Assembly (NCBI RefSeq): GCF_013488225.1
Contig: NZ_CP041238.1
Coordinates: 1,265,501-1,329,500, forward strand
Length of the DNA: 64,000 bases
Source: Sinorhizobium mexicanum
GTDB lineage: Bacteria; Pseudomonadota; Alphaproteobacteria; Rhizobiales; Rhizobiaceae
Direction of reading: 5' to 3'
Shown: piece by piece, positions 1 to 64,000 of the stretch
How positions within the stretch are numbered: the stretch's first letter is position 1
Layout: each line of letters starts with the position of its first letter
Notes under the pieces: model-generated
The model's input: the letters and a program-made list of their open reading frames with translations, nothing else
What the model was told of the DNA's origin: nothing
Databases searched by the model: none
Position numbers and translations under genes: made by a program

Positions 1-1
1 C

Positions 2-520
2 CATACCGAGAAGTTCGGTGGCCGCAAATGGCCGGGCGAGGTGTTGCGGCTCGCGATGCTGATGACGCACTATCGCGAGCCGATCGACTTCTCCATCAAG
101 CGCCTGGAGGAGGCCGAACACCTGCTGTCCAAATGGCCCGTCCCCGCAGAGGCAGTCGGCGAACCGGATCCTGCGATCGTCGCGGCGCTTGCGGACGACC
201 TCAACACCGTCGCCGCGGTCCAGGCATTGCATGCGCTTGCTCAGAAGGCGTCAGTCGATTCGCGTCAGGCGGGCGTTTTCGCCGCAAGTGCAGCTCTGCT
301 TGGCGTTGTGCCAAAGGAAATCGAGCTCGACGAGGCGGTCGTGCATGAGATCGACGAGCGCATCCGTGCCCGTCTCGAACTGATCAAGGCGAAGAACTTC
401 GCTGAAGCGGACAGTATTCGCGACGATCTTCAGGCACGGGGCATTCAACTCAAGGACGGCAAGGACCCGGAAACCGGTGAACGGGTGACGACCTGGGAGG
501 TCAAGCGGTCGCAGGCGTGA
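2..520 (+). CDS. cysS: Cysteinyl-tRNA synthetase, C-terminal fragment
   Basis: The reading frame is open from the window edge and ends at the TGA at 518-520, so the start and the catalytic HIGH/KMSKS part lie outside the window. The visible 172 residues contain the helical segment [20 protein letters not shown], which normally follows the KMSKS region of class I CysRS, and the anticodon-side tail with [13 protein letters not shown] and a terminal TTWEVKR. These match the end of bacterial CysRS, the cytoplasmic enzyme that charges tRNA-Cys. Only the 3' part can be judged. It shows no frameshift. Confidence 0.9.
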
Positions 521-569
521 CGTGGCCGGCAGTAGGCCACCATCCCGGCGAAACGAAGAGGAGCGTGAC

Positions 570-1052
570 ATGACGGACGACATCCATACTGGCGGATGCC
601 AATGTGGCGCGATCCGCTTTCGCGTCGAGGGAGAACTCGGCGACGCCTCGGTTTGCCATTGCCGCATGTGCCAGAAGGCGAGCGGAAACTTCTATCTGCC
701 GCTCGTCTCCGTGCGCGGAGCGACGGTCACCTGGACGCGCGGCGAGCGCAGGCGCTTCCAGTCGTCGAACGCCGTCAGGCGCGGCTTCTGCGGTGATTGC
801 GGCACGCCGCTGACCTATGAAGCGCCGGACGGCATGGCACTGGCGATCGCTGCCTTCGACAGGCCGCAAGGCATCGCGCCGACGATCCAGTGGGGGATCG
901 AGGCGAAGCTCCCCTATGTCGACCGGGTGCACGAACTCCCGGGCGAAGACACCATGTCGGATGTGGCGGCGGGCTCCTTCCTCGCCGACCTCATTTCCTA
1001 TCAGCACCCCGATCACGATACTGAAACCTGGCCACCGGAGGCAAAGCGATGA
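570..1052 (+). CDS. GFA-family zinc protein, copy 1
   Basis: A 160-residue protein of the GFA fold (glutathione-dependent formaldehyde-activating enzyme / CENP-V family). The two zinc-site patterns are C10-x-C12 with C74-x2-C77, and C29-x-C31-x2-C34 in CHCRMC. The ATG at 570 is preferred over an upstream in-frame start at 522 because an AGAGGAG ribosome site precedes it and homology begins at once (TGGCQCG). It is the first of three adjacent paralogues and overlaps the next by 4 bases (ATGA), so they are probably co-transcribed. Family members bind zinc and a few act on S-hydroxymethylglutathione, but the substrate here is unknown. Confidence 0.85.
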   Translation: MTDDIHTGGCQCGAIRFRVEGELGDASVCHCRMCQKASGNFYLPLVSVRGATVTWTRGERRRFQSSNAVRRGFCGDCGTPLTYEAPDGMALAIAAFDRPQGIAPTIQWGIEAKLPYVDRVHELPGEDTMSDVAAGSFLADLISYQHPDHDTETWPPEAKR

Positions 1053-1524
1053 CCGATGCTGTACGAACAGGAGGATGCCAATGCGGAGCCGTGCGCTTCC
1101 GCATCTATGGAAAGCTCGGGCGCCCGTCCATCTGCCACTGCCGCATGTGCCAAAAACAGTTCGGGTCGTTCTTTTCGGCGCTGGTCACGGCCCCGAAGGA
1201 TGGGGTGGAGTGGACCCGTGACGAACCGAGCTACTTCCAGTCCTCCGTCAATATCGATCGCGGTTTCTGCCCGAAATGCGGAACGCCGCTGACCTATCGG
1301 CATCCGGGCGGCCTCGAAATCGCAATCGGCAGCTTCGATGACCGCTCCGACCTCGCGCCGAAAATCCAGGTCAATTACGCCGCGCGCCTGCCTTGGGTCG
1401 AAACGATTTTCGAGCAGCCGGTGCATGACGATGCGGACTATTATGCCCGGCAGGAACAGATCATCTCCTTCCAGCACCCTGACCACGAAACGGATCAGTG
1501 GCCGGTGGCGGGGGACTGGAAGTG

Positions 1525-1525
<1 letters not shown>
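1049..1525 (+). CDS. GFA-family zinc protein, copy 2
   Basis: A 158-residue GFA-fold paralogue of the preceding gene. It starts at the ATG overlapping that gene's stop codon. The seven cysteines are conserved: TGGCQCG near residue 8, CHCRMC near 29, and GFCPKCGTPL near 72. Like its neighbours it ends in a short QHPDHET.QW-type tail, which suggests the three copies descend from one duplication. Translation is probably coupled to both flanking genes. A cytosolic zinc-dependent enzyme or sequestration role is likely; the formaldehyde-glutathione activity named for the family should not be assumed. Confidence 0.85.
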
Positions 1526-2984
<1,459 letters not shown>

Positions 2985-3046
2985 CACGGAAAGTGTCTGC
3001 GGCTTTTCGCAGGCATTTGACACAAGAGCACGTTGGAATTTGAGCC

Positions 3047-4663
3047 ATGACCAGGGAACGCATCTATCTTTTCGACACCACGCTTCGGGACGGGCAGCAG
3101 ACGCCCGGCATCGATTTTTCCGTCGAGGACAAGATTGCGATTGCGGCCATGCTCGACGAATTCGGCATGGACTACGTCGAAGGCGGCTATCCGGGTGCCA
3201 ACCCGACGGACACGGAATTCTTCAAGCGGACGCGCACGCAGAAGGCTTCATTCGTGGCGTTCGGGATGACCAAGCGCGCCGGCGTGTCCGCCTCCAACGA
3301 CCCGGGGCTGCGCGCGTTGCTCGATGCCAAAAGCGATGCGATCTGTCTCGTTGCCAAGAGCTGGGACTATCATGTCGAGGTGGCGCTCGGCTGCTCGAAC
3401 GAGGAGAACCTCGACAATATCCGCGCCTCGGTCGAGGCCGTCGTGGCCTCCGGGCGCGAGGCCATGGTCGATTGCGAGCACTTCTTTGACGGCTACAAGG
3501 CGAACCCGGCCTATGCACTTGCCTGCGCCAGGACGGCGCTTGAGGCGGGAGCACGTTGGGTTGTGCTGTGCGACACCAATGGCGGCACGCAGCCGTCGGA
3601 GGTGCGCGAAATCGTTGGCGCCGTGATTGCCGGCGGCGTGCCCGGCGCCAATCTCGGTATCCATGCCCATAACGACACCGGCCAGGCGGTGGCGAATTCG
3701 CTTGCCGCCGTGGAGGCAGGTGCCCGCCAGATCCAGGGAACGCTGAACGGCATCGGCGAACGCTGCGGCAATGCCAATCTGGTGACACTGATCGCGACGC
3801 TGGCGCTGAAGAAAACCTATTCGAGCCGCTTCGAAACCGGGGTCGATTCGGAAAAACTGCAGGAATTGACGACGCTCGCCCATGCGTTCGACGAGCTTTT
3901 GAACCGCTCGCCGGATCCGCAGGCCCCCTATGTCGGCGCGTCCGCCTTTGCAACCAAGGCGGGGATCCACGCGTCAGCCCTGTTGAAGGACCCCAGAACC
4001 TACGAGCATGTCGCGCCGGAAAGCGTCGGCAATCTGCGCAAGGTCATGGTCTCGGACCAGGGCGGCAAGGCCAATTTCATCAACGCGCTCAAGCGGCGCG
4101 GCATCAGCGTTGCCAAGGATGATCCGAGGCTCGACAAGCTGATCGCCATCGTCAAGGAGCGCGAGGCTACAGGCTATGCCTATGAGGGCGCGGATGCGAG
4201 TTTTGCGCTGCTCGCAAGCCGCATCCTCGGCACCGTTCCCGATTTCTTCCACGTCGAGAGCTTCCGTGTGATGGTCGAACGGCGTTTCGACGCGAACGGC
4301 AACTTGAAGACCGTCTCGGAAGCGGTGGTCAAGGTGATCGTCGACGGCGAAGTCATGATGTCCGTTGCCGAAGGCCACGGTCCGGTCAATGCGCTGGACC
4401 TCGCGTTGCGCAAGGACCTCGGCAAGTACCAGTCGGAGATTGCCGATCTCGAGCTTGCCGACTACAAGGTGCGCATCCTCAACGGTGGCACTGAGGCGAT
4501 CACGCGCGTCCTGATCGAATCGACCGACCGCACCGGCGCGCGCTGGTGGACGGTTGGTGTTTCCGACAACATCATCGACGCGTCGTTCCAGGCCCTGATG
4601 GACAGTATCGTATACAAGCTGCTCAAGAATCGCGATCAAATCGGATTGATCGCGGCCGAATGA
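3047..4663 (+). CDS. cimA: Citramalate synthase
   Basis: A 538-residue member of the homocitrate/isopropylmalate synthase superfamily. The TIM barrel opens with FDTTLRDGQQTPG and contains the metal-binding HAHNDTGQAVANSL, and the C-terminal third is the LeuA-type regulatory/dimerisation domain. The overall pattern fits the CimA class, which condenses pyruvate with acetyl-CoA to citramalate for a threonine-independent route to isoleucine. 2-isopropylmalate synthase is the main alternative. The ATG at 3047 begins homology directly. No leuCD-like partner is nearby, so it would have to use the general LeuCD/LeuB enzymes. Confidence 0.88.
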   Translation: MTRERIYLFDTTLRDGQQTPGIDFSVEDKIAIAAMLDEFGMDYVEGGYPGANPTDTEFFKRTRTQKASFVAFGMTKRAGVSASNDPGLRALLDAKSDAICLVAKSWDYHVEVALGCSNEENLDNIRASVEAVVASGREAMVDCEHFFDGYKANPAYALACARTALEAGARWVVLCDTNGGTQPSEVREIVGAVIAGGVPGANLGIHAHNDTGQAVANSLAAVEAGARQIQGTLNGIGERCGNANLVTLIATLALKKTYSSRFETGVDSEKLQELTTLAHAFDELLNRSPDPQAPYVGASAFATKAGIHASALLKDPRTYEHVAPESVGNLRKVMVSDQGGKANFINALKRRGISVAKDDPRLDKLIAIVKEREATGYAYEGADASFALLASRILGTVPDFFHVESFRVMVERRFDANGNLKTVSEAVVKVIVDGEVMMSVAEGHGPVNALDLALRKDLGKYQSEIADLELADYKVRILNGGTEAITRVLIESTDRTGARWWTVGVSDNIIDASFQALMDSIVYKLLKNRDQIGLIAAE

Positions 4664-4857
4664 CGTTCGAGGCGTGCTGACCTTTCACCGTTCGATCAGA
4701 GAGTTTCACTCTTCGTTCACGGAAATGAATTGGTGCATTACCGTTGGTTGGGATAGGACCCGACGAGGAGGCATTGGTCCGCTGACAATGCCGTCGAAAA
4801 GGACCGGAGCGGCCGCTGTGCCAAGCTGACCGTGCCCGAGGTATCAGGAACCAAACC

Positions 4858-5796
4858 ATGGCCGAGCGCAACGCGAAGATCCCCGCCGAGAACACCGATT
4901 CCGCCAAGGGTTTCGCCTTTGCGCTTGCCGCCTACCTGCTCTGGGGATTCCTGCCCTTCTTCATGAAGGCGGTGGCACATATCCCGGCACCGGAAGTCGT
5001 CGCCCATCGTATCGTCTGGTCAGTGCCGCTTGCGGGGCTCGTGCTGCTGTGGCTCGGTCGCACACATGAGGTGAAGCTGGCGCTCAAGTCCCCGAGCATG
5101 CTGAGAATGGCGGCACTTACCGCCGTGCTCGTCACGATCAACTGGGGCATCTATGTTTGGGCGATCGGTGCCGGCCGCGCCATCGAGACGGCGCTCGGCT
5201 ATTATATCAATCCGCTGTTTTCGATTTTTCTCGGGGCCGTTCTCTTGAAGGAGAGGCCAAACGCGGCACAAATGGTGGCGATCGCGCTGGCCGCCGTCGC
5301 CGTCGCCGTACTCGCGTTCGATGCCGGCGGCCTGCCATGGGTCTCGATCGGACTTTGCATTTCCTGGGGCTTCTATGCCTTCTTCCGCAAAACGCTGCCG
5401 ATCGGACCGAATCAGGGTTTCTTCCTCGAGGTGCTGCTGCTCAGCATTCCGGCTGTCGGCTACATCATTTGGCTGGAAGCCACAGGACAGGGCCACTTTG
5501 GCGATACCGGGGTTGCCGATGTCCTGTGGCTGCTTTCCTGCGGCATCGTCACGGCCGTACCACTGATGATCTATGCCAATGGCGCGAAGCTCTTGCGGCT
5601 CTCCACCATTGGCATCATGCAGTATATCGCCCCGACAATGATCTTCGTCATCGCCGTGTTCGTGTTTCACGAACCTTTCGGGACAGCGAAACTTATCGCT
5701 TTCGCGCTGATCTGGGCCGCGCTTTTTGTCTATTCGGGCGCGATGCTTGCCGAAAGCAGGGCTCGTCGCGCGACACAGCCGGCTCCGGCTGAGTAG
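4858..5796 (+). CDS. rarD: RarD-type EamA permease
   Basis: A 312-residue inner-membrane protein with about ten predicted hydrophobic helices, organised as two EamA repeats. The early FAFALAAYLLWGFLPFFMKA and the later IGIMQYIAPTMIF are characteristic of the RarD subgroup of drug/metabolite transporters. The ends are hydrophilic, consistent with a cytoplasmic N-terminus. The substrate is not established for this subgroup. The gene stands alone between cimA and the convergent LOG-family gene, with a 194-base upstream gap that could hold its own promoter. Confidence 0.85.
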   Translation: MAERNAKIPAENTDSAKGFAFALAAYLLWGFLPFFMKAVAHIPAPEVVAHRIVWSVPLAGLVLLWLGRTHEVKLALKSPSMLRMAALTAVLVTINWGIYVWAIGAGRAIETALGYYINPLFSIFLGAVLLKERPNAAQMVAIALAAVAVAVLAFDAGGLPWVSIGLCISWGFYAFFRKTLPIGPNQGFFLEVLLLSIPAVGYIIWLEATGQGHFGDTGVADVLWLLSCGIVTAVPLMIYANGAKLLRLSTIGIMQYIAPTMIFVIAVFVFHEPFGTAKLIAFALIWAALFVYSGAMLAESRARRATQPAPAE

Positions 5797-5887
5797 AAGA
5801 GCGCCGCGCGCCCAACGCGCTACAACGACGTGCATAAAAGCAACGATCTAATGCGTGTCGCATGAGGTCGTTTAAACGCGACGCCGT
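5797..5887. other. Convergent intergenic region with small hairpins
   Basis: This spacer separates the converging rarD and LOG-family genes. Two short inverted repeats are visible: ATGCG/CGCAT at 5851-5863, and TAAACG/CGTTTA at 5873-5890, the latter running into the LOG stop codon. Neither has a T-run, so a role as bidirectional terminator is only possible. Confidence 0.3.
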
Positions 5888-6520
5888 TTAGAGTTTGGAA
5901 ATGATCTCTGTCTCGCCCTCGCGGCCCTTGGCGGCGGTCGAGGCGAGAATTTCAGGGACGATGTCCTCTGCCCTGTCGATCACCAATGGCTGCACGAGAT
6001 GGGCCGTATGCACGAATCCCTGCTCGCGCATATGCTCCAACAATTCCAGCATCGGGTTCCAGAATCCGTTGATGTTGCCGAAGACCATCGGCTTCCGGTG
6101 GCGGCCGAGCTGTGCCCAGGTCATGATTTCGACGATTTCCTCAAGCGTGCCGATGCCGCCCGGGAGCGCGACGAATGCATCGCTGCGCTCGAACATCTTG
6201 TGCTTGCGCTCATGCATGTCGGCGGTGACAACGAGCTCGTTGAGCTGTCCCAGTGAGTGGCGGGTTGCTTCCTTGTCCATGAGGAATTCCGGAATGATGC
6301 CGGTAACCTCGCCGCCCGCCGAAAGCACGCCGCTTGCCACCGCACCCATGATGCCGCGCGTGCCGCCGCCATAGACGAGGCGCAGGCCATGATCGGCGAT
6401 CGATTTTCCGAGCATGCGACCGGCCTGCATGTGGGCCGCATCTCGTCCTGGCTGAGAGCCACAATAGACACAGATCGATCGAATCGTGGTGTTTTGCTTG
6501 GTCATGGGGCCAAAAGACAT
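5888..6520 (-). CDS. LOG-family (TIGR00730) nucleotide phosphoribohydrolase
   Basis: About 210 residues with a Rossmann-like fold typical of the LOG / so-called lysine decarboxylase family. Diagnostic motifs are SICVYCGSQPG at the N-terminus, YGGGTRGIMG, and PGGIGTLEE, which holds the catalytic residues in proteins that release ribose 5-phosphate from cytokinin or purine nucleoside monophosphates. The start is either the ATG at 6520 or the one at 6505, and no strong ribosome site decides between them. The gene is transcribed divergently from the LysM gene. The old lysine decarboxylase annotation is wrong for this family. Confidence 0.85.
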   Translation of the reverse strand: MSFGPMTKQNTTIRSICVYCGSQPGRDAAHMQAGRMLGKSIADHGLRLVYGGGTRGIMGAVASGVLSAGGEVTGIIPEFLMDKEATRHSLGQLNELVVTADMHERKHKMFERSDAFVALPGGIGTLEEIVEIMTWAQLGRHRKPMVFGNINGFWNPMLELLEHMREQGFVHTAHLVQPLVIDRAEDIVPEILASTAAKGREGETEIISKL

Positions 6521-6642
6521 TGCAGCGCAGCATCGGTCAAGAAAAATGAGGGAAAAAGCAGTGGTAAGCCACCTCGCATGAGGCGCGGGAGCTTGTATGA
6601 AACTATAGGAAACGTTAGCAATTTTAGTAATACGTTGAAGAA

Positions 6643-6674
6643 TTCGGACGGGTAGGCCGCTGTTGCGCTATAAT
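6643..6674 (+). promoter_or_regulatory. Possible promoter of the LysM gene
   Basis: A perfect TATAAT hexamer lies at 6669-6674, 84 bases before the LysM start. The best -35 candidates (around TTCGGA at 6643) are weak and spaced about 20 bases away. This is suggestive only. Confidence 0.3.
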
Positions 6675-6757
6675 GGCAAAAAAGCTCGGCGTCGCGGGCC
6701 GATGAAAAGGGGACATGCGCGGAGTGTTGTATTGCTCCGCCCCGTGTGGAGAGTAGC

Positions 6758-8491
6758 ATGATGAAGAACAAAGCCGGTTGGGTGGCGCTGAGCGTCTTGG
6801 CAGCCGCGACCGCCTTGATGATTTTCGTGGTCCAGCCAAATCTGCGTGACGACGACAAGGAACAGGCCGCACAACCGACCGCGAGTGGTGGCCAGCCGCC
6901 CGAGACGAAGTCGGCGGCCAAGGTCGAAACCGCCCCCACCTCGCCGGAACAGGCGGCCAAACCGGAACAGGCGCCCGCGACAGATGTCGCGAGCAAGGCC
7001 GCCCCTGGCGCGTCCGATCCTGCGACCTGGACGGTTCCGGGCTTCGACATTCTTCGCGTCGAGCCCGATGGATCGACCGTCGTCGCGGGACGTGCGCAGC
7101 CCGGTACCAAACTCGAAATCCTTAGCGGCAATACCGTTATCGGCACCGCTGACGTCGGCGCTGCCGGCGATTTCGCCGCCGTCTTTGACAAGCCGCTTGT
7201 CGCCGGCGACCACCAGTTGACCCTGCGCAGCGTCGGTGCAGGCGGTGCAACCAAGATTTCCGAAGAAGTGGCGACAATCTCCGTGCCGAAGGACTCGACC
7301 GGGCAGTTGCTGGCGATGGTGTCCAAGCCCGGCGAAGCGAGCCGCCTGATTACCACGCCTCAGGTCGATGAAAAGCCGGCGGACGTTGCGGTTCAGCCGA
7401 AAGCGCAAGGCAGTGAGCCCGCCGGCGCGCTCGAGACGCCGGCCAAACCCGCAGGCGTTCCGGGTCTTCAGGTTACCGCCGTCGAGATCGAGGGCGGGAC
7501 GATGTACGTTGCCGGCAACGCCAAGCCCGGCGCGTTGGTGCGCATCTACGCCGACGATAAGTTCGTCGGCGAGATGAAGGCCGACGACAAGGGCAAATTC
7601 GTCGTCGATGGTTCGATCGATCTGGTGGTCGGCAGCCACATCATCCGGGCCGACATGCTGAACGGGGACGGCGGCAAGGTGGCGATGCGCGCATCGGTGC
7701 CCTTCGACCGGCCGGCAGGCAATCAGGTGGCAGCCGTTGCTGGCTCGCAGTCGGAGGCGGCGAGCAACGGACTTGACCGCTTGCGGGGCGAGGCGAGCAA
7801 GGCGATTGCCTTGCTCAAGGGACTTTTCGCCGATGGAAAACTGCCCTCTGCCGAGCAGCTTGCTGCAGCTCGTTCGGCTACGGAGATCGCGTTGCAGTCG
7901 CTCGCCGACTTCAAACCGGCGGACAATGCAGACCAGGCGCTGGCGACCGCCGCAGCTGCAGCATCAAAAGCCGCGGCCGATGCTCTCGCGGTGCTCAAGT
8001 CGTCACAGCAGGACTCGGCAAGCGTCGCCGCAGCGCTGGCAAAAGTCGAGGCGACGGTCGGTTCTGCGCTGACCCGGCCGAGTGCTGTCGCCGAGGCGGT
8101 TGTTGAGCCTGGACCCGCGATGGCCGCGGACGCCCCTAAGCCGGCGCCGGTGGTCGAAGGCACTGGCAGGGCTGCTGCAGCGCCCGCTTCCGAAGACGCA
8201 GTGGCAGCGGCGCCGGTCGGGACACCCGGGCAGCCCGCGACGATCGAGCAGGCACCGCTCAAGGAGAGCAAGACGTCGGTCATCATCCGCCGCGGCGACA
8301 CGCTCTGGCAGATTTCGCGCCGGGTCTACGGGGCAGGGGTGCGCTACACGACGATTTATCTGGCCAACCGGCAGCAGATCGAAAATCCCGACCTGATCCG
8401 TCCAGGCCAGGTTTTCGGGGTGCCGGACGAGGCGATGTCCGACGACGAATCACGGGAAATGCATCGCAAGCACGTGAAGCACGAGGAATAG
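6758..8491 (+). CDS. Membrane-anchored LysM protein with two Ig-like repeats
   Basis: A 577-residue envelope protein. After a short basic start comes one hydrophobic segment (residues about 5-25) that could be a signal anchor, followed by a Pro/Ala/Gln-rich linker. Two related beta-type repeats follow, near residues 91-165 and 237-310, each with the pattern G.A.PG..(L/V).I. An Ala-rich, probably helical region lies at about 330-440. A LysM domain at about 509-556 (RRGDTLWQISRRVYG) should bind peptidoglycan. The ATG at 6758 is chosen over the GTG at 6746 because the purine-rich GTGGAGAG sits at ribosome-site distance. It is likely periplasmic; its function is unknown. Confidence 0.82.
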   Translation: MMKNKAGWVALSVLAAATALMIFVVQPNLRDDDKEQAAQPTASGGQPPETKSAAKVETAPTSPEQAAKPEQAPATDVASKAAPGASDPATWTVPGFDILRVEPDGSTVVAGRAQPGTKLEILSGNTVIGTADVGAAGDFAAVFDKPLVAGDHQLTLRSVGAGGATKISEEVATISVPKDSTGQLLAMVSKPGEASRLITTPQVDEKPADVAVQPKAQGSEPAGALETPAKPAGVPGLQVTAVEIEGGTMYVAGNAKPGALVRIYADDKFVGEMKADDKGKFVVDGSIDLVVGSHIIRADMLNGDGGKVAMRASVPFDRPAGNQVAAVAGSQSEAASNGLDRLRGEASKAIALLKGLFADGKLPSAEQLAAARSATEIALQSLADFKPADNADQALATAAAAASKAAADALAVLKSSQQDSASVAAALAKVEATVGSALTRPSAVAEAVVEPGPAMAADAPKPAPVVEGTGRAAAAPASEDAVAAAPVGTPGQPATIEQAPLKESKTSVIIRRGDTLWQISRRVYGAGVRYTTIYLANRQQIENPDLIRPGQVFGVPDEAMSDDESREMHRKHVKHEE

Positions 8492-8589
8492 TCCGTCTTT
8501 TGCCAGCAATTCCATTGCGGCAGGGAGCATGCGGACCTATCTGTCAGAAAACGCGGCGTCTCCAAAAGGCGCCGCTTTTCATTGACGAT

Positions 8590-8694
8590 CTACAGCTCCG
8601 TGCGTCGTATCGGACGCACAAAGGATGCTGTAGCACTTTGAATTGCTGCACGTTCTATTCTTAAATCGGCTCCGATTTAAAGATACATGCAGCA
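8590..8694 (+). repeat. RIME-like intergenic repeat, copy 1
   Basis: About 105 bases with two palindromic parts joined by GCACTTTGAATTGCTGCA. The first palindrome runs from CTACAG to CTGTAG around a GC-rich core. The second contains a perfect 9-bp stem, TTAAATCGG/CCGATTTAA, at 8661-8680. The sequence recurs at 10684-10787, 17162-17260 and 35601-35706. It resembles the RIME elements known from rhizobia. This copy lies between the LysM and Atm1 genes. Confidence 0.8.
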
Positions 8695-8715
8695 TAACTG
8701 GAAGCGGACTGAGAC

Positions 8716-10608
8716 GTGGCACCCCAGAACCAGAAAAAGACGGTTTCCGCCAACACGAGCAATCCGTTGGAGACCATCGCGAACCTCTGGCCCTATATGT
8801 GGCCGGCAGATCGCGCGGATCTGAAAATGCGGGTGGTATGGGCGACAGTGATCCTCGTGATCGCGAAGGTCGTCCTTGTTCTCGTTCCCTATTTCTTCAA
8901 GTGGGCCACCGACGCCCTCAACAGCGGGCCGGACGCGCTGGCCTCGCTGCCGCAATTCCTGACCGGCGCGGTCATGCTGGTGCTCGCTTACAACCTGGCA
9001 CGTCTGCTGCAGGCGGGCCTGAATCAGCTGCGTGACGCACTCTTTGCGAGCGTAGGCCAGCATGCCGTTCGGCAGCTTGCCTACAGGACGTTCGTCCACA
9101 TGCATCAGCTCTCGCTCCGCTTTCACCTCGAGCGGCGCACGGGCGGGCTCTCGCGCATCATCGAGCGCGGAACCAAGGGCATCGAGACCATCGTCCGGTT
9201 TACAATCCTCAACAGTGTGCCGACGCTGATCGAGTTCCTGTTGACGGCGGTGATCTTCTGGTGGGGCTACGGCTTCAGCTACCTCTTCGTGACCGCCGTG
9301 ACGGTTTGGCTTTACATCTGGTTCACGGTGCGCGCCAGCGACTGGCGCATTGCCATCCGCCGCTCGATGAATGACAGCGACACCGATGCGAACACCAAGG
9401 CGATCGACTCGCTCCTTAACTTCGAGACGGTCAAATATTTCGGCAACGAAGAGATGGAGGCGAAGCGCTTCGACAAGTCGATGGAGCGCTATGAGCGCGC
9501 CGCGACCCAGGTCTGGACTTCGCTCGGTTGGCTGAACTTCGGCCAGGCGCTGATCTTCGGCGCCGGCACCGCAGTGATGATGACGATCTCGGCGCTTGCC
9601 GTACAGCGCGGCGACCAGACGATCGGTGATTTCGTCTTCGTCAACGCCATGCTGATCCAGCTTGCCATCCCGCTGAATTTCATCGGCTTTGTCTACCGCG
9701 AAATCCGCCAGGGCCTGACCGATATCGAGCACATGTTCGATCTGCTCGATGTTCAGGCGGAGGTGGTCGATCGGCCGGACGCAAAGGAGCTGACAATCGA
9801 CAAGGGCGCGATCTCCTTCAGGGACGTGCAATTCGCCTACGATGCCGCCCGGCCGATCCTTAAAGGGATTTCCTTTGACGTCCCCGCCGGCAAGACGGTG
9901 GCGGTCGTTGGGCCGTCCGGAGCGGGCAAGTCGACATTGTCGCGGCTGCTTTACCGCTTCTACGATGTCCAGGGAGGATCGATCACCGTTGACGGACAGG
10001 ATGTTCGCGACGTGACGCAGAAAAGCCTGCGCGCCGTCATCGGCATGGTCCCGCAGGATACCGTGCTCTTCAATGATACGATCGCCTACAACATCCGCTA
10101 CGGTCGTATCGAGGCATCCGACTCCGAGGTCGAGGCAGCTGCCGAGGCGGCACAGATCGCCGGTTTCATCCGCGGCCTTCCGGAAGGCTTTCGGGCCATG
10201 GTCGGCGAACGCGGGCTGAAACTCTCCGGTGGCGAGAAGCAGCGTGTGGCGATCGCGCGCACGATCCTGAAGGCGCCGCCGATCCTGATTCTCGATGAGG
10301 CGACATCCGCGCTCGACACCAGGACGGAACAGGAAATTCAGGCGGCGCTGGATGTCGTTTCCCGCAACCGCACGACGCTCGTCATCGCCCACCGCCTGTC
10401 GACGGTTATCCACGCGGACGAGATCATCGTCCTCAAGGACGGCGTAATCGCCGAGCGCGGTACGCATGGGGAGCTGATCGATCGCGATGGCCTTTACGCT
10501 TCCATGTGGAGCCGCCAGCGCGAGGCAACACAGGCGGAAGAGCAGTTGAAGCGGGTGCGCGAGAGCGACGATCTGGGCATCATCGACCGCGGTCAGCCAG
10601 CTGCCTGA
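8716..10608 (+). CDS. Atm1-type ABC exporter (fused permease and ATPase)
   Basis: A 630-residue half-transporter: an N-terminal ABC1 membrane domain with six helices (about 35-340), then an ATPase with Walker A GPSGAGKS (399-406), signature LSGGEK (503-508) and Walker B ending [10 protein letters not shown] (D527, E528). The sequence matches the Atm1/ABCB7 class, which exports glutathione-linked or persulfide compounds and confers heavy-metal tolerance in alphaproteobacteria. It should act as a homodimer in the inner membrane. The start is GTG at 8716 with only a weak ribosome site. RIME repeats in opposite orientation flank the gene. Confidence 0.9.
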
Positions 10609-10683
10609 CCATGACCGGCGAATGCTTGGCGCTCGGCACCGATTGTTGCCGCTTCGACGTTGCCGGGGTCTGGATTTCGCGCT

Positions 10684-10787
10684 ACTGCATGTTTCCTTAA
10701 ACCGGGGCCGATTTAAGGATAAAACGTGCAGCAATTCAAAGTGCTACAGCGACCTTTGCGCGCCTGAAAAGGCGCACGGCGCTGTAG
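10684..10787 (-). repeat. RIME-like intergenic repeat, copy 2 (inverted)
   Basis: The same element as at 8590-8694 but in reverse orientation: CTGCATG, a TTAAAC/ATTTAA imperfect palindrome, TGCAGCAATTCAAAGTGC, then CTACAG to CTGTAG. It occupies most of the gap between the Atm1 gene and psd, and its end lies about 33 bases before the psd start. Confidence 0.8.
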
Positions 10788-10819
10788 TCACCTTCCACGT
10801 CAAATCTGGAGTAGAGTTC

Positions 10820-11518
10820 ATGAGCTTGGTTAACACGGTGCGAAACACGCTCGTTCCGGTGCACAAGGAAGGCTACCGCTTCATCGCGATTTTCTTCGTT
10901 GTGTCGCTGGTGCTTGGCTTACTGTGGGAACCGCTGATGTGGGTCGGCTTCCTGTTGACCGCCTGGTGCGCCTATTTCTTCCGCGACCCCGAGCGCATGA
11001 CGCCGATCGACGACGATCTCGTGATCAGCCCGGCCGACGGCCGCGTCTCCTCGATTGCGGTGGTGACCCCGCCGGATGAATTGGGCCTGGGTTCGACGCC
11101 CATGCTGCGCATCTCGGTTTTCATGAACGTCTTCAATTGCCATGTGAATCGCGCGCCGATGATCGGGAGCGTGCGCCGCATCGCCTATCGGGCCGGCAGA
11201 TTCGTGAATGCCGAGCTCGACAAGGCCAGCCACGAGAACGAGCGCAACGGCCTCGTCATCGAGACGAAGCACGGCGAAATCGGCGTGGTCCAGATTGCCG
11301 GCCTGGTCGCGCGACGCATTCTGTGCTGGACCGCACAAAACGCGTCGCTCGAAGCGGGCGAACGCTTCGGGCTCATACGGTTCGGCTCCCGGCTTGATGT
11401 GTTTCTGCCGGAAGGTGCCGAGCCGCGCGTCAGCGTGGGCCAGACGGCCGTCGCCGGCGAAACGGTGCTCGCTGAATTCGGCTCCGCGAAGGGGCCGGTG
11501 ATCAGCCGCCGCGCATAA
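10820..11518 (+). CDS. psd: Phosphatidylserine decarboxylase proenzyme
   Basis: A 232-residue short-form (archaeal/rhizobial type) Psd that decarboxylates phosphatidylserine to phosphatidylethanolamine at the inner membrane. There are two N-terminal hydrophobic helices, then the conserved FRDPER and SPADGRV stretches and the self-cleavage site FGS, where Gly189-Ser190 would yield the pyruvoyl group. The ATG at 10820, after GGAGTAGAG, is the best start; an upstream in-frame ATG would run through the RIME repeat. Only nine bases separate it from pssA, so the two consecutive steps of the pathway are encoded together. Confidence 0.93.
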
Positions 11519-11527
11519 GGAGCTGTC

Positions 11528-12397
11528 ATGGAAGAGCCCCAACAGGAAAAGCCGACGGAAGCCGTGCAACCGTCCGCGGAGGTGGACGGATCGAACGACA
11601 AGGCGCGAGGACCTCGCCTGCGCGAAATTCCGCTACGTTTGATGATCCCCAACATGATCACCGTGCTGGCGATCTGCGCCGGTCTGTCCGGCATCCGGCT
11701 CGCCTTCGAGAACCGCGTCGAACTTGCCGTCGCCATGGTCCTTTTCGCAGCGTTCCTCGACGGTATCGACGGACGGGTCGCGCGCCTGCTCAAGGCGACG
11801 TCGAGCTTCGGCGGCCAGATGGATTCACTCGCGGACATCATCAATTTCGGCGTCGCTCCAGCACTGGTTCTTTATGTCTTCGTGCTTGACCAGGCGCGGT
11901 CGATCGGCTGGATCGCCGCATTGATCTATGCGATTGCCACCGGATTGCGGCTGGCGCGCTTCAACGTCATGGCCGAGCGCCAGGTCAAGGCATCCTGGCA
12001 GTCGGAATATTTCGTCGGCGTTCCGGCACCTGCCGGCGCCATGCTGGTGCTGCTGCCGGTCTATCTCGGTCTGCTCGGCCTGGCGCCGGAGCGGTGGTTC
12101 GCGCTCATCGCTTCGGCCTATACGGTGCTGATTGCCTTCCTGCTGGTCAGCCGCCTGCCGGTCTGGTCCGGCAAGTCGGAAAACCGCGTGCGCCGCGATC
12201 TCGTCCTGCCGGCCATTCTCGTCGTCGTCTTCTATGTCGCGACGCTGATGACCTACACGTGGGAAACGATGGTGGTGACGGCGCTCGCCTATCTGATCAG
12301 CCTGCCGTTCGGCGCCCGTTCCTGGCAGCGCAAATATGGCGACTGGCCGGCACACCCGGCGCAGGGAGGCGATGGGCTGCCCGGCGACAACGATTAA
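11528..12397 (+). CDS. pssA: CDP-diacylglycerol-serine O-phosphatidyltransferase
   Basis: A 289-residue membrane enzyme that makes phosphatidylserine from CDP-diacylglycerol and serine. The CDP-alcohol phosphatidyltransferase signature is complete: DG..AR, eight residues, G...D...D, starting at DGRVARLL and ending MDSLAD. About eight hydrophobic helices follow a polar N-terminal stretch of roughly 40 residues. It starts at the ATG at 11528, after AAGGAGCTGTC. This is the type II, membrane-bound enzyme expected of alphaproteobacteria. It is followed by a strong terminator. Confidence 0.93.
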   Translation: MEEPQQEKPTEAVQPSAEVDGSNDKARGPRLREIPLRLMIPNMITVLAICAGLSGIRLAFENRVELAVAMVLFAAFLDGIDGRVARLLKATSSFGGQMDSLADIINFGVAPALVLYVFVLDQARSIGWIAALIYAIATGLRLARFNVMAERQVKASWQSEYFVGVPAPAGAMLVLLPVYLGLLGLAPERWFALIASAYTVLIAFLLVSRLPVWSGKSENRVRRDLVLPAILVVVFYVATLMTYTWETMVVTALAYLISLPFGARSWQRKYGDWPAHPAQGGDGLPGDND

Positions 12398-12421
12398 CGG
12401 GCAGGTCTCATGACGAAATAG

Positions 12422-12460
12422 GAAAGCCACCTTGGGTTACCGCGGTGGCTTTCTTTTTTT
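12422..12460. terminator. Rho-independent terminator, probably bidirectional
   Basis: A perfect 10-bp stem, GAAAGCCACC (12422-12431) and GGTGGCTTTC (12444-12453), is followed by seven T on the plus strand. It lies between convergent pssA and the SDR gene. Upstream A/T content could serve the minus strand too. Confidence 0.9.
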
Positions 12461-12476
12461 GAGGTCGGTTGCCGAA

Positions 12477-13217
12477 TTATTCGGGCATCCGATAGTCGAC
12501 GATCTTGTTTTCGCGAACGACGAACAGCTTGCCGGTCTCCGTCTGTTCCGGACCGACGAGCGGCATCAGTGCGGCCGCGACCTCGGATGGATGCGGCACG
12601 GTCGCCGGATCTTCGCCGGGCATCGCCTGGGCCCGCATTGCTGTGCGGGTCGGCCCCGGATCGACGCTGAGGATGCGGAGCGGCAGCCGCTGGGTTTCGT
12701 GCGCCCAGGTCCGAGCCAGTGCCTCGACAGCCGCCTTGGACGCGGAGTAGGGGCCCCAGAAGGGTTTGCACTTGTGCGCAGCGCCCGATGAGAGGATAAG
12801 CGCGCGGCCCGCGTCGGACTTGACGAGCAGCGGCTCGACGGACCGGATCAGCCGCCAGGTCGCGGTGACGTTGATGGTCATCACCTTCTCGAAAACCTTC
12901 GCCTCGACATGGCCGATCGGCGAAATCGTGCCGAGCACGCCGGCATTGGCAACGAGGATATCGAGCTTGCCCCAACGCTCGTGGATCGCTCCTCCGAGCT
13001 TGTCGATCGCTGCCATATCCGCGAGATCGAAGGGGACGAGCGTGGCAGATCCGCCGAGCGCCTTGATGGCATCGTCCAGTTCTTCGAGGCCGCCGACCGT
13101 GCGCGCGCAGGCGATGACGTGCGCGCCAGCCTTGGCAAGTTCGAGGGCAGTGAAATAGCCGATGCCGCGCGATGCGCCGGTTACGACGGCGACCCGGTCT
13201 TTCAGATTGGGCGTCAT
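12477..13217 (-). CDS. Short-chain dehydrogenase/reductase
   Basis: A 246-residue classical SDR. The nucleotide-binding motif TGASRGIG is near residue 14, an NAG motif lies in LVANAGVLG, and the catalytic YSASK follows a serine-containing SSGAAHK. It should be a cytoplasmic NAD(P)(H) oxidoreductase of unknown substrate. The start at 13217 is 11 bases after the purF stop, so it is probably the last gene of the radA-cvpA-purF transcript. That position is conserved-looking but does not by itself imply a purine role. Confidence 0.87.
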   Translation of the reverse strand: MTPNLKDRVAVVTGASRGIGYFTALELAKAGAHVIACARTVGGLEELDDAIKALGGSATLVPFDLADMAAIDKLGGAIHERWGKLDILVANAGVLGTISPIGHVEAKVFEKVMTINVTATWRLIRSVEPLLVKSDAGRALILSSGAAHKCKPFWGPYSASKAAVEALARTWAHETQRLPLRILSVDPGPTRTAMRAQAMPGEDPATVPHPSEVAAALMPLVGPEQTETGKLFVVRENKIVDYRMPE

Positions 13218-13228
13218 TTGATTGTCTT

Positions 13229-14722
13229 TTATCCGTTGCTGGCGAGAACCGAGAGTTTGCGGACGTTGCTTGCGCCTTCCTGGTCGAGCAAGCGCGTCGG
13301 GTAGTCACCGGTGAAATAATGATCGGTGAATTGCGGAGCTTGCGGGTCGCGCGACGTGCCCCCGACAGCCTGGTAGAGCCCGTCGATCGACAGGAACTCG
13401 AGCGAGTCGGCACCGATGAAGCGGCACATGGACTCGAGATCTGGATGCTGGTTTGCGAGCAGCTTGTCGCGGTCCGGCGTATCGATCCCGTAGAAATCCG
13501 GATGGAAGATCATCGGGCTTGCCACGCGGATGTGCACTTCGCGTGCACCGGCATCGCGGATCATTTGCACGATCTTGACCGACGTCGTCCCGCGCACGAT
13601 CGAATCGTCCACGAGTACCACCCGCTTGTCCTTGATCATGGCACGGTTGGCCGAATGCTTCAGCTTGACGCCGAACGCGCGGATCTGCTGCGTCGGCTCG
13701 ATGAAGGTCCGTCCGACATAGTGGTTGCGGATGATGCCGTATTCGAAGGGAATGCCGCTCTGCTGTGCATAGCCGAGCGCGGCCGGAGTGCCTCCGTCGG
13801 GCACAGGAACGACCACATCCGCCTCGACGGGCGATTCCTTGGCGAGATTGACGCCCATGTTCTTGCGGGCCACATAGACGCTGCGGCCGCCGACGACCGA
13901 ATCCGGGCGAGCGAAGTAGACATATTCGAAGAGGCAGAGCCGTTCCGGCTGCGGTGCTTCCGGCTTGCGCGCGTCGATCGAGATCGAGCCGTCCGGCTGG
14001 ATCTCGCAAATGACCACTTCGCCGTTCTCGACATCGCGGATGTACTTGGCGCCGATGATGTCGAGTGCACAGGTTTCCGAACAGAAGATCGGCTTGCCGT
14101 CGAGCTCGCCCATGACGAGGGGGCGGATACCGATCGGGTCGCGTGCGGCGATCAGCTTGGTGCGCGTCATCGCCAGCATCGAATAGCCGCCTTCCATCTG
14201 GCGGATGGCGTCGATGAAGCGGTCGGAGGAGGAGGTCTGCTTGGAGCGGGCGATGAGGTGAAGGACGACTTCGGTGTCCGAGGTCGACTGACATATCGCG
14301 CCGTCGGCAATCAACTGGCGGCGCAGCGTCAGTCCGTTGGTGAAGTTGCCGTTATGGGCGATGGCGATGCCGCCGACTTCGAGCTCGGCAAAGAGTGGCT
14401 GGACGTTGCGCAGCGCTACTTCGCCGGTCGTCGAGTAGCGCGTATGCCCGATCGAGATAAAGCCTGGCAGCTTGGCGAGCGTTGCGGGGTCGGTATAGTG
14501 GTCTCCGACGAGACCCATGCGCTTTTCGGTGTAGAACTGCTTGCCGTCGAAGGTGACGATACCGGCCGCTTCCTGGCCGCGATGCTGGAGCGCGTGCAAT
14601 CCAAGTGCCGTCAGGGTGGCTGCATCCGGGTGTCCCAGAATGCCGAAGACTCCGCATTCCTCGTGCAGAGTGTCGCCATCAAGTTCGTCGTGGATTTCAC
14701 TGGATCTGAGATCGGTCATCAC
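13229..14722 (-). CDS. purF: Amidophosphoribosyltransferase
   Basis: A 497-residue enzyme of the first committed purine step (PRPP plus glutamine to phosphoribosylamine). Class II glutamine amidotransferase chemistry is shown by Cys23 in EECGVFG, which becomes N-terminal after propeptide removal. The GHTRYSTTG segment binds glutamine. The PRPP loop VVLVDDSIVRGTTS marks the C-terminal phosphoribosyltransferase domain. Length and domain order are normal. It is preceded by cvpA, as in many proteobacteria, though a hairpin lies in the 145-base gap. Confidence 0.96.
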   Translation of the reverse strand: MMTDLRSSEIHDELDGDTLHEECGVFGILGHPDAATLTALGLHALQHRGQEAAGIVTFDGKQFYTEKRMGLVGDHYTDPATLAKLPGFISIGHTRYSTTGEVALRNVQPLFAELEVGGIAIAHNGNFTNGLTLRRQLIADGAICQSTSDTEVVLHLIARSKQTSSSDRFIDAIRQMEGGYSMLAMTRTKLIAARDPIGIRPLVMGELDGKPIFCSETCALDIIGAKYIRDVENGEVVICEIQPDGSISIDARKPEAPQPERLCLFEYVYFARPDSVVGGRSVYVARKNMGVNLAKESPVEADVVVPVPDGGTPAALGYAQQSGIPFEYGIIRNHYVGRTFIEPTQQIRAFGVKLKHSANRAMIKDKRVVLVDDSIVRGTTSVKIVQMIRDAGAREVHIRVASPMIFHPDFYGIDTPDRDKLLANQHPDLESMCRFIGADSLEFLSIDGLYQAVGGTSRDPQAPQFTDHYFTGDYPTRLLDQEGASNVRKLSVLASNG

Positions 14723-14822
14723 AAGTTCGCCTTTTGCTCCATGCCGGTGCGCATATCGTGATCAGGCTGCCCGTCTTCAAGCGATCTTAGCCGAAAACAG
14801 CAGCAAGCGTTATTCCAAATGG

Positions 14823-14847
14823 ACAAAGCCCGCGCAGCGGGCCTTGT
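14823..14847 (-). terminator. Hairpin between cvpA and purF
   Basis: An 11-bp stem with one mismatch (ACAAAGCCCGC and GCGGGCCTTGT, loop GCA) lies directly downstream of cvpA on the minus strand. No long T-run follows, so it could attenuate rather than end transcription into purF. Confidence 0.5.
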
Positions 14848-14867
14848 CGCAAACTGATGTTCCTGTC

Positions 14868-15464
14868 TCAGCCGTTTGTCGGCGCGTCCTGCACGGGGGC
14901 CTGTTCGTTGCCAGCCGGAGGAGTTTCAGGTTCGCCTTCGCCGGTGTTGTCCTTACCGCGTAGGCGGTCGAGGATGGTGGCGTCCGCCTCTTCCGGCAAG
15001 AGTGCAATCAGCTTGTTGCCGAGATTGTCGAGCAGCGGCTTCGATTTCGCCTGGGTAACCCAGATCGGCTGCTGTTGCGGGGCCACCAGCCAGTTGAAGA
15101 ACAGCATGGCGACGACGACAAGCAGGATGCCGCGGGCGGCGCCGAACAGGAAGCCAAGGGTCCGGTCGAGCGCACCGATGCGGCTGTCGATGATGAAATC
15201 GGCGATCCGCATCGTGATGATGGAAATGACGATCAACGCCACCAGGAAGACCACGGCGGCCGAGCCGATCATCGCGACCGTGTCGCTGCTGGTATATTGC
15301 GAGGCGTAGGGCACCAGGTAGCGATAGAGGAAATATGCGGCCACCGCCGCGCCGACCCAGCTCGCGACCGACAGAACCTCGCGCGAGAACCCGCGGACCA
15401 TGGCGAGGATGGCCGAAAACAGCGCGACGCCGAGAACGATAGCATCGAGAATTGTAATGGGCAT
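14868..15464 (-). CDS. cvpA: CvpA family membrane protein
   Basis: A 198-residue inner-membrane protein with four hydrophobic helices (about residues 2-25, 30-50, 60-85 and 95-125) and a polar, Pro/Glu-rich tail. The order and the MPITILDAIVLGVALFSAIL start match the CvpA (colicin V production) family, which is linked to envelope homeostasis and colicin export in enterics. The ATG at 15464 is chosen over a longer in-frame form because the extra N-terminal residues are non-conserved and polar. It sits between radA and purF, its usual rhizobial context. Confidence 0.88.
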   Translation of the reverse strand: MPITILDAIVLGVALFSAILAMVRGFSREVLSVASWVGAAVAAYFLYRYLVPYASQYTSSDTVAMIGSAAVVFLVALIVISIITMRIADFIIDSRIGALDRTLGFLFGAARGILLVVVAMLFFNWLVAPQQQPIWVTQAKSKPLLDNLGNKLIALLPEEADATILDRLRGKDNTGEGEPETPPAGNEQAPVQDAPTNG

Positions 15465-15608
15465 GTTGTCCTTACTCCGACCCCGTCTTGATCCGGGCCA
15501 CACCAAGCTTATCCGCCGTCGGTCCTGTCTGCACGCATTCAGAACGTCTTTCCACGACCAATTGTCAAGGCGCACTTCTGCGGATGCTCTTGCCGATCCC
15601 GGCCGAGG

Positions 15609-17015
15609 TCATTCGTCTTCGCCTTCCGTCTGCCGCAGGGCGCTTCGCGATCCGGCGATACGCGCCACGAGATCCGGCAGGCTTTCCATTTCGCTCCATC
15701 GGCCGTTGCCGTTCTTCGGCAGCTCGGTCGACGCAGACGGTAATACGGCCTGGGAGAAACCGAGCTTCTCGGCTTCCTTGAGACGTTGGGCGGTATGCGC
15801 AACCGGCCGGATAGCCCCCGACAAGCTGACTTCGCCGAAATAGACGCAATCGGCCGGAAGGGCAAGCCCGGCAAGCGATGAAACCAGCGCGGAAGCGACC
15901 GCAAGGTCGGCGGCGGGCTCGGATATGCGATAACCACCGGCAATATTGAGATAAACGTCGTGCTGGCCGAGGCGAACGCCGCAATGGGCTTCAAGCACGG
16001 CGAGGATCATCGAAAGCCGCGCGGAATCCCAGCCGACGACTGCACGGCGGGGCGTTCCGAGCGAGGTCGGAGCGACCAGCGCCTGCACTTCCACGAGCAC
16101 CGGCCGGGTTCCCTCCATACCGGCGAAGACGGCTGCCCCCGGTGACTTCTCGTTGCGTTCCCCGAGAAACAGTTCTGATGGATTGGCGACTTCGCGCAGG
16201 CCCCTGTCCGACATCTCGAATACGCCGATCTCGTCGGTCGGACCGAAGCGGTTCTTGACGGTCCTGAGGATGCGGTAGTGGTGCCCGCGATCGCCCTCGA
16301 AATAGAGGACGGCATCGACCATGTGCTCGACGACGCGCGGGCCAGCGATCTGGCCTTCCTTCGTCACATGGCCGACGAGCACGACCGCCGTGCCGGTCTG
16401 CTTGGCGAAGCGAATCATCGCCTGGACCCCGGTTCGTACCTGGGTCACGGTCCCGGGAGCAGAATCGACGATGTCGCTCCACAGCGTCTGGATCGAATCG
16501 ATGATGACGAGGTCGGGGCGCTTGCCGTCGGCAAGCGTCGCCAGGATGTCTTCGACATTGGTTTCGGCGGCAAGAAGCACGTCGCTGTCGGCGGCCCCGA
16601 GCCGCTGGGCGCGCAAACGCACCTGGGCGACGGCTTCCTCGCCCGAGACATAAATGACGCGATGCTTGCGGCGGGAAAGCGCCGCCGCTGCCTGCATCAG
16701 CACGGTTGACTTGCCGATGCCGGGATCGCCACCGACGAGCAAGGCCGAGCCGCGCACGAAGCCGCCGCCGGTGACGCGGTCGAGTTCGGATATCCCCGTC
16801 TGGATACGCGGGGCGTCCTCGATCTCGCCGGAAAGCGTGGTGAGTGCGACCGGCCGGCCCTTCTTCGGCGCGCGGGATGGACCGCCGCCGATGCCCGCAG
16901 TCGGATCCTCCTCGATGATCGTGTTCCATTCGCCGCAGCCATCGCACTTGCCCGCCCAGCGGGAATGGACGGTGCCGCAATTTTGGCAGATGAACTGGGT
17001 GCGGGCTTTCGCCAT
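15609..17015 (-). CDS. radA: DNA repair protein RadA (Sms)
   Basis: A 468-residue cytoplasmic helicase-like ATPase of recombination intermediates. An N-terminal four-Cys zinc finger (CQNCG and CDGCGEWN) is followed by a RecA-like core with Walker A GGDPGIGKST. The RadA-specific KNRFG motif sits in KNRFGPTDEIG, and a Lon-like C-terminal domain follows. Length and order are standard. It leads the minus-strand group radA-cvpA-purF. Confidence 0.95.
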   Translation of the reverse strand: MAKARTQFICQNCGTVHSRWAGKCDGCGEWNTIIEEDPTAGIGGGPSRAPKKGRPVALTTLSGEIEDAPRIQTGISELDRVTGGGFVRGSALLVGGDPGIGKSTVLMQAAAALSRRKHRVIYVSGEEAVAQVRLRAQRLGAADSDVLLAAETNVEDILATLADGKRPDLVIIDSIQTLWSDIVDSAPGTVTQVRTGVQAMIRFAKQTGTAVVLVGHVTKEGQIAGPRVVEHMVDAVLYFEGDRGHHYRILRTVKNRFGPTDEIGVFEMSDRGLREVANPSELFLGERNEKSPGAAVFAGMEGTRPVLVEVQALVAPTSLGTPRRAVVGWDSARLSMILAVLEAHCGVRLGQHDVYLNIAGGYRISEPAADLAVASALVSSLAGLALPADCVYFGEVSLSGAIRPVAHTAQRLKEAEKLGFSQAVLPSASTELPKNGNGRWSEMESLPDLVARIAGSRSALRQTEGEDE

Positions 17016-17161
17016 CGGGACTAGCTTTCGGGTATGCGGGAGGCTGCGCGAATACGGCCGCGAATACGAGAATCACCGCCACTGTTCACATAATGCCGCG
17101 AAATGCGGCCCGAAAGGGTGTTTTTCGGCGACTGTCCCCGGAAGCAGCGAGGTCTATTGGA

Positions 17162-17260
17162 CGTTTCCGTAAATCGTAGCGGACTTAAGGACAAAAACAT
17201 GCAGCAGTTCAAAGTGCTATGGCGTCCTTTGCGCGTCTGATAAAACGCGCGGCGCTGTAG
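17162..17260 (-). repeat. RIME-like intergenic repeat, copy 3
   Basis: Reverse orientation, with one end degraded. From 17162 it carries the degraded CGTAAATCG...CTTAAGG half-palindrome, GCAGCAGTTCAAAGTGC, and then a GC-rich palindrome ending CTGTAG at 17260. It ends three bases from the alr stop codon, so it forms the alr 3' end and could fold as a terminator-like hairpin. Confidence 0.75.
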
Positions 17261-17263
17261 CGT

Positions 17264-18403
17264 TCAAGCGCCTCCGATATAGCTGCGATGGTAGCGATGC
17301 CCGAGGCTCGTCAGCAACTCGTAACCGATCGTTCCGCCGGCGCGTGCGACGTCGTCTACCGCGACATTGCGGCCGAAGAGCTCGATATAATCGCCGGCGC
17401 GGACGGCCTTTTCCGGCAGGTCGGTGACGTCGAACAGGCTGAGGTCCATGGTGACCCGGCCGACATGCGGCACCTTCCGGCCATGCAGGAAACCATAGGC
17501 GCCCGAGGGCATCGCCTGTCGGAGCGTCACGCCGCCGCCGGAAACCGAACGGTGATATCCGTCGGCGTAGCCGATCGCGACCGTTGCGATGCGGGTGTCG
17601 CGGCTGAAGCGTGCCGATGCGCCGTAGCTCGCCGTGGCACCGGAGGGGACCGTGCGGACCTGGATGATGCGTGCTTCAGCGGTCACCACCGGCTTCATCG
17701 GATTGACTGCGCCGTCCACCGCCTCGCCCCCGTAAACCGCGATTCCGGGGCGTGTGAGGTCGAAATGGTAGTCCTTGCCGAGGAAGACGCCGCCGGAATT
17801 CGCAAGGCTCGCCGGGACGCCCTCGAAGGCGGCGGCCGCCGCGCGGAAGCGCTCGAGCTGATAGACGTTCATCGGGTGCTTCGGATCGTCGCCGCAGGCA
17901 AGATGACTCATGATCAGCACGGGCGAGAAGCTTGCCGGACGCGCGGGGTCGTTGGCGAGCGCGACGGCTTCCTCGACCGACAGTCCGAGCCGGTTCATGC
18001 CGGTGTCGACGTGAAGCACGCAAGGATGGTCGCCGCGCTCGGAAAGCGCCGCCATGAAAACGGCGAGTTGCTCCTCCGAGTTGATGATCGGCACGAGATC
18101 GTTATCGAAGAAAAGTTCCTCGTTGCCCGGCCACATGCCGGCCAGAATGTAGATGCGTCCATCCGGAACCAACGGGCGGAGTTCCGCCCCTTCTTCCGCG
18201 TTGGCGACGAAGAAGTCGCGTGCACCGGCTGCGTAAAGGGCAGGTGCGGCCTCCGCGATGCCGAGCCCATAGGCATCCGCCTTGAGAACGGCGGCCGCGC
18301 TTGCCGTGCCGGAACGTTCGTTCATCGCGCGCCAATTGTCGGCCAGCGCCGCGAGGTCGATGATGAGCCTGTTGGAGGCGGAGAGGAATTCTGGTTCGTG
18401 CAT
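17264..18403 (-). CDS. alr: Alanine racemase
   Basis: A 379-residue fold-type III PLP enzyme supplying D-alanine for peptidoglycan. Lys41 in AAVLKADAYGLG binds PLP, and the catalytic tyrosine lies in ASYGASARFSRDTRIATVAIGYADG. The ATG at 18403 starts a protein of normal length; an in-frame extension to 18751 would overlap the AraC gene. It lies downstream of dnaB in the same orientation, as in many proteobacteria, but here an AraC-azlCD cassette separates them. Confidence 0.94.
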   Translation of the reverse strand: MHEPEFLSASNRLIIDLAALADNWRAMNERSGTASAAAVLKADAYGLGIAEAAPALYAAGARDFFVANAEEGAELRPLVPDGRIYILAGMWPGNEELFFDNDLVPIINSEEQLAVFMAALSERGDHPCVLHVDTGMNRLGLSVEEAVALANDPARPASFSPVLIMSHLACGDDPKHPMNVYQLERFRAAAAAFEGVPASLANSGGVFLGKDYHFDLTRPGIAVYGGEAVDGAVNPMKPVVTAEARIIQVRTVPSGATASYGASARFSRDTRIATVAIGYADGYHRSVSGGGVTLRQAMPSGAYGFLHGRKVPHVGRVTMDLSLFDVTDLPEKAVRAGDYIELFGRNVAVDDVARAGGTIGYELLTSLGHRYHRSYIGGA

Positions 18404-18551
18404 ACCGGAAGCTCTGAGTGGACGACATTGCAGCAATACATCCTGACGGCGGAGGCCGCAAACAATCCGCTTTCGCCGGCAGTCCGTGCGCGGTGCGCAA
18501 CGAGCACTTTTGTGCAAGACGCGCAACGGGGATGTCGCTAATCTTTGCGTG

Positions 18552-19409
18552 ATGCAGACGATTTCGCAGGAACAGGCCATCGAGGCCATGCCTCTCAAGG
18601 GGACTGAGCAGACACGCTTCTGGCGTGATGCGCGGTTCAAGGGCATGGAATGCCTAAGCGCCACCTTCATCACCCACGAGTTCGCGCCCCATGCCCATGA
18701 CACGTTCAGCATCGGCGCAATCGAGGCGGGTTCGCAGATCAGCACGATCAAGGGCGAACGATCGCAGACCGGCCCCGGCGATCTCTATCTCATCAATCCC
18801 GACGAGATTCACGACGGGCATCCGGGGCTCGACGGTTACCGCTACCGGATGATCTATCCGTCCGTTGACCTGCTCGTCGATGTCCTCGAGGACGTCACCG
18901 GTCGCGCCTTCAGAGGAACACCCTGCTTCTCACGACTGCTGCTTCGTGATCCCGAACTTGCCGTTGCCTTTCATCGAGCCCACGGGGCTCTCGAGGGAAA
19001 GGCGGGCGCCCTGGAGGCGGATGAGGGAATGTTCAGCTTCCTCGCCAAGCTGTTCCAGCGCCACGGCACCGCGATCATCCTTCCCGTGGAAACGCGTGCG
19101 CCTTCGGCCGTACATCGCGCGAGGGACTATCTGATCGCCAATTATTCCCGCGACCTTGGGCTCGACGAGCTTGCTGAAGTGGCGGGGCTCAGCCGTGCGC
19201 ACCTGATCCGCGCATTCCGTAGGGAATTCCATATCACGCCGCACGCCTTCCTGACCGACAAGCGGGTGCGCGAGGCAAAGGCGTTGCTGCGGCAGGGTTG
19301 GTCTGCGATCGACACCGCCTACCATTGCGGCTTCGCCGACCAGGCGCACTTCAGCCGGCATTTCAAGGCAAGAACCGGTGTCACCCCCGGCGCCTTCCGG
19401 GCCGGCTGA
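18552..19409 (+). CDS. AraC-family transcriptional regulator
   Basis: A 285-residue regulator: an N-terminal cupin-like sensor (metal-type FAPHAHDTFSIG near residue 40) and a C-terminal double helix-turn-helix, LDELAEVAGLSRAHLIRAFR to FADQAHFSRHFK. The start at 18552 gives MQTISQEQ. A start at 18486 would overlap non-conserved sequence. It lies 74 bases before azlC-azlD on the same strand, so it probably controls that putative amino-acid exporter in response to a small ligand. It is divergent from alr. Confidence 0.88.
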   Translation: MQTISQEQAIEAMPLKGTEQTRFWRDARFKGMECLSATFITHEFAPHAHDTFSIGAIEAGSQISTIKGERSQTGPGDLYLINPDEIHDGHPGLDGYRYRMIYPSVDLLVDVLEDVTGRAFRGTPCFSRLLLRDPELAVAFHRAHGALEGKAGALEADEGMFSFLAKLFQRHGTAIILPVETRAPSAVHRARDYLIANYSRDLGLDELAEVAGLSRAHLIRAFRREFHITPHAFLTDKRVREAKALLRQGWSAIDTAYHCGFADQAHFSRHFKARTGVTPGAFRAG

Positions 19410-19483
19410 TCAATTTCGTTCAAGACGCGCCACCTTCTCCGCATCTATTGCATTGGTGCGATTGAAATGCGGGAGCGACGGGC

Positions 19484-20185
19484 GTGAACAAGAACGATGT
19501 TATTCGAGAATTTTCCGGGGGGCTCAGGACGATGGCGCCGCTCATTATCGCCGTTATGCCGATCGGCCTCGTCTTCGGTGCCGTTGCGGCAAGCAAGGGC
19601 CTGTCCAGCCTCGAGGTGACGCTGATGAGTGCCCTCGTCTTTGCCGGCGGCTCGCAGTTCGTCGCCATGGACATCTGGAGCCATCCCGCGTCCTGGGGAG
19701 CAGTCGGTTTCTCTGCGCTGCTCGTCAACATCCGGCACGTGCTGATGAGCGCCTCGATCGGCACCAAGATGCCCGCCTTCTCCGGTCCGGCGAAATACGC
19801 CGCGATGCTGCTGCTTGCCGATGAAATCTGGGCAATGGCCGAGACTCGCGCGGCACAGGCGCGTCTGTCCGCCGCCTGGTATGCCGGTCTTGCGGTGCCT
19901 TTTTACTTCGTCTGGGTTTTGACAAGCCTTGCGGGCTCGGTCGCCGGTGCTTTCCTCGGCGACCCGAAGGCAATCGGTCTCGACTTTGCCTTTCCCGCGG
20001 TCTTTGTCGTTCTGCTGATGGGATTTTGGAAAGGACGCCAGACCGGCGCCGTGCTTGCGGCAAGTGCCGCGGCGGCGGTGCTGACCCACCAATTGCTGCC
20101 CGGCGTCTGGTATATCGCCGCGGGTGCTGCCGCCGGCGTCATCGCGACGCTTGTCATCGATCAGCGCCGGGAGGCCTGTGCATGA
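19484..20185 (+). CDS. azlC: AzlC-family branched-chain amino acid exporter subunit
   Basis: A 233-residue inner-membrane protein with about six or seven hydrophobic helices. The GLRTMAPLIIAVMPIGLVFG start and the FAGGSQFVAMDIW segment are typical of AzlC, the large subunit of two-component exporters for branched-chain or related amino acids. It starts at the GTG at 19484 and overlaps azlD by four bases (ATGA). The upstream AraC regulator and this overlap indicate an AraC-azlC-azlD module. The substrate is inferred from the family only. Confidence 0.88.
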   Translation: MNKNDVIREFSGGLRTMAPLIIAVMPIGLVFGAVAASKGLSSLEVTLMSALVFAGGSQFVAMDIWSHPASWGAVGFSALLVNIRHVLMSASIGTKMPAFSGPAKYAAMLLLADEIWAMAETRAAQARLSAAWYAGLAVPFYFVWVLTSLAGSVAGAFLGDPKAIGLDFAFPAVFVVLLMGFWKGRQTGAVLAASAAAAVLTHQLLPGVWYIAAGAAAGVIATLVIDQRREACA

Positions 20186-20487
20186 CAGTCGATCCGAATG
20201 TTTTTCTCGCGATCCTGGCAATGGCCGCGGCGACGGTGCTGACACGCATCAGTGGCTTGCTGCTCATCCGCTTCGTGACGATCGGACCGCAACAGAAGCG
20301 GGCGCTCGAGGCCATACCGCCCGCGGTGCTGATGGCCGTCATCGCCCCGACGGCACTCGTCACTGGACCGGCGGAAACGCTTGCGGTGCTCGCAACCGCG
20401 CTCGCAGCGACGAGGCTGCCGCTTCTGGCGGCGGTGGCAACCGGTGTTATTGTCGTGGCTATCGCGAGAGCACTGATCGGGGCGTGA
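20182..20487 (+). CDS. azlD: AzlD-family exporter small subunit
   Basis: A 101-residue membrane protein with about four helices and the LTRISGLLLIR and RALEAIPPAVLMAVIAP stretches typical of AzlD. It begins at the ATG overlapping the azlC stop, so translation is coupled. AzlD partners AzlC in export of branched-chain amino acids or their analogues. It ends nine bases from the convergent dnaB stop. Confidence 0.87.
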   Translation: MTVDPNVFLAILAMAAATVLTRISGLLLIRFVTIGPQQKRALEAIPPAVLMAVIAPTALVTGPAETLAVLATALAATRLPLLAAVATGVIVVAIARALIGA

Positions 20488-20496
20488 GCCCAGTTG

Positions 20497-21996
20497 TCAG
20501 TGTTCGTATTGGGTGAACGAGGGGTCTGCAAGGTCGGTGAAGCGGGTATATTCCGACTGGAATGCCAGCTTTACCGTACCTGTTGGTCCGTGACGCTGCT
20601 TGGCGATGATCACGTCAGCCGTGCCCTTCACCTGTTCCATCTTCATCTTCCACTCTTCGTATTTCGGGTCGAACTCGTCACGCGGCTCGAGGTTTTTCAC
20701 ATAGTATTCCTCGCGGAACACGAAAAGTACCACGTCGGCGTCCTGCTCAATTGAACCCGATTCACGAAGGTCGGAGAGTTGCGGTCGCTTGTCTTCACGG
20801 CTTTCCACCTGGCGCGAGAGCTGTGAGAGCGCGATGATCGGCACGTTCAACTCCTTGCCGAGTGCCTTCAGCCCGGTGGTGATCTGCGTGATTTCCTGCA
20901 CGCGGTTGTCGCTCGATTTGCCCGAACCGGTCATGAGCTGGATATAGTCCACCACCAGGCAGTCGAGCCCCCGCTGTCGCTTCAGGCGCCGTGCTCGGGC
21001 GGAAAGCTGGGCGATGGAGATGCCACCCGTCTGGTCGATGTAGAGGGGTACTTTCTGCATCATCTGCGAGCAGGCGACGAGCTTTTCGAAGTCCGCTTCG
21101 GAAATGTCGCCGCGCCGGATCTTCGAGGAGGAGACTTCCGTCTGCTCGGAGATGATACGGGTAGCGAGCTGTTCGGACGACATTTCGAGGGAGTAGAAGC
21201 CGACGACGCCGCCGTTCTTCGCCTTCATCGACCCGTCGGGCTGCACCTCGCCTTCGTAAGCGGCGGCAATGTTATAGGCGATGTTGGTGGCAAGCGACGT
21301 CTTGCCCATGCCGGGACGCCCAGCCAGAACGATCAAGTCCGAACGCTGCAGACCGCCCATGCGGGCATCGAGCGAGTGAATGCCGGTGGAGATGCCGGAG
21401 AGACTGCCGTCTCGCTCGAACGCCGCCCCGGCCATGTCGATCGCCAGCGCCACGGCGTCGTTGAACGACTGGAAGCCGCCGTCGTAGCGTCCGGTTTCGG
21501 CAAGTTCGAAAAGGCGCCGTTCCGCATCCTCGATCTGGCCCTGCGGCGGCATGTCAAGCGGCGCGTCGTAGGCGATGTTGACCATGTCCTCGCCGATGGT
21601 GATCAGCGAGCGGCGCAACGCCAGGTCATAGATGGCGCGGCCGTAATCCTCCGCGTTGATGATCGAGACCGCCTCGGCGGCAAGGCGTGCGAGGTATTGG
21701 GCGACGGTCAGGTCGCCGACTTTTTCGTCCGCCTTGAGGAAGGTCTTGATCGTGACCGGGTTGGCGGTCTTGCCCATTCGGATGATCTCGCCGGCGACCT
21801 CGAAGATGCGGCGATGCAATGGCTCGAACAGATGTACCGGCTTCAGGAAGTCGGACACCCGGTAAAACGCGTCGTTGTTGACCAGGATTGCGCCAAGCAG
21901 CGCCTGCTCGGCTTCCAGATTGTTCGGCGCTTCGCGATAGTGCTGGTCCGCCTGTTCCTTGGCCAAGGGGGCGAGCTTGCGCGCTGCGTCGTTCAT
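20497..21996 (-). CDS. dnaB: Replicative DNA helicase DnaB
   Basis: A 499-residue hexameric helicase that unwinds DNA at the replication fork. The N-terminal DnaB domain (EAEQALLGAILVNNDAF) is followed by a RecA-type core with Walker A GRPGMGKTS, the DYIQLMTGSG segment and the arginine-finger region near SQLSRQVESR. No intein is present. The ATG at 21996 gives the usual rhizobial start. It would follow rplI in the ancestral order but is now separated from it by the MarR-DHA2-HlyD cassette. Confidence 0.96.
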   Translation of the reverse strand: MNDAARKLAPLAKEQADQHYREAPNNLEAEQALLGAILVNNDAFYRVSDFLKPVHLFEPLHRRIFEVAGEIIRMGKTANPVTIKTFLKADEKVGDLTVAQYLARLAAEAVSIINAEDYGRAIYDLALRRSLITIGEDMVNIAYDAPLDMPPQGQIEDAERRLFELAETGRYDGGFQSFNDAVALAIDMAGAAFERDGSLSGISTGIHSLDARMGGLQRSDLIVLAGRPGMGKTSLATNIAYNIAAAYEGEVQPDGSMKAKNGGVVGFYSLEMSSEQLATRIISEQTEVSSSKIRRGDISEADFEKLVACSQMMQKVPLYIDQTGGISIAQLSARARRLKRQRGLDCLVVDYIQLMTGSGKSSDNRVQEITQITTGLKALGKELNVPIIALSQLSRQVESREDKRPQLSDLRESGSIEQDADVVLFVFREEYYVKNLEPRDEFDPKYEEWKMKMEQVKGTADVIIAKQRHGPTGTVKLAFQSEYTRFTDLADPSFTQYEH

Positions 21997-22327
21997 GGTC
22001 TTTCCGTTTCCGCCTGTGATCCCGTGAGTTACCGGGTTTGCTGTCTGTCACGCGGCAAGTCTAGTGTAGGCATGCAACACTGCCGCGGCATCCGAATGCG
22101 CCGATCGCCTTTGCCCGTTGTTCGACTGATCCACAGGGGCGGGAGCGAAGCGTCAAAAAGCGCCCCCATCCCTGCCAATTTTGTTTGACGTCGCGAGCGA
22201 AGGCGAAGGTACCTGATTCGCACCCCTTCGTCGCTCGCCACCATCAATTGCCGGCTTGAAAACCGCCCGCAGTTAGATTAAGTAGGGGTAAAATAATTAG
22301 CATACTAGTAATATGGAGCTGGTACCA
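21997..22327. other. 331-base divergent region between dnaB and the MarR gene
   Basis: No credible gene is present. The left part would carry the dnaB promoter. The right part is unusually AT-rich for this genome (about 22270-22315) and carries a possible MarR site. Clear -35/-10 pairs were not found by eye. Confidence 0.6.
22303..22310. promoter_or_regulatory. Possible MarR operator half-site palindrome
   Basis: TACTAGTA is a perfect 8-bp palindrome within the AT-rich tract just before the MarR ribosome site. MarR proteins commonly bind such palindromes over their own promoters. The match is short, so the call is tentative. Confidence 0.3.
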
Positions 22328-22771
22328 ATGTCCGATCCAGACGCAAGCCGCGAATTGTTTGACGCGCTGGCGATGGTCAATCGCAAGTTGCGGGCGGTTT
22401 TTGACGCACGGGTGAAGGAGCGGGGACTGACGCTGCCGCGTGCGCGCGCACTGTTCATGCTCGCGAAGAAGGACGGGATCAACCAGCGCGAATTGGCAGA
22501 GGAACTCGAGATCGAGACGCCGACGATCGTGCGTCTGCTGGACGGCATGGAAAAACAAGGCTTCATCGAGCGCCGGGTGGAGCCTTCCGACCGTCGCGCC
22601 AAGCAGATCCACATGACGGACTTCGGTCGCTCCGTGGCCCGCGATATCCAGAACCTCGCGAGTGAAATTCGAGAAGACGTCCTCGAAGGTCTTAAGCCGC
22701 AGGAGATCGCCGTTGCGCTGAAGGTCGTCTCGACGATCGCAAGAAACGTGCAGTCGATCGCAAAGGAATGA
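22328..22771 (+). CDS. MarR-family transcriptional regulator
   Basis: A 147-residue winged-helix regulator: INQRELAEELEIETPTIVRL forms the recognition helix region and ERRVEPSDRRAKQIHMT the wing. The ATG at 22328 is preferred over 22313 because GGAG at 22315-22318 gives a suitable ribosome site. It is followed after seven bases by the DHA2 transporter and then the HlyD gene, the usual marR-emrB-emrA-like arrangement, here in the order regulator, permease, adaptor. It probably represses the efflux genes until a ligand binds. Confidence 0.9.
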   Translation: MSDPDASRELFDALAMVNRKLRAVFDARVKERGLTLPRARALFMLAKKDGINQRELAEELEIETPTIVRLLDGMEKQGFIERRVEPSDRRAKQIHMTDFGRSVARDIQNLASEIREDVLEGLKPQEIAVALKVVSTIARNVQSIAKE

Positions 22772-22777
22772 TGATCG

Positions 22778-24460
22778 ATGAAGGCGCTCGCCAATCCCGC
22801 TGTCGATGAGAATCATGGCGCCGCACCGGAGACGAGAGGCACACCGGCCGAGGCACGGCCTCAGCCGGCTGCGTCTCCGGCCGCGCCTCCGTCGATCGGG
22901 TTGGGCAAATCGGCTGTCTATATTACTTGCTCCGTACTCCTGTTCCTGACGCAGGGGCTCGGCATGAACCTGGCGCTCGCCAATCTCACGCAGTTGCAAG
23001 GTTCGCTATCGGCAACATCGGTAGAGGCCGCGTGGCTTTCCGCCGCCTACATGGCGCCTAATGTCAGCCTTTCGGCCGCCCTCGTGAAGATCCGCGCCCA
23101 ATACGGGCTGCGCCGCTTTGCGGAGATCGGCATCGTCGGTTTCGTCTTGGTCTCGCTGCTGAACGTCTTCGTTTCCGACCTGCATTCGGCGATTGTCGTC
23201 CGCTTCATCAGCGGCATTGCCGCCGCGCCGTTGTCGACGCTCGGCTTCCTCTACATGCTGGAAGCCTTTCCTCCGGCTCGCAAGCTCACCGTCGGGCTCG
23301 CGCTGGCGCTCACATGCACGACACTCGCCGCGCCGATTACCCGGCTGATCTCGCCGGAACTCATCGAATACGGCCAGTGGCATGCTCTCTATACCCTGGA
23401 GATGGCGCTGGCCCTGATTGCGCTGCCGATCATCTATCTTTTGCCGCTGACACCGGTTCCTCATGCCAAGGTCATCCAGCGCACCGATATCGTGAGCTAT
23501 CTGCTGCTGGCCGCCGGATTCGGTTGCATCGCTGTCGTCCTCACAATGGGAAGGCTTTACTGGTGGCTCGAAGCTCCCTGGCTCGGGGTCTTGTTGGCGG
23601 CTTCGATCGTGGTCCTGACCGCTTTTGTGCTGATAGAGCTCAACAGGGAGTTGCCGTTGATAGACGTGCGCTGGCTCGTGTCGCGCGAGATCGTGCATTT
23701 TGCCATCGTGCTGCTGATCTTCCGTCTCGTGGCGTCCGAGCAGTCGGCGATCGCCACCAACTTCTACCAGTTGCTCGGCCTGCAGTACGACCAGCTCGCA
23801 ACGCTCTACTGGATCATTCTGGCTGCGTCCGTCGCCGGCGGGCTGCTGTGTGCGGCTCTGATGCAGCCAGGCCACGCGGACGCCGTCCACGTCCTTGCTT
23901 TGACGCTGCTTGCAGCGGGTGCCTACATGGACGGTCATGCGACGAGTCTGACGCGCCCGGAGCAGATGTATCTCAGCCAGGCGCTGGTAGCGGCTGGCAC
24001 GTCGCTTTTCCTGCCGCCAGCAATGGCTCGGGGTTTCATGTCGGCGCTGGCCAAGGGACCGAGCTACATCGTGAGCTTTATCGTCGTCTTTCTCTTTACC
24101 CAGAGCATTGGCGGCCTGATCGGGTCGGCGGCCTTCGGGACTTTCGTCACAGTCCGTGAGAAGTTTCACGCCAGCATCCTCGCCGATGAGATGGTTGCCA
24201 CCAATCCTTTCGTCGCCCAGCGCCTCGCCCAGTTGTCCGGCGCTTATGCCAAGGCAATCGGCGACAAGGCATTGCTCAACGGGGAGGGTGTGGCCCTGCT
24301 CGGGCAGACGGTCACCCGCGAAGCCAATATTCTTGCCTACAACGACGCGTTCCTGCTGACGGCGATCCTCGCGCTTTGCGCACTCGCCGTACTCATCATC
24401 CATATCGCCTTCAAATGGCTCACCGCGCGCAGCTCCGCTGCGGCGGCGACCGCATCCTGA
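22778..24460 (+). CDS. DHA2-type MFS multidrug efflux permease (EmrB-like)
   Basis: A 560-residue inner-membrane protein with about fourteen hydrophobic helices after a polar Pro/Ala-rich N-terminus of roughly 40 residues. The pattern fits the 14-helix DHA2 family that works with an HlyD-type adaptor and an outer-membrane channel. The neighbour downstream supplies the adaptor, and no TolC gene is in the window. Substrate is unknown. The sequence is diverged from classic EmrB, so a specialised role (for example acid or fatty-acid export) is as likely as drug efflux. Confidence 0.85.
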   Translation: MKALANPAVDENHGAAPETRGTPAEARPQPAASPAAPPSIGLGKSAVYITCSVLLFLTQGLGMNLALANLTQLQGSLSATSVEAAWLSAAYMAPNVSLSAALVKIRAQYGLRRFAEIGIVGFVLVSLLNVFVSDLHSAIVVRFISGIAAAPLSTLGFLYMLEAFPPARKLTVGLALALTCTTLAAPITRLISPELIEYGQWHALYTLEMALALIALPIIYLLPLTPVPHAKVIQRTDIVSYLLLAAGFGCIAVVLTMGRLYWWLEAPWLGVLLAASIVVLTAFVLIELNRELPLIDVRWLVSREIVHFAIVLLIFRLVASEQSAIATNFYQLLGLQYDQLATLYWIILAASVAGGLLCAALMQPGHADAVHVLALTLLAAGAYMDGHATSLTRPEQMYLSQALVAAGTSLFLPPAMARGFMSALAKGPSYIVSFIVVFLFTQSIGGLIGSAAFGTFVTVREKFHASILADEMVATNPFVAQRLAQLSGAYAKAIGDKALLNGEGVALLGQTVTREANILAYNDAFLLTAILALCALAVLIIHIAFKWLTARSSAAAATAS

Positions 24461-24478
24461 TCCACGAAGTAGACCACC

Positions 24479-25546
24479 ATGCTGAAACATCTTCGTTCTG
24501 CCACCACGCTTATCGTCCTTCTTGCCGGGCTCGCCGGCCTCTCGCTCGTTCTCTACGCCTGGCGCTTGCCGCCCTTCGACAGCTCGGTCGAAACCACCGA
24601 AAATGCCTATGTCCGCGGCTATGTGACGATTGTCAGTCCCCAACTTTCCGGCTACGTGGCGGAAGTGCCCGTCAAGGATTACGAGGAGGTGAAGGCCGGC
24701 CAGCTCCTCGTCAGGATCGATGATCGGATCTACGCGCAGAAGCTCGCCCAGGCAAAGGCGACGCTTGCGGCGCAGCAGGCGGCGCTCGCGAATTCGTTCC
24801 AGGAGGAGCTCTCGGCAAAGGCGGGGATCGAGGCCAGCGAAGCGCAACTCGACAGCGCTCAGGCGGTGCTGGTCACTGCGAAAGCATCGTGGGACCGCAT
24901 TCGGCCGCTGGCCGACAAGGGCGTGGCCACGCGCAGCGACGCAGACCAGTCGCGCGCCGCCTTCGAGCAGGCGGTGGCCGCCGTCAATCAGGCCAGGGCG
25001 AATCTCGAAGTATCGAGGCAGTCGCTTGCGGCGACGCTCGGCGCACGCGCCGGTCTGGAGGCCTCGGTTTCCGGCGCGGAAGCCGCGGTTGAACTGGCCC
25101 AGATCGATCTCGACAACACGCGGATCGCGGCGCCACGCGATGGCAGGCTCGGCGAGATCGGCGCCCGCGTCGGTCAGTATGTCGCTGCCGGGACGAATCT
25201 GCTCGCAATCGTTCCGGGCGACGTCTGGGTCGTCGCCAATTTCAAGGAAACGCAGCTCGACGGCATGAAGATCGGCCAGGCTGTGACCATCTCCGTGGAC
25301 GCCCTGAACCGGCAGGTGCTGCAAGGCCACATCGAGCGCTTCTCTCCGGCGGCAGGTTCGGAATTCAGCATCATCCGGCCCGACAACGCGACCGGCAATT
25401 TCACCAAGGTCTCCCAGCGCCTTGGCGTTCGGATTGCTGTCGATCCGGGCCAACCGCTGGCGGACTTGCTTGCGCCGGGACTTTCGGTGGTTGTGAAAGT
25501 CGACAAGTCGGTTGAGCCGCGAGCGGCATTGGCATCCGCGAGCTGA
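24479..25546 (+). CDS. HlyD-family periplasmic adaptor (EmrA-like)
   Basis: A 355-residue membrane-fusion protein. One N-terminal helix (about residues 10-30) anchors it, then come the barrel-sandwich half-motif VSPQLSGYVAEVPVKDYEEV, a long Ala/Gln-rich coiled coil (about 85-205) and a second half IAAPRDGRLGEIGARVGQYV. The beta-barrel segment VVANFKETQLDGM.IGQ follows. It lies 18 bases after the DHA2 gene and should link that permease to an outer-membrane channel. Confidence 0.9.
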   Translation: MLKHLRSATTLIVLLAGLAGLSLVLYAWRLPPFDSSVETTENAYVRGYVTIVSPQLSGYVAEVPVKDYEEVKAGQLLVRIDDRIYAQKLAQAKATLAAQQAALANSFQEELSAKAGIEASEAQLDSAQAVLVTAKASWDRIRPLADKGVATRSDADQSRAAFEQAVAAVNQARANLEVSRQSLAATLGARAGLEASVSGAEAAVELAQIDLDNTRIAAPRDGRLGEIGARVGQYVAAGTNLLAIVPGDVWVVANFKETQLDGMKIGQAVTISVDALNRQVLQGHIERFSPAAGSEFSIIRPDNATGNFTKVSQRLGVRIAVDPGQPLADLLAPGLSVVVKVDKSVEPRAALASAS

Positions 25547-25602
25547 CCGGCGCATCCGACAAAAGTTAGTCGTGAGCTACTGCAGGCAGTCGCCATAAAT
25601 GA

Positions 25603-25634
25603 GAGAGGCCCGGATCGCCGGATCCGGGCCTCTC
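25603..25634. terminator. Long hairpin between hlyD and rplI
   Basis: A perfect 14-bp stem, GAGAGGCCCGGATC and GATCCGGGCCTCTC, with a 4-base loop. It lies between convergent genes and could end transcription from both sides. T-runs are lacking on either strand. Confidence 0.75.
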
Positions 25635-25655
25635 AATTCAGGTCTGCTGCGAAGC

Positions 25656-26231
25656 TTATTCTTCTTCAGATTCGAATTCAGCCTCCGGGTTGAAGAAGTC
25701 TTCCGGCTTCAGGGCGTCTTCGTCGACGCCGTAGATGGCGTCAGCAGATGTCAGGCTTTCGCCCTTGGCCTGACGCTCGGCTTCTTCGGTCGAACGGGCG
25801 ACGTTGACGTCAACGGCGATCTCGACTTCCGCATGCAGGTGCAGCGTTACCTTGTGCAGGCCGATTGCCTTGATCGGGTGGTTGAGGTCGACCTGGTTGC
25901 GGTTGATGGTGAAGCCTTCGGCAGCAATCGCCTCAACGATGTCGCGGGCAGCAACCGAGCCGTAGAGCTGGCCGGTTTCACCAGCGGAGCGGACGATGAT
26001 GAAGGACTTGCCGTCCAGCTTGTCTGCGACCGCCTGGGCTTCGGACTTGCGCTCGAGGTTGCGAGCTTCGAGCGTTGCGCGCTCGGCGTCGAAACGTGCC
26101 TTGTTGGCGGCGTTGGCGCGCAGCGCCTTGCCGAGCGGCAGAAGGTAGTTGCGCGCGAAGCCGTCGCGAACCTTTACGGTTTCGCCCATCTGGCCGAGCT
26201 TGGCGATGCGTTCGAGGAGAATGACTTCCAT
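25656..26231 (-). CDS. rplI: 50S ribosomal protein L9
   Basis: A 191-residue L9. The N-terminal domain [19 protein letters not shown] with GFARNYLLP is diagnostic, then the long connecting helix and the C-terminal RNA-binding domain. The protein is longer than the roughly 150-residue E. coli form because of an acidic C-terminal tail rich in Glu and Asp, which is common in rhizobia. It is the last gene of the rpsF-rpsR-DUF2232-rplI group. Confidence 0.96.
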
Positions 26232-26266
26232 TTCGATTTCCTTTCAGTTGGTCGTTTTTTCGTTAG

Positions 26267-27220
26267 TCAGTTTTTTTCCGCCGGCGTGACCGCGATGGTG
26301 CGTCGCGTGTCGGTCAGGCCGGACAGGAGGAAGAACACAGCCGGGATCGTGAAGACGAGCACCGACAGATAGGCGATCCACAGAACGGGAAGCCGCCAGG
26401 ACTTGCCGCGCGTGCGGAAGTGGAACGAGGCAAAGCCCGAGAGCAGGAAGCCCGCGCCGAACGTGCCGCAAATGAGGGCGCCGATAGCCGCAGGTGCCCC
26501 GCCGAGAAAGGCGAGGACCAGGCCGGCGAGAAACACGAAAATGGCATTGCGAGGCATCCTCAATGACGAGGGAATGTCTTCGCGCGGACGCAGCGACCTT
26601 GCCGATGTCTGGACGATCCGGGTTGCGAGGTAGTAGGCGGCAAACAGCATCAGCACCCAGATCGCGCCCTGCACCAGCGGCAGGGCGAGCGTGAACATCG
26701 ACTTGATCTGCGCGATTGCCGCGGCATCCGGATTGTAGAGCGGCTCCTGCGCCTTCACGGCCTCGATCACCATGTCGATCATGCGGTCCGAGACGCCGGA
26801 ATCGTAACCGACGATATAGCCGACGATGATCATGCCGACGGTAACGAGCCCGGCGAGGTGGCCGAGGATGTCGGACAACGGATACCAGGCGAGCGCGCCA
26901 TCGGGGCCGCCGAGTTCGGAGGCCGGGCGCGCAAGGTTTGCGAGGTGGCTGAGCCAACCGGCCGGAACAAGCGTCACGAGCAGGATCAGCAGCGCGAAAT
27001 AGGCGGAAACGAGCGTGGCGGCCGTCGCGCCGGCAACGACGATCGCGACGATCGCGGCTGCATTGCCCCAACCGAGGCCGGCAATCAGGATAGGCAGCGC
27101 GGAAGCGGCGTAAAGGACGATCGCAAAGGACGACTGCGTGTTCGCGCCCATCGACAGAAGGGCGGCGGTAATGCCGGCGAGGGCGCCGGTGATCAGCGAT
27201 GTCCTGTTCCAGATATTCAC
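26267..27220 (-). CDS. DUF2232 multispanning membrane protein
   Basis: A 317-residue inner-membrane protein with about eight or nine hydrophobic helices and short loops. It lies between rpsR and rplI on the same strand, matching the DUF2232 (YybS-like) proteins found at this position in Rhizobiales. Its function is unknown. The 186-base gap upstream contains a hairpin, which may set its expression below that of the ribosomal genes. The ATG at 27220 gives a plausible short cytoplasmic start MNIWNRTS. Confidence 0.82.
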   Translation of the reverse strand: MNIWNRTSLITGALAGITAALLSMGANTQSSFAIVLYAASALPILIAGLGWGNAAAIVAIVVAGATAATLVSAYFALLILLVTLVPAGWLSHLANLARPASELGGPDGALAWYPLSDILGHLAGLVTVGMIIVGYIVGYDSGVSDRMIDMVIEAVKAQEPLYNPDAAAIAQIKSMFTLALPLVQGAIWVLMLFAAYYLATRIVQTSARSLRPREDIPSSLRMPRNAIFVFLAGLVLAFLGGAPAAIGALICGTFGAGFLLSGFASFHFRTRGKSWRLPVLWIAYLSVLVFTIPAVFFLLSGLTDTRRTIAVTPAEKN

Positions 27221-27321
27221 GTTCGCTGTCCTGCTTCAACGCAGTTAGGGGTCGACTGGGCCCCAACATGGGATTTTGGCGCATGCGCCGGTTCCGATCC
27301 GCGCCCACCGCGGAAGGGAGA

Positions 27322-27358
27322 GAGGCAAGGCACTTACCGTAGGGAAAAGCCTTGCCTC
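27322..27358 (-). terminator. Hairpin after rpsR
   Basis: A perfect 10-bp stem, GAGGCAAGGC and GCCTTGCCTC, with a 17-base loop, lies downstream of rpsR on the minus strand. The following bases are pyrimidine-rich but not a T-run, so partial termination ahead of the DUF2232 gene is plausible. Confidence 0.6.
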
Positions 27359-27406
27359 GGAGTCAATTGCCGTCGAGTCATTTGACTGACGGACAGCGAG
27401 CCAGCC

Positions 27407-27655
27407 TTACGATACGACGTAGGGCAGCAGGCCGAGGAAGCGTGCACGCTTGATCGCCTGGGCGAGTTCGCGCTGCTTCTTCTGGGAAACGGCCGTGATG
27501 CGGGACGGAACGATCTTGCCGCGCTCGGAAATGTAGCGCTGCAGGAGGCGGATGTCCTTGTAGTCGATCCGCGGAGCGTTCGCACCCGAGAAGGGGCAGG
27601 TCTTGCGGCGACGGTGGAACGGACGGCGTACCGGAGCGGAAGAAACTTCAGCCAT
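27407..27655 (-). CDS. rpsR: 30S ribosomal protein S18
   Basis: An 82-residue S18 with the family core [19 protein letters not shown] and [26 protein letters not shown] segment retains a single cysteine, so no zinc site is expected. It binds S6 on the 30S platform. It lies 24 bases after rpsF, in the normal order. Confidence 0.97.
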
Positions 27656-27679
27656 TGTTTTTATCTCCTAAGCTTCGGG

Positions 27680-28126
27680 TTACGCGCGGTCTTCACGCGG
27701 ACGGCGCGGACGGTCTTCACGGTCGCCACGATCCGGACGCGGGCCACGGTCGAAACCGCCTTCACGCGGGCCACGGCCTTCGCCGCGCGGACGATCGTCG
27801 CGATCACGCTTCTGCATCATCGCGGACGGGCCTTCCTCGTGCTTTTCGACGGCGATCGTCATGTAGCGCAGGACGTCTTCGTTAATGCGCATCTGGCGCT
27901 CGACTTCGTGGACGGCCGGTGCCGGAGCATCGATGTCCATCAGGACGTAATGAGCCTTGCGGTTCTTCTTGATACGGTAGGTGAGGGACTTCAGGCCCCA
28001 GTTTTCGACGCGACCGACCTTGCCGCCGTTCGCTTCGATGACGCCCTTGTACTGCTCGACGAGGGCATCGACCTGCTGCGGCGTGATATCCTGCCGGGCA
28101 AGGAATACGTGTTCATAAAGAGCCAT
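27680..28126 (-). CDS. rpsF: 30S ribosomal protein S6
   Basis: A 148-residue S6. The ferredoxin-like core ([14 protein letters not shown] to the end of beta-4, about residue 95) is followed by a 50-residue tail built almost entirely of Arg, Asp, Gly, Pro and Glu with loose PR/DR/GD repeats. The tail is longer than the Glu-rich tail of E. coli S6 and may be flexible. S6 pairs with S18 and can regulate its own operon through the mRNA leader. Confidence 0.96.
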
Positions 28127-28481
28127 TGTGGCTTGCCTTTCTTGCGTTAATCAGCCCGGACCTCGGCGGCTAAGCCTCAACGACTGTTCTTAAGGGCCGC
28201 GAGGCGGCCGGCAAGAAAGTGTTGTATCGAGACGGTCGAGAGCGGAGACACGGGAGGCCGGAATGCCTTGCATTCCTGGCGGCTTCCAACGCGGAAACCG
28301 GCCCTCCGTTCAGCCACCAGCCAGAAGACCGGGTGTTTCGAACAGCGCGCTTATACGGATTTTCCGCCGAAATGCAAGCCGCGATCCGAACTTCGGCGTC
28401 CGGGCGCTGTCAGGTACTCCGCCGGAACAATCGCCGGGCATTGCTGTTGGATACCGGCAACTCAAACAGCGGGAGCCGACG
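28127..28481. other. 355-base region with rpsF leader and DUF326 upstream region
   Basis: There is no credible gene. On the minus strand the rpsF leader contains two hairpins: GGCCGC/GCGGCC at 28195-28209, and a 6-bp stem at 28151-28173 whose 11-base loop reads GCCGAGGTCCG. The right part lies upstream of the plus-strand Cys-rich protein and shows no clear promoter. Confidence 0.6.
28151..28173 (-). promoter_or_regulatory. Candidate S6:S18-binding leader hairpin
   Basis: The stem TTAGCC/GGCTGA (one G-U pair) lies 24 bases before the rpsF start and has an apical CCGAGG. Leaders of rpsF in many bacteria carry a hairpin with a CCG element bound by the S6:S18 complex. The match here is by eye only. 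Confidence 0.35.
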
Positions 28482-28814
28482 ATGGCCCATGTTGATCCAA
28501 GAATGCAAGCGTGCGTCGACAATTGCCTGGACTGTTACGCTGCTTGCCTGTCGACCGCGATGAACCATTGCCTCCAGGCGGGCGGCGAGCATACCGAGCC
28601 GACGCATTTCAGGCTGATGGCGGCCTGTGCCGAGATCTGCCGGACCGCGGCGCATTTCATGTTGATCGGCAGCCCCCATCACCGGCATCTGTGCAGCGAG
28701 TGTGCGGAGATCTGCACCGAATGCGCCAAGGATTGCGAGCGCATCGGCGACATGGCCGAATGCGCCGAAGCCTGCTGGCGCTGCGCCGAGAGCTGCCGTC
28801 AGATGGCGGCTTGA
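28482..28814 (+). CDS. Four-helix-bundle copper-binding protein (DUF326)
   Basis: A 110-residue protein with 16 cysteines spaced mainly in CxxC and CxxxC steps along predicted helices: C11, C15, C18, C22, C30, C49, C53, C71, C74, C78, C81, C85, C93, C97, C100 and C104. This layout matches the DUF326 family, which includes Csp copper-storage proteins that line the inside of a helical bundle with thiols. No signal peptide is visible, so it would be the cytosolic (Csp3-like) type. Several His (HHRH near 66) may help metal entry. It is a single gene convergent with the aldo/keto reductase. Confidence 0.82.
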   Translation: MAHVDPRMQACVDNCLDCYAACLSTAMNHCLQAGGEHTEPTHFRLMAACAEICRTAAHFMLIGSPHHRHLCSECAEICTECAKDCERIGDMAECAEACWRCAESCRQMAA

Positions 28815-28838
28815 AGCCTTGCACGCGATGGGAGCCGC

Positions 28839-29879
28839 TCAGATCGGCGCCGGGTAGAGCCGATGGAGGCGCCGGAGGCCAGTCATCACATCTTGCGAAA
28901 GCGTGATGGTGCCGCCGATGTCGGTCTTCAATTGTTCCATCGACGTCGCGCCGATGATGACCGAAGCCATGAAGGGGCGTGTCAGGCAAAAGGCGATCGC
29001 CATCTGTGCCGGGTCAAGGCCATGCTCGCGAGCGAGCTTCACATACGCGGCGACGGCCGGCTCCTGGTGCGGCGTGAAGCGGCCGCCGAGATCACCGTTG
29101 ATCGACAGGCGGGATCCTGCGGGCTTTGCCCCCTCGAGATATTTGCCGGTCAGGAGACCAGCCGCGAGCGGCGAATAGGCAAGCAGGCCGACATCCTCGT
29201 GATGCGACAGTTCCGCCAGATCGAGGTCGTAGGCGCGATAGAGCAGGTTGTATTCGTTCTGGATCGTAGCAACGCGCGGCAGGCCATATCTGTTGGAGCG
29301 ATCGAGCATCTTCATGGCGCCCCAGGCGGTGTCGTTCGAAAGCCCGATAGCGCGAATCTTGCCGGCCTTCACGAGTTCGCCAAGCTTGTCGAGTATCGCT
29401 TTCAGGTCGGCGGCGACGTGCTCTCGGTCTTGCCGCGACGGGTCGTAGGTCCAGGCGTTGCGGAAGTGATAATGGCCGCGATTCGGCCAGTGAAGCTGGT
29501 AAAGGTCCACATAGTCCGTCTTCAGCCGCTTGAGGCTGGCGTTAAGGGCCTCTTCAATTCCTTCGGGTGTCATTGGTCCGCCGCCGCGGATATAAGGACG
29601 CCCAGGGCCGGCCACCTTGGTCGCCAGTACCACATCGTCGCGCCGGCCGCGCGCCGCCAGCCAGGTCCCGATGATGCGTTCGGTGTTGCCATAGGTTTCC
29701 TCCGAAAGCGGCGTCGTCGGATAGAGTTCGGCCGTATCGATGAAATTGACGCCGCGGTCGAACGCGTAATTAAGCTGTCCATGGGCTTCGGTCTGCGTAT
29801 TCTGTGAGCCCCAGGTCATGGTGCCAAGGCAGATCTCTGAAACCTTGATGCCTGTGCGGCCCAGCGTGTTGTAGCGCAT
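28839..29879 (-). CDS. Tas-like aldo/keto reductase
   Basis: A 346-residue NADP-dependent reductase of the AKR superfamily. The barrel opens MRYNTLGRTGIKVSEICLGT, with catalytic Asp and Tyr in FIDTAELYP and the conserved Lys in LATKVAGPG; the His lies in YQLHWPNRG. The close match in pattern is E. coli Tas, whose exact substrate is unclear. The ATG at 29879 has GAGG upstream; a longer frame to 30053 adds low-complexity residues and is less likely. It is divergent from fabD. Confidence 0.87.
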   Translation of the reverse strand: MRYNTLGRTGIKVSEICLGTMTWGSQNTQTEAHGQLNYAFDRGVNFIDTAELYPTTPLSEETYGNTERIIGTWLAARGRRDDVVLATKVAGPGRPYIRGGGPMTPEGIEEALNASLKRLKTDYVDLYQLHWPNRGHYHFRNAWTYDPSRQDREHVAADLKAILDKLGELVKAGKIRAIGLSNDTAWGAMKMLDRSNRYGLPRVATIQNEYNLLYRAYDLDLAELSHHEDVGLLAYSPLAAGLLTGKYLEGAKPAGSRLSINGDLGGRFTPHQEPAVAAYVKLAREHGLDPAQMAIAFCLTRPFMASVIIGATSMEQLKTDIGGTITLSQDVMTGLRRLHRLYPAPI

Positions 29880-30225
29880 GAAGTAATGTTCCTCGTGGGA
29901 GGGCGGTTTCGCGCCGGCGGGAGGGAAGGGCGCGCCGCCAAATGAATTGAGTGGCACCGCGGTTGATGGCTTGTCAGCCGGCGCGGCAGCAATGCGCGGC
30001 AAACTTACGCCTTGATTGACGAAGATCAAGGGCAAAAGCCCGCCGGGAATCACGAAGGTCAGCCTCTGCGCTTGACTCGCTGTTCAGGAATGTGAATGGA
30101 GAGGAAAAACTGGCACGGATGAGCAATATGAGGCGTGAGTGCCGGCATCCGTTCTAATGTGTGAGAAACGACCGCGAGAATTGGGCTTCGCTGCAATCGT
30201 TTCGTGATCCAGGGAAGGGCATCCC

Positions 30226-31170
30226 ATGAGCATTGCATTCACGTTCCCCGGGCAGGGCAGTCAGGCTGTCGGCATGGGCAAGGATCTGGCGGACGCCTTT
30301 CCGGAGGCTGCAGCCGTATTTGCCGAAGTCGATGAAGCGCTCGGCGAAAAGCTGTCGGACGTCATGTGGAACGGGCCGGAGGAAACGCTGACGCTGACGG
30401 CAAACGCGCAACCGGCGCTGATGGCCGTCTCCATGGCTGTGATCCGCGTGCTTGAGGCGAGGGGGCTCAATCTCAAGAACAAGGTTTCTTTTGTTGCCGG
30501 CCATTCGCTCGGCGAATATTCCGCACTTTGCGCTGCCGGAGCGTTTTCGCTCGCCGATACGGCGCGGCTCCTGCGCATTCGCGGCAATGCGATGCAGGCG
30601 GCCGTTCCCGTCGGCAAAGGGGCGATGGCAGCCATCATCGGCCTGGAACATGCCGATGTGGAAACGGTTTGCCACGAAGCATCGTCGCTCGGCTCCTGCC
30701 AGATCGCCAACGACAACGGCGGCGGGCAGCTGGTGATCTCGGGCGAGAAACAGGCTGTGGAGAAGGCGGCCGCGCTCGCCTCCGAAAAGGGCGCCAAACG
30801 CGCGCTGATGCTGCCGGTCTCCGCACCTTTCCACTCCTCGCTGATGGCGCCCGCCGCCGACGCCATGCGCGATGCACTCGCCACGGTCGAGAAACGCGAT
30901 CCTTCCATTCCGCTCGTGGCGAATGTCCTGGCAGCTCCGGTGAACGATGCCGGCGAGATCGTCCGGTTGCTCGTCGAGCAAGTGACCGGCCAGGTACGTT
31001 GGCGCGAGACGGTCGAATGGTTCGCGGCCAACAATGTCACGACGCTTTATGAAGTCGGCTCGGGCAAGGTGCTGACGGGACTTGCCCGACGGATCGACAA
31101 GACTGTCAACGGCATCGCCGTCAATACACCCGCCGATATCGACACGGCGCTCGCCGCCCTTCTGGCCTGA
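30226..31170 (+). CDS. fabD: Malonyl-CoA:ACP transacylase
   Basis: A 314-residue cytoplasmic enzyme that loads malonyl units on ACP for fatty-acid synthesis. The first motif is TFPGQGSQ, the nucleophile serine lies in AGHSLGEYSA, and the catalytic His in SAPFHSSLM. It begins the plus-strand run fabD-fabG-acpP-fabF. The ATG at 30226 starts homology at once. fabG follows after 26 bases. Confidence 0.96.
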   Translation: MSIAFTFPGQGSQAVGMGKDLADAFPEAAAVFAEVDEALGEKLSDVMWNGPEETLTLTANAQPALMAVSMAVIRVLEARGLNLKNKVSFVAGHSLGEYSALCAAGAFSLADTARLLRIRGNAMQAAVPVGKGAMAAIIGLEHADVETVCHEASSLGSCQIANDNGGGQLVISGEKQAVEKAAALASEKGAKRALMLPVSAPFHSSLMAPAADAMRDALATVEKRDPSIPLVANVLAAPVNDAGEIVRLLVEQVTGQVRWRETVEWFAANNVTTLYEVGSGKVLTGLARRIDKTVNGIAVNTPADIDTALAALLA

Positions 31171-31196
31171 GCGCTCCAGTTATAAGGAACAAGCCC

Positions 31197-31934
31197 ATGT
31201 TTGATCTTTCGGGCCGCAAGGCTCTCGTCACCGGCGCATCCGGCGGCATCGGCGAGGAAATCGCCCGCATCCTGCACGCACAGGGCGCTGTTGTCGGCCT
31301 GCACGGCACCCGTGTCGAAAAGCTCGAAGCACTTGCCAACACGCTTGGCGAGCGCGTCCAGATCTTCCCCGCCAACCTTTCCGATCGCGCCGAGGTCAAG
31401 GCGCTTGGCGAGAAGGCGGAGGCTGAACTCGGCGGGGTCGATATCCTCGTCAACAATGCCGGCATCACCAAGGACGGCCTTTTCGTCCGCATGAGCGATG
31501 AAGACTGGGACAACGTCATCGAGGTCAACCTCACGGCCGTCTTCCGCCTGACCCGCGAGCTCACGCATCCGATGATGCGCCGCCGCTTCGGCCGCATCGT
31601 CAACATCACCTCCGTCGTCGGCGTCACCGGAAACCCTGGCCAGGCCAATTATTGTGCCTCGAAGGCCGGCATGATCGGCTTCTCCAAGTCGCTTGCGCAG
31701 GAAATCGCCACCCGCAATGTTACCGTCAACTGCGTCGCTCCGGGCTTCATCGAAAGTGCGATGACCGGTAAGCTCAATGACAAGCAGAAGGAAAGCATCA
31801 TGGGTGCTATCCCGATGCGGCGCATGGGCTCGGGTGCAGAGGTCGCATCCGCCGTTGCATATCTTGCTTCGAACGAAGCGGGCTACGTCACCGGCCAGAC
31901 CATTCACGTCAATGGCGGCATGGCGATGATCTGA
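31197..31934 (+). CDS. fabG: 3-oxoacyl-ACP reductase
   Basis: A 245-residue SDR reducing beta-ketoacyl-ACP with NADPH. The cofactor motif TGASGGIG, the NNAG segment, and the active site Ser-Tyr-Lys in YCASKAGMIGF are present, with the terminal TIHVNGGMAMI typical of FabG. The start codon ATG at 31197 follows AAGGAACAAG. It lies between fabD and acpP; the 333-base gap to acpP suggests acpP has its own promoter as well. Confidence 0.96.
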   Translation: MFDLSGRKALVTGASGGIGEEIARILHAQGAVVGLHGTRVEKLEALANTLGERVQIFPANLSDRAEVKALGEKAEAELGGVDILVNNAGITKDGLFVRMSDEDWDNVIEVNLTAVFRLTRELTHPMMRRRFGRIVNITSVVGVTGNPGQANYCASKAGMIGFSKSLAQEIATRNVTVNCVAPGFIESAMTGKLNDKQKESIMGAIPMRRMGSGAEVASAVAYLASNEAGYVTGQTIHVNGGMAMI

Positions 31935-32267
31935 TCCGACACCGGCGAAGAACGGCGCGTGTGACCCGTCGCTGACGCTTGGCTCGCCGCCTTCACCGGT
32001 CGGTGCCAAATGCCTGAAATTCAATGTTGACCAAGCGAATGTCGGGCATTTTCGCCCTTTGCGGCAGACTTAAACCGTGTTAATCGGGCCATGACTGTGC
32101 GCAGTCGACCGGTCCGGCTAGGTGTCCGGCAGCCCTTGCTGCCTTGGGTTTTCCGCGGGTTCGGTTGGATGGATTGCCCGGCGGACCATCTTGGTCTATC
32201 AGGCTTGATTGAAAATGACGGCGCCAAGAATGGCGCCGCAGAGAAACGAAGGTCGAGGAACTCCGAC
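31935..32267 (+). other. 333-base fabG-acpP intergenic region
   Basis: There is no credible gene, although an open frame runs through it into acpP. A TTGACC at 32027-32032 could be the -35 of an acpP promoter, but the matching -10 is weak. GAGGAA at 32255-32260 is the acpP ribosome site. acpP is normally made far above its neighbours, which fits a separate promoter here. Confidence 0.4.
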
Positions 32268-32504
32268 ATGAGCGATATCGCAGAACGCGTGAAGAAAATT
32301 GTTATTGATCATCTTGGCGTCGACGCCGAAAAGGTCAGCGAAGGCGCAAGCTTCATCGATGACCTCGGCGCGGACTCGCTCGACACCGTCGAACTGGTCA
32401 TGGCATTCGAAGAAGAATTCGGTGTCGAGATCCCGGACGACGCGGCAGATTCGATCCTGACCGTCGGCGATGCCGTGAAGTTCATCGAGAAGGCTCAGGC
32501 CTGA
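32268..32504 (+). CDS. acpP: Acyl carrier protein
   Basis: A 78-residue acidic carrier. The phosphopantetheine serine is Ser37 in [11 protein letters not shown], followed by the acidic recognition helix [14 protein letters not shown]. Size, charge and position between fabG and fabF identify the fatty-acid ACP rather than a specialised rhizobial carrier such as NodF. The start at 32268 has a good ribosome site (GAGGAA). Confidence 0.97.
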
Positions 32505-32525
32505 TCCTTACGGTCCAGGCCGTTG

Positions 32526-32548
32526 ACGGGCCGCTTGTTGCGGCCCGT
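32526..32548 (+). terminator. Hairpin between acpP and fabF
   Basis: A perfect 9-bp GC-rich stem, ACGGGCCGC and GCGGCCCGT, with loop TTGTT. It has no following T-run. It could stabilise the acpP mRNA 3' end or partly block read-through to fabF. Confidence 0.5.
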
Positions 32549-32722
32549 ACCAGCCCAGGGGAAGTGGCTGACCTGCGTCGACCGCGGGTCTCGATCAGCA
32601 AAGCGTTCCCGTCTTTCCCTCTGATCGTCACATGCGAAATTTACAATGGATGCACGGATCGGGGTCGTCACGCGTGGTCCGGTCCGGCTCTGGAACTGAA
32701 CAGTCAGGGTGGGTCACGGTTT

Positions 32723-33988
32723 ATGAGACGTGTCGTTATCACCGGTACCGGCATGGTATCTCCTTTGGGTTGCGGAACCGAAGTCAGCTGGTCGCGTCTT
32801 ATCGCGGGCCAGAACGCTGCGCGCAAGGTCACCGAATTCGAGGTTGAGGATCTTCCTGCCAAGATCGCCTGCCGTATTCCTTTCGGCGACGGCTCGGACG
32901 GCACCTTCAATGCTGACGACTGGATGGAGCCGAAGGAGCAGCGCAAGGTCGATCCCTTCATCGTTTACGCGATGGCCGCTGCCGACATGGCCCTGGCCGA
33001 TGCCGGCTGGAAGCCGGAAAGCGATGAGGACCAGATTGCGACCGGGGTGCTGATCGGCTCCGGCATCGGTGGTCTCGAGGGCATCGTCGATGCGGGCTAT
33101 ACGCTGCGCGACAAGGGGCCGCGTCGTATTTCTCCGTTCTTCATTCCCGGCCGCCTGATCAATCTCGCGTCGGGCCAGGTCTCCATTCGCCACAAACTGC
33201 GTGGCCCAAACCATTCGGTCGTGACGGCCTGCTCGACGGGCGCGCACGCGATCGGCGACGCGAGCCGGCTGATCGCGCTCGGCGATGCCGATGTGATGGT
33301 GGCGGGTGGCACGGAATCGCCGATCTGCCGCATCTCGCTCGCAGGTTTCGCCGCCTGCAAGGCGCTTTCGACCCAGCACAACGACAACCCGGAAAAGGCG
33401 TCGCGCCCCTATGACGCCGATCGCGACGGTTTCGTCATGGGTGAAGGTGCAGGCGTCGTCATCCTCGAAGAGCTCGAGCATGCGAAGGCACGCGGCGCCA
33501 AGATCTATGCCGAAATCGTCGGCTACGGTCTTTCCGGCGACGCCTTCCACATCACCGCTCCGTCGGAGGACGGCGACGGCGCTTACCGTTGCATGCAGAT
33601 GGCACTGAAGCGCGCCGGTCTGATGGCCGACGACGTCGACTATATCAATGCCCACGGCACCTCGACGATGGCCGATACGATCGAGCTCGGCGCGGTCGAG
33701 CGGCTGGTCGGCAACAGCGCGTCCAAGATATCCATGTCCTCGACCAAGTCGGCAATCGGGCACCTGCTCGGCGCAGCGGGCGCGATCGAGGCGATCTTCT
33801 CGGCGCTGGCGATTCGCGACAACATCGCTCCGCCCACTCTCAACCTCGATAATCCATCCGTCGAGACGAAGATCGACCTGGTGCCGCATGTCGCGCGCAA
33901 GCGGGAGATCAACGTCGCGCTGTCGAACTCCTTCGGCTTCGGTGGCACGAATGCCTCGCTGGTGCTGCGCCGCTATAACGGCAACTAA
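32723..33988 (+). CDS. fabF: 3-oxoacyl-ACP synthase II
   Basis: A 421-residue condensing enzyme (KAS II). The catalytic Cys lies in VVTACSTGAHAI, the two His in NAHGTSTMADT and SAIGHLLGAAGA, with the terminal FGFGGTNASLVL typical of the family. It elongates acyl-ACP in the cytoplasm. The ATG at 32723 gives the standard N-terminus MRRVVITGTGMVSPLG; an upstream in-frame extension is not conserved. Confidence 0.96.
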   Translation: MRRVVITGTGMVSPLGCGTEVSWSRLIAGQNAARKVTEFEVEDLPAKIACRIPFGDGSDGTFNADDWMEPKEQRKVDPFIVYAMAAADMALADAGWKPESDEDQIATGVLIGSGIGGLEGIVDAGYTLRDKGPRRISPFFIPGRLINLASGQVSIRHKLRGPNHSVVTACSTGAHAIGDASRLIALGDADVMVAGGTESPICRISLAGFAACKALSTQHNDNPEKASRPYDADRDGFVMGEGAGVVILEELEHAKARGAKIYAEIVGYGLSGDAFHITAPSEDGDGAYRCMQMALKRAGLMADDVDYINAHGTSTMADTIELGAVERLVGNSASKISMSSTKSAIGHLLGAAGAIEAIFSALAIRDNIAPPTLNLDNPSVETKIDLVPHVARKREINVALSNSFGFGGTNASLVLRRYNGN

Positions 33989-34314
33989 GACCGGCCACAC
34001 GACGCGATCGATCACGGCGATTCTCGGCTGATTCTACCGAGGATCGTCACCGTGTCGGAAAACCGCTTCCGACCTCCGGTGCGGTTCAAACACCGGCTTG
34101 TGATCCTGCTTTTTGCCGCATTGCTCGCTACAAGCTGTAATCGGAGGATTCGCCGCCGCCGGGCGGCGACGCCGAGACTATGTTCGCGCAAGGCATTTCT
34201 GACAATTTGTAGAATATCCATTGCTCTGACACATTCAGCTTGCCGTCGGTCTTAGCCGAAATTCGCATCGGCGGCAGCTCGATTGAAGTTGCGAATTTCG
34301 GATTCGGGATAATC
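33989..34314 (+). other. 326-base fabF-mltG intergenic region
   Basis: One short GTG frame at 34052-34255 (67 codons) begins with a hydrophobic stretch ending in Cys but turns into Arg-rich low-complexity sequence, so it is probably not a gene. No RIME copy or convincing terminator is seen. Confidence 0.5.
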
Positions 34315-35520
34315 GTGAGCGACTCAAGCGACAACAGCGCGGCACAGTTCGGCCGCAATGAAACCGGGAGCAACGGGCCGATCATCCCGAAATCGGCAAG
34401 CGAGGCCCTGCGCCCCGAAAAGGTTCCGCAACCGCCCAAGCGTTCGCGCAAGGCGCGCAGCCAGGTCGTGATCTTTCTCAATTTCGTGATGACAGTCATC
34501 GTCTTCGTGGCGCTCGCAGCCGCCGGCGCGGTCTACTATGCGATGCACGAATACGAAAAGCCCGGCCCCCTGGAAGCCAACAAGAATTTCATTGTTCGCA
34601 ATGGCGCGGGCATCAGCGAAATTGCGAGCGGCCTTGAGCGCAACAACATCATCACCGACGGCCGCGTGTTCCGTTTCGTGTCTGAAGCCTATCTCGACAA
34701 CGAAACGCTGAAGGCGGGTGAATACGAGATCAAGGCCGGATCGTCGATGCAGGAAATCATGCAACTGCTGAAGTCCGGCAAGTCGATCCTGTACGCCGTT
34801 TCGCTTCCGGAGGGACTGACGGTCAAGCAGATGTTCAACAAGCTCGCCAACGATCCGGTGCTGGTCGGCGACTTGCCACAGGATGTGCCGTCGGAGGGCA
34901 CGCTCAAGCCGGACACCTACAAATTCACCCGCGGCACCAAGCGTGCCGAGATCGTTCAGCAGATGATCGCAGCACAGAAGGCTTTGGTCGATCAGATCTG
35001 GGAAATGCGCGACCCCGACCTTCCGGTCTCGACCGTCGAGGAGTTCGTGACGCTCGCCTCGATCGTCGAAAAGGAAACCGGCCGCGCGGACGAGCGGCCG
35101 CGCGTGGCATCGGTCTTTATCAATCGCCTCGAAAAGGGCATGCGGCTGCAATCCGACCCGACCATCATCTATGGCATCTTCGGTGGAGAGGGGAAGCCGG
35201 CGGACCGGGCAATTCTGAAGTCGGACCTTGATAAGGAAACGCCTTACAACACCTATCTTATCAAGGGCTTGCCGCCGACCCCGATCGCCAATCCAGGCCG
35301 CGCGGCACTTGAAGCCGTCGCCAATCCTTCGCGCACGCCGGAGCTTTATTTCGTGGCGGACGGAACGGGCGGCCATGTCTTTGCCGCGACGCTGGACGAA
35401 CACAACGCAAACGTCAGGCGGTGGAGAAAGCTTGAAGCCGAAAAGGCGGCGGAGGCTGCCAAGGCCGCAGAGGCGGCCAAAACCGCCGAGCCGACGGTGA
35501 CACCGGCCGAGGTGCAGTAA
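34315..35520 (+). CDS. mltG: Endolytic murein transglycosylase MltG (YceG-like)
   Basis: A 401-residue inner-membrane lytic transglycosylase that cuts nascent glycan strands. A polar N-terminal segment of about 60 residues precedes one hydrophobic helix (near 60-82), then a LysM-like part and the catalytic domain with Glu in LASIVEKETGR. The GTG at 34315 (VSDSSDN) is the preferred start. An Ala/Lys/Glu-rich tail (AEKAAEAAKAAEAAK) ends the protein. It lies in the fab-gmk run next to yicC, its usual place. Confidence 0.92.
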   Translation: MSDSSDNSAAQFGRNETGSNGPIIPKSASEALRPEKVPQPPKRSRKARSQVVIFLNFVMTVIVFVALAAAGAVYYAMHEYEKPGPLEANKNFIVRNGAGISEIASGLERNNIITDGRVFRFVSEAYLDNETLKAGEYEIKAGSSMQEIMQLLKSGKSILYAVSLPEGLTVKQMFNKLANDPVLVGDLPQDVPSEGTLKPDTYKFTRGTKRAEIVQQMIAAQKALVDQIWEMRDPDLPVSTVEEFVTLASIVEKETGRADERPRVASVFINRLEKGMRLQSDPTIIYGIFGGEGKPADRAILKSDLDKETPYNTYLIKGLPPTPIANPGRAALEAVANPSRTPELYFVADGTGGHVFAATLDEHNANVRRWRKLEAEKAAEAAKAAEAAKTAEPTVTPAEVQ

Positions 35521-35548
35521 CAGGCCTTATTGTGGACGGGCAGGGTGC

Positions 35549-35579
35549 GGCGCGGATATCCCTTGCGGGATGCCGCGCC
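35549..35579 (+). terminator. Hairpin after mltG
   Basis: Stem GGCGCGG with ATCCC pairs with GGGAT and CCGCGCC around a small internal loop. It lies 28 bases past the mltG stop. No T-run follows, so it is a possible weak terminator. Confidence 0.45.
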
Positions 35580-35600
35580 GTCGCCCTATTGCTTTTGCGA

Positions 35601-35706
35601 CTGCAATGCCGTGCGTCCTTCAGACGCATAAGGGTCGCCGTCGCACTTTGAAACGCTGCATCGTTTCATCCTCAAATCGGCGCCGATTCCGGGAAACATG
35701 CAGCAG
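35601..35706 (+). repeat. RIME-like intergenic repeat, copy 4
   Basis: Forward orientation. A degenerate GC-rich palindrome, then CGCACTTTGAAACGCTGCAT and the TCAAATCGG/CCGATT arm, ending ACATGCAGCAG. It is more diverged than copies 1 and 2. It ends six bases before the yicC ribosome site. Confidence 0.72.
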
Positions 35707-35721
35707 CGGACGGAGGTAATG

Positions 35722-36609
35722 ATGCCGCTCCAATCGATGACTGGCTTTGCGAGGAGAGAAGGCAGCAGCGGACGCCATCGCTGGGCCTGGGAACTGCGGT
35801 CGGTTAACGGCAAGGGGCTCGATATTCGCCTTCGCTTGCCACAGGGTCTTGAACGCTTCGAGCCCGACTGCCGGCGCCTTGCCTCGGAATATTTCGCCCG
35901 CGGCAATCTACAGATCGGCCTCAACGTCAGCGGTGGCGAGGCCGCCGTCGAGGCCGTCGTCAACCAGGGTGCATTGTCCGCCGTATTGAGGCTTCGAGAG
36001 CAGCTTGGCGATCTCGTCGATCCCGCGCCGCTGAAGTTCGATACGCTGCTCTCGATCCGCGGCATCGTCGACTTTCGGGAGCCGGAAGAAAGCGAAAGCG
36101 AGCGCGCCGCACGCGACGCCGATATCCTCTCCGGCTTGGGGCTCGCCCTTGGGGACCTGCGGTCCATGCGCGAAGAGGAGGGGGCGGCGCTCGGCCAGAT
36201 CCTGCTTGCGCATGTGGATCGCATCGAGCGACTGACGGTCGGCGTGGAGAGGGACCCGTCCCGGAGCCCTTCCGCGATCGCCGAACGGCTGGCGCAGCAA
36301 GTGGCGCTTTTGATGGAGGGTGTGTCCTCCCTCGACCGCGAAAGACTGCATGCGGAGGTTGCGTTGCTTGCCACGAAGGCGGACCTCAGAGAGGAAATCG
36401 ACCGCCTCGGTTCGCATGTCGCCGCTGCTCGCGATCTTCTCGCAAAGGGCGGCCCTGTCGGCCGCAAGCTGGATTTCCTTGCACAGGAATTTAACCGCGA
36501 ATCGAATACGATCTGTTCGAAATCGAATGCCGCCGCGGTTTCGGCCGCCGGAATCGAGTTGAAGGTCGTGATCGATCAGTTTCGCGAGCAGGTTCAGAAT
36601 CTGGAGTAA
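35722..36609 (+). CDS. YicC/YloC family endoribonuclease
   Basis: A 295-residue cytoplasmic protein opening MPLQSMTGFARREG, with the conserved ELRSVNGKGLDIR and a C-terminal region with REFNRESNT-type sequence (here QEFNRESNTICSKS). Family members have recently been shown to cleave RNA in E. coli. The start at 35722 has GGAGG at 35712-35716; an ATG at 35719 is adjacent. It is directly upstream of gmk, a conserved pairing. Confidence 0.9.
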   Translation: MPLQSMTGFARREGSSGRHRWAWELRSVNGKGLDIRLRLPQGLERFEPDCRRLASEYFARGNLQIGLNVSGGEAAVEAVVNQGALSAVLRLREQLGDLVDPAPLKFDTLLSIRGIVDFREPEESESERAARDADILSGLGLALGDLRSMREEEGAALGQILLAHVDRIERLTVGVERDPSRSPSAIAERLAQQVALLMEGVSSLDRERLHAEVALLATKADLREEIDRLGSHVAAARDLLAKGGPVGRKLDFLAQEFNRESNTICSKSNAAAVSAAGIELKVVIDQFREQVQNLE

Positions 36610-36612
36610 GAC

Positions 36613-37272
36613 ATGAAACCGGCGACCGCTTCGCCCATCAAGATCCCCCGCCGTGGGTTGATGCTCGTGATTTCGTCGCCGTCGGGCGCGGGGAAGTCGA
36701 CGATCGCCCGCAACCTTCTCGAGGCCGATCCGGAACTCAGCATCTCGGTGAGCGTGACGACGCGCTCGCGGCGGCCGAGCGAAATCGAGGGACGGCATTA
36801 TTTTTTCAAGTCGATCCGCGAATTCGAGGCGCTGCGAGCGACGGACTCGCTCCTCGAATGGGCGGAGGTGCACGGTAACTTCTATGGAACCCCGCGTGAT
36901 GCCGTCGAGACGGCGATGGCCGAAGGTCGCGACATGCTCTTCGACATCGATTGGCAGGGCGCCCAGCAATTGCAGGAAAAAATGGGCGGTGATGTCGTCT
37001 CGATCTTCATTCTGCCGCCATCCATGGCCGAGTTGCAGTCACGGCTGCATCGGCGCGCCGAGGACAGCGAGGAAGTGATTGCGACTAGGCTCGCCAATTC
37101 ACGCGCGGAGATCGAACATTGGCGTGAATACGACTATATCGTCGTCAACGACGATCTCGATCGGGCGTTCTCTGCGGTCCGTGCAATCGTGGACGCCGAA
37201 CGCCTGCGCCGTGACCGCCGTCCCGGCCTGTTCGAGTTCGTCAACGGCCTGCTGACGGAAAACCCCTTTTAA
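36613..37272 (+). CDS. gmk: Guanylate kinase
   Basis: A 219-residue kinase converting GMP to GDP. The P-loop is [10 protein letters not shown], followed by the GMP-binding [19 protein letters not shown] and [13 protein letters not shown]. It starts three bases after yicC ends and closes the plus-strand run. It is convergent with rsmA across a 37-base gap. Confidence 0.96.
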
Positions 37273-37309
37273 TCGAGCGGGGCGGGGCGCGTCTCACTGA
37301 ACCGGACAG

Positions 37310-38140
37310 CTAACCGCTGAGGCAATTCGCCAATCGGCAGAATTCCTCGACCGTCAGCGTTTCCGCGCGTCTTTGGGGATCGATGTCCGCCCTTGCCAGC
37401 AGCGCCTCACCACCCAGGCTTTTCAGGCTCTGGCGCAGCATTTTGCGGCGCTGGCCGAAGGCGGCCTGCGTCACTTTCTCAAGCGTGGAGACAGAGCACG
37501 GGATCGGATCGGCAATCGGCTCCAGATGGACGACCGACGAGGTGACCTTGGGCGGGGGGGTGAAGGCTTGCGGCGAGACGTCGAAAGCCATGCGCGCCTT
37601 CGTTCGCCAGCCGCACAGAACGCCGAGCCGGCCATAGTGATCGTCGTCGGCACCCGCCACGATCCGCAGACCGACCTCGCGCTGGAACATCAACGTCATC
37701 GACTGCCAGAACGGCGGCCATTGCTCCGGCAGCAGCCAGTTGACGAGAAGCTGCGTGCCGACGTTGTAGGGCAGATTGGCGATGATGCGCACCGGACCGT
37801 CGGCGAGCGTTTTGAAAGGCACCTTCAGTGCGTCGGCCTCGATCACATCGAGCCGTCCAGGGTAATGGGCGGCGATTTCGGCGAGCGCCGGCAGGCAGCG
37901 GGCGTCGCGTTCGACCGCGACGACCTTCTTGGCGCCCAGTGCCAGGATCGCCCTGGTTAGGCCACCCGGGCCCGGGCCGACTTCGATGACGGTCGCGTCG
38001 TCGAGCGGACCGGCCGTGCGGGCGATCTTCTGGGTGAGATTGAGGTCCAGCAGGAAATTCTGACCGAGCGCCTTCTTCGCATCGAGACCGTGACGCTGGA
38101 TGACATCTCTGAGCGGCGGCAGACCGTCGAGCGCCGCCAT
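37310..38140 (-). CDS. rsmA: 16S rRNA dimethyladenosine transferase
   Basis: A 276-residue methyltransferase (KsgA) that dimethylates two adjacent adenosines near the 3' end of 16S rRNA. SAM binding is shown by [16 protein letters not shown], and catalysis by the NLPY motif in [10 protein letters not shown]. The N-terminal [10 protein letters not shown] is diagnostic. The gene overlaps the end of pdxA by one base. Loss of this enzyme typically gives kasugamycin resistance. Confidence 0.95.
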
Positions 38141-39168
38141 CAGCGATGCGTCCCTTCCGTGTTGGCGGCGAGCTCGGCGGCAAGGTGAAGCGCCGCCAGC
38201 AGGCTGTCTTCGCGCGCGATGCCTTGTCCGGCGATGCCGAAAGCGGTGCCGTGGTCCGGCGACGTTCTGATGAAGGGCAGCCCGAGCGTGACATTCACGC
38301 TGTCGTCGAAGCCGAGCGCCTTTGCCGGTATTAGTGCCTGATCATGATACATGCAGATCGCGGCGTCGTAGGTCTCCCTTGCACGATCGTGGAACATGGT
38401 ATCGGCCGGGAGCGGGCCAACGACATCCAAGCCCTCGGCGCGGAGCCGGTTAATGACGGGGCGGATGAGTGCATCGTCCTCGAGGCCGAGCGCACCGCCT
38501 TCGCCCGCATGCGGGTTGAGACCGGCAACAGCAAGGCGCGGCCGCGACAGACCGAAACGGTTCTTGAGATCGGCAGCGGTTGTCGCGCAGGTCTGGTGGA
38601 TGAGTTCCTGCGTCAGCGCGCCGGGAACGTCCTTGAGCGGAATATGGATCGTCACGGGAACGGCGCGCAGCTTCGGTCCGGCCAGCATCATCACCGGCAG
38701 GGCGGGGGTCCCGGTTGCTTTCTCCGCGAGATGCGCGAGGTATTCGGTGTGACCAGGAAAGCGGAAGCCGGCCTCGTAGAGCACAGCCTTCGCAATCGGG
38801 TTGGTGGCTACCGCCGTTGCTTCGCCGGCCATGGCGAGCCGCACGGCGGTATCGATCGCGGCGATGACGGCGGAGGCGTTGGCCACATCAGGCCGGCCCG
38901 CGACGACCGGAGCCGCGCAGCGCACCGGTAATACCGGCAAGGCGTCCAGGAAAGCCGGGCAGGCACCGAGGCAATCGGTTTCCGTTATCCGCACCGCCTG
39001 GCCGAGCGCCTTTGCGCGGGCCGAAAGCACCGCAGGGTCGCCAATAAGGACGAAAGGCGGCGTCGGCCGCGTCTCGCGCCTCGCCCACACGGCCAGGCTG
39101 ATGTCCGGGCCAATACCGGCCGGGTCGCCCATTGTCAGGGCGATCGGCCTGCCGCTCGTCTTGTTCAT
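38140..39168 (-). CDS. pdxA: 4-hydroxythreonine-4-phosphate dehydrogenase
   Basis: A 342-residue PdxA of pyridoxal phosphate synthesis. [13 protein letters not shown] near the start and [20 protein letters not shown] near the end carry the substrate and metal-binding residues, with [16 protein letters not shown] between. It oxidises 4-phosphohydroxy-threonine with NAD. It sits between the surA-like gene and rsmA, the same order as in E. coli. Confidence 0.95.
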
Positions 39169-39177
39169 GGCCGCCCG

Positions 39178-40116
39178 TTACTTGTTGATGATCTGCGCCT
39201 TTTCGCGCAACTCTTCGAGGTACTTCTCGCTGTTCGGGTCTTCGCCGCCGGCTTTCTTCTTGCCGAGGTCCTCCGCACGGAAGACGATTTCGGCGGCTGT
39301 GTCGTCGTTGACCTGACGCTTCTTGCAGATTGCAAGGTATTCGACACCTTTTTCGGTGACGCGCGTGCCGGTCGTCATGCCGTCGCCAGCCTTTTCGACG
39401 AGCGGCTTCCAATCTTCCGGCAATTGCTGCGCAAGCACGCGGCCAAGGCTGCGAATCGAGACATCGCGATAATTGGCGGCAAAGACCTTGGATGTCTCGC
39501 AGCCCGGGAACTGCGATCGCGAAGCGTTTGCTTCTGCCTGCCGTTTTGCCGTAATCGCCCCGCGCTTGGATGCCGGGATGACGAAAATGACCTGCTGGAG
39601 GAAATATTCCGTCGTTACGGGCTTGTTGCCGCCACCTTCCATCATGCGCTTCACAAGGTCGCCGCCGGTGAGGCGATTGGCGTTGCCGTAGCGGAAGTTG
39701 ACGACGCGAGGCCAACTCATCTGGACAGCGATAAACTGCTTGAAATGATCGACGCCGACGCCGGCCTGGTCGAGGATCTTGCCGAGTTGCTCAGGCGACA
39801 TCTTGTTGCCAGCGGCAAATCGCGCGAACGCGCCGTCAACATCCTGGGTGCTGACCGACTGTTGGACGCGTGCGATCTCGCTGCGCTTCAGGACTTCGTC
39901 GATAAGTTGCCGCTTCGCCTCCTCTGCGCCGCCGCCTTGGCGTTGGAGGCGCAGGAAGGCCACGCGCTTCGCGATGTCGCCCGAAGTGATAACGACATTG
40001 TTGACGATTACCTTGACACCGCTCGCGGCCTGCGCCGTCGCGCATACAGCGACATTCAGCGTGCCGGCAAGCACCAGCGCCGACATCACCCTCAAGATCG
40101 ATTTCCCGCCCATCAT
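39178..40116 (-). CDS. SurA-like periplasmic chaperone
   Basis: A 312-residue exported protein. The signal peptide SALVLAGTLNVAVCATAQAA is followed by the SurA N-terminal pattern VKVIVNNVVITSGDIAKRVA. A single, divergent parvulin-like segment occupies about residues 160-270. E. coli SurA is about 430 residues with two such domains, so this is a short form. ATG codons at 40116 and 40113 both follow AAGGAA. Its place between lptD and pdxA supports a role in outer-membrane protein assembly. Confidence 0.85.
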   Translation of the reverse strand: MMGGKSILRVMSALVLAGTLNVAVCATAQAASGVKVIVNNVVITSGDIAKRVAFLRLQRQGGGAEEAKRQLIDEVLKRSEIARVQQSVSTQDVDGAFARFAAGNKMSPEQLGKILDQAGVGVDHFKQFIAVQMSWPRVVNFRYGNANRLTGGDLVKRMMEGGGNKPVTTEYFLQQVIFVIPASKRGAITAKRQAEANASRSQFPGCETSKVFAANYRDVSIRSLGRVLAQQLPEDWKPLVEKAGDGMTTGTRVTEKGVEYLAICKKRQVNDDTAAEIVFRAEDLGKKKAGGEDPNSEKYLEELREKAQIINK

Positions 40117-40421
40117 ATTTCCTTGTCCGTCCCGCGCCCCAACCGCCCGTGGTCCGCGTCGGACCGCCAGCCAGCGCCTTCCCTGTGCCAGTTGGAGGAA
40201 ATGCATAATACATGCGGCCAAACGATGACAAGACCACATGATCAATCCTTGCGAGCTATGCGTCTTCGGGGGCGCGCAGCCGACGGGACAAAGTTAGAAG
40301 CTTCCGGCTAGCGCACCCCGCTCTCAAGCGGACACTGAAAGCGGAAAGGATGCTCTAGAATCAAAGCGCTGGAGCATCCTTTGCGCGTTCATTTGAAGAC
40401 ACGGCGTCCTGAGCCCGGACC
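40117..40421. other. 305-base lptD to surA-like gap
   Basis: No gene is seen. It holds the inverted repeat at 40345-40382 just past the lptD stop on the minus strand. The rest probably carries a promoter for the surA-pdxA-rsmA part, which could not be located by eye. Confidence 0.5.
40345..40382. repeat. Inverted repeat downstream of lptD
   Basis: A perfect 11-bp stem, AAAGGATGCTC and GAGCATCCTTT, with a 16-base loop. The right arm is followed by GCGCGT. The flanking TTTGCGCGT is shared with the RIME-like repeats, so it may be a related rhizobial intergenic element. It may also act as the lptD terminator. Confidence 0.55.
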
Positions 40422-42770
40422 TCAATAGTAGTCCAGTTCTTTGAACGTGGTATCGCCAACGTTGATGTCGCCAAGCGTCCGGAAGCTGATGCGCGCGCCG
40501 ATTGACCAGTCGTTTGCGACCGAACTGTCGGTATCGCGCTCCTGCGTGTAGACAATCGAGAACAACGTATCCTGATCGTCATAGGTGATGCCGAAGCCGT
40601 TGCGGGAAATGACATCATTGTTGATGTCATAGGTCAACGCTCCGAACACCGACCAATAATCTTGGAAGCGGTAGGCAGCGGCCGTCTGGATTTCGTCCTG
40701 GTCGGAGGGCGATCCGTAGGTCGGCTGTGCTTCGATCCGCGTATAGGTCAGGGCCGCCTGCCATGTCAGGCCAAGATAGCCGACGGTGGCGTCGGCGCGG
40801 CGCAGAGCAAAGTCGCTCTCGTCGAGCCGCCCGGAGAGACTTGCCATCAGACCGTAGGGCGCGTCGACGCCGACCATCGCCACATAATCCGAACTCTTGG
40901 TTTCCAGTCCCGAATCCGCTCCGACCTTGACGAGATCGTCGGTTGCGAAGGAGTTGAGCCCGCCGAGGTGGAACGACTGGCCGGCGATCGCGCGCAAGCC
41001 GTAACCATTGTCGAAACTTCCGGTATAGCGAATGCCAAGGTTGGCGCGCGTTCCGCCCTCGATACGATCGAAGCCAGAGAACTTATCGCGATCGAAAAGG
41101 TTGGTTGCATCGAAGACGAAGCTCTGCGCGTCTTCGTTCGGGAGTCCGCCGGCATGCTGTTCGTCCGGCCGGACATAGATCTGGCCGATCGGCTCCAGCA
41201 CGTGGCTGCTGTTCTCGCCGGCAAAGAGGATCGGGTAGCGTGCTTCGAGACCCGCGGTCAGCATGCGCCGCGTTGCGGCGTCGCTATTCGTGTAGTCGCC
41301 GGTGTAGCCGGGGCCCGGGTCGTCCATGTTGAGGCCCAAGGCGTCGCCGCGTGCCGCCAGCAATGGCGTCAACACGAGACCCCCGGGCGCAATGAATGTC
41401 CGCTTCCATTCGAGGTCCGCAGTCAGACGGTGCGCGGTGCCTTCAAGGCCGCGGAAACGCTCGACGCCCAGGACGTTGATGCTGTCCAGCCGGTTGCGCT
41501 TGACGTTCGTGAAGTTCACGTCTGCGCTGAGCTCGCCGCCCAGCACGGACTCCGGCGCGAAGTAGGAGTAGTCGAGGACCTGAGCGGCAGGCTGCTGATT
41601 TTCCTCGATGCTGTCGGGGTCGGCGTCCTGGATGTCGAAATAGAAGGCGCGCAGGTCGAAGTAGTTGCGCTTGCCGAGGCCGGTCAGATAGGCCTGATTG
41701 GTATAGGTCGTGCCGTCGAAGCTCTCCAGATCATAGGTCTTGGCAAAGTTGGCGTCCGATTGGACGAGCACGTTCCAGCCGAAGGTCCAGCGCGGATTGA
41801 TCCGGAAATCGCCCTTCGACGCCACCATACCGCGATTGGTTTCCTCGGCATCGACGGTGCCGGGCGTGAACTGGTCCCTGTCGAGCTGGCTGATGCCGGC
41901 TACGTTCAGCGTGTGCAAACCGTTATGGAACGATTGACGGAACTCGCCCTCGAGCAAGAACCCTTGCCGCGTCAGACCTGTCGCGGTGACCGTTGCGTCC
42001 ATATAGGGCGAGATCGCCCAGTAGTAAGGGACGCCCACGCCGGCGCCAAGTTTCTGCGTATAGCGGAACTTCGGAAACAGAAACCCGCTCTTGCGCTTGA
42101 CCGTGTGGTCCGGGATCTCCATTGCCGGAATATAGGCGATCGGCTTGCCGAAGAGCTCGAAATAGGCGTGTTCCAGCCGAATCGTGTGCGTCCTGCCGTT
42201 CTGGATTACACGCTCCGCCTTGATGTGCCACAGGGAACGGTGCTCCGGCTTGATGTTGCAGGGCGTGCAGGCGGTGTAGACAGCCTTGTTGAGAATGAAC
42301 TCTTCGCCGTTGCGCCGCTCACCGCTTTCCGCCGCCAGTCGCGTCAGATCGGTCGTCTCGATCCGCAGGGCCTGGACGAAACCGTTGCCGAAGTCGTCGG
42401 TGACGTCCATCTTGTCAGCATAGACAATATTGCCGTCCGGCTCGACCAGCTGGATCTCGCCGGTCGCGATGATCCGCCCCGACTTTTGGTCGTACGTGAC
42501 TTGACGGGCGACCATCCTGTAGCCGCCGTATGCGATCTGAACGTTACCGCGCGCAGTGACAGTTTCCGCGTCGCGATTGTAGATGAGCTCATTGGCCGAC
42601 AGCAGCAGCTTTGCGTCAGCCGGAATGTTCGGCTGCAGCGAATCGATTCGCGCCGATGTGTCCTGCGCCAGGACAGGCGCAGTCATTCCCATGGCAAGTG
42701 TATGCAACGCCACGCCTGCGAGCAGGGCAGCATTGGTCAGCTTCATGCGTTTGCGGTTGCCTGCCGCCAC
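40422..42770 (-). CDS. lptD: LPS-assembly protein LptD
   Basis: A 782-residue outer-membrane protein that inserts lipopolysaccharide with LptE. A signal peptide ends around PVLAQD, followed by an OstA/LptA-like N-domain (LLLSANELIYNRDAETVTARGNV) and a large beta-barrel domain ending in an aromatic residue (KELDYY). The start is GTG at 42770: AGGAGG lies seven bases upstream and the GTG overlaps the lptG stop (TAGTG). A Cys pair in TACTPCN may take part in the family's disulfides. Confidence 0.94.
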   Translation of the reverse strand: MAAGNRKRMKLTNAALLAGVALHTLAMGMTAPVLAQDTSARIDSLQPNIPADAKLLLSANELIYNRDAETVTARGNVQIAYGGYRMVARQVTYDQKSGRIIATGEIQLVEPDGNIVYADKMDVTDDFGNGFVQALRIETTDLTRLAAESGERRNGEEFILNKAVYTACTPCNIKPEHRSLWHIKAERVIQNGRTHTIRLEHAYFELFGKPIAYIPAMEIPDHTVKRKSGFLFPKFRYTQKLGAGVGVPYYWAISPYMDATVTATGLTRQGFLLEGEFRQSFHNGLHTLNVAGISQLDRDQFTPGTVDAEETNRGMVASKGDFRINPRWTFGWNVLVQSDANFAKTYDLESFDGTTYTNQAYLTGLGKRNYFDLRAFYFDIQDADPDSIEENQQPAAQVLDYSYFAPESVLGGELSADVNFTNVKRNRLDSINVLGVERFRGLEGTAHRLTADLEWKRTFIAPGGLVLTPLLAARGDALGLNMDDPGPGYTGDYTNSDAATRRMLTAGLEARYPILFAGENSSHVLEPIGQIYVRPDEQHAGGLPNEDAQSFVFDATNLFDRDKFSGFDRIEGGTRANLGIRYTGSFDNGYGLRAIAGQSFHLGGLNSFATDDLVKVGADSGLETKSSDYVAMVGVDAPYGLMASLSGRLDESDFALRRADATVGYLGLTWQAALTYTRIEAQPTYGSPSDQDEIQTAAAYRFQDYWSVFGALTYDINNDVISRNGFGITYDDQDTLFSIVYTQERDTDSSVANDWSIGARISFRTLGDINVGDTTFKELDYY

Positions 42771-43852
42771 TAGCCATCCTCCTGATGCAGTAGAATCGTT
42801 GAGCCCAGCGCCATCGCTACAACAACTGGCAACCAGGCTGCAACGAACGGAGGCACAATACCGCTGCTCCCGAATGCTTTTACAAGCACGGTGACGACAT
42901 AAAGCACGAAGCCTGAGACGATTCCACCGAGAATTACGGAGCGCGATTGGTTGAACCGGCTAAATTTCAAAGAGACGCATGCGGCGATCAGAGTCATCGC
43001 TACGAGCAGCAACGGCAGAGAGAGCAGGGAGTGGAATTGCGTTTCCATGCCGGCCGTGGAAAAGCCGAAGGATCGGGCGACCTCGATTTTCCGCGGAAGG
43101 TCAAAAAACTGAATGGAATCAGCCTTTGCCAGACGCTCCTGAACGAATTCCGCCTTGAGATTGGTGGGGATCTGTGCCGTTTCCTGACGACGAGGCAGCT
43201 TGCCGCCGCCGGTTTCCGTAACGTCGTTAAGAAGCCAGTAACCATCTTCGAGTTTGGCGGACTTCGCGTCCTGCCTCTTGATGATGGTACCCTGTGGATC
43301 AAAGTGGATGACGGTGACGTTGATCAGCTCCGTTCCGCCGTTCTGCACGGAGCGCGCACCGATGATCGTATCGGTGCCGTCGTAGATCTGGCGGAGCCAG
43401 GGAATCGAATTCGCCTGGGCCGAACGGGACGAGCCCCACTCGGCTTCGAGCGCCTCGGCCTTCTTCGTTCCCCAGGCTGCAAGCGGGTTGAGCACAGCGA
43501 CGGCGAGCAGTCCGAAAAGAAATGCGCCGAGCACGAAGGGGCGAAGGAACTGCCAGACGGAAATGCCGGCCGCCCGCGTGACGACCAATTCATAGCGGCG
43601 GTTCAGCGAGATCAATGCGGCCATCGCCGAAAAGAGCGCGATGAAGGGGACCGTTTGCTGCATGATCGTCGGAATACGAAACGTCGTCATCAGCAGCGCG
43701 CCGCTCACTGTGTAGTGCGGCAGCGCCGACATGCGGCTGGCGAGTTCGCTGAAATCGATGATGAAGATCAGCGCGAAAATACCGACGAGGAACCAGAAGG
43801 TCGTGATCGTGTAGCGCTTGAAAAAATAACGTCCGAGCGTGTTGAGGATCAT
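42770..43852 (-). CDS. lptG: LPS export ABC permease LptG
   Basis: A 360-residue inner-membrane permease of the LptB2FG transporter. Two blocks of three helices (about 10-115 and 270-355) surround a periplasmic beta-jellyroll region. The N-terminal LGRYFFKRYTITTFWF and YELVVTRAAGIS segments are typical. It overlaps lptF by four bases and lptD by one base, so the three are translationally coupled. Confidence 0.92.
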   Translation of the reverse strand: MILNTLGRYFFKRYTITTFWFLVGIFALIFIIDFSELASRMSALPHYTVSGALLMTTFRIPTIMQQTVPFIALFSAMAALISLNRRYELVVTRAAGISVWQFLRPFVLGAFLFGLLAVAVLNPLAAWGTKKAEALEAEWGSSRSAQANSIPWLRQIYDGTDTIIGARSVQNGGTELINVTVIHFDPQGTIIKRQDAKSAKLEDGYWLLNDVTETGGGKLPRRQETAQIPTNLKAEFVQERLAKADSIQFFDLPRKIEVARSFGFSTAGMETQFHSLLSLPLLLVAMTLIAACVSLKFSRFNQSRSVILGGIVSGFVLYVVTVLVKAFGSSGIVPPFVAAWLPVVVAMALGSTILLHQEDG

Positions 43853-45021
43853 GAAGCCTGTTCCCCATCAGCGCCCGCCGGCCGCATGAAGCGGAGGCGG
43901 ATCATGAGTTCGGACAGTTTTTCCCGCCATGTCATCGGTATGTCGAGCCTGCGATTGCTGACCAGTTGATGGATCGCAAATGCGCCGGCTGCGAGCGGAA
44001 TGAAATACATGAGCGGAATGAACCAGACGGAATCCTCGGCACTGTTTGCCGCATAAAACGTCATCCACCGGATCACAAGCGCCGCTCCGAGCGCGCTGAT
44101 CATCGGGTGCACGCGCGCCTCGCGGTGAGAGCGCGCATCGCTGCTGACGACGAGCGCAATAAGGGCGAACAGCAGCGGATAGGTCCATTCCGTGAAGCGC
44201 TTGTGGAGTTCCGCCGTGAAGGCCAGCGGCGCCCGCTTGTAGGCCGGATCGTTCGGGTCCGGGCTCAGCAGGTAGAAAAGGTCGCGATCCTTGGCGCGGA
44301 TGTTGGCCTCCCCCACGGCTTTGGTCATGTCGGTCAGGTCGAAGGCATAGGAGTCGAACTTGATGACGGAGACGCCGCCATCCGGCAGCTTGCGGTGGAC
44401 CTCGCCATCCTTCATCACCAGAGCCGAGCTTTGCTCGTCGACAGCGCCCTCGCGAGCGTAATAGACGAGCTCGAAATTCGGATTGCGCGAATCGGCAACG
44501 AAGATGCCCTGCAGGACGCCGCCGCTGCGGCGAGCGCCCACCTGGACATAAAGCCCATCGGTGATCTTGCGGAAGGCGTTCTCCTGGACAACAGCGGAGA
44601 GCAGGTCGGCATGGGCTGTCGCGATCATTCGGCGCACCGCGACACGTGAATAGGGCTCGACGAAGTTGTCGATGGCAAAGGACAGCACGCTCAATCCGAC
44701 GGCAAGATAGATGACCGGCCGGATAATCGCCATGCGGGAGCTGCCGGCTGCGTTCAGCACCGTCAGCTCCGAATCGGTATTCATTGCGCTGAGCGTCTGC
44801 GTCACGCCGATCACGAGCGCGAACGGAAGTATGATCGGAACGACCGACGGCAGAATCAGCGTCGCAAGTTTCAGGAAGGCGAAGATCGACTGACCGCTGT
44901 CGGTGACCAGGTTCACGTTCGTGAGCGCCTGAGTCGTCCAGACGATGCCCATCAGCGGCAGTAGCGTTGCGAGGAACATGGTCGCGGCGCGTCGGAAGAT
45001 GTAGCGTTCAATCAGCTTCAT
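43849..45021 (-). CDS. lptF: LPS export ABC permease LptF
   Basis: A 390-residue partner of LptG. The start IERYIFRRAATMFLATLL, the coupling segment SELTVLNAAGSSR and the periplasmic beta domain followed by three C-terminal helices fit the family. It is the first gene of lptF-lptG-lptD-surA-pdxA-rsmA. The upstream 312 bases separate it from divergent pepA. The ATPase LptB is not in the window. Confidence 0.92.
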   Translation of the reverse strand: MKLIERYIFRRAATMFLATLLPLMGIVWTTQALTNVNLVTDSGQSIFAFLKLATLILPSVVPIILPFALVIGVTQTLSAMNTDSELTVLNAAGSSRMAIIRPVIYLAVGLSVLSFAIDNFVEPYSRVAVRRMIATAHADLLSAVVQENAFRKITDGLYVQVGARRSGGVLQGIFVADSRNPNFELVYYAREGAVDEQSSALVMKDGEVHRKLPDGGVSVIKFDSYAFDLTDMTKAVGEANIRAKDRDLFYLLSPDPNDPAYKRAPLAFTAELHKRFTEWTYPLLFALIALVVSSDARSHREARVHPMISALGAALVIRWMTFYAANSAEDSVWFIPLMYFIPLAAGAFAIHQLVSNRRLDIPMTWREKLSELMIRLRFMRPAGADGEQAS

Positions 45022-45333
45022 GTCCGTATCCGGTCCAAATCCTGCTCAAGTCTGCCATCCCGCGGTCCCGAGCTTGCTCGATGGCTCACTCATGACCGAT
45101 CGGGTCTCCGTCAATTGTGCCCCAGGAATCCGATTCTCGAACAACAGGGATAATATAAGGCCAACAACTGCGGTTAACTGCATGTAAACACGTGTGGGCA
45201 TCTTGCCAAGCGGCTGAAAAGCGAGAAGGGTGCGCGCCACAGCTTTGACGGTGGCCGGCGTCGCGAATGTTTGCCACTGTAACCGTCCGGTAACAGAGCG
45301 GGCGGATCCAATCAGAAATGCCCGGAGTGTTAA
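45022..45333. other. 312-base divergent region between lptF and pepA
   Basis: No credible gene is present. It must hold promoters for both directions. TTGACG at 45245-45250 could be a -35 for pepA but has no good -10 at the right distance. GGAG at 45324-45327 is the pepA ribosome site. Confidence 0.5.
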
Positions 45334-46827
45334 ATGCCGATGAAATTCGAATTCGCTTTCAGTAAGTCCCACCGCCCCGCTGGCGGCGTCGCCGTCCTGC
45401 TTCAGGTCGCCGGTGCCAAGGAAGCGGCCGGTGCGGCGGTCGCCGATCCGGAAGGCGTTTTGCCGAAAGCGGCCAAGGTCGGCAAATTCACGGGCAAGGC
45501 CCTCAAGACCCTCGACATTGTCGCTCCTCACGGATCGTCGGCCGATCGGATTCTCCTTCTCGGGCTCGGCGACGCGTCCGCGCTGACGAGTCATGACTGG
45601 CTGAAGGCCGGCGGCGCGGCTGCCGCGAAGCTGCGTTCCGCTGAAAAGGTCACGGTCTTTCTCGATGCTCCGGGTGTCGATGTCACAGGCAAGGCGGCGG
45701 CTGACTTCGCGCTCGGCATGGAGATGAACGCCTATTCCTTCGACAGCTACAAGACCAAAAAATCCGACGACGAGCCAAAGTCTCAGCAAAAACCGGTGAA
45801 GGTCACGATCGTCACTGGCACGGTGATCGCCGCCAAGAAGGCGTTTTCCGTCGCTCAGGCGGTTGGAGAAGGTGTCTTTCTAGCGCGCGATCTCGTCAAC
45901 GAGCCGGCGAACGTGCTCGGGCCGGTGGAATTCGCCGCCAAGGCGAAGGAACTGGAAAAGCTTGGCGTAGAAGTGGAAATCCTCACTGAGCGAGAGATGA
46001 AGAAACTAGGAATGGGAGCATTGCTCGGCGTTGCCCAGGGCTCCTCGCGGCCGCCGCGCCTTGTCGTCATGCAGTGGAAAGGCGGAAAGGCGAAAGAAAA
46101 GCCTCTCGCCTTTGTCGGCAAGGGTGTCGTCTTCGACACGGGCGGCATCTCGATCAAGCCCGCATCCGGCATGGAGGAAATGAAGGGTGACATGGGCGGC
46201 GCCGCTGCGGTCACCGGCCTTATGCATGTGCTCGCCGCGCGGCAGGCAAACGTCAACGCGGTCGGCATCATCGGGCTCGTCGAAAACATGCCGGACGGCA
46301 GCGCCCAGAGGCCGGGTGACATCGTCACTTCTATGTCCGGCCAGACGATCGAGGTTATCAATACGGATGCCGAGGGCAGGCTCGTCCTGTGTGATGCGCT
46401 CTGGTACTGCAATGATCGCTTCAAGCCGCAGGCGATGATCGATCTCGCGACGCTCACCGGCGCCATCATGGTGGCGCTGAGCAGCCACTATGCCGGTCTG
46501 TTTTCGAACGATGATCGTCTGGCCGAACGGTTGCTCGCGGCCGGCATCGCGACGCAGGAACGCCTCTGGCGGATGCCGCTCGGCAAAGAATTCGACAAGA
46601 TGATCGACAGCAAGTTCGCCGACATGAAGAACACCGGCGGTCGCCACGGCGGCTCGGTGACGGCTGCCCAGTTCCTGAAGCGCTTCGTCAAGGATACGCC
46701 TTGGGCGCATCTCGACATCGCCGGAACGGCGATGGGCTCGCCGACCGACGAGATCAACCAATCCTGGGGATCCGGTTTCGGTGTGCGCCTTCTCGACGAG
46801 TTGGTCCGCACGAGCTACGAAGCCTGA
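45334..46827 (+). CDS. pepA: Leucyl aminopeptidase (M17)
   Basis: A 497-residue cytosolic two-metal aminopeptidase. Metal and catalytic residues lie in [16 protein letters not shown] and the signature [10 protein letters not shown], with [12 protein letters not shown] near the end. The ATG at 45334 has GGAG six bases upstream; an ATG at 45340 is also possible. PepA in other bacteria can also bind DNA, but nothing here tests that. holC follows after 33 bases, a common pair. Confidence 0.95.
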
Positions 46828-46860
46828 TTGCGTCACAGCCGATGTCCGGGAGCGATCGGC

Positions 46861-47310
46861 ATGACCGAGATCCTTTTCTACCACCTGACGGAATCGAAAC
46901 TCGAGGATGCGCTGCCGCCGCTGCTCGACAAGAGTGTCGAGCGCGGCTGGCGGGTCGTCGTACAAACCGTCGATGCGGAGCGTCGTGACGTGCTGGACAC
47001 GCACCTTTGGGTCTATCGCGACGACAGCTTTCTGCCGCATGGTACCGATGCCGGCGATTTTGCGGCAGACCAGCCGATCCTGATCGTTGCAAATGAAAGC
47101 AACGACAACGCCGCGACGGTCCGGTTCCTTGTGGATGGCGCGGAGCCGCCGCCCGTCTCGGATTACGAGCGCGTGGTCTTCATGTTCGACGGCTATGACC
47201 AGCAGCAGCTCGAGGCGGCACGCGCCCAATGGAAACGGCTGAAAGGGGAGGGGAACAACCTCACATACTGGCAGCAGAACAGGGACGGGCGCTGGGAAAA
47301 GAAGGCGTAG
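46861..47310 (+). CDS. holC: DNA polymerase III subunit chi
   Basis: A 149-residue HolC with the family's opening TEILFYHLTESKLEDALPPLL and the GWRVVVQT segment, plus later conserved DQPILI and ERVVFMFDG. Chi links the clamp loader to SSB. The ATG at 46861 is preferred over an upstream in-frame start at 46828. It is followed by a strong palindromic terminator. Confidence 0.92.
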   Translation: MTEILFYHLTESKLEDALPPLLDKSVERGWRVVVQTVDAERRDVLDTHLWVYRDDSFLPHGTDAGDFAADQPILIVANESNDNAATVRFLVDGAEPPPVSDYERVVFMFDGYDQQQLEAARAQWKRLKGEGNNLTYWQQNRDGRWEKKA

Positions 47311-47331
47311 GCCTATTTGGCACTGGCGATG

Positions 47332-47361
47332 CAGAAAGCCCGGCGTACGCCGGGCTTTCTG
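47332..47361. terminator. Perfect 30-base palindrome terminator
   Basis: A fully symmetrical 30-base sequence centred on GTAC, with stem CAGAAAGCCCGGC, lies between convergent holC and the dehydrogenase gene. The symmetry makes it usable from both strands. Short A/T arms sit within the stem instead of a separate T-run. Confidence 0.8.
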
Positions 47362-47375
47362 TTGGAGAAACAAGG

Positions 47376-48302
47376 TCAGTCGTAGAAGACGTCGACGAAC
47401 TTGCGGCGGCCGAGCATGAAGGCGTCGGCGACATGACGCAGAGGTGCTAGATCGACATCGGATTTGCCGGCCTTGATGAGTTCGGCAAAGCGCCGGTAAA
47501 GCATAGGATATTCCTGTTCCGGTTCCTCGTGCACGAGCTTGCCGTCGACGGCCAGTTTGGCGCCACCTTCGGAGAGAACCATCTCGCCGGCATCGGTCTC
47601 CGCGACGATGTCCCAGCTCTGCTTGCCGGTCTGGCGCCAGTCGAATTCGGCCGAAACGCTGAGCTTGCCCGCATCGCTGAAAGCGATCGTCGCAGCGATC
47701 GGCGCGTCGCGGTTTTCCGGAAACTCGAGCGTCGCCGACGTGATGAAGATCGGGCGGGGCAGGATGTGGGTGACGATCGAGAGCGCATTGATGCCGGGGT
47801 CGAACACGCCAAGCCCGCCGGCTGCCCAGATCCATTCCTGATGCGGGTGCCAGTGGCGGACATCTTCCTTCCAGATGACCTTGACGTTGCGGATCGCGGT
47901 CGAGGCCAGAAAGGCCTTGGCTGCTTCGACCGCCGGCGCGTAGCGCGAATGCCAGCTTGCAAAGAGCGAAACGCCCTTCGCCGCCGCGAGCGCTTCGAGA
48001 TCGGCAACCTCGCTCAAGGTCGCGCCCGGGGGCTTCTCGAGGAAGACGTGCTTGCCGGCCTGGAGCGCTAGGTGTGCCGCCTCATAGCGGTATTGCGGCG
48101 GCATGCAGAGCGACACGGCGTCGATAGCCGGCACGGCCTCCAGCATGGCCTCGATCGACTTGAAATTGTCTATGCCGTCGACCGTTCCGTGGCGGCTTGC
48201 CGCGGCGATCAGCCGGTAGTCGGCGTTCTTTGAAATGGCCGGCAGGTGCTGGTCGCGCACGATCTTGCCGACGCCAACAATCGCGATTTGAATGGGGGTC
48301 AT
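47376..48302 (-). CDS. Gfo/Idh/MocA oxidoreductase, probable D-galactose 1-dehydrogenase
   Basis: A 308-residue NAD(P)-dependent oxidoreductase. The Rossmann motif is AIVGVGKIVRDQHLPAI, EKPPGATLSE carries the family's catalytic Lys, and HPHQEWIWAAGGLGVFDPGI matches the active-site stretch I associate with bacterial galactose 1-dehydrogenases. The likely reaction is D-galactose to galactonolactone. Arabinose or related sugars remain possible. The gene is monocistronic, without sugar transporters nearby. Confidence 0.75.
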   Translation of the reverse strand: MTPIQIAIVGVGKIVRDQHLPAISKNADYRLIAAASRHGTVDGIDNFKSIEAMLEAVPAIDAVSLCMPPQYRYEAAHLALQAGKHVFLEKPPGATLSEVADLEALAAAKGVSLFASWHSRYAPAVEAAKAFLASTAIRNVKVIWKEDVRHWHPHQEWIWAAGGLGVFDPGINALSIVTHILPRPIFITSATLEFPENRDAPIAATIAFSDAGKLSVSAEFDWRQTGKQSWDIVAETDAGEMVLSEGGAKLAVDGKLVHEEPEQEYPMLYRRFAELIKAGKSDVDLAPLRHVADAFMLGRRKFVDVFYD

Positions 48303-48502
48303 GGTGCTTCGCTCGAATTAGTATGATTTATTCTTGATCCTTGTACCAGATTGGAAGCAGCGGGCAAGCACGGTCGCGCGTGCATCACGCTGTCATCCTG
48401 AGCGCACAAGATGTCGGCGTCCCTTGTCGTCGGCGAGGAAAAATTGGTTGTTTCGCTGGCAGACGGTATCTGTACCGTAAAGCGGGTTGTTGAGGATTTG
48501 CA

Positions 48503-49345
48503 ATGACACAAACCATTCGCCATGCGACGCGCGCGGAACTCGACACGATTATCGACTGGGCTGCGCGAGAGGGATGGAACCCCGGTCTGGAGGACGCCAA
48601 CGCGTTCTGGGCGGCCGACCCTGACGGCTATTGGGTCTCGACCGAGGAAGACACGCTTGCTGCGGCGATCTCTCTCGCGCGCTATGGCACCGATTACGCG
48701 TTTCTTGGCTTTTACGTCGCTCATCCTGCGTATCGCGGCAGGGGCATCGGCCTGGCTCTGTGGAAGCGGGCGATCGCGGAGGCGGGCGAGCGGATCATTG
48801 GGCTTGACGGTGTGGTGGCGCAGCAGGAGAACTATCGAAAATCGGGCTTTGTCCGGTCTCACGCGAATATTCGCTATGGTGGCGTTGTCGATGTGAAGGA
48901 GCCGCCGGGCACGAACCTGATCGATGCAGCACCGGTCCATGCGCCTGCCTTGATCGAGTATGACCGCGGCTTCAACCCCGCGAGCCGCGGCGCTTTTCTG
49001 CGCGAGTGGACAAAGCAGTTGAAGACGCGCCGAAGCGTCTTGCTGCTGCGCGATGGGACGATCACCGGTTACGGAACGCTGCGGGCCTGCCGGGAAGGGT
49101 TCAAGATCGGCCCGCTCTTCGCCGACACGGAGACTAGTGCTGATCTCATTTTTCGCAAGCTTGCTGCCGGTGCCAAAGCCGGTCAGATCTATCTCGACAT
49201 CCCCGAGCCGAATGCGTCCGCGAAAGCACTTTGCGAACGCTACAACATGAAGCCGGTTTTTGAGACCGCCCGTATGTACCGCGGTCCGGCACCAGAGCTT
49301 CCGCTGGGGCGGATCTACGGCATCACGACATTCGAGCTTGGGTGA
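48503..49345 (+). CDS. GNAT-family acetyltransferase, two-domain type
   Basis: A 280-residue protein. The N-terminal GNAT domain has the acetyl-CoA pyrophosphate loop in PAYRGRGIGLALWKRAI (about residues 75-91). The C-terminal half resembles the second acetyltransferase-like domain of YitH-type proteins. The start codon at 48503 opens MTQTIRHATRAELDTII. The substrate is unknown. The stop at 49343-49345 is followed directly by a RIME-like remnant. Confidence 0.85.
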   Translation: MTQTIRHATRAELDTIIDWAAREGWNPGLEDANAFWAADPDGYWVSTEEDTLAAAISLARYGTDYAFLGFYVAHPAYRGRGIGLALWKRAIAEAGERIIGLDGVVAQQENYRKSGFVRSHANIRYGGVVDVKEPPGTNLIDAAPVHAPALIEYDRGFNPASRGAFLREWTKQLKTRRSVLLLRDGTITGYGTLRACREGFKIGPLFADTETSADLIFRKLAAGAKAGQIYLDIPEPNASAKALCERYNMKPVFETARMYRGPAPELPLGRIYGITTFELG

Positions 49346-49402
49346 CTACGGCGTCACCGTACCTGAAGCGCAAAGGTGAGTAGCACCTTGAATTGCTGCA
49401 TG
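49346..49402 (+). repeat. Degenerate RIME-like remnant
   Basis: It begins immediately after the GNAT stop. CTACGGCGTC, a diverged middle, then GCGCAAAGG...GTAGCACCTTGAATTGCTGCATG corresponds to the first palindrome and linker of the RIME-like repeats. The second palindrome is missing, so this is a truncated copy. Confidence 0.6.
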
Positions 49403-49440
49403 GTACCTCAAGTGAATTCCGCATTGAGGCATCCAGCGCA

Positions 49441-51330
49441 TCAACTGATCATCGCCTCTTCGTATTCGGTCGACAACTCGAGCCACTGCTCCTCCGCCTC
49501 GGCGAGCTTCGCAGCGGCCTCCGAGCGCTCCTTGGCCTTCTGCGCAGCCTTTGCCGGCGCTTTTTCATAAAGGCCAGGGTCTGCAAGCTCGGCATCAAGT
49601 GCTTGAATCAGTTTCTCCAGTTTCCCGGTCAACGATTCGATCTCGTTGATCTTTTTCCTGAGCGGCGCCAGCGACGCGCGCTTGTCAGCATTGGCCTTGC
49701 GCTGATCCGCTTTCGACAGAGCCTCGTCCGATCCATTGATCTTCAGCTTGTCGTCCCGGGGCTTGGGGCCGCCGACGATCAGGCTGCGGTAGTCTTCGAG
49801 ATCGCCGTCGTAACCGGCCACGGTTCCATCACGCACGAGCCACAGCCGGTCGGCAGTGGCCTCCATCAGATGCCGGTCGTGCGAGATGAGGATGACCGCA
49901 CCGGAATAGTCGTTGAGCGCCGTGATCAGTGCGTTGCGGCTGTCGATGTCGAGATGGTTGGTCGGCTCGTCGAGGATCAGCAGGTTCGGCGCGTCGAAGG
50001 CGGCAAGCCCCATCAGAAGCCGCGCCTTTTCGCCGCCGGAAAGATCTTTCGCCGCCGTGTCCATTTTTTCTGTCGCAAGCCCCATTTGTGCGACGCGCGA
50101 GCGAACCTTTGCTTCCGGCGCATCTGCCATGCGGCGGCGGACATGCTCCACCGCGCTTTGCGTCGGCACCAGATCGTCAAGCTGGTGCTGGGCAAAGAAG
50201 CCGATCTTCAGCCCTGGAGCGACCCGGACATCACCGGCCTCCGCCTTGAGCCGGCCGGAGATGAACTTCGCGAAGGTCGACTTGCCGTTGCCGTTCGAGC
50301 CGAGCAAGGCGATGCGATCGTCCGCGTCGATGCGGAGATTGAGGCGCTTGAGGATTGGGCTGCCCGGTTCGTAGCCGACCGCACCGCCCTGGATGGCGAT
50401 AATCGGAGAAGCCACCTGTTTCTCAGGATCGGGAAAGGAAAAGCCCTGGACGTGTTCCTCGATCACGGCCGCCACGGTGCCCATGCGCTCCAGCGCCTTG
50501 ACGCGGCTCTGCGCCTGGCGGGCCTTCGACGCCTTTGCCTTGAAGCGGTCGATGAAACTCTGCAGATGCTTGCGCGCTGCATCGTTCTTGGCCTTCGCCT
50601 TCATCTGCAATTCGTCGGCTTCCGCCTTCTGCCGCTCGAACTGGTCATAGGAGCCGCGATAGAAGGTGAGCTTTTTCTGGTCGAGATGAACGATTGCGTT
50701 GACGGCGGTATTCAGGAGATCACGATCGTGGCTGATGATGATGACCGTATGCGGGTAGCGGCGGATATAGTCCTCAAGCCACAACGTGCCTTCGAGGTCG
50801 AGGTAGTTGGTCGGTTCGTCGAGAAGAAGCAGGTCGGGTTCGGAGAAGAGAACGGCCGCCAGCGCCACGCGCATGCGCCAGCCGCCGGAAAAGGACGAGG
50901 CCGGACGCCGCTGCGCCTCATGGTCGAAGCCGAGACCAGAAAGAATGCTCGCGGCGCGTGCTTCCGCGGAGTGGGCACCGATGTCGGCAAGCCGCGTCTG
51001 GATGTCGGCGATCCGGTGCGGATCGGTCGCGGTCTCCGCCTCGGCGATGAGCGCCGTGCGTTCCTTGTCGGCCTTGAGCACGATCTCGATCAGCGGCTCC
51101 TCGGTCCCGGGCGCTTCCTGCGCAACCTGGCCGATGCGCGCATTTTTCGGCAACGACACACTTCCGGCTTCCGCCGAAAGCTCGCCGGTTATCACCCGGA
51201 AGAGCGTCGACTTACCCGCCCCGTTGCGTCCGACGAGCCCTGCCTTCGTGCCCGCCGGTAGCGTCACGGAAGCACTTTCGATGAGAAGACGGCCCGCAAT
51301 GCGGGCGGAGAGACCGGCGATCTGGATCAT
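49441..51330 (-). CDS. ABC-F family ATPase (YheS-like)
   Basis: A 629-residue soluble protein with two ATPase domains and no membrane segment. Domain 1 has GRNGAGKST and FSGGWRMRVALA; domain 2 has GSNGNGKST and LSGGEKARLLMG. A Lys/Ala-rich linker and a C-terminal coiled coil (about 545-629) follow. ABC-F proteins act on the ribosome, and the YheS branch is the best fit; Uup is the alternative. The ATG at 51330 (MIQIAGLSARI) is preferred over an extension to 51384. Confidence 0.88.
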   Translation of the reverse strand: MIQIAGLSARIAGRLLIESASVTLPAGTKAGLVGRNGAGKSTLFRVITGELSAEAGSVSLPKNARIGQVAQEAPGTEEPLIEIVLKADKERTALIAEAETATDPHRIADIQTRLADIGAHSAEARAASILSGLGFDHEAQRRPASSFSGGWRMRVALAAVLFSEPDLLLLDEPTNYLDLEGTLWLEDYIRRYPHTVIIISHDRDLLNTAVNAIVHLDQKKLTFYRGSYDQFERQKAEADELQMKAKAKNDAARKHLQSFIDRFKAKASKARQAQSRVKALERMGTVAAVIEEHVQGFSFPDPEKQVASPIIAIQGGAVGYEPGSPILKRLNLRIDADDRIALLGSNGNGKSTFAKFISGRLKAEAGDVRVAPGLKIGFFAQHQLDDLVPTQSAVEHVRRRMADAPEAKVRSRVAQMGLATEKMDTAAKDLSGGEKARLLMGLAAFDAPNLLILDEPTNHLDIDSRNALITALNDYSGAVILISHDRHLMEATADRLWLVRDGTVAGYDGDLEDYRSLIVGGPKPRDDKLKINGSDEALSKADQRKANADKRASLAPLRKKINEIESLTGKLEKLIQALDAELADPGLYEKAPAKAAQKAKERSEAAAKLAEAEEQWLELSTEYEEAMIS

Positions 51331-51646
51331 GCCGCGCCTTTTGCCCGGACTTTTCCGGGAAGGCAAGGGGTGCAACGGTGTCACCCGGGCGATCGCACGG
51401 TGGGAGGCCGGTTGCGCTTTTCAAGGGGCGATTGTTATCGAATCATGGACAACGTGTTCTGATAATCAATACTTCCAAACATCATCATGAGGGCCCACAT
51501 GTAATCGTGGAAGGGCGCTCCCAAGCTCCTCCGACTTACCGGATCAGATCGAATGCTATCGGCAAGGCCACCGCATTCGAAGGAAACGTTCCGGCCAATC
51601 TTTACGAAATCGTCGTTAAAGCAACGACCGCTCAGGAGAGATGATT
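51331..51646. other. 316-base divergent region before the small exported protein
   Basis: An open frame at 51378-51644 runs through it but has no ribosome site or family features and is probably spurious. The region should contain the promoters of the ABC-F gene and of the small exported protein. No clear hexamer pair was found. AGGAGAG at 51634-51640 is the ribosome site of the next gene. Confidence 0.5.
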
Positions 51647-51934
51647 ATGAAAAATGCAATCCATACTGCGCTTGCTGCAGCCCTGGTTGCCACTGCCGTT
51701 CTCGGCGGCGCATCGGCCGCTTTTGCCGGTGGCAGCTACTACGAAGGCGTCAGCGACAAGCCGCTTTTCACAGACCGTGCACCCAAGGCGCGTGAGGCTT
51801 CGGGCGATGCTGTCCGTGGCGGCCGTAACGGCTCTCTCGACCGCACGTCCACCGGCTCGGTATCGAGCTACGGCTCGACGCCTGCCTACGTTTCGGGCGG
51901 CGACGGTGAATACTATCAGGGCATTAGCCGCTAA
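51647..51934 (+). CDS. Small exported protein, GGSYYEG family, copy A
   Basis: A 95-residue protein with a clear signal peptide (KNAIHTALAAALVATAVLGG..., predicted cleavage after AAFA). The mature part starts GGSYYEGVSDKPLFTDRA and is rich in Gly, Ser, Thr and Tyr, ending with a second motif DGEYYQGI. ATG codons lie at 51641 and 51647. The second has AGGAGAG at proper distance. I do not recognise a named family. Probably periplasmic or surface located. Confidence 0.78.
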   Translation: MKNAIHTALAAALVATAVLGGASAAFAGGSYYEGVSDKPLFTDRAPKAREASGDAVRGGRNGSLDRTSTGSVSSYGSTPAYVSGGDGEYYQGISR

Positions 51935-51952
51935 ACCAGACCTCCTCCCAAG

Positions 51953-51983
51953 CGCGGGCACGGCGTGAGAACGCCGCGCCCGC
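51953..51983 (+). terminator. Terminator-like hairpin between the two small paralogues
   Basis: A 13-bp stem with one mismatch (GCGGGCACGGCGT and ACGCCGCGCCCGC, loop GAGA) lies just past copy A. It sits where the 5' end of copy B should be, and is followed by only a short ATTT. Confidence 0.65.
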
Positions 51984-51987
51984 ATCC

Positions 51988-52260
51988 ATTTCAGCCCTTC
52001 TCGTTGCCGCCGCTGTGACTGGCGCCGCCTCCACGGCAAGCGCCGGCGGCAGCTACTACGAAGGTGTAAGCCAGAAGCCCCTTTTCACGGGTCGCGCGGC
52101 GGCCTCGGCCGGTGCCGGCGTTTCAGCGAGCACCGCCGACAATGGTGATTTTTATGCCGGTGTCGACAACAAGTCCGTCGATGCGGCATCGACCGGTGCG
52201 ATTGCCAGCGGCCGCGCAGCGGTGAACGTCTCCAGCGACGACGACCAGAGCGCCCGTTAA
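51988..52260 (+). pseudogene. GGSYYEG-family copy B, apparently 5'-truncated
   Basis: The frame encodes ISALLVAAAVTGAASTASA, which looks like the core and cleavage region of a signal peptide, then GGSYYEGVSQKPLFTGRA. That stretch differs from copy A at only two of its 18 positions. The rest diverges but keeps an NGDFYAGV motif. No in-frame ATG exists; the first standard start is GTG at 52015, which would remove half the signal, and ATT at 51988 is a rare start. No ribosome site is seen. It is either a decayed duplicate or affected by a small deletion. A terminator follows. Confidence 0.6.
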
Positions 52261-52281
52261 TCCACGCCAATAGGCGCATTG

Positions 52282-52318
52282 AGAGACCCGGCCCCGCCGA
52301 GCGCGGAGCCGGGTCTCT
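52282..52318 (+). terminator. Terminator after copy B
   Basis: An 11-bp stem, AGAGACCCGGC and GCCGGGTCTCT, with a 15-base GC-rich loop is followed by TCATTT. It can serve transcripts from copies A and B. Confidence 0.7.
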
Positions 52319-52365
52319 TCATTTGTGGCGGTCGTTTCCGGGAACCTGCCGCGAGACCCATCGCC

Positions 52366-53442
52366 TCAGGCGGCATCCGGTACATAGGCCTTGCCGCTCG
52401 TCCTTTCGATGTCTGACGAATAGACCCGAATGCCGCCATGCGCCCGCGCCGTGGTCAATGCAAGTTCGGCCCGGCCCAGCAGCTCAGCCGCGCTTGTTGC
52501 TGCCGCGGCCAGCGCAATCCCGGCGGAAAGGGAGAGTGTTTCGCTTGTGAAAGCACGGCCGGGCGGTGTGATTGCCAGCTCTGCGACACTTTGATGGACG
52601 CGCCGCGCAATGGCCTCGGCGTTTTCCGCAGTGACGTCGTTGCAGACGAAAGCGAACTCCTGTGGCCCGACCCGCGCAACGAAGTCATTCTTCTTGATCG
52701 TCTTGCGGAAGATTGTGGCGAGATCGCTCAGTACCTTCTGCGCCAGCGCGCCGCCATGTTGTTCGCCAAGGTCTCGCAATCCTTCAACCGTTGCCACGAC
52801 AAGCGCCACGGATTGACCGGATGGCTGATCGAACACGGCCGCAAGCCTTTTCGAAAGGGCCGCCTGGTTCGGCAGGCCGGTCAACCGATCCCGGGTCAGG
52901 GCCATGCGGCTTTCGTCGAGATCGCCTTCCAACTCGCCTAAACGCTGAGAATGCATCTCTATCGCTGCGCGAAGCGTGGTTTCTTCATTCATCAGCAGCC
53001 CTGCCGCGTCGCGCAACTGTGCCGCTTCATCGGCGAATTCAGACATGGTCGTGACCGGATCGGAGGCGAGTCGAGCCGCGAACCGCTTCAGCTGACCGTT
53101 GAAGGCATGCTTTCGCGCCAACGTGTCGCCGAGCATCGTCGCTAGCTCGCCGAGTGCCTGCTTCGCCTCCGCGCGTGCGCGGTCCGCCGCCACCGCGCTA
53201 TGGCCGATGATCTTGTGCTTGATGCCAAGCTCGTCCAGCGCTTCCTGTGTCGGCTCCGGGCCAAGGGCGGCGAGATCGCGCGACAATTGCGGCATCTGAC
53301 CGGAAAGCGCTTCATAAATCAGCTCATAATTGCGGGGGAGGGCAGCGACGCCTAACCGCATCATCGAATGCGCCAGTTTTTGGATGATCGCGGCATTTCG
53401 TGCCTGCGATCGGCCGCGCGGCGTTGGAGGATGCTGGGTCAT
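52366..53442 (-). CDS. GGDEF-domain protein with degenerate active site
   Basis: A 358-residue soluble protein. Residues 1-170 are helical with no recognised sensor. The GGDEF domain (about 185-350) keeps the DRLTGLPN opening, but the signature reads GPQEF (259-263) instead of GG(D/E)EF, and the inhibitory RxxD is KxxD (250-253). Diguanylate cyclase activity is therefore doubtful; c-di-GMP or GTP binding as a receptor is possible. The ATG at 53442 (MTQHPPTPRG) is chosen over an extension to 53541. It is divergent from the adenylation fusion. Confidence 0.83.
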   Translation of the reverse strand: MTQHPPTPRGRSQARNAAIIQKLAHSMMRLGVAALPRNYELIYEALSGQMPQLSRDLAALGPEPTQEALDELGIKHKIIGHSAVAADRARAEAKQALGELATMLGDTLARKHAFNGQLKRFAARLASDPVTTMSEFADEAAQLRDAAGLLMNEETTLRAAIEMHSQRLGELEGDLDESRMALTRDRLTGLPNQAALSKRLAAVFDQPSGQSVALVVATVEGLRDLGEQHGGALAQKVLSDLATIFRKTIKKNDFVARVGPQEFAFVCNDVTAENAEAIARRVHQSVAELAITPPGRAFTSETLSLSAGIALAAAATSAAELLGRAELALTTARAHGGIRVYSSDIERTSGKAYVPDAA

Positions 53443-53685
53443 GGCGGTGCCTTTGATACCGGTGTCGAACTCGCCTCGCACTATGTCCGGCGCGAATTTA
53501 AGAGATCCTGAAAATAGCCGAGTAACGGAGGTAAAATGCACGATATGGTTGCTGAATCATGATCGGTTGCGGCGAGGCCGTCGGTGCTGCTGTTTGCCGC
53601 ACCGATTGTCACAGAAGTTGTCGCTTTTGCCGTCGCCTAATACTTGACTGCTAAAGTCAGCAATTATATGCCGCCTCGCTGAAAT

Positions 53686-53691
53686 AGGAGG
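53686..53691 (+). promoter_or_regulatory. Ribosome site that fixes a TTG start
   Basis: A perfect AGGAGG five bases before TTG at 53697. No ATG or GTG in frame lies at a suitable distance, so this site decides the start of the adenylation fusion gene. Confidence 0.8.
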
Positions 53692-53696
53692 CGGTC

Positions 53697-56342
53697 TTGA
53701 GCGCAGGTGATTTGTCGAAATTCCCCTTTTTCGCTGCGAACCTGGCTGCGCGGGAAGACCGGCCGGCGTTGCTGCTGCCTGGAAGGCGGACCGTGGGCTA
53801 TCGCGAACTGGCCGAGCGCGTCGATCGCCAAGCATCGCATTGGCGCGGTGAGCGCGGGCTGGTGATGCTGGAGGCTGATCTCTCGGAACACGCCATCATC
53901 GCCTACCTCGCGGCACTCAAAGCCGGACATGCGATTGCCATCCAGGGCCCCGGTGCTCCGGATCGAGAATTTCTGGAGCCTGAGTTTTGCTATCGCCGCT
54001 GTGACGGCCGATGGCGGACGGAACGCCTGGCGGGAAGCAAGTCGCAGCTTCATCCGGATCTTGCGGTCCTGCTCTCGACTTCCGGCAGCACCGGGCACGG
54101 CAAATGCGTGAGGCTTTCTGCCGCCAACATTCAATCAAATGCGCGTTCGATCGCCGATTATCTCGGCCTCGCCGCATCGGATCGAAGCTGCCTTATCCTG
54201 CCGTTCCACTATTCCTACGGCCTTTCCGTGCTGAACGCCCACTTGTCAGTCGGCGCAAGCCTATACGTTCCGGGCCTCTCCATCCTGGACGACGGTTTCC
54301 TCGATGGACTTGTCGAAAGCGGCAGCACCAATCTTTCAGGCGTCCCCTATTCTTACGAACTTCTGGAAAAAGTGGGCTTCCGGGAGCGGGAATTTCCTGA
54401 CCTGCGCTTCATGACCGTCGCCGGAGGACGCTTGGCGCCCGAGCGGGTCCGTCTCTACAACGAACACCTCACCGCGCGTGGCGCTTCGTTGTTCGTGATG
54501 TACGGCCAGACGGAAGCGACTGCCCGCATGGCCTATGTTCCCCCCGACCGCCTGAGGGGCCGGGAAGACCGGATCGGCATCGCCATACCCGGCGGGAGCC
54601 TGAGCATCGAGAATGACGAACGCCAACTGGTCACCGGCACGGATATGCCCGGCGAACTCGTCTATCGGGGGCCGAACGTGATGATGGGCTATGCTTCTAC
54701 GCGTGGCGATCTCGCGCGCGGAAGCGAGCTTTCCGAATTGTGCACCGGCGATCTGGCGACGAGGGACGCCGAAGGCTTCTTCCGCATCGTTGGTCGGACG
54801 AAGCGCATATCGAAGATCGCCGGCCTGCGGATCGCCCACGATAGTCTGGAAGTAATGCTCGAGCGTCGGGGCGTTACGGCCGCCGTCGTCGGGGACGATA
54901 GCTGCATACATGCCTTCTATGTCGGCCCGTACGATCGCGACGATATCCGCGGCATGCTGGCTGCCGCGAGTGGGTTGACGCTTTTGCAGGTGAAGGCTTC
55001 GCGCGTCGATGCGCTGCCGCGGCTTGCCTCCGGCAAGATCGATTACGAGGCTCTCCGCAAGGCGACGAAAAATATCGGCTCCGTCGCGCACGAGGACGGT
55101 ATCGAGGCGCTTTTCAACCAGGTCTTCTGCCCGAAAAGGGTGCGGTCCGACGACAGCTTCCTGTCGCTTGGCGGTGACTCGCTGCGTTTCGTCCAGCTTT
55201 CGATCGGCCTGGAGAAGCTTCTTGGCGATGTACCCGAGGCCTGGGAAGGGATGTCGGTCGCCGAACTCGCGGCGATGGGACGGCGCGAAACCAAAAGCAG
55301 GCGGATCGGCACGGACCTGCTCATCCGGGCATTGGCGATCCTGCTCGTCGTCCTCCATCACGAGACCCTGTGGCCCATCCCCGGCGGATCTGCGGCGATG
55401 GTCATCCTAGCGGGCTTCGGCCTCGCGCGGTTCCAGCGTGGCGTGTTGCTGTCTGGCGCTGTCTTGCGGCTGTTGCGGCCGCTTACGCAGATTCTCGTTC
55501 CGTACTATCTGATCATCGCAGCCTACGCCCTTGCCTGGGGAAAGGTGCCCTGGGCGTCGGTGTTCCTCGTTGGCAATTTCGGTTTTGCCGATCCCGAACG
55601 CCACAGCATGGTTCCTTACCTCTACTGGTTCATCGAGGCGTATTGCCAGATGCTCCTCGTGTTCGTGGCGTTGTTCGCGGTGCCGTCGGTGCGGCGCGCG
55701 GCTGCCTCGAGACCCTTGGCGCTTGGAATGTCGTTGCTCGCGGCAGCTCTTCTTGCCCGCCTGGCATTGCCGCTGGTCGTCGAGATGGGCAACCGTCAGA
55801 TTTTCACGCTGCCGTGGATTTTCTATCTGGCGGTCATCGGCTGGTGCGCTGCGCTTGCCACAACTCCGCTTGAGCGCGGCATGCTGATGCTGGCCGGAAC
55901 GGCCATCTTCCTGTTCTTCGGGCTCTATGAAGGCGTGTGGATCGGGACGAAGATCAAGTATCTGTTGCAGATCGCGGTCCTGGCCGCCCTGCTGTTCCTT
56001 CCGCAAGTCAGGATGCCGCAATGGGGAGTGAGGCTTGTCCTGCCCATCTCGGCTGCCGGCTTTCATATCTATATTCTGCATCGTTTCGCGCCGGAATTCC
56101 TGCTGCAGCCGGTGCAGCCGTTGGTGTCGCCGACCGTCTATTCGCTGTGCTCCATAGCCGGCGGAATAGCGCTGGGAATGGTGGTCTGGTCCGGCCAACG
56201 CCGCCTCATCAAGCTGTGGGCGCAGCTCACGGACGGCGGCAGTCTGGGCGATTGGCAGAACCGGCTCGCCGGGCAGCTTCCCTCAGTCCGCCCATTTCTC
56301 GCCATCGGTCCGCAGGAAGAAAACCAGGTCCAGCGTCAATGA
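53697..56342 (+). CDS. Adenylation / carrier / membrane acyltransferase fusion
   Basis: An 881-residue protein. Residues 1-450 form an AMP-binding domain: TSGSTGHGK (128-136), YGQTEAT (269-275), CTGDL (349-353), GRTKRISKIAGLRI (366-379) and SGKID with Lys447. Residues about 465-530 are a carrier domain with Ser495 in LGGDSLRF. From about 540 the chain has some ten hydrophobic helices; the first carries IRALAILLVVLHH (543-555), the Arg...His signature of acyltransferase-3 proteins. It may activate a small acid, tether it, and pass it to a membrane or periplasmic acceptor. Substrate and acceptor are unknown. No condensation or thioesterase domain is present. The last 60 bases overlap dinB antisense. 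Confidence 0.8.
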   Translation: MSAGDLSKFPFFAANLAAREDRPALLLPGRRTVGYRELAERVDRQASHWRGERGLVMLEADLSEHAIIAYLAALKAGHAIAIQGPGAPDREFLEPEFCYRRCDGRWRTERLAGSKSQLHPDLAVLLSTSGSTGHGKCVRLSAANIQSNARSIADYLGLAASDRSCLILPFHYSYGLSVLNAHLSVGASLYVPGLSILDDGFLDGLVESGSTNLSGVPYSYELLEKVGFREREFPDLRFMTVAGGRLAPERVRLYNEHLTARGASLFVMYGQTEATARMAYVPPDRLRGREDRIGIAIPGGSLSIENDERQLVTGTDMPGELVYRGPNVMMGYASTRGDLARGSELSELCTGDLATRDAEGFFRIVGRTKRISKIAGLRIAHDSLEVMLERRGVTAAVVGDDSCIHAFYVGPYDRDDIRGMLAAASGLTLLQVKASRVDALPRLASGKIDYEALRKATKNIGSVAHEDGIEALFNQVFCPKRVRSDDSFLSLGGDSLRFVQLSIGLEKLLGDVPEAWEGMSVAELAAMGRRETKSRRIGTDLLIRALAILLVVLHHETLWPIPGGSAAMVILAGFGLARFQRGVLLSGAVLRLLRPLTQILVPYYLIIAAYALAWGKVPWASVFLVGNFGFADPERHSMVPYLYWFIEAYCQMLLVFVALFAVPSVRRAAASRPLALGMSLLAAALLARLALPLVVEMGNRQIFTLPWIFYLAVIGWCAALATTPLERGMLMLAGTAIFLFFGLYEGVWIGTKIKYLLQIAVLAALLFLPQVRMPQWGVRLVLPISAAGFHIYILHRFAPEFLLQPVQPLVSPTVYSLCSIAGGIALGMVVWSGQRRLIKLWAQLTDGGSLGDWQNRLAGQLPSVRPFLAIGPQEENQVQRQ

Positions 56343-56795
56343 TGGGCGCCCAAGCGCCGTCAGGGTCGCGTGCGCTTGGCCACGGTGATGCGTCTGGTGG
56401 TTGAAGACGTGGGAGAGCGTGGGGCCGAGCCTCTGCGTGATTTCGCCCGGCACGCTCAGCCGTGAATAGGTGACGGTTGCCGCCAGACGGGTTTCGTCGA
56501 GGCTATCCATCCAGGCGATGATGCGCTCGTCTTCCGCCTCGCGCGCCGCCGTCAAGCTGGCGAGGTCGTCGTGGAGGATCGCATCGAGCGTCGAGGGAGC
56601 TTCGCCCTCCTTGGTGAACCGCTTCATCCAGATCCGATCTGCCGCCAGCAGATGGTTGAGCGTCCCATGGAGCGAGCCGAAGAACGCCCCCTTGTTCTGG
56701 CGAAACTCCGCATCCGAAAGCTCAGTTGCCGCGGCGTAGAGCCGCCGGTTGGCCCAACGGTTGTAGTCGGCGAACATGGGATAGTGGTCGAGCAT
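56283..56795 (-). CDS. DinB-family protein
   Basis: A 170-residue four-helix protein. HLLAADRIWMKRF and HQTHHRGQAHATL give the three His of the DinB/YfiT metal site. The ATG at 56795 (MLDHYPMFADYNRWANRRLY) with GGGG upstream is preferred over a longer frame. Some relatives are thiol-S-transferases; the role here is unknown. Its last 60 bases overlap the convergent end of the adenylation fusion. Confidence 0.88.
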   Translation of the reverse strand: MLDHYPMFADYNRWANRRLYAAATELSDAEFRQNKGAFFGSLHGTLNHLLAADRIWMKRFTKEGEAPSTLDAILHDDLASLTAAREAEDERIIAWMDSLDETRLAATVTYSRLSVPGEITQRLGPTLSHVFNHQTHHRGQAHATLTALGRPSLTLDLVFFLRTDGEKWAD

Positions 56796-57090
56796 TGCTA
56801 TTCCCCTGTATGGTGGTTCGAGCCTAGCGCAAATCGACATTCCAGTGTCGAATGTCACTGATGAAATTTGCTGATTTTGTCTGCGGCTGCGACCCACCAG
56901 CCGCCCGCGTGGCCCGGATCGCAGCGTTTGGTTCGAACACCGCGTCGACCTTCACGACGTGTTTGGGCGTTCCGTGACAGCACCATGAAACTCGCGCCGG
57001 CCGGGTCGAAACATCGTCGCGCCCCCTTGTTTTGCACGGAATTGGCGGCTAATGAACCGCCACTTCTCAAGAAACAAGGGAATTGAGCCA

Positions 57091-57513
57091 ATGGCGATTG
57101 AACGTACTTTTTCGATGATCAAGCCGGACGCAACGAAGCGCAACCTGACCGGCGCCATCACCAAGATGCTGGAAGACGCCGGGCTGCGCGTCGTCGCGTC
57201 GAAGCGCGTCTGGATGAGCCGCCGCGAAGCTGAAGGCTTCTACGCCGTACACAAGGAACGCCCGTTCTTCGGCGAACTGGTCGAGTTCATGTCCTCCGGC
57301 CCGACCATTGTTCAGGTCCTCGAAGGCGAGAACGCCATTGCCAAGAATCGCGAAGTCATGGGCGCCACCAATCCGGCAAACGCTGCCGAAGGCACCATCC
57401 GTAAGGTCCATGCCCTGTCGATCGGCGAAAACTCGGTCCACGGTTCGGATGCTCCGGAAACGGCCGCTGAGGAAATCGCCTACTGGTTCTCCGGCACCGA
57501 GATCGTCGGCTGA
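57091..57513 (+). CDS. ndk: Nucleoside diphosphate kinase
   Basis: A 140-residue enzyme transferring gamma-phosphate among nucleotides. [18 protein letters not shown] opens the protein, and the phospho-accepting His lies in [10 protein letters not shown] near the C-terminus. Length is normal. The ATG at 57091 is supported by conservation; an in-frame ATG at 57052 is upstream of it. It is monocistronic with a clear terminator. Confidence 0.97.
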
Positions 57514-57560
57514 TTCACTTTCTTCGTTTCGGCCGGCAAAGGCTTGAAATGACTCTTCGA

Positions 57561-57588
57561 AACCGGGGCTGACCGCCCCGGTTTTTTA
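57561..57588 (+). terminator. Rho-independent terminator of ndk
   Basis: A 9-bp stem, AACCGGGGC and GCCCCGGTT, with loop TGACC is followed by a run of T (six T in all across the stem end and tail). It lies 47 bases past the ndk stop. Confidence 0.93.
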
Positions 57589-57643
57589 ATGCATGTCGCA
57601 CAAAGGGCACGGCGGTCCCGGGGCGAAGACATGCCTGCCGCCT

Positions 57644-58147
57644 TTACGTTGGGCAGGCCGCCGTCTCGAAGCGCTCCGGCGCCCGGCCGCCCACGAAGAC
57701 TTCCGGGTTCTTGTCATAGGCCGGACCCTCGACGAGGGGCTTTGCCGGAAGGACATCCTGATCGACGTCGGAAGTCACCGTCGTCTCCAGTTTCTGCAGC
57801 ATCGCGCCGTCCGGGCCCTTGACCTCGATCGTCACCGTGTAGGGCCTCTCCTTCTTCACACAGCTTATCTCCGGACTCTCCAGCACCACCTTGTCGAGCT
57901 TGGGAAAGAGTTTTCGTTCGAGCGTCAATGCCTCACCGCCGGCCGGGTTTTCGAAACGGGCCACGACGACGCTGCCGTCCGGCACCGGCTCTGACTTATT
58001 TAGCGTGATCATGTAGGCGGCATAGGCGAGCCGATAGTTGAAGACGAACATCTTGCCGGTCAACTTCAGGGGGTCCGGACCGGTTTCGCGCTGGCAGCCG
58101 GCAAGCACCGCCGCGGCAAGGAGAGCGGATATGATGATGCGGTTCAT
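57644..58147 (-). CDS. Putative lipoprotein of unknown function
   Basis: A 167-residue protein with a lipoprotein signal: MNRIIISALLAAAVLAGC, lipobox LAGC with Cys18. The mature part contains no motif I recognise; FNYRLAYAAYMITLNK and repeated beta-like stretches suggest a folded periplasmic domain. It starts in a four-base overlap (ATGA) with the CGNR gene, so the two are co-translated. Function is unknown. Confidence 0.75.
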   Translation of the reverse strand: MNRIIISALLAAAVLAGCQRETGPDPLKLTGKMFVFNYRLAYAAYMITLNKSEPVPDGSVVVARFENPAGGEALTLERKLFPKLDKVVLESPEISCVKKERPYTVTIEVKGPDGAMLQKLETTVTSDVDQDVLPAKPLVEGPAYDKNPEVFVGGRAPERFETAACPT

Positions 58148-58704
58148 GGCTGAACTCCCTGCCTGTTGCGGCGATAATGGCGTCTTGCTTTCGTGCGGTT
58201 GCCGCAGACCGCCATGTCGCACCAGGTGCGGCTCCTGTTGCGGCTACGGTCGAGAAACAGCCAGCAGCAGTTAGGGCATATTTTCAGGCGGTCCGGCTCG
58301 GGGTTGGCAATAAGGCTGAGTGCCGAATGCGCGGTCGCCACATCGAGCGCCGTGCCTTGGCTGTTGCCCGCCCGCTGACGCAAGACGGCGGCAATCGTCT
58401 CGAGCAGGTCTGCCAGCAGATCGGGCCGGTCCTCGGCCTCGACTTGCGCCCGAAAATGTCGGTCCGTCGCCTCGCGCAATCCAATCAGTGATTTCCGGTT
58501 CTCGGGCCGCGCCGGAACAAGCATGCCGAAACGCTCTCTTTCGGCGCTGTAGAGACTTGCTGCCTCGGCAAAGGAGTCCATCGCCGCGGGATCCGCGAAG
58601 CGATCGACCCGACGGTCGGGATCGAAGCGCAGAACCACGGAATTGGCGACATCCAGCGCCAGCGCGCCGCCCGAGAATCTGTGTGCGGTCCAAGTGAAAC
58701 TCAT
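58144..58704 (-). CDS. CGNR zinc-finger (ABATE) regulator
   Basis: A 186-residue protein. The N-terminal part resembles the ABATE putative stress-sensing domain. The C-terminal zinc ribbon CPNCCWLFLDRSRN...WCDMAVCGNRTKA carries four Cys and the CGNR motif. Such proteins are thought to regulate transcription. It is divergent from the LivH-like gene and overlaps the lipoprotein gene, either of which may be a target. Confidence 0.85.
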   Translation of the reverse strand: MSFTWTAHRFSGGALALDVANSVVLRFDPDRRVDRFADPAAMDSFAEAASLYSAERERFGMLVPARPENRKSLIGLREATDRHFRAQVEAEDRPDLLADLLETIAAVLRQRAGNSQGTALDVATAHSALSLIANPEPDRLKICPNCCWLFLDRSRNRSRTWCDMAVCGNRTKARRHYRRNRQGVQP

Positions 58705-58771
58705 GCCGAAATCCTAACTGGTCAAATGGATATTACCAGTTATATTGCTTCTGTCACCACGCGGATGTGCC

Positions 58772-59668
58772 ATGGCCTATTTTCTTCAGCAGATCGCCAA
58801 CGCCGTGCCCGTAGCAGCCCTCTACGCGGCGCTGGCCTTCGGTTACGCGATTGCCTTTGCGGTGACGCGCAGGGCAGACCTCACCTATGGCGCGCTCTTT
58901 GCCTTCGCCGGTCAGATGTTCGTGCTCTTCGCGGATTTCGGCTGGAACCGGCTGTGGCTGGTCCTGCCGGCGGCGCTTGGCGTCGGGGCGGCGGCGGCAC
59001 TGACATTCGGACTTGGCGCCGGTCTCGTCGCAGGGCGCTATGTCATGCGGCCGCTAGCGTTTTCCTCGGCCAATGCCGTCGTGGTCGCGTCGCTAGGCAG
59101 TCTGCTCGTGCTCATGGAAACGGCACGGCTCGCGTCGGACACGCGGAGCCTGTGGCTGCCGCCCTTTCTGAACCAGGTCATCGTGTTCTGGCCGAACCCC
59201 GACTTTCCGGTGGCACTGACCGCCGTCCAGATCATTAACACCGCGCTGATGGTGGCACTGGTTGCGGCCGGCCATTGGTTTCTCGCCCACTCCTATGTCG
59301 GGCGCTACTGGCGCGCCGTGTCGGAAGATCGCGAGGCGGCCGCGCTTTGCGGCATCGATCCAGGAACTGTGTATATCTTGGCCTACGGCGCGGCGTCGCT
59401 GATCGCGGCCTTCTGCGGAATTCTCGCTGCGTCCTATTATGGCAATATGGATTTCGGCACCGGCTTGACCTTCGGCGTCAAGGTGCTGTTCATTGCCGCG
59501 ATCGGGGGGCAGACAGCGCCGCTGTTCGCCGCTCTCGGCGCGGCGGGCGTCGGCCTGCTCGAGACACTATGGAGCGCTTACGGCCCGATCCTTTGGCGGG
59601 ATTTCGCGATCTTCGGCTTTCTGGTGATCGTGCTCGTGGTGACGCGCCGGGAAAAGGCCATTCCCTGA
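58772..59668 (+). CDS. LivH-type ABC permease, orphan
   Basis: A 298-residue inner-membrane protein with about eight helices. ALAFGYAIAFAVTRRADLTYG and YWRAVSEDREAAALCGID match the branched-chain amino acid permease (LivH/BPD_transp_2) family, including the EAA-like coupling segment that meets an ATPase. No LivM, ATPase or binding protein is adjacent, so it must use distant partners or have another role. The ATG at 58772 is chosen over an upstream start at 58745. It abuts convergent moaE. Confidence 0.83.
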   Translation: MAYFLQQIANAVPVAALYAALAFGYAIAFAVTRRADLTYGALFAFAGQMFVLFADFGWNRLWLVLPAALGVGAAAALTFGLGAGLVAGRYVMRPLAFSSANAVVVASLGSLLVLMETARLASDTRSLWLPPFLNQVIVFWPNPDFPVALTAVQIINTALMVALVAAGHWFLAHSYVGRYWRAVSEDREAAALCGIDPGTVYILAYGAASLIAAFCGILAASYYGNMDFGTGLTFGVKVLFIAAIGGQTAPLFAALGAAGVGLLETLWSAYGPILWRDFAIFGFLVIVLVVTRREKAIP

Positions 59669-60139
59669 TCAGTTCTTTTGCGACCAGCGATCCCGGGCCG
59701 TGTCGTCCGCATCCTTGGCGCTGACCCAGCCGCCGGCGCTGCCATCGGCATGATGCTCCTTCTTCCAGAAGGGAGCCGAGGTCTTGAGGAAATCCATGAT
59801 GAAACCGGCGCCGTCGAAGGCGGCTTGCCGGTGTGAGGACGCAGTCACCACGAGTACAATGTTTTCGCCTGGCATGATCTTGCCGAAGCGATGAATTGCC
59901 ACCGCCGCCTGCAGGCCGAAGCGTTTGACCGCCTCACGGCAGATGCGCTCGATCTCGGCCTCCGCCATACCGGGATAATGCTCCAGTTCGAGCGCACTGA
60001 GTGCGCCCGCCTCGTCGCGGCAAAGCCCCGAGAATGTCACCACTGCGCCGATGTCTGAACGACCGCGAGAAAGCGCGAAGATTTCGGCGGCGACGTCGAA
60101 GTCGCCGCGCTGGACGCGCACCGTGACGGCGCCGTTCAT
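59669..60139 (-). CDS. moaE: Molybdopterin synthase catalytic subunit
   Basis: A 156-residue MoaE. VTFSGLCRDEAGALSALELEHY and IHRFGKIMPGENIVLV are family segments, and KTSAPFWKKE holds the active-site lysines. It converts cyclic pyranopterin phosphate to molybdopterin with sulfur from MoaD. It lies four bases after moaD. Confidence 0.95.
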   Translation of the reverse strand: MNGAVTVRVQRGDFDVAAEIFALSRGRSDIGAVVTFSGLCRDEAGALSALELEHYPGMAEAEIERICREAVKRFGLQAAVAIHRFGKIMPGENIVLVVTASSHRQAAFDGAGFIMDFLKTSAPFWKKEHHADGSAGGWVSAKDADDTARDRWSQKN

Positions 60140-60143
60140 CGCC

Positions 60144-60404
60144 TCAGCCGCCCGTCATCGGCGGAAAGAGGGCAATCTCGCGCGCGCCGGCGATTGGCTC
60201 GTCGTGATCGACATGCTCCTGGTTGATCGCCGCGCGAATGACGTTCTGGTGTTCGAGCGCCGTCTCGTATTGCTCGCCGAGTGTTTTCAGATGCGCAAGC
60301 AGATCGGCGACCGTCACGACATTCGCGGGAAGCTCCAGCGTTTCCTCACCCTTGCCGATACGCTCGCGAACCCAGGAGAAATAGACGAGGTTGATCTTGC
60401 TCAT
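60144..60404 (-). CDS. moaD: Molybdopterin synthase sulfur carrier subunit
   Basis: An 86-residue ubiquitin-like protein ending in FPPMTGG, whose terminal Gly-Gly is thiocarboxylated. The N-terminal INLVYFSWVRERIGKGEETLE fits MoaD. Its start overlaps the pgsA stop by four bases and moaE follows, so the three are co-transcribed. Confidence 0.94.
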   Translation of the reverse strand: MSKINLVYFSWVRERIGKGEETLELPANVVTVADLLAHLKTLGEQYETALEHQNVIRAAINQEHVDHDEPIAGAREIALFPPMTGG

Positions 60405-61009
60405 TCATTGACCACGTGTTTCAAACCGGCGCGGAAATAATCATAGCCGGTATAGAGCGTGATTGCAGCCGCGATCCACAGAAGCACGATACCGGCTTCG
60501 GTGGTGTAGGGAACGATCTTGTCACCGGCCGGCCCGGCCAGCAGGAAGGCGATCGCCACCATCTGGATGGTCGTTTTCCACTTGGCGATACGCGTCACCG
60601 GCACACTGACCTTGAGCGCAGCAAGATATTCGCGCAGGCCGGACACGAGAATCTCGCGGCAGAGAATGATGATCGCGGCCCAGATCGACCAGCCGGCAAT
60701 CGTGCCGTCGGCGGCGACGAGGAGCAGGATCGAAGCAACAAGCAGTTTGTCGGCGATCGGATCGAGCATCCGGCCGATATTCGACGTCTGCTTCCAGATA
60801 CGGGCCAGGTAGCCGTCGAAAAAGTCTGTGATCGAAGCCGTAATGAACAGGACGAGCGCGGTCCAGCGTGCGAAATCCGAGCTGTGGAGGCGGCCCTCGA
60901 TGAAGAAGCAGAAAACGATCAGCGGCACGATCAGGATACGGAAATAGGTCAGCAGATTCGGGACGCTATAGGCGATGGGCGTTGGCATGGACTCGGTTTC
61001 TCTGGACAC
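60401..61009 (-). CDS. pgsA: CDP-diacylglycerol-glycerol-3-phosphate phosphatidyltransferase
   Basis: A 202-residue membrane enzyme of phosphatidylglycerol synthesis. The signature DG..AR...G...D...D is in DFFDGYLARIWKQ with IGRMLDPIAD. About five hydrophobic helices are present. GTG at 61009 has GAGG upstream; ATG at 60988 (MPTPIAYSVPNLLTYFRI) is the alternative. It leads pgsA-moaD-moaE. Confidence 0.94.
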   Translation of the reverse strand: MSRETESMPTPIAYSVPNLLTYFRILIVPLIVFCFFIEGRLHSSDFARWTALVLFITASITDFFDGYLARIWKQTSNIGRMLDPIADKLLVASILLLVAADGTIAGWSIWAAIIILCREILVSGLREYLAALKVSVPVTRIAKWKTTIQMVAIAFLLAGPAGDKIVPYTTEAGIVLLWIAAAITLYTGYDYFRAGLKHVVNE

Positions 61010-61284
61010 GACAATCCCTCATTTCCCGCGATCTGGGGCTATCGGCGCGATCGATTCTAACAGTCGGAGCGGGATGCGGGCGGAAGGCGCCGGGACGCCT
61101 TTCCTCATCCCCTCCGGGTTTCAGGTGTACAGAATGACTTTGCGACCGTAAGGTCAACAGGTCATTATGTACCTGCTGTCATATTTGGCGGATTTCATCT
61201 GAACGCAGGCTGAACTGCCCCGCCCTGCCTGTCGCCCTGGGCCGAACCTGCCAGCCAACTCGGGCGCGCGGCGCTGCCGGACAA

Positions 61285-63309
61285 CTATTTTAGGCCGTCC
61301 TCGTGAAAATGCTCGTAGACAAGACGGGCAACCGCTTCCGAGATGCCGCTGACCGCCATCAAGTCGTTGATGCCCGCTCGGGAAACCGCCTTTGCCGTGC
61401 CGAAATGCGTGAGCAGGGCGCGCTTGCGCGTCGGCCCGATGCCGGCGATTTCGTCGAGCGGGTTTTTGACCATTTCCTTCTTTCGCCGGGCACGGTGCGA
61501 GCCGATGGCGAAGCGATGCGCTTCGTCGCGCAGTCTCTGGATGAAATAGAGCACCGGATCGCGCGGCGGCAGGGTGAAGCTCTCGCGGCTCGCGGCGAAA
61601 AAGCGCTCGCGGCCGGCATCGCGATCGACGCCCTTGGCCACGCCGATTGCCGTTACGCAGTCCTCGACGTCGAGTTCCTTCAGTATTGCGCGGACGGCAG
61701 TCATCTGCCCTTGGCCGCCGTCAATCAGGATGACGTCCGGCCAGGTGGGGAATGCGCCGTCGTCGCCCGGTTCAGCGCGGCGGTCGGGTTTGCCTTCCTC
61801 CTTCAGGAGGCGCGAGAAGCGTCGCGTCATGACCTCGCGCATCATCCCGAAGTCGTCGCCCGGCGTGATATCGGTCGATTTGATGTTGAACTTGCGGTAC
61901 TGGCCTTTGACGAAACCCTCGGGGCCGGCGACGACCATGCCTCCGACGGCATTTGTTCCCATGATATGCGAGTTGTCGTAGATCTCGATGCGGCGCGGCA
62001 CCTGTTCCAGTTGGAAGGTCTTGGCGAAACCTTCGAGCAGCCGCGATTGCGACGCGGTCTCGGCAAGCTTGCGGCCATGGGCCTCGCGCGCATTTGCAAG
62101 CGCGTGATCGACGAGATCCTTCTTCTCGCCGCGCTGCGGCACCAGGATTGATACCTTGTAGCCGGATTTCTCGCTGAGCGCTTGGCCAAGCAGTTCCTGT
62201 TCCTCAACTGCCTCGCAAAGCAGGATCTGCCGCGGACAGGGCTTGTCGTCGTAGAACTGGGCGAGAAAGGCGCTGAGCACCTCCGACGAAGGAAGCGACG
62301 GATCGGCCTTCGGGAAATAGGCGCGGTTACCCCAGTTCTGTCCGGTCCGGAAGAAGAAGACCTGGATGCAGGAAATCCCGCCTTCGTGGTGGATCGCGAA
62401 GACGTCCGCCTCCTCGACGCCTGCCGGATTGATGCCCTGATAGCTCTGCACGTGGCTCAGCGCCGCCAGGCGATCACGGTAGAGCGCGGCGCGCTCGAAA
62501 TCGAGATTCTCCGAGGCTTCGCTCATGGCGGCAGCGATCGTCGCTTTGACCGCCTGACTCTTGCCGGAGAGAAAGTCCTTCGCCTCGCGAACGAGCTCCG
62601 CATAGTCGGCATCACTGATTTCGCCGGTACAAGGCGCCGAACAGCGCTTGATCTGATAGAGCAGGCAGGGGCGGGTGCGCGTCTCGAAGACGCTGTCCGT
62701 GCAGGTCCTGAGAAGAAAGGCGCGCTGCAGCGAGTTGATCGTCCTTCCGACGGCCCCCGCCGAGGCGAAGGGGCCGAAGTAATCGCCCTTGCGGCTGCGG
62801 GCACCGCGATGCTTGAAGAGCGCCGGCGCCCTGCTGTCGCCGGTGACGACGATGTAGGGGAAGGATTTGTCGTCGCGCAAAAGCACGTTGAAGCGCGGGC
62901 GCAACCGCTTGATGAGGTTGGCTTCGAGCAGCAGCGCCTCGATCTCGGTCCGCGTCGTGACGAACTCCATGTTCGCCGTCTCGCGAATCATCCGCGAAAT
63001 GCGGTTGGAATGGCCGCGGCCCTGTGCGTAGTTGTTCACCCGTTTCTTGAGGCTGCGGGCCTTGCCGACATAGAGCACGTCGTCGGCATCGTTGAACATG
63101 CGGTAGACGCCCGGGCCGTTCGGCAAAAGCTTGACGAAGGCCTGAATGAGTTCCGCGCCCTTGAGGCCCTGCGTTTCCGCACGGTTTTCCGCCCAATCGA
63201 TCGCCGGTGCCGGTCGCTCGCTTTCCGTCACGCCGAGCAGATCGTCGTCGTCATCGGTCTCGCTGCCGTCGTAAAGGATGCCGCCGTCCGTGGGCGTCTG
63301 CCCGTTCAT
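61285..63309 (-). CDS. uvrC: Excinuclease ABC subunit C
   Basis: A 674-residue nucleotide-excision nuclease. The GIY-YIG domain appears as [21 protein letters not shown] Cys cluster ([15 protein letters not shown]), a UvrB-binding segment, the RNase H-like C-terminal nuclease ([25 protein letters not shown]) and helix-hairpin-helix repeats follow. A polar N-terminal extension of about 45 residues with an Asp run precedes the nuclease. Its start overlaps the SDR stop by four bases. Confidence 0.96.
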
Positions 63310-64000
63310 TCCACTATCTCCCGAATATCCGGCGTCTCCCAGGCAAGATGCTGGCCGCCGTCAAGCGCGATCATCTGTCCGGTAACCGACGGCGTGTCGA
63401 AAAGGAAGCGGATCGCGCGTCCGAACTCGTCGAGCGCCGGACCGCGCTTGAGGATCAGTGCGTCGACCTGCGCCTGGAAGTCGCTCTGATTCTGCCGTTC
63501 GTTCGGCAGCGTCGGTCCCGGTCCGATGCCGTTGACGCGGATATGCGGGGCAAGCGCCTGCGCCATCGTCTGGGTTGCCGTCCACAGTGCGGACTTGGAC
63601 AGCATATAGGAATAAAATCGCGGATTTGGAGACCAGACGCGCTGGTCTATGACGTTGACGATTAGGCCGGAAACGTCGTCCGGACGCTGCCGGGCAAAGT
63701 CGCGCGCAAGCAGGGAAGGGGCCTTGACGTGCAGCGCGAAGTGACGTTCCCAAACATCCTCGTCGAACGCGTCCAGGCTGTCCTTCTTGAAGATCGAGGC
63801 GTTGTTGACGAGCAGGTCGAGCGGGCCGAGCAAGGCCGTCGCCTCGGCGATGACCCGGGATGCGGCAGCGGAATCGGTGAGGTCGGCTCTCAGGGCGACG
63901 GCCTTGGCGCCGTTCGCGGTGAGGCTCTTTGCCAGCGCTTCTGCTTCGGCGAGCGAGGTATTCGCATGGATGGCGACGGCGAAGCCGTGGGCTGCCAGAT
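63306..64000 (-). CDS. SDR oxidoreductase, N-terminus beyond window
   Basis: The frame is open to the right edge, giving 231 codons without the start and cofactor-binding motif. Visible SDR features are NNASIF, the catalytic YMLSK in [13 protein letters not shown], and the post-active-site [13 protein letters not shown]. The pattern resembles pteridine-reductase/FolM-like SDRs. It overlaps uvrC by four bases, so they share a transcript. Confidence 0.8.

Follow-up and report, generated by a model that had tools for sequence, protein, structure and literature searches.

Why would a bacterium place acid activation, a carrier and a membrane acyltransferase on a single polypeptide, and what would the product be used for? 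The question is raised by a gene in the window, as we call the whole analysed stretch of 64,000 nucleotides of Sinorhizobium mexicanum DNA, for which a sequence-only reading had suggested direct delivery of an activated acid to an envelope acceptor. In the literature, which was covered in part, no published description or assigned function was found for a fusion of an adenylation (A) domain, a carrier and an acyltransferase-3 (AT3) domain. As shown below for the features of Table 1, the domain logic of the earlier reading stands, whereas it had overlooked iron-type operators and a ferric transporter, which make iron acquisition a likelier purpose than general envelope decoration. The iron regulation predicted from these upstream sequences is the firmest new point of the analysis.

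Table 1. Features of the fusion gene, its surroundings and related loci (coordinates refer to the window unless another locus is given).
Feature	Position	Strand	Basis or remark
Two tandem genes for small, probably secreted proteins	51641-51934, 52015-52260	+	both with GGSYYEGVS...KPLFT repeats
GGDEF gene	52366..53541	-	divergent from the fusion gene, common intergenic region
TTGAC -35-like element	53644-53648	+	overlaps the TGA-N9-TCA palindrome
TGACTGCTAAAGTCA, TGA-N9-TCA palindrome of RirA IRO-box type	53645..53659	+	position, conservation, published box definition
Ribosome-binding site AGGAGG	53686..53691	+	5 nt upstream of the TTG start; from sequence
CDS, 881 aa, adenylation - carrier - AT3-like membrane domain	53697..56342	+	Sinorhizobium/Ensifer
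Adenylation domain, about residues 11-460	53727..55076	+	Pfam, conservation, structure
Lys447 codon, adenylation domain	55035-55037	+	
Carrier domain, about residues 463-531	55083..55289	+	Pfam (sub-threshold); Ser495 conservation
GGDS Ser495 codon, carrier	55179-55181	+	
AT3-like/TmAT-fold membrane domain, about residues 532-859	55290..56273	+	fold and conserved motif
R544 codon	55326-55328	+	
H555 codon	55359-55361	+	
Siderophore-type ABC operon with near-identical operator	L141 1478-6618 = own genome C4:1857477-1862617		
A-carrier gene followed by separate AT3 gene	L180 7295-10271		8-base overlap, different frames
A-carrier-GDSL/SGNH fusion followed by MBOAT gene	L109 7977-12047, L110 7989-12138		Photobacterium, Massilia
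MFS_3 exporter gene	L052 10658-11950	-	convergent with the Marinobacterium homologue

The presence of activation, carrier and AT3-type membrane domain on one chain was confirmed by Pfam, fold and conserved residues. In the alignments, which left out the frameshifted or cut homologues L054, L059, L061, L085 and L078, the carrier Ser495 is kept in 65/65 relatives. The AT3 signature R-X10-H (defined as R/K-X10-H in excerpts of PMC7448272) is formed by R544 and H555 in transmembrane helix 1, which are kept in 63/65 and 64/65 relatives, respectively, so that the sequence-only reading, which had staked its assignment on this catalytic pair, holds in this respect. The window protein scores 8.1 bits against PF01757 (cut-off 31) and its C-terminal domain alone gives no match; 54/65 relatives match the model at E <= 0.01. 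An HGSNAT/GWT1-like, TmAT-type fold with about ten helices was found for the membrane domain, so that the lack of any acyltransferase fold, the other refuting result named by the sequence-only reading, did not occur. A profile of the C-terminal alignment gave no significant match to the AT3 protein of L067, compared as a single sequence (probability 2%). For the RXXR motif after helix 2 the window protein shows RLLR at residues 591-594, residue 594 being Arg in 36/65 and Lys in 7/65 relatives.

With AT3 proteins such as OafA/OafB the fusion shares the R/K-X10-H motif in helix 1, about ten helices, a GG after helix 1 and the TmAT-type fold; it differs in the partly kept RXXR, in a PF01757 score far under the cut-off and in its proposed acyl donor, which would be the fused carrier and not CoA, the donors of this family being usually taken as CoA esters. 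Aas (PRK08633, PRK06814), which the A domain matches in NCBIfam far below cut-off, also fuses activation to acyl transfer, but has no AT3-like domain; its acyltransferase belongs to a different family and its carrier is a separate ACP. Epsilon-poly-L-lysine synthetase (Pls) likewise has an A domain, a carrier and membrane helices on a single chain; unlike the fusion it polymerises an amino acid and contains condensation-like domains, three in tandem. In the window protein Pfam revealed neither a condensation domain nor an MBOAT, nor a PlsC (glycerophosphate-acyltransferase-type) domain among the matches up to E 10, and NRPS or IucA/IucC-type synthetase domains were absent from the fusion protein and the five neighbouring window genes scanned. 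No outer-membrane receptor gene and no siderophore gene lies beside the fusion gene, and the earlier statement that a dedicated biosynthesis cluster is absent from the locus proved correct.

Over the A4 region an NRPS A domain and that of the fusion can be aligned gap-free. Using the numbering of the NRPS pocket positions as we assume it, with Asp235 as the amino-acid-binding residue, the equivalent position is Ser173 in the window protein and is occupied by Ser in 30/65 and by Cys in 35/65 relatives, and Arg277 in the pocket region is invariant (65/65). Because of these two positions the pocket argues for a non-amino-acid substrate, presumably a small acid carrying an additional polar group, and against an alpha-amino acid. 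The fusion thereby differs from an NRPS module, having neither a condensation domain nor the amino-acid Asp235. Passages of PMC3765264 on Pse clusters, consulted as a clue to the acid, describe no such ligase.

The full-length fusion was present in 33/33 Sinorhizobium/Ensifer genomes searched, the window's own included, as a single, non-redundant gene in the sampled genomes of the genus. In other genera of the family, none of the 27 genomes searched gave more than an A-domain match, and a longer match (residues 11-842) was obtained for one of 40 genomes from other families of the order (G069). A scan of genome contigs confirmed at least 544 relatives, and the best 80 of these, retained for comparison, include rhizobia, roseobacters, Oceanospirillales and many actinobacteria, the spread being patchy outside the genus. 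In a tree of 58 A-carrier regions 29 actinobacterial rows lie on one side of a branch (100/99), rhizobial and roseobacter rows form another group, and L055, L056, L067, L109 and L110 constitute a third clade (99/86).

Upstream of the rhizobial gene lies a palindrome of the TGA-N9-TCA form, by which the RirA IRO box is defined in passages of PMC6386902 and PMC8822346. In 33 aligned genus-level sequences (28 distinct), anchored on TTGAC and therefore invariant in this arm by construction, the downstream GTCA arm is invariant as well (33/33) and six of the inter-arm bases are only 45-64% conserved; L039, a genus-level relative outside this set, lacks the second arm. The box was found within 100 bp upstream of the start in 10/13 other Rhizobiales loci (L042, L049 and L085 have no TGA-N9-TCA box) compared with 9/152 other genes of the same loci, and in L034 and L038, for which no divergent GGDEF gene was called, it is still found with the fusion gene. 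The genome of the window contains one rirA (289.8 bits against a curated cut-off of 193), so that both marks of a RirA regulon member, an operator of this form at the promoter and the regulator gene in the genome, were observed for the window gene.

The TTGACN7GTCA pattern by itself is weak evidence, because the genome holds 68 matches compared with 24 for the reversed control; the argument is its conservation and company. The window contains four matches where 0.37 would be expected, and three of the four lie within neighbouring genes. No promoter was called at the palindrome region by a promoter scan, and an over-strict operator pattern, matching 8/33 genomes without the window's own among them, was set aside. 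One of the 68 matches, the 16-mer TTGACTGATAAAGTCA, is one base off the window's operator and is located about 43 bp upstream of a siderophore-type ABC operon encoding two binding proteins, a FecCD-type permease and an ATPase, with best names of the ferrichrome/ferrioxamine type, at scores below cut-offs. Directly downstream of this operon and on the same strand an Rrf2-family regulator gene was noticed, which reaches 36.5 bits against the RirA model, below the cut-off.

For Sinorhizobium meliloti, excerpts of PMC2848241 report SMc00592, a 'hypothetical, transmembrane protein', among 36 genes changed in both swarming comparisons, 17 of which were counted as iron genes; with values of +1.47 at 14 h and +1.30 at 7 h it is similar to hmu, fhu and exb genes, and it rose together with hmu, fhu, exb and rhb genes. 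Judged by gene numbering and order SMc00592 is probably the orthologue of the fusion gene, because in L034 and L038 the third gene past the fusion is ndk, which in S. meliloti carries the number SMc00595 (PMC2912261). For S. fredii, ten RirA ChIP-seq peaks are named, distributed over seven regions; no fusion orthologue is mentioned in the text of the section concerned.

A second, unrelated type of iron operator was encountered in the actinobacteria, represented by 43 loci among the best 80 of at least 544, L067, L079, L085, L097, L109 and L110 having been dropped as non-actinobacterial. Scanning with a 19-base DmdR/IdeR consensus, which we take to be the accepted one, revealed a box of at least 15/19 between -300 and +20 of the start in 28/43 loci, compared with 5/1893 control windows of 320 bp. 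Eight more loci carry such a box at the beginning of the transporter operon, between -3.4 and -4.3 kb, resulting in a total of 36/43, the operon-start search window of 900 bp being wider than the 320-bp control windows. No box of at least 15/19 was found in 7/43 loci (L064, L072, L089, L094, L104, L106, L107), of which L072, L094 and L106 sit on short contigs and L089 and L107 show weaker sites at about -3.7 kb (14/19 and 13/19). In six Streptomyces loci (L090, L091, L092, L100, L102, L103) two iron boxes each, at about -28 and at -167 to -198, are placed between the fusion gene and a divergent ferric-binding protein gene.

An FbpABC-type binding protein and permease were detected by tblastn within about 8 kb (fetched flanks) of the fusion gene in 28/43 actinobacterial loci, and the same transporter family occurs at Rhizobium giardinii L041 and Mesorhizobium L048, giving 30/80 loci altogether. 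The count was taken from tblastn because the simple gene caller had missed the homologue in L048, L072, L083, L099, L104 and L110, where antisense frames won. The L089 binding protein hits a solved ferric iron-binding protein (1.9e-128), then YfuA and SfuA; from NCBIfam, in contrast, it received only sub-threshold 2-aminoethylphosphonate and thiamine names. FbpABC/SfuABC ferric transporters, which share no homology with the fusion, are thus its genetic partner in actinobacteria and at two rhizobial loci. The protein of the window's genome that best corresponds to the L041 binding protein (55% identity) is encoded divergently beside rirA, an fbpA-rirA arrangement that is mentioned in a passage of PMC6386902.

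Sixteen proteobacterial loci, scanned upstream with Fur, Irr (ICE) and DmdR consensus sequences as we presume them to be, gave nothing convincing, the best sites being a Fur match of 12/19 in L050 (1.2% of windows reach that) and one of 13/19 over the start codon of L052. Since no convincing iron box turned up in the loci of Roseobacter, Oceanospirillales and the third clade, iron use is, as far as these upstream regions tell, a feature of two clades and not of the whole family. Possible exporters were observed as an MFS_3 gene at L052 (Table 1) and as MFS_1 genes adjoining the L041 and L042 homologues.

With slightly better than even confidence we propose that the fusion is an iron-starvation-induced acyl activation and transfer enzyme, which makes an extracytoplasmic ferric ligand. 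According to its pocket the A domain would activate a small carboxylic acid other than an alpha-amino acid, which, following the domain logic, would be loaded on Ser495 of the carrier. The AT3-type domain would take the acid from the carrier, as other AT3 proteins do from acyl-CoA, and in view of the HGSNAT-like fold and the R-X10-H motif would pass it to an acceptor outside the inner membrane. Ample iron would repress the gene via the putative operators, through RirA in rhizobia and a DmdR/IdeR-type regulator in actinobacteria, and the product, soluble or anchored, would act as an extracytoplasmic ferric ligand with the FbpABC-type transporter, as regulation and neighbourhood suggest. Iron acquisition is regarded as well mapped, yet this fusion is common to all genomes sampled from a model symbiont genus and occurs in many actinobacteria, with operators of unrelated iron regulators. 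A more tentative extension, less likely than not, is a third siderophore route besides NRPS and NIS, in which a single membrane-anchored A-carrier-AT3 enzyme would build the ferric ligand outside the inner membrane, with assembly and export in one step, and feed FbpABC, in rhizobia and in actinobacteria, each with its own, unrelated iron repressor. A ferric ligand made outside the cytoplasm would represent a new enzymatic logic for siderophores.

The A domain also exists in split and sister forms. Stand-alone A domains with the pocket signature of the fusion occur in 11/398 Pseudomonadota genomes. Twelve such loci (L168-L179) were fetched, their A domains being 37-43% identical to that of the fusion, and a short gene of carrier size lies near most of them. 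Profiles for three (L168, L170, L172) identified a PP-binding protein (L170), LuxE-like (all three) and LuxC-like proteins (L170, L172), a FabG-like reductase (L170), PseB, PseC and PseG (L168) and, just under cut-off, PseH- or NeuD-like sugar acyltransferases (L168, L170). The stand-alone A domain was thus seen in or near nonulosonic-acid clusters with LuxE/LuxC-like genes; these share the pocket signature, but have a separate ACP and soluble sugar N-acyltransferases and no fused membrane acyltransferase. At L180 the A-carrier gene precedes a separate AT3 gene, which could reflect a frameshifted fusion or genes that are naturally separate. In L109 and L110, beside which alone MBOAT genes were seen, activation, carrier and SGNH are found in one chain, closely mirroring the Dlt set. 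The pocket residues are common to the fused, split and glycan-linked forms. Every form would pass an activated acid to an acyltransferase, the split forms doing so for glycans; by analogy the fused form probably uses its own AT3 domain.

These relatives bear on the main rival explanation, according to which the fusion performs an iron-regulated acylation of envelope or exopolysaccharide, for surface remodelling or iron sparing under iron stress and not for iron uptake itself; it amounts to the sequence-only reading with control by iron added. The AT3, MBOAT-SGNH and nonulosonate relatives with their common pocket residues all point to glycan acylation, as do the third-clade neighbourhoods with rml genes (L055) or a glycosyltransferase and a second AT3 gene (L067). 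We nevertheless consider this explanation less likely, as it leaves unexplained the pairing with the ferric transporter at 28/43 actinobacterial and two rhizobial loci, sometimes in one operon. If envelope decoration were correct instead, surface chemistry would be linked to iron status.

The nearest structures to the A domain found by Foldseek are oxalyl-CoA synthetases. Oxalate is not favoured as the acid, as the presumed oxalate-binding residues His214, Ser289 and His319 of these enzymes align with Tyr172, Gly243 and Ala276. This structural likeness, the single gene without other biosynthetic genes and an adjoining transporter family that binds ferric ion and not a large siderophore would fit an acid exporter, whose AT3-like domain would bring the carrier-bound acid to the outside or release it there (with water or a hydroxy acid as acceptor) and thereby secrete a simple iron-chelating carboxylate. 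ATP activation would, however, be a costly way of exporting a free acid, and AT3 proteins are described in excerpts of PMC7448272 as acyltransferases with defined acceptors, which renders this alternative improbable. Dlt-like aminoacylation of an envelope polymer, for example with D-alanine, appears highly improbable, for although the division of labour is the same and structural matches of the A domain include DltA, an amino-acid substrate was rejected because of Ser/Cys at the Asp235 equivalent in 65/65 together with the invariant Arg277, and the window protein has no MBOAT.

Compared with DltA, DltC, DltB and DltD, which likewise arrange activation, carrier and membrane acyltransfer in series, the fusion is one polypeptide with an AT3-like domain instead of an MBOAT, an A domain of non-amino-acid type and iron-type operators; it joins the acyl-activation logic of the Dlt type to the AT3 family. 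Of the two tandem small genes that precede the GGDEF gene in the window, the first gave no Pfam match; copies of these GGSYYEGVS...KPLFT genes, often two, were observed in 9 loci including the window.
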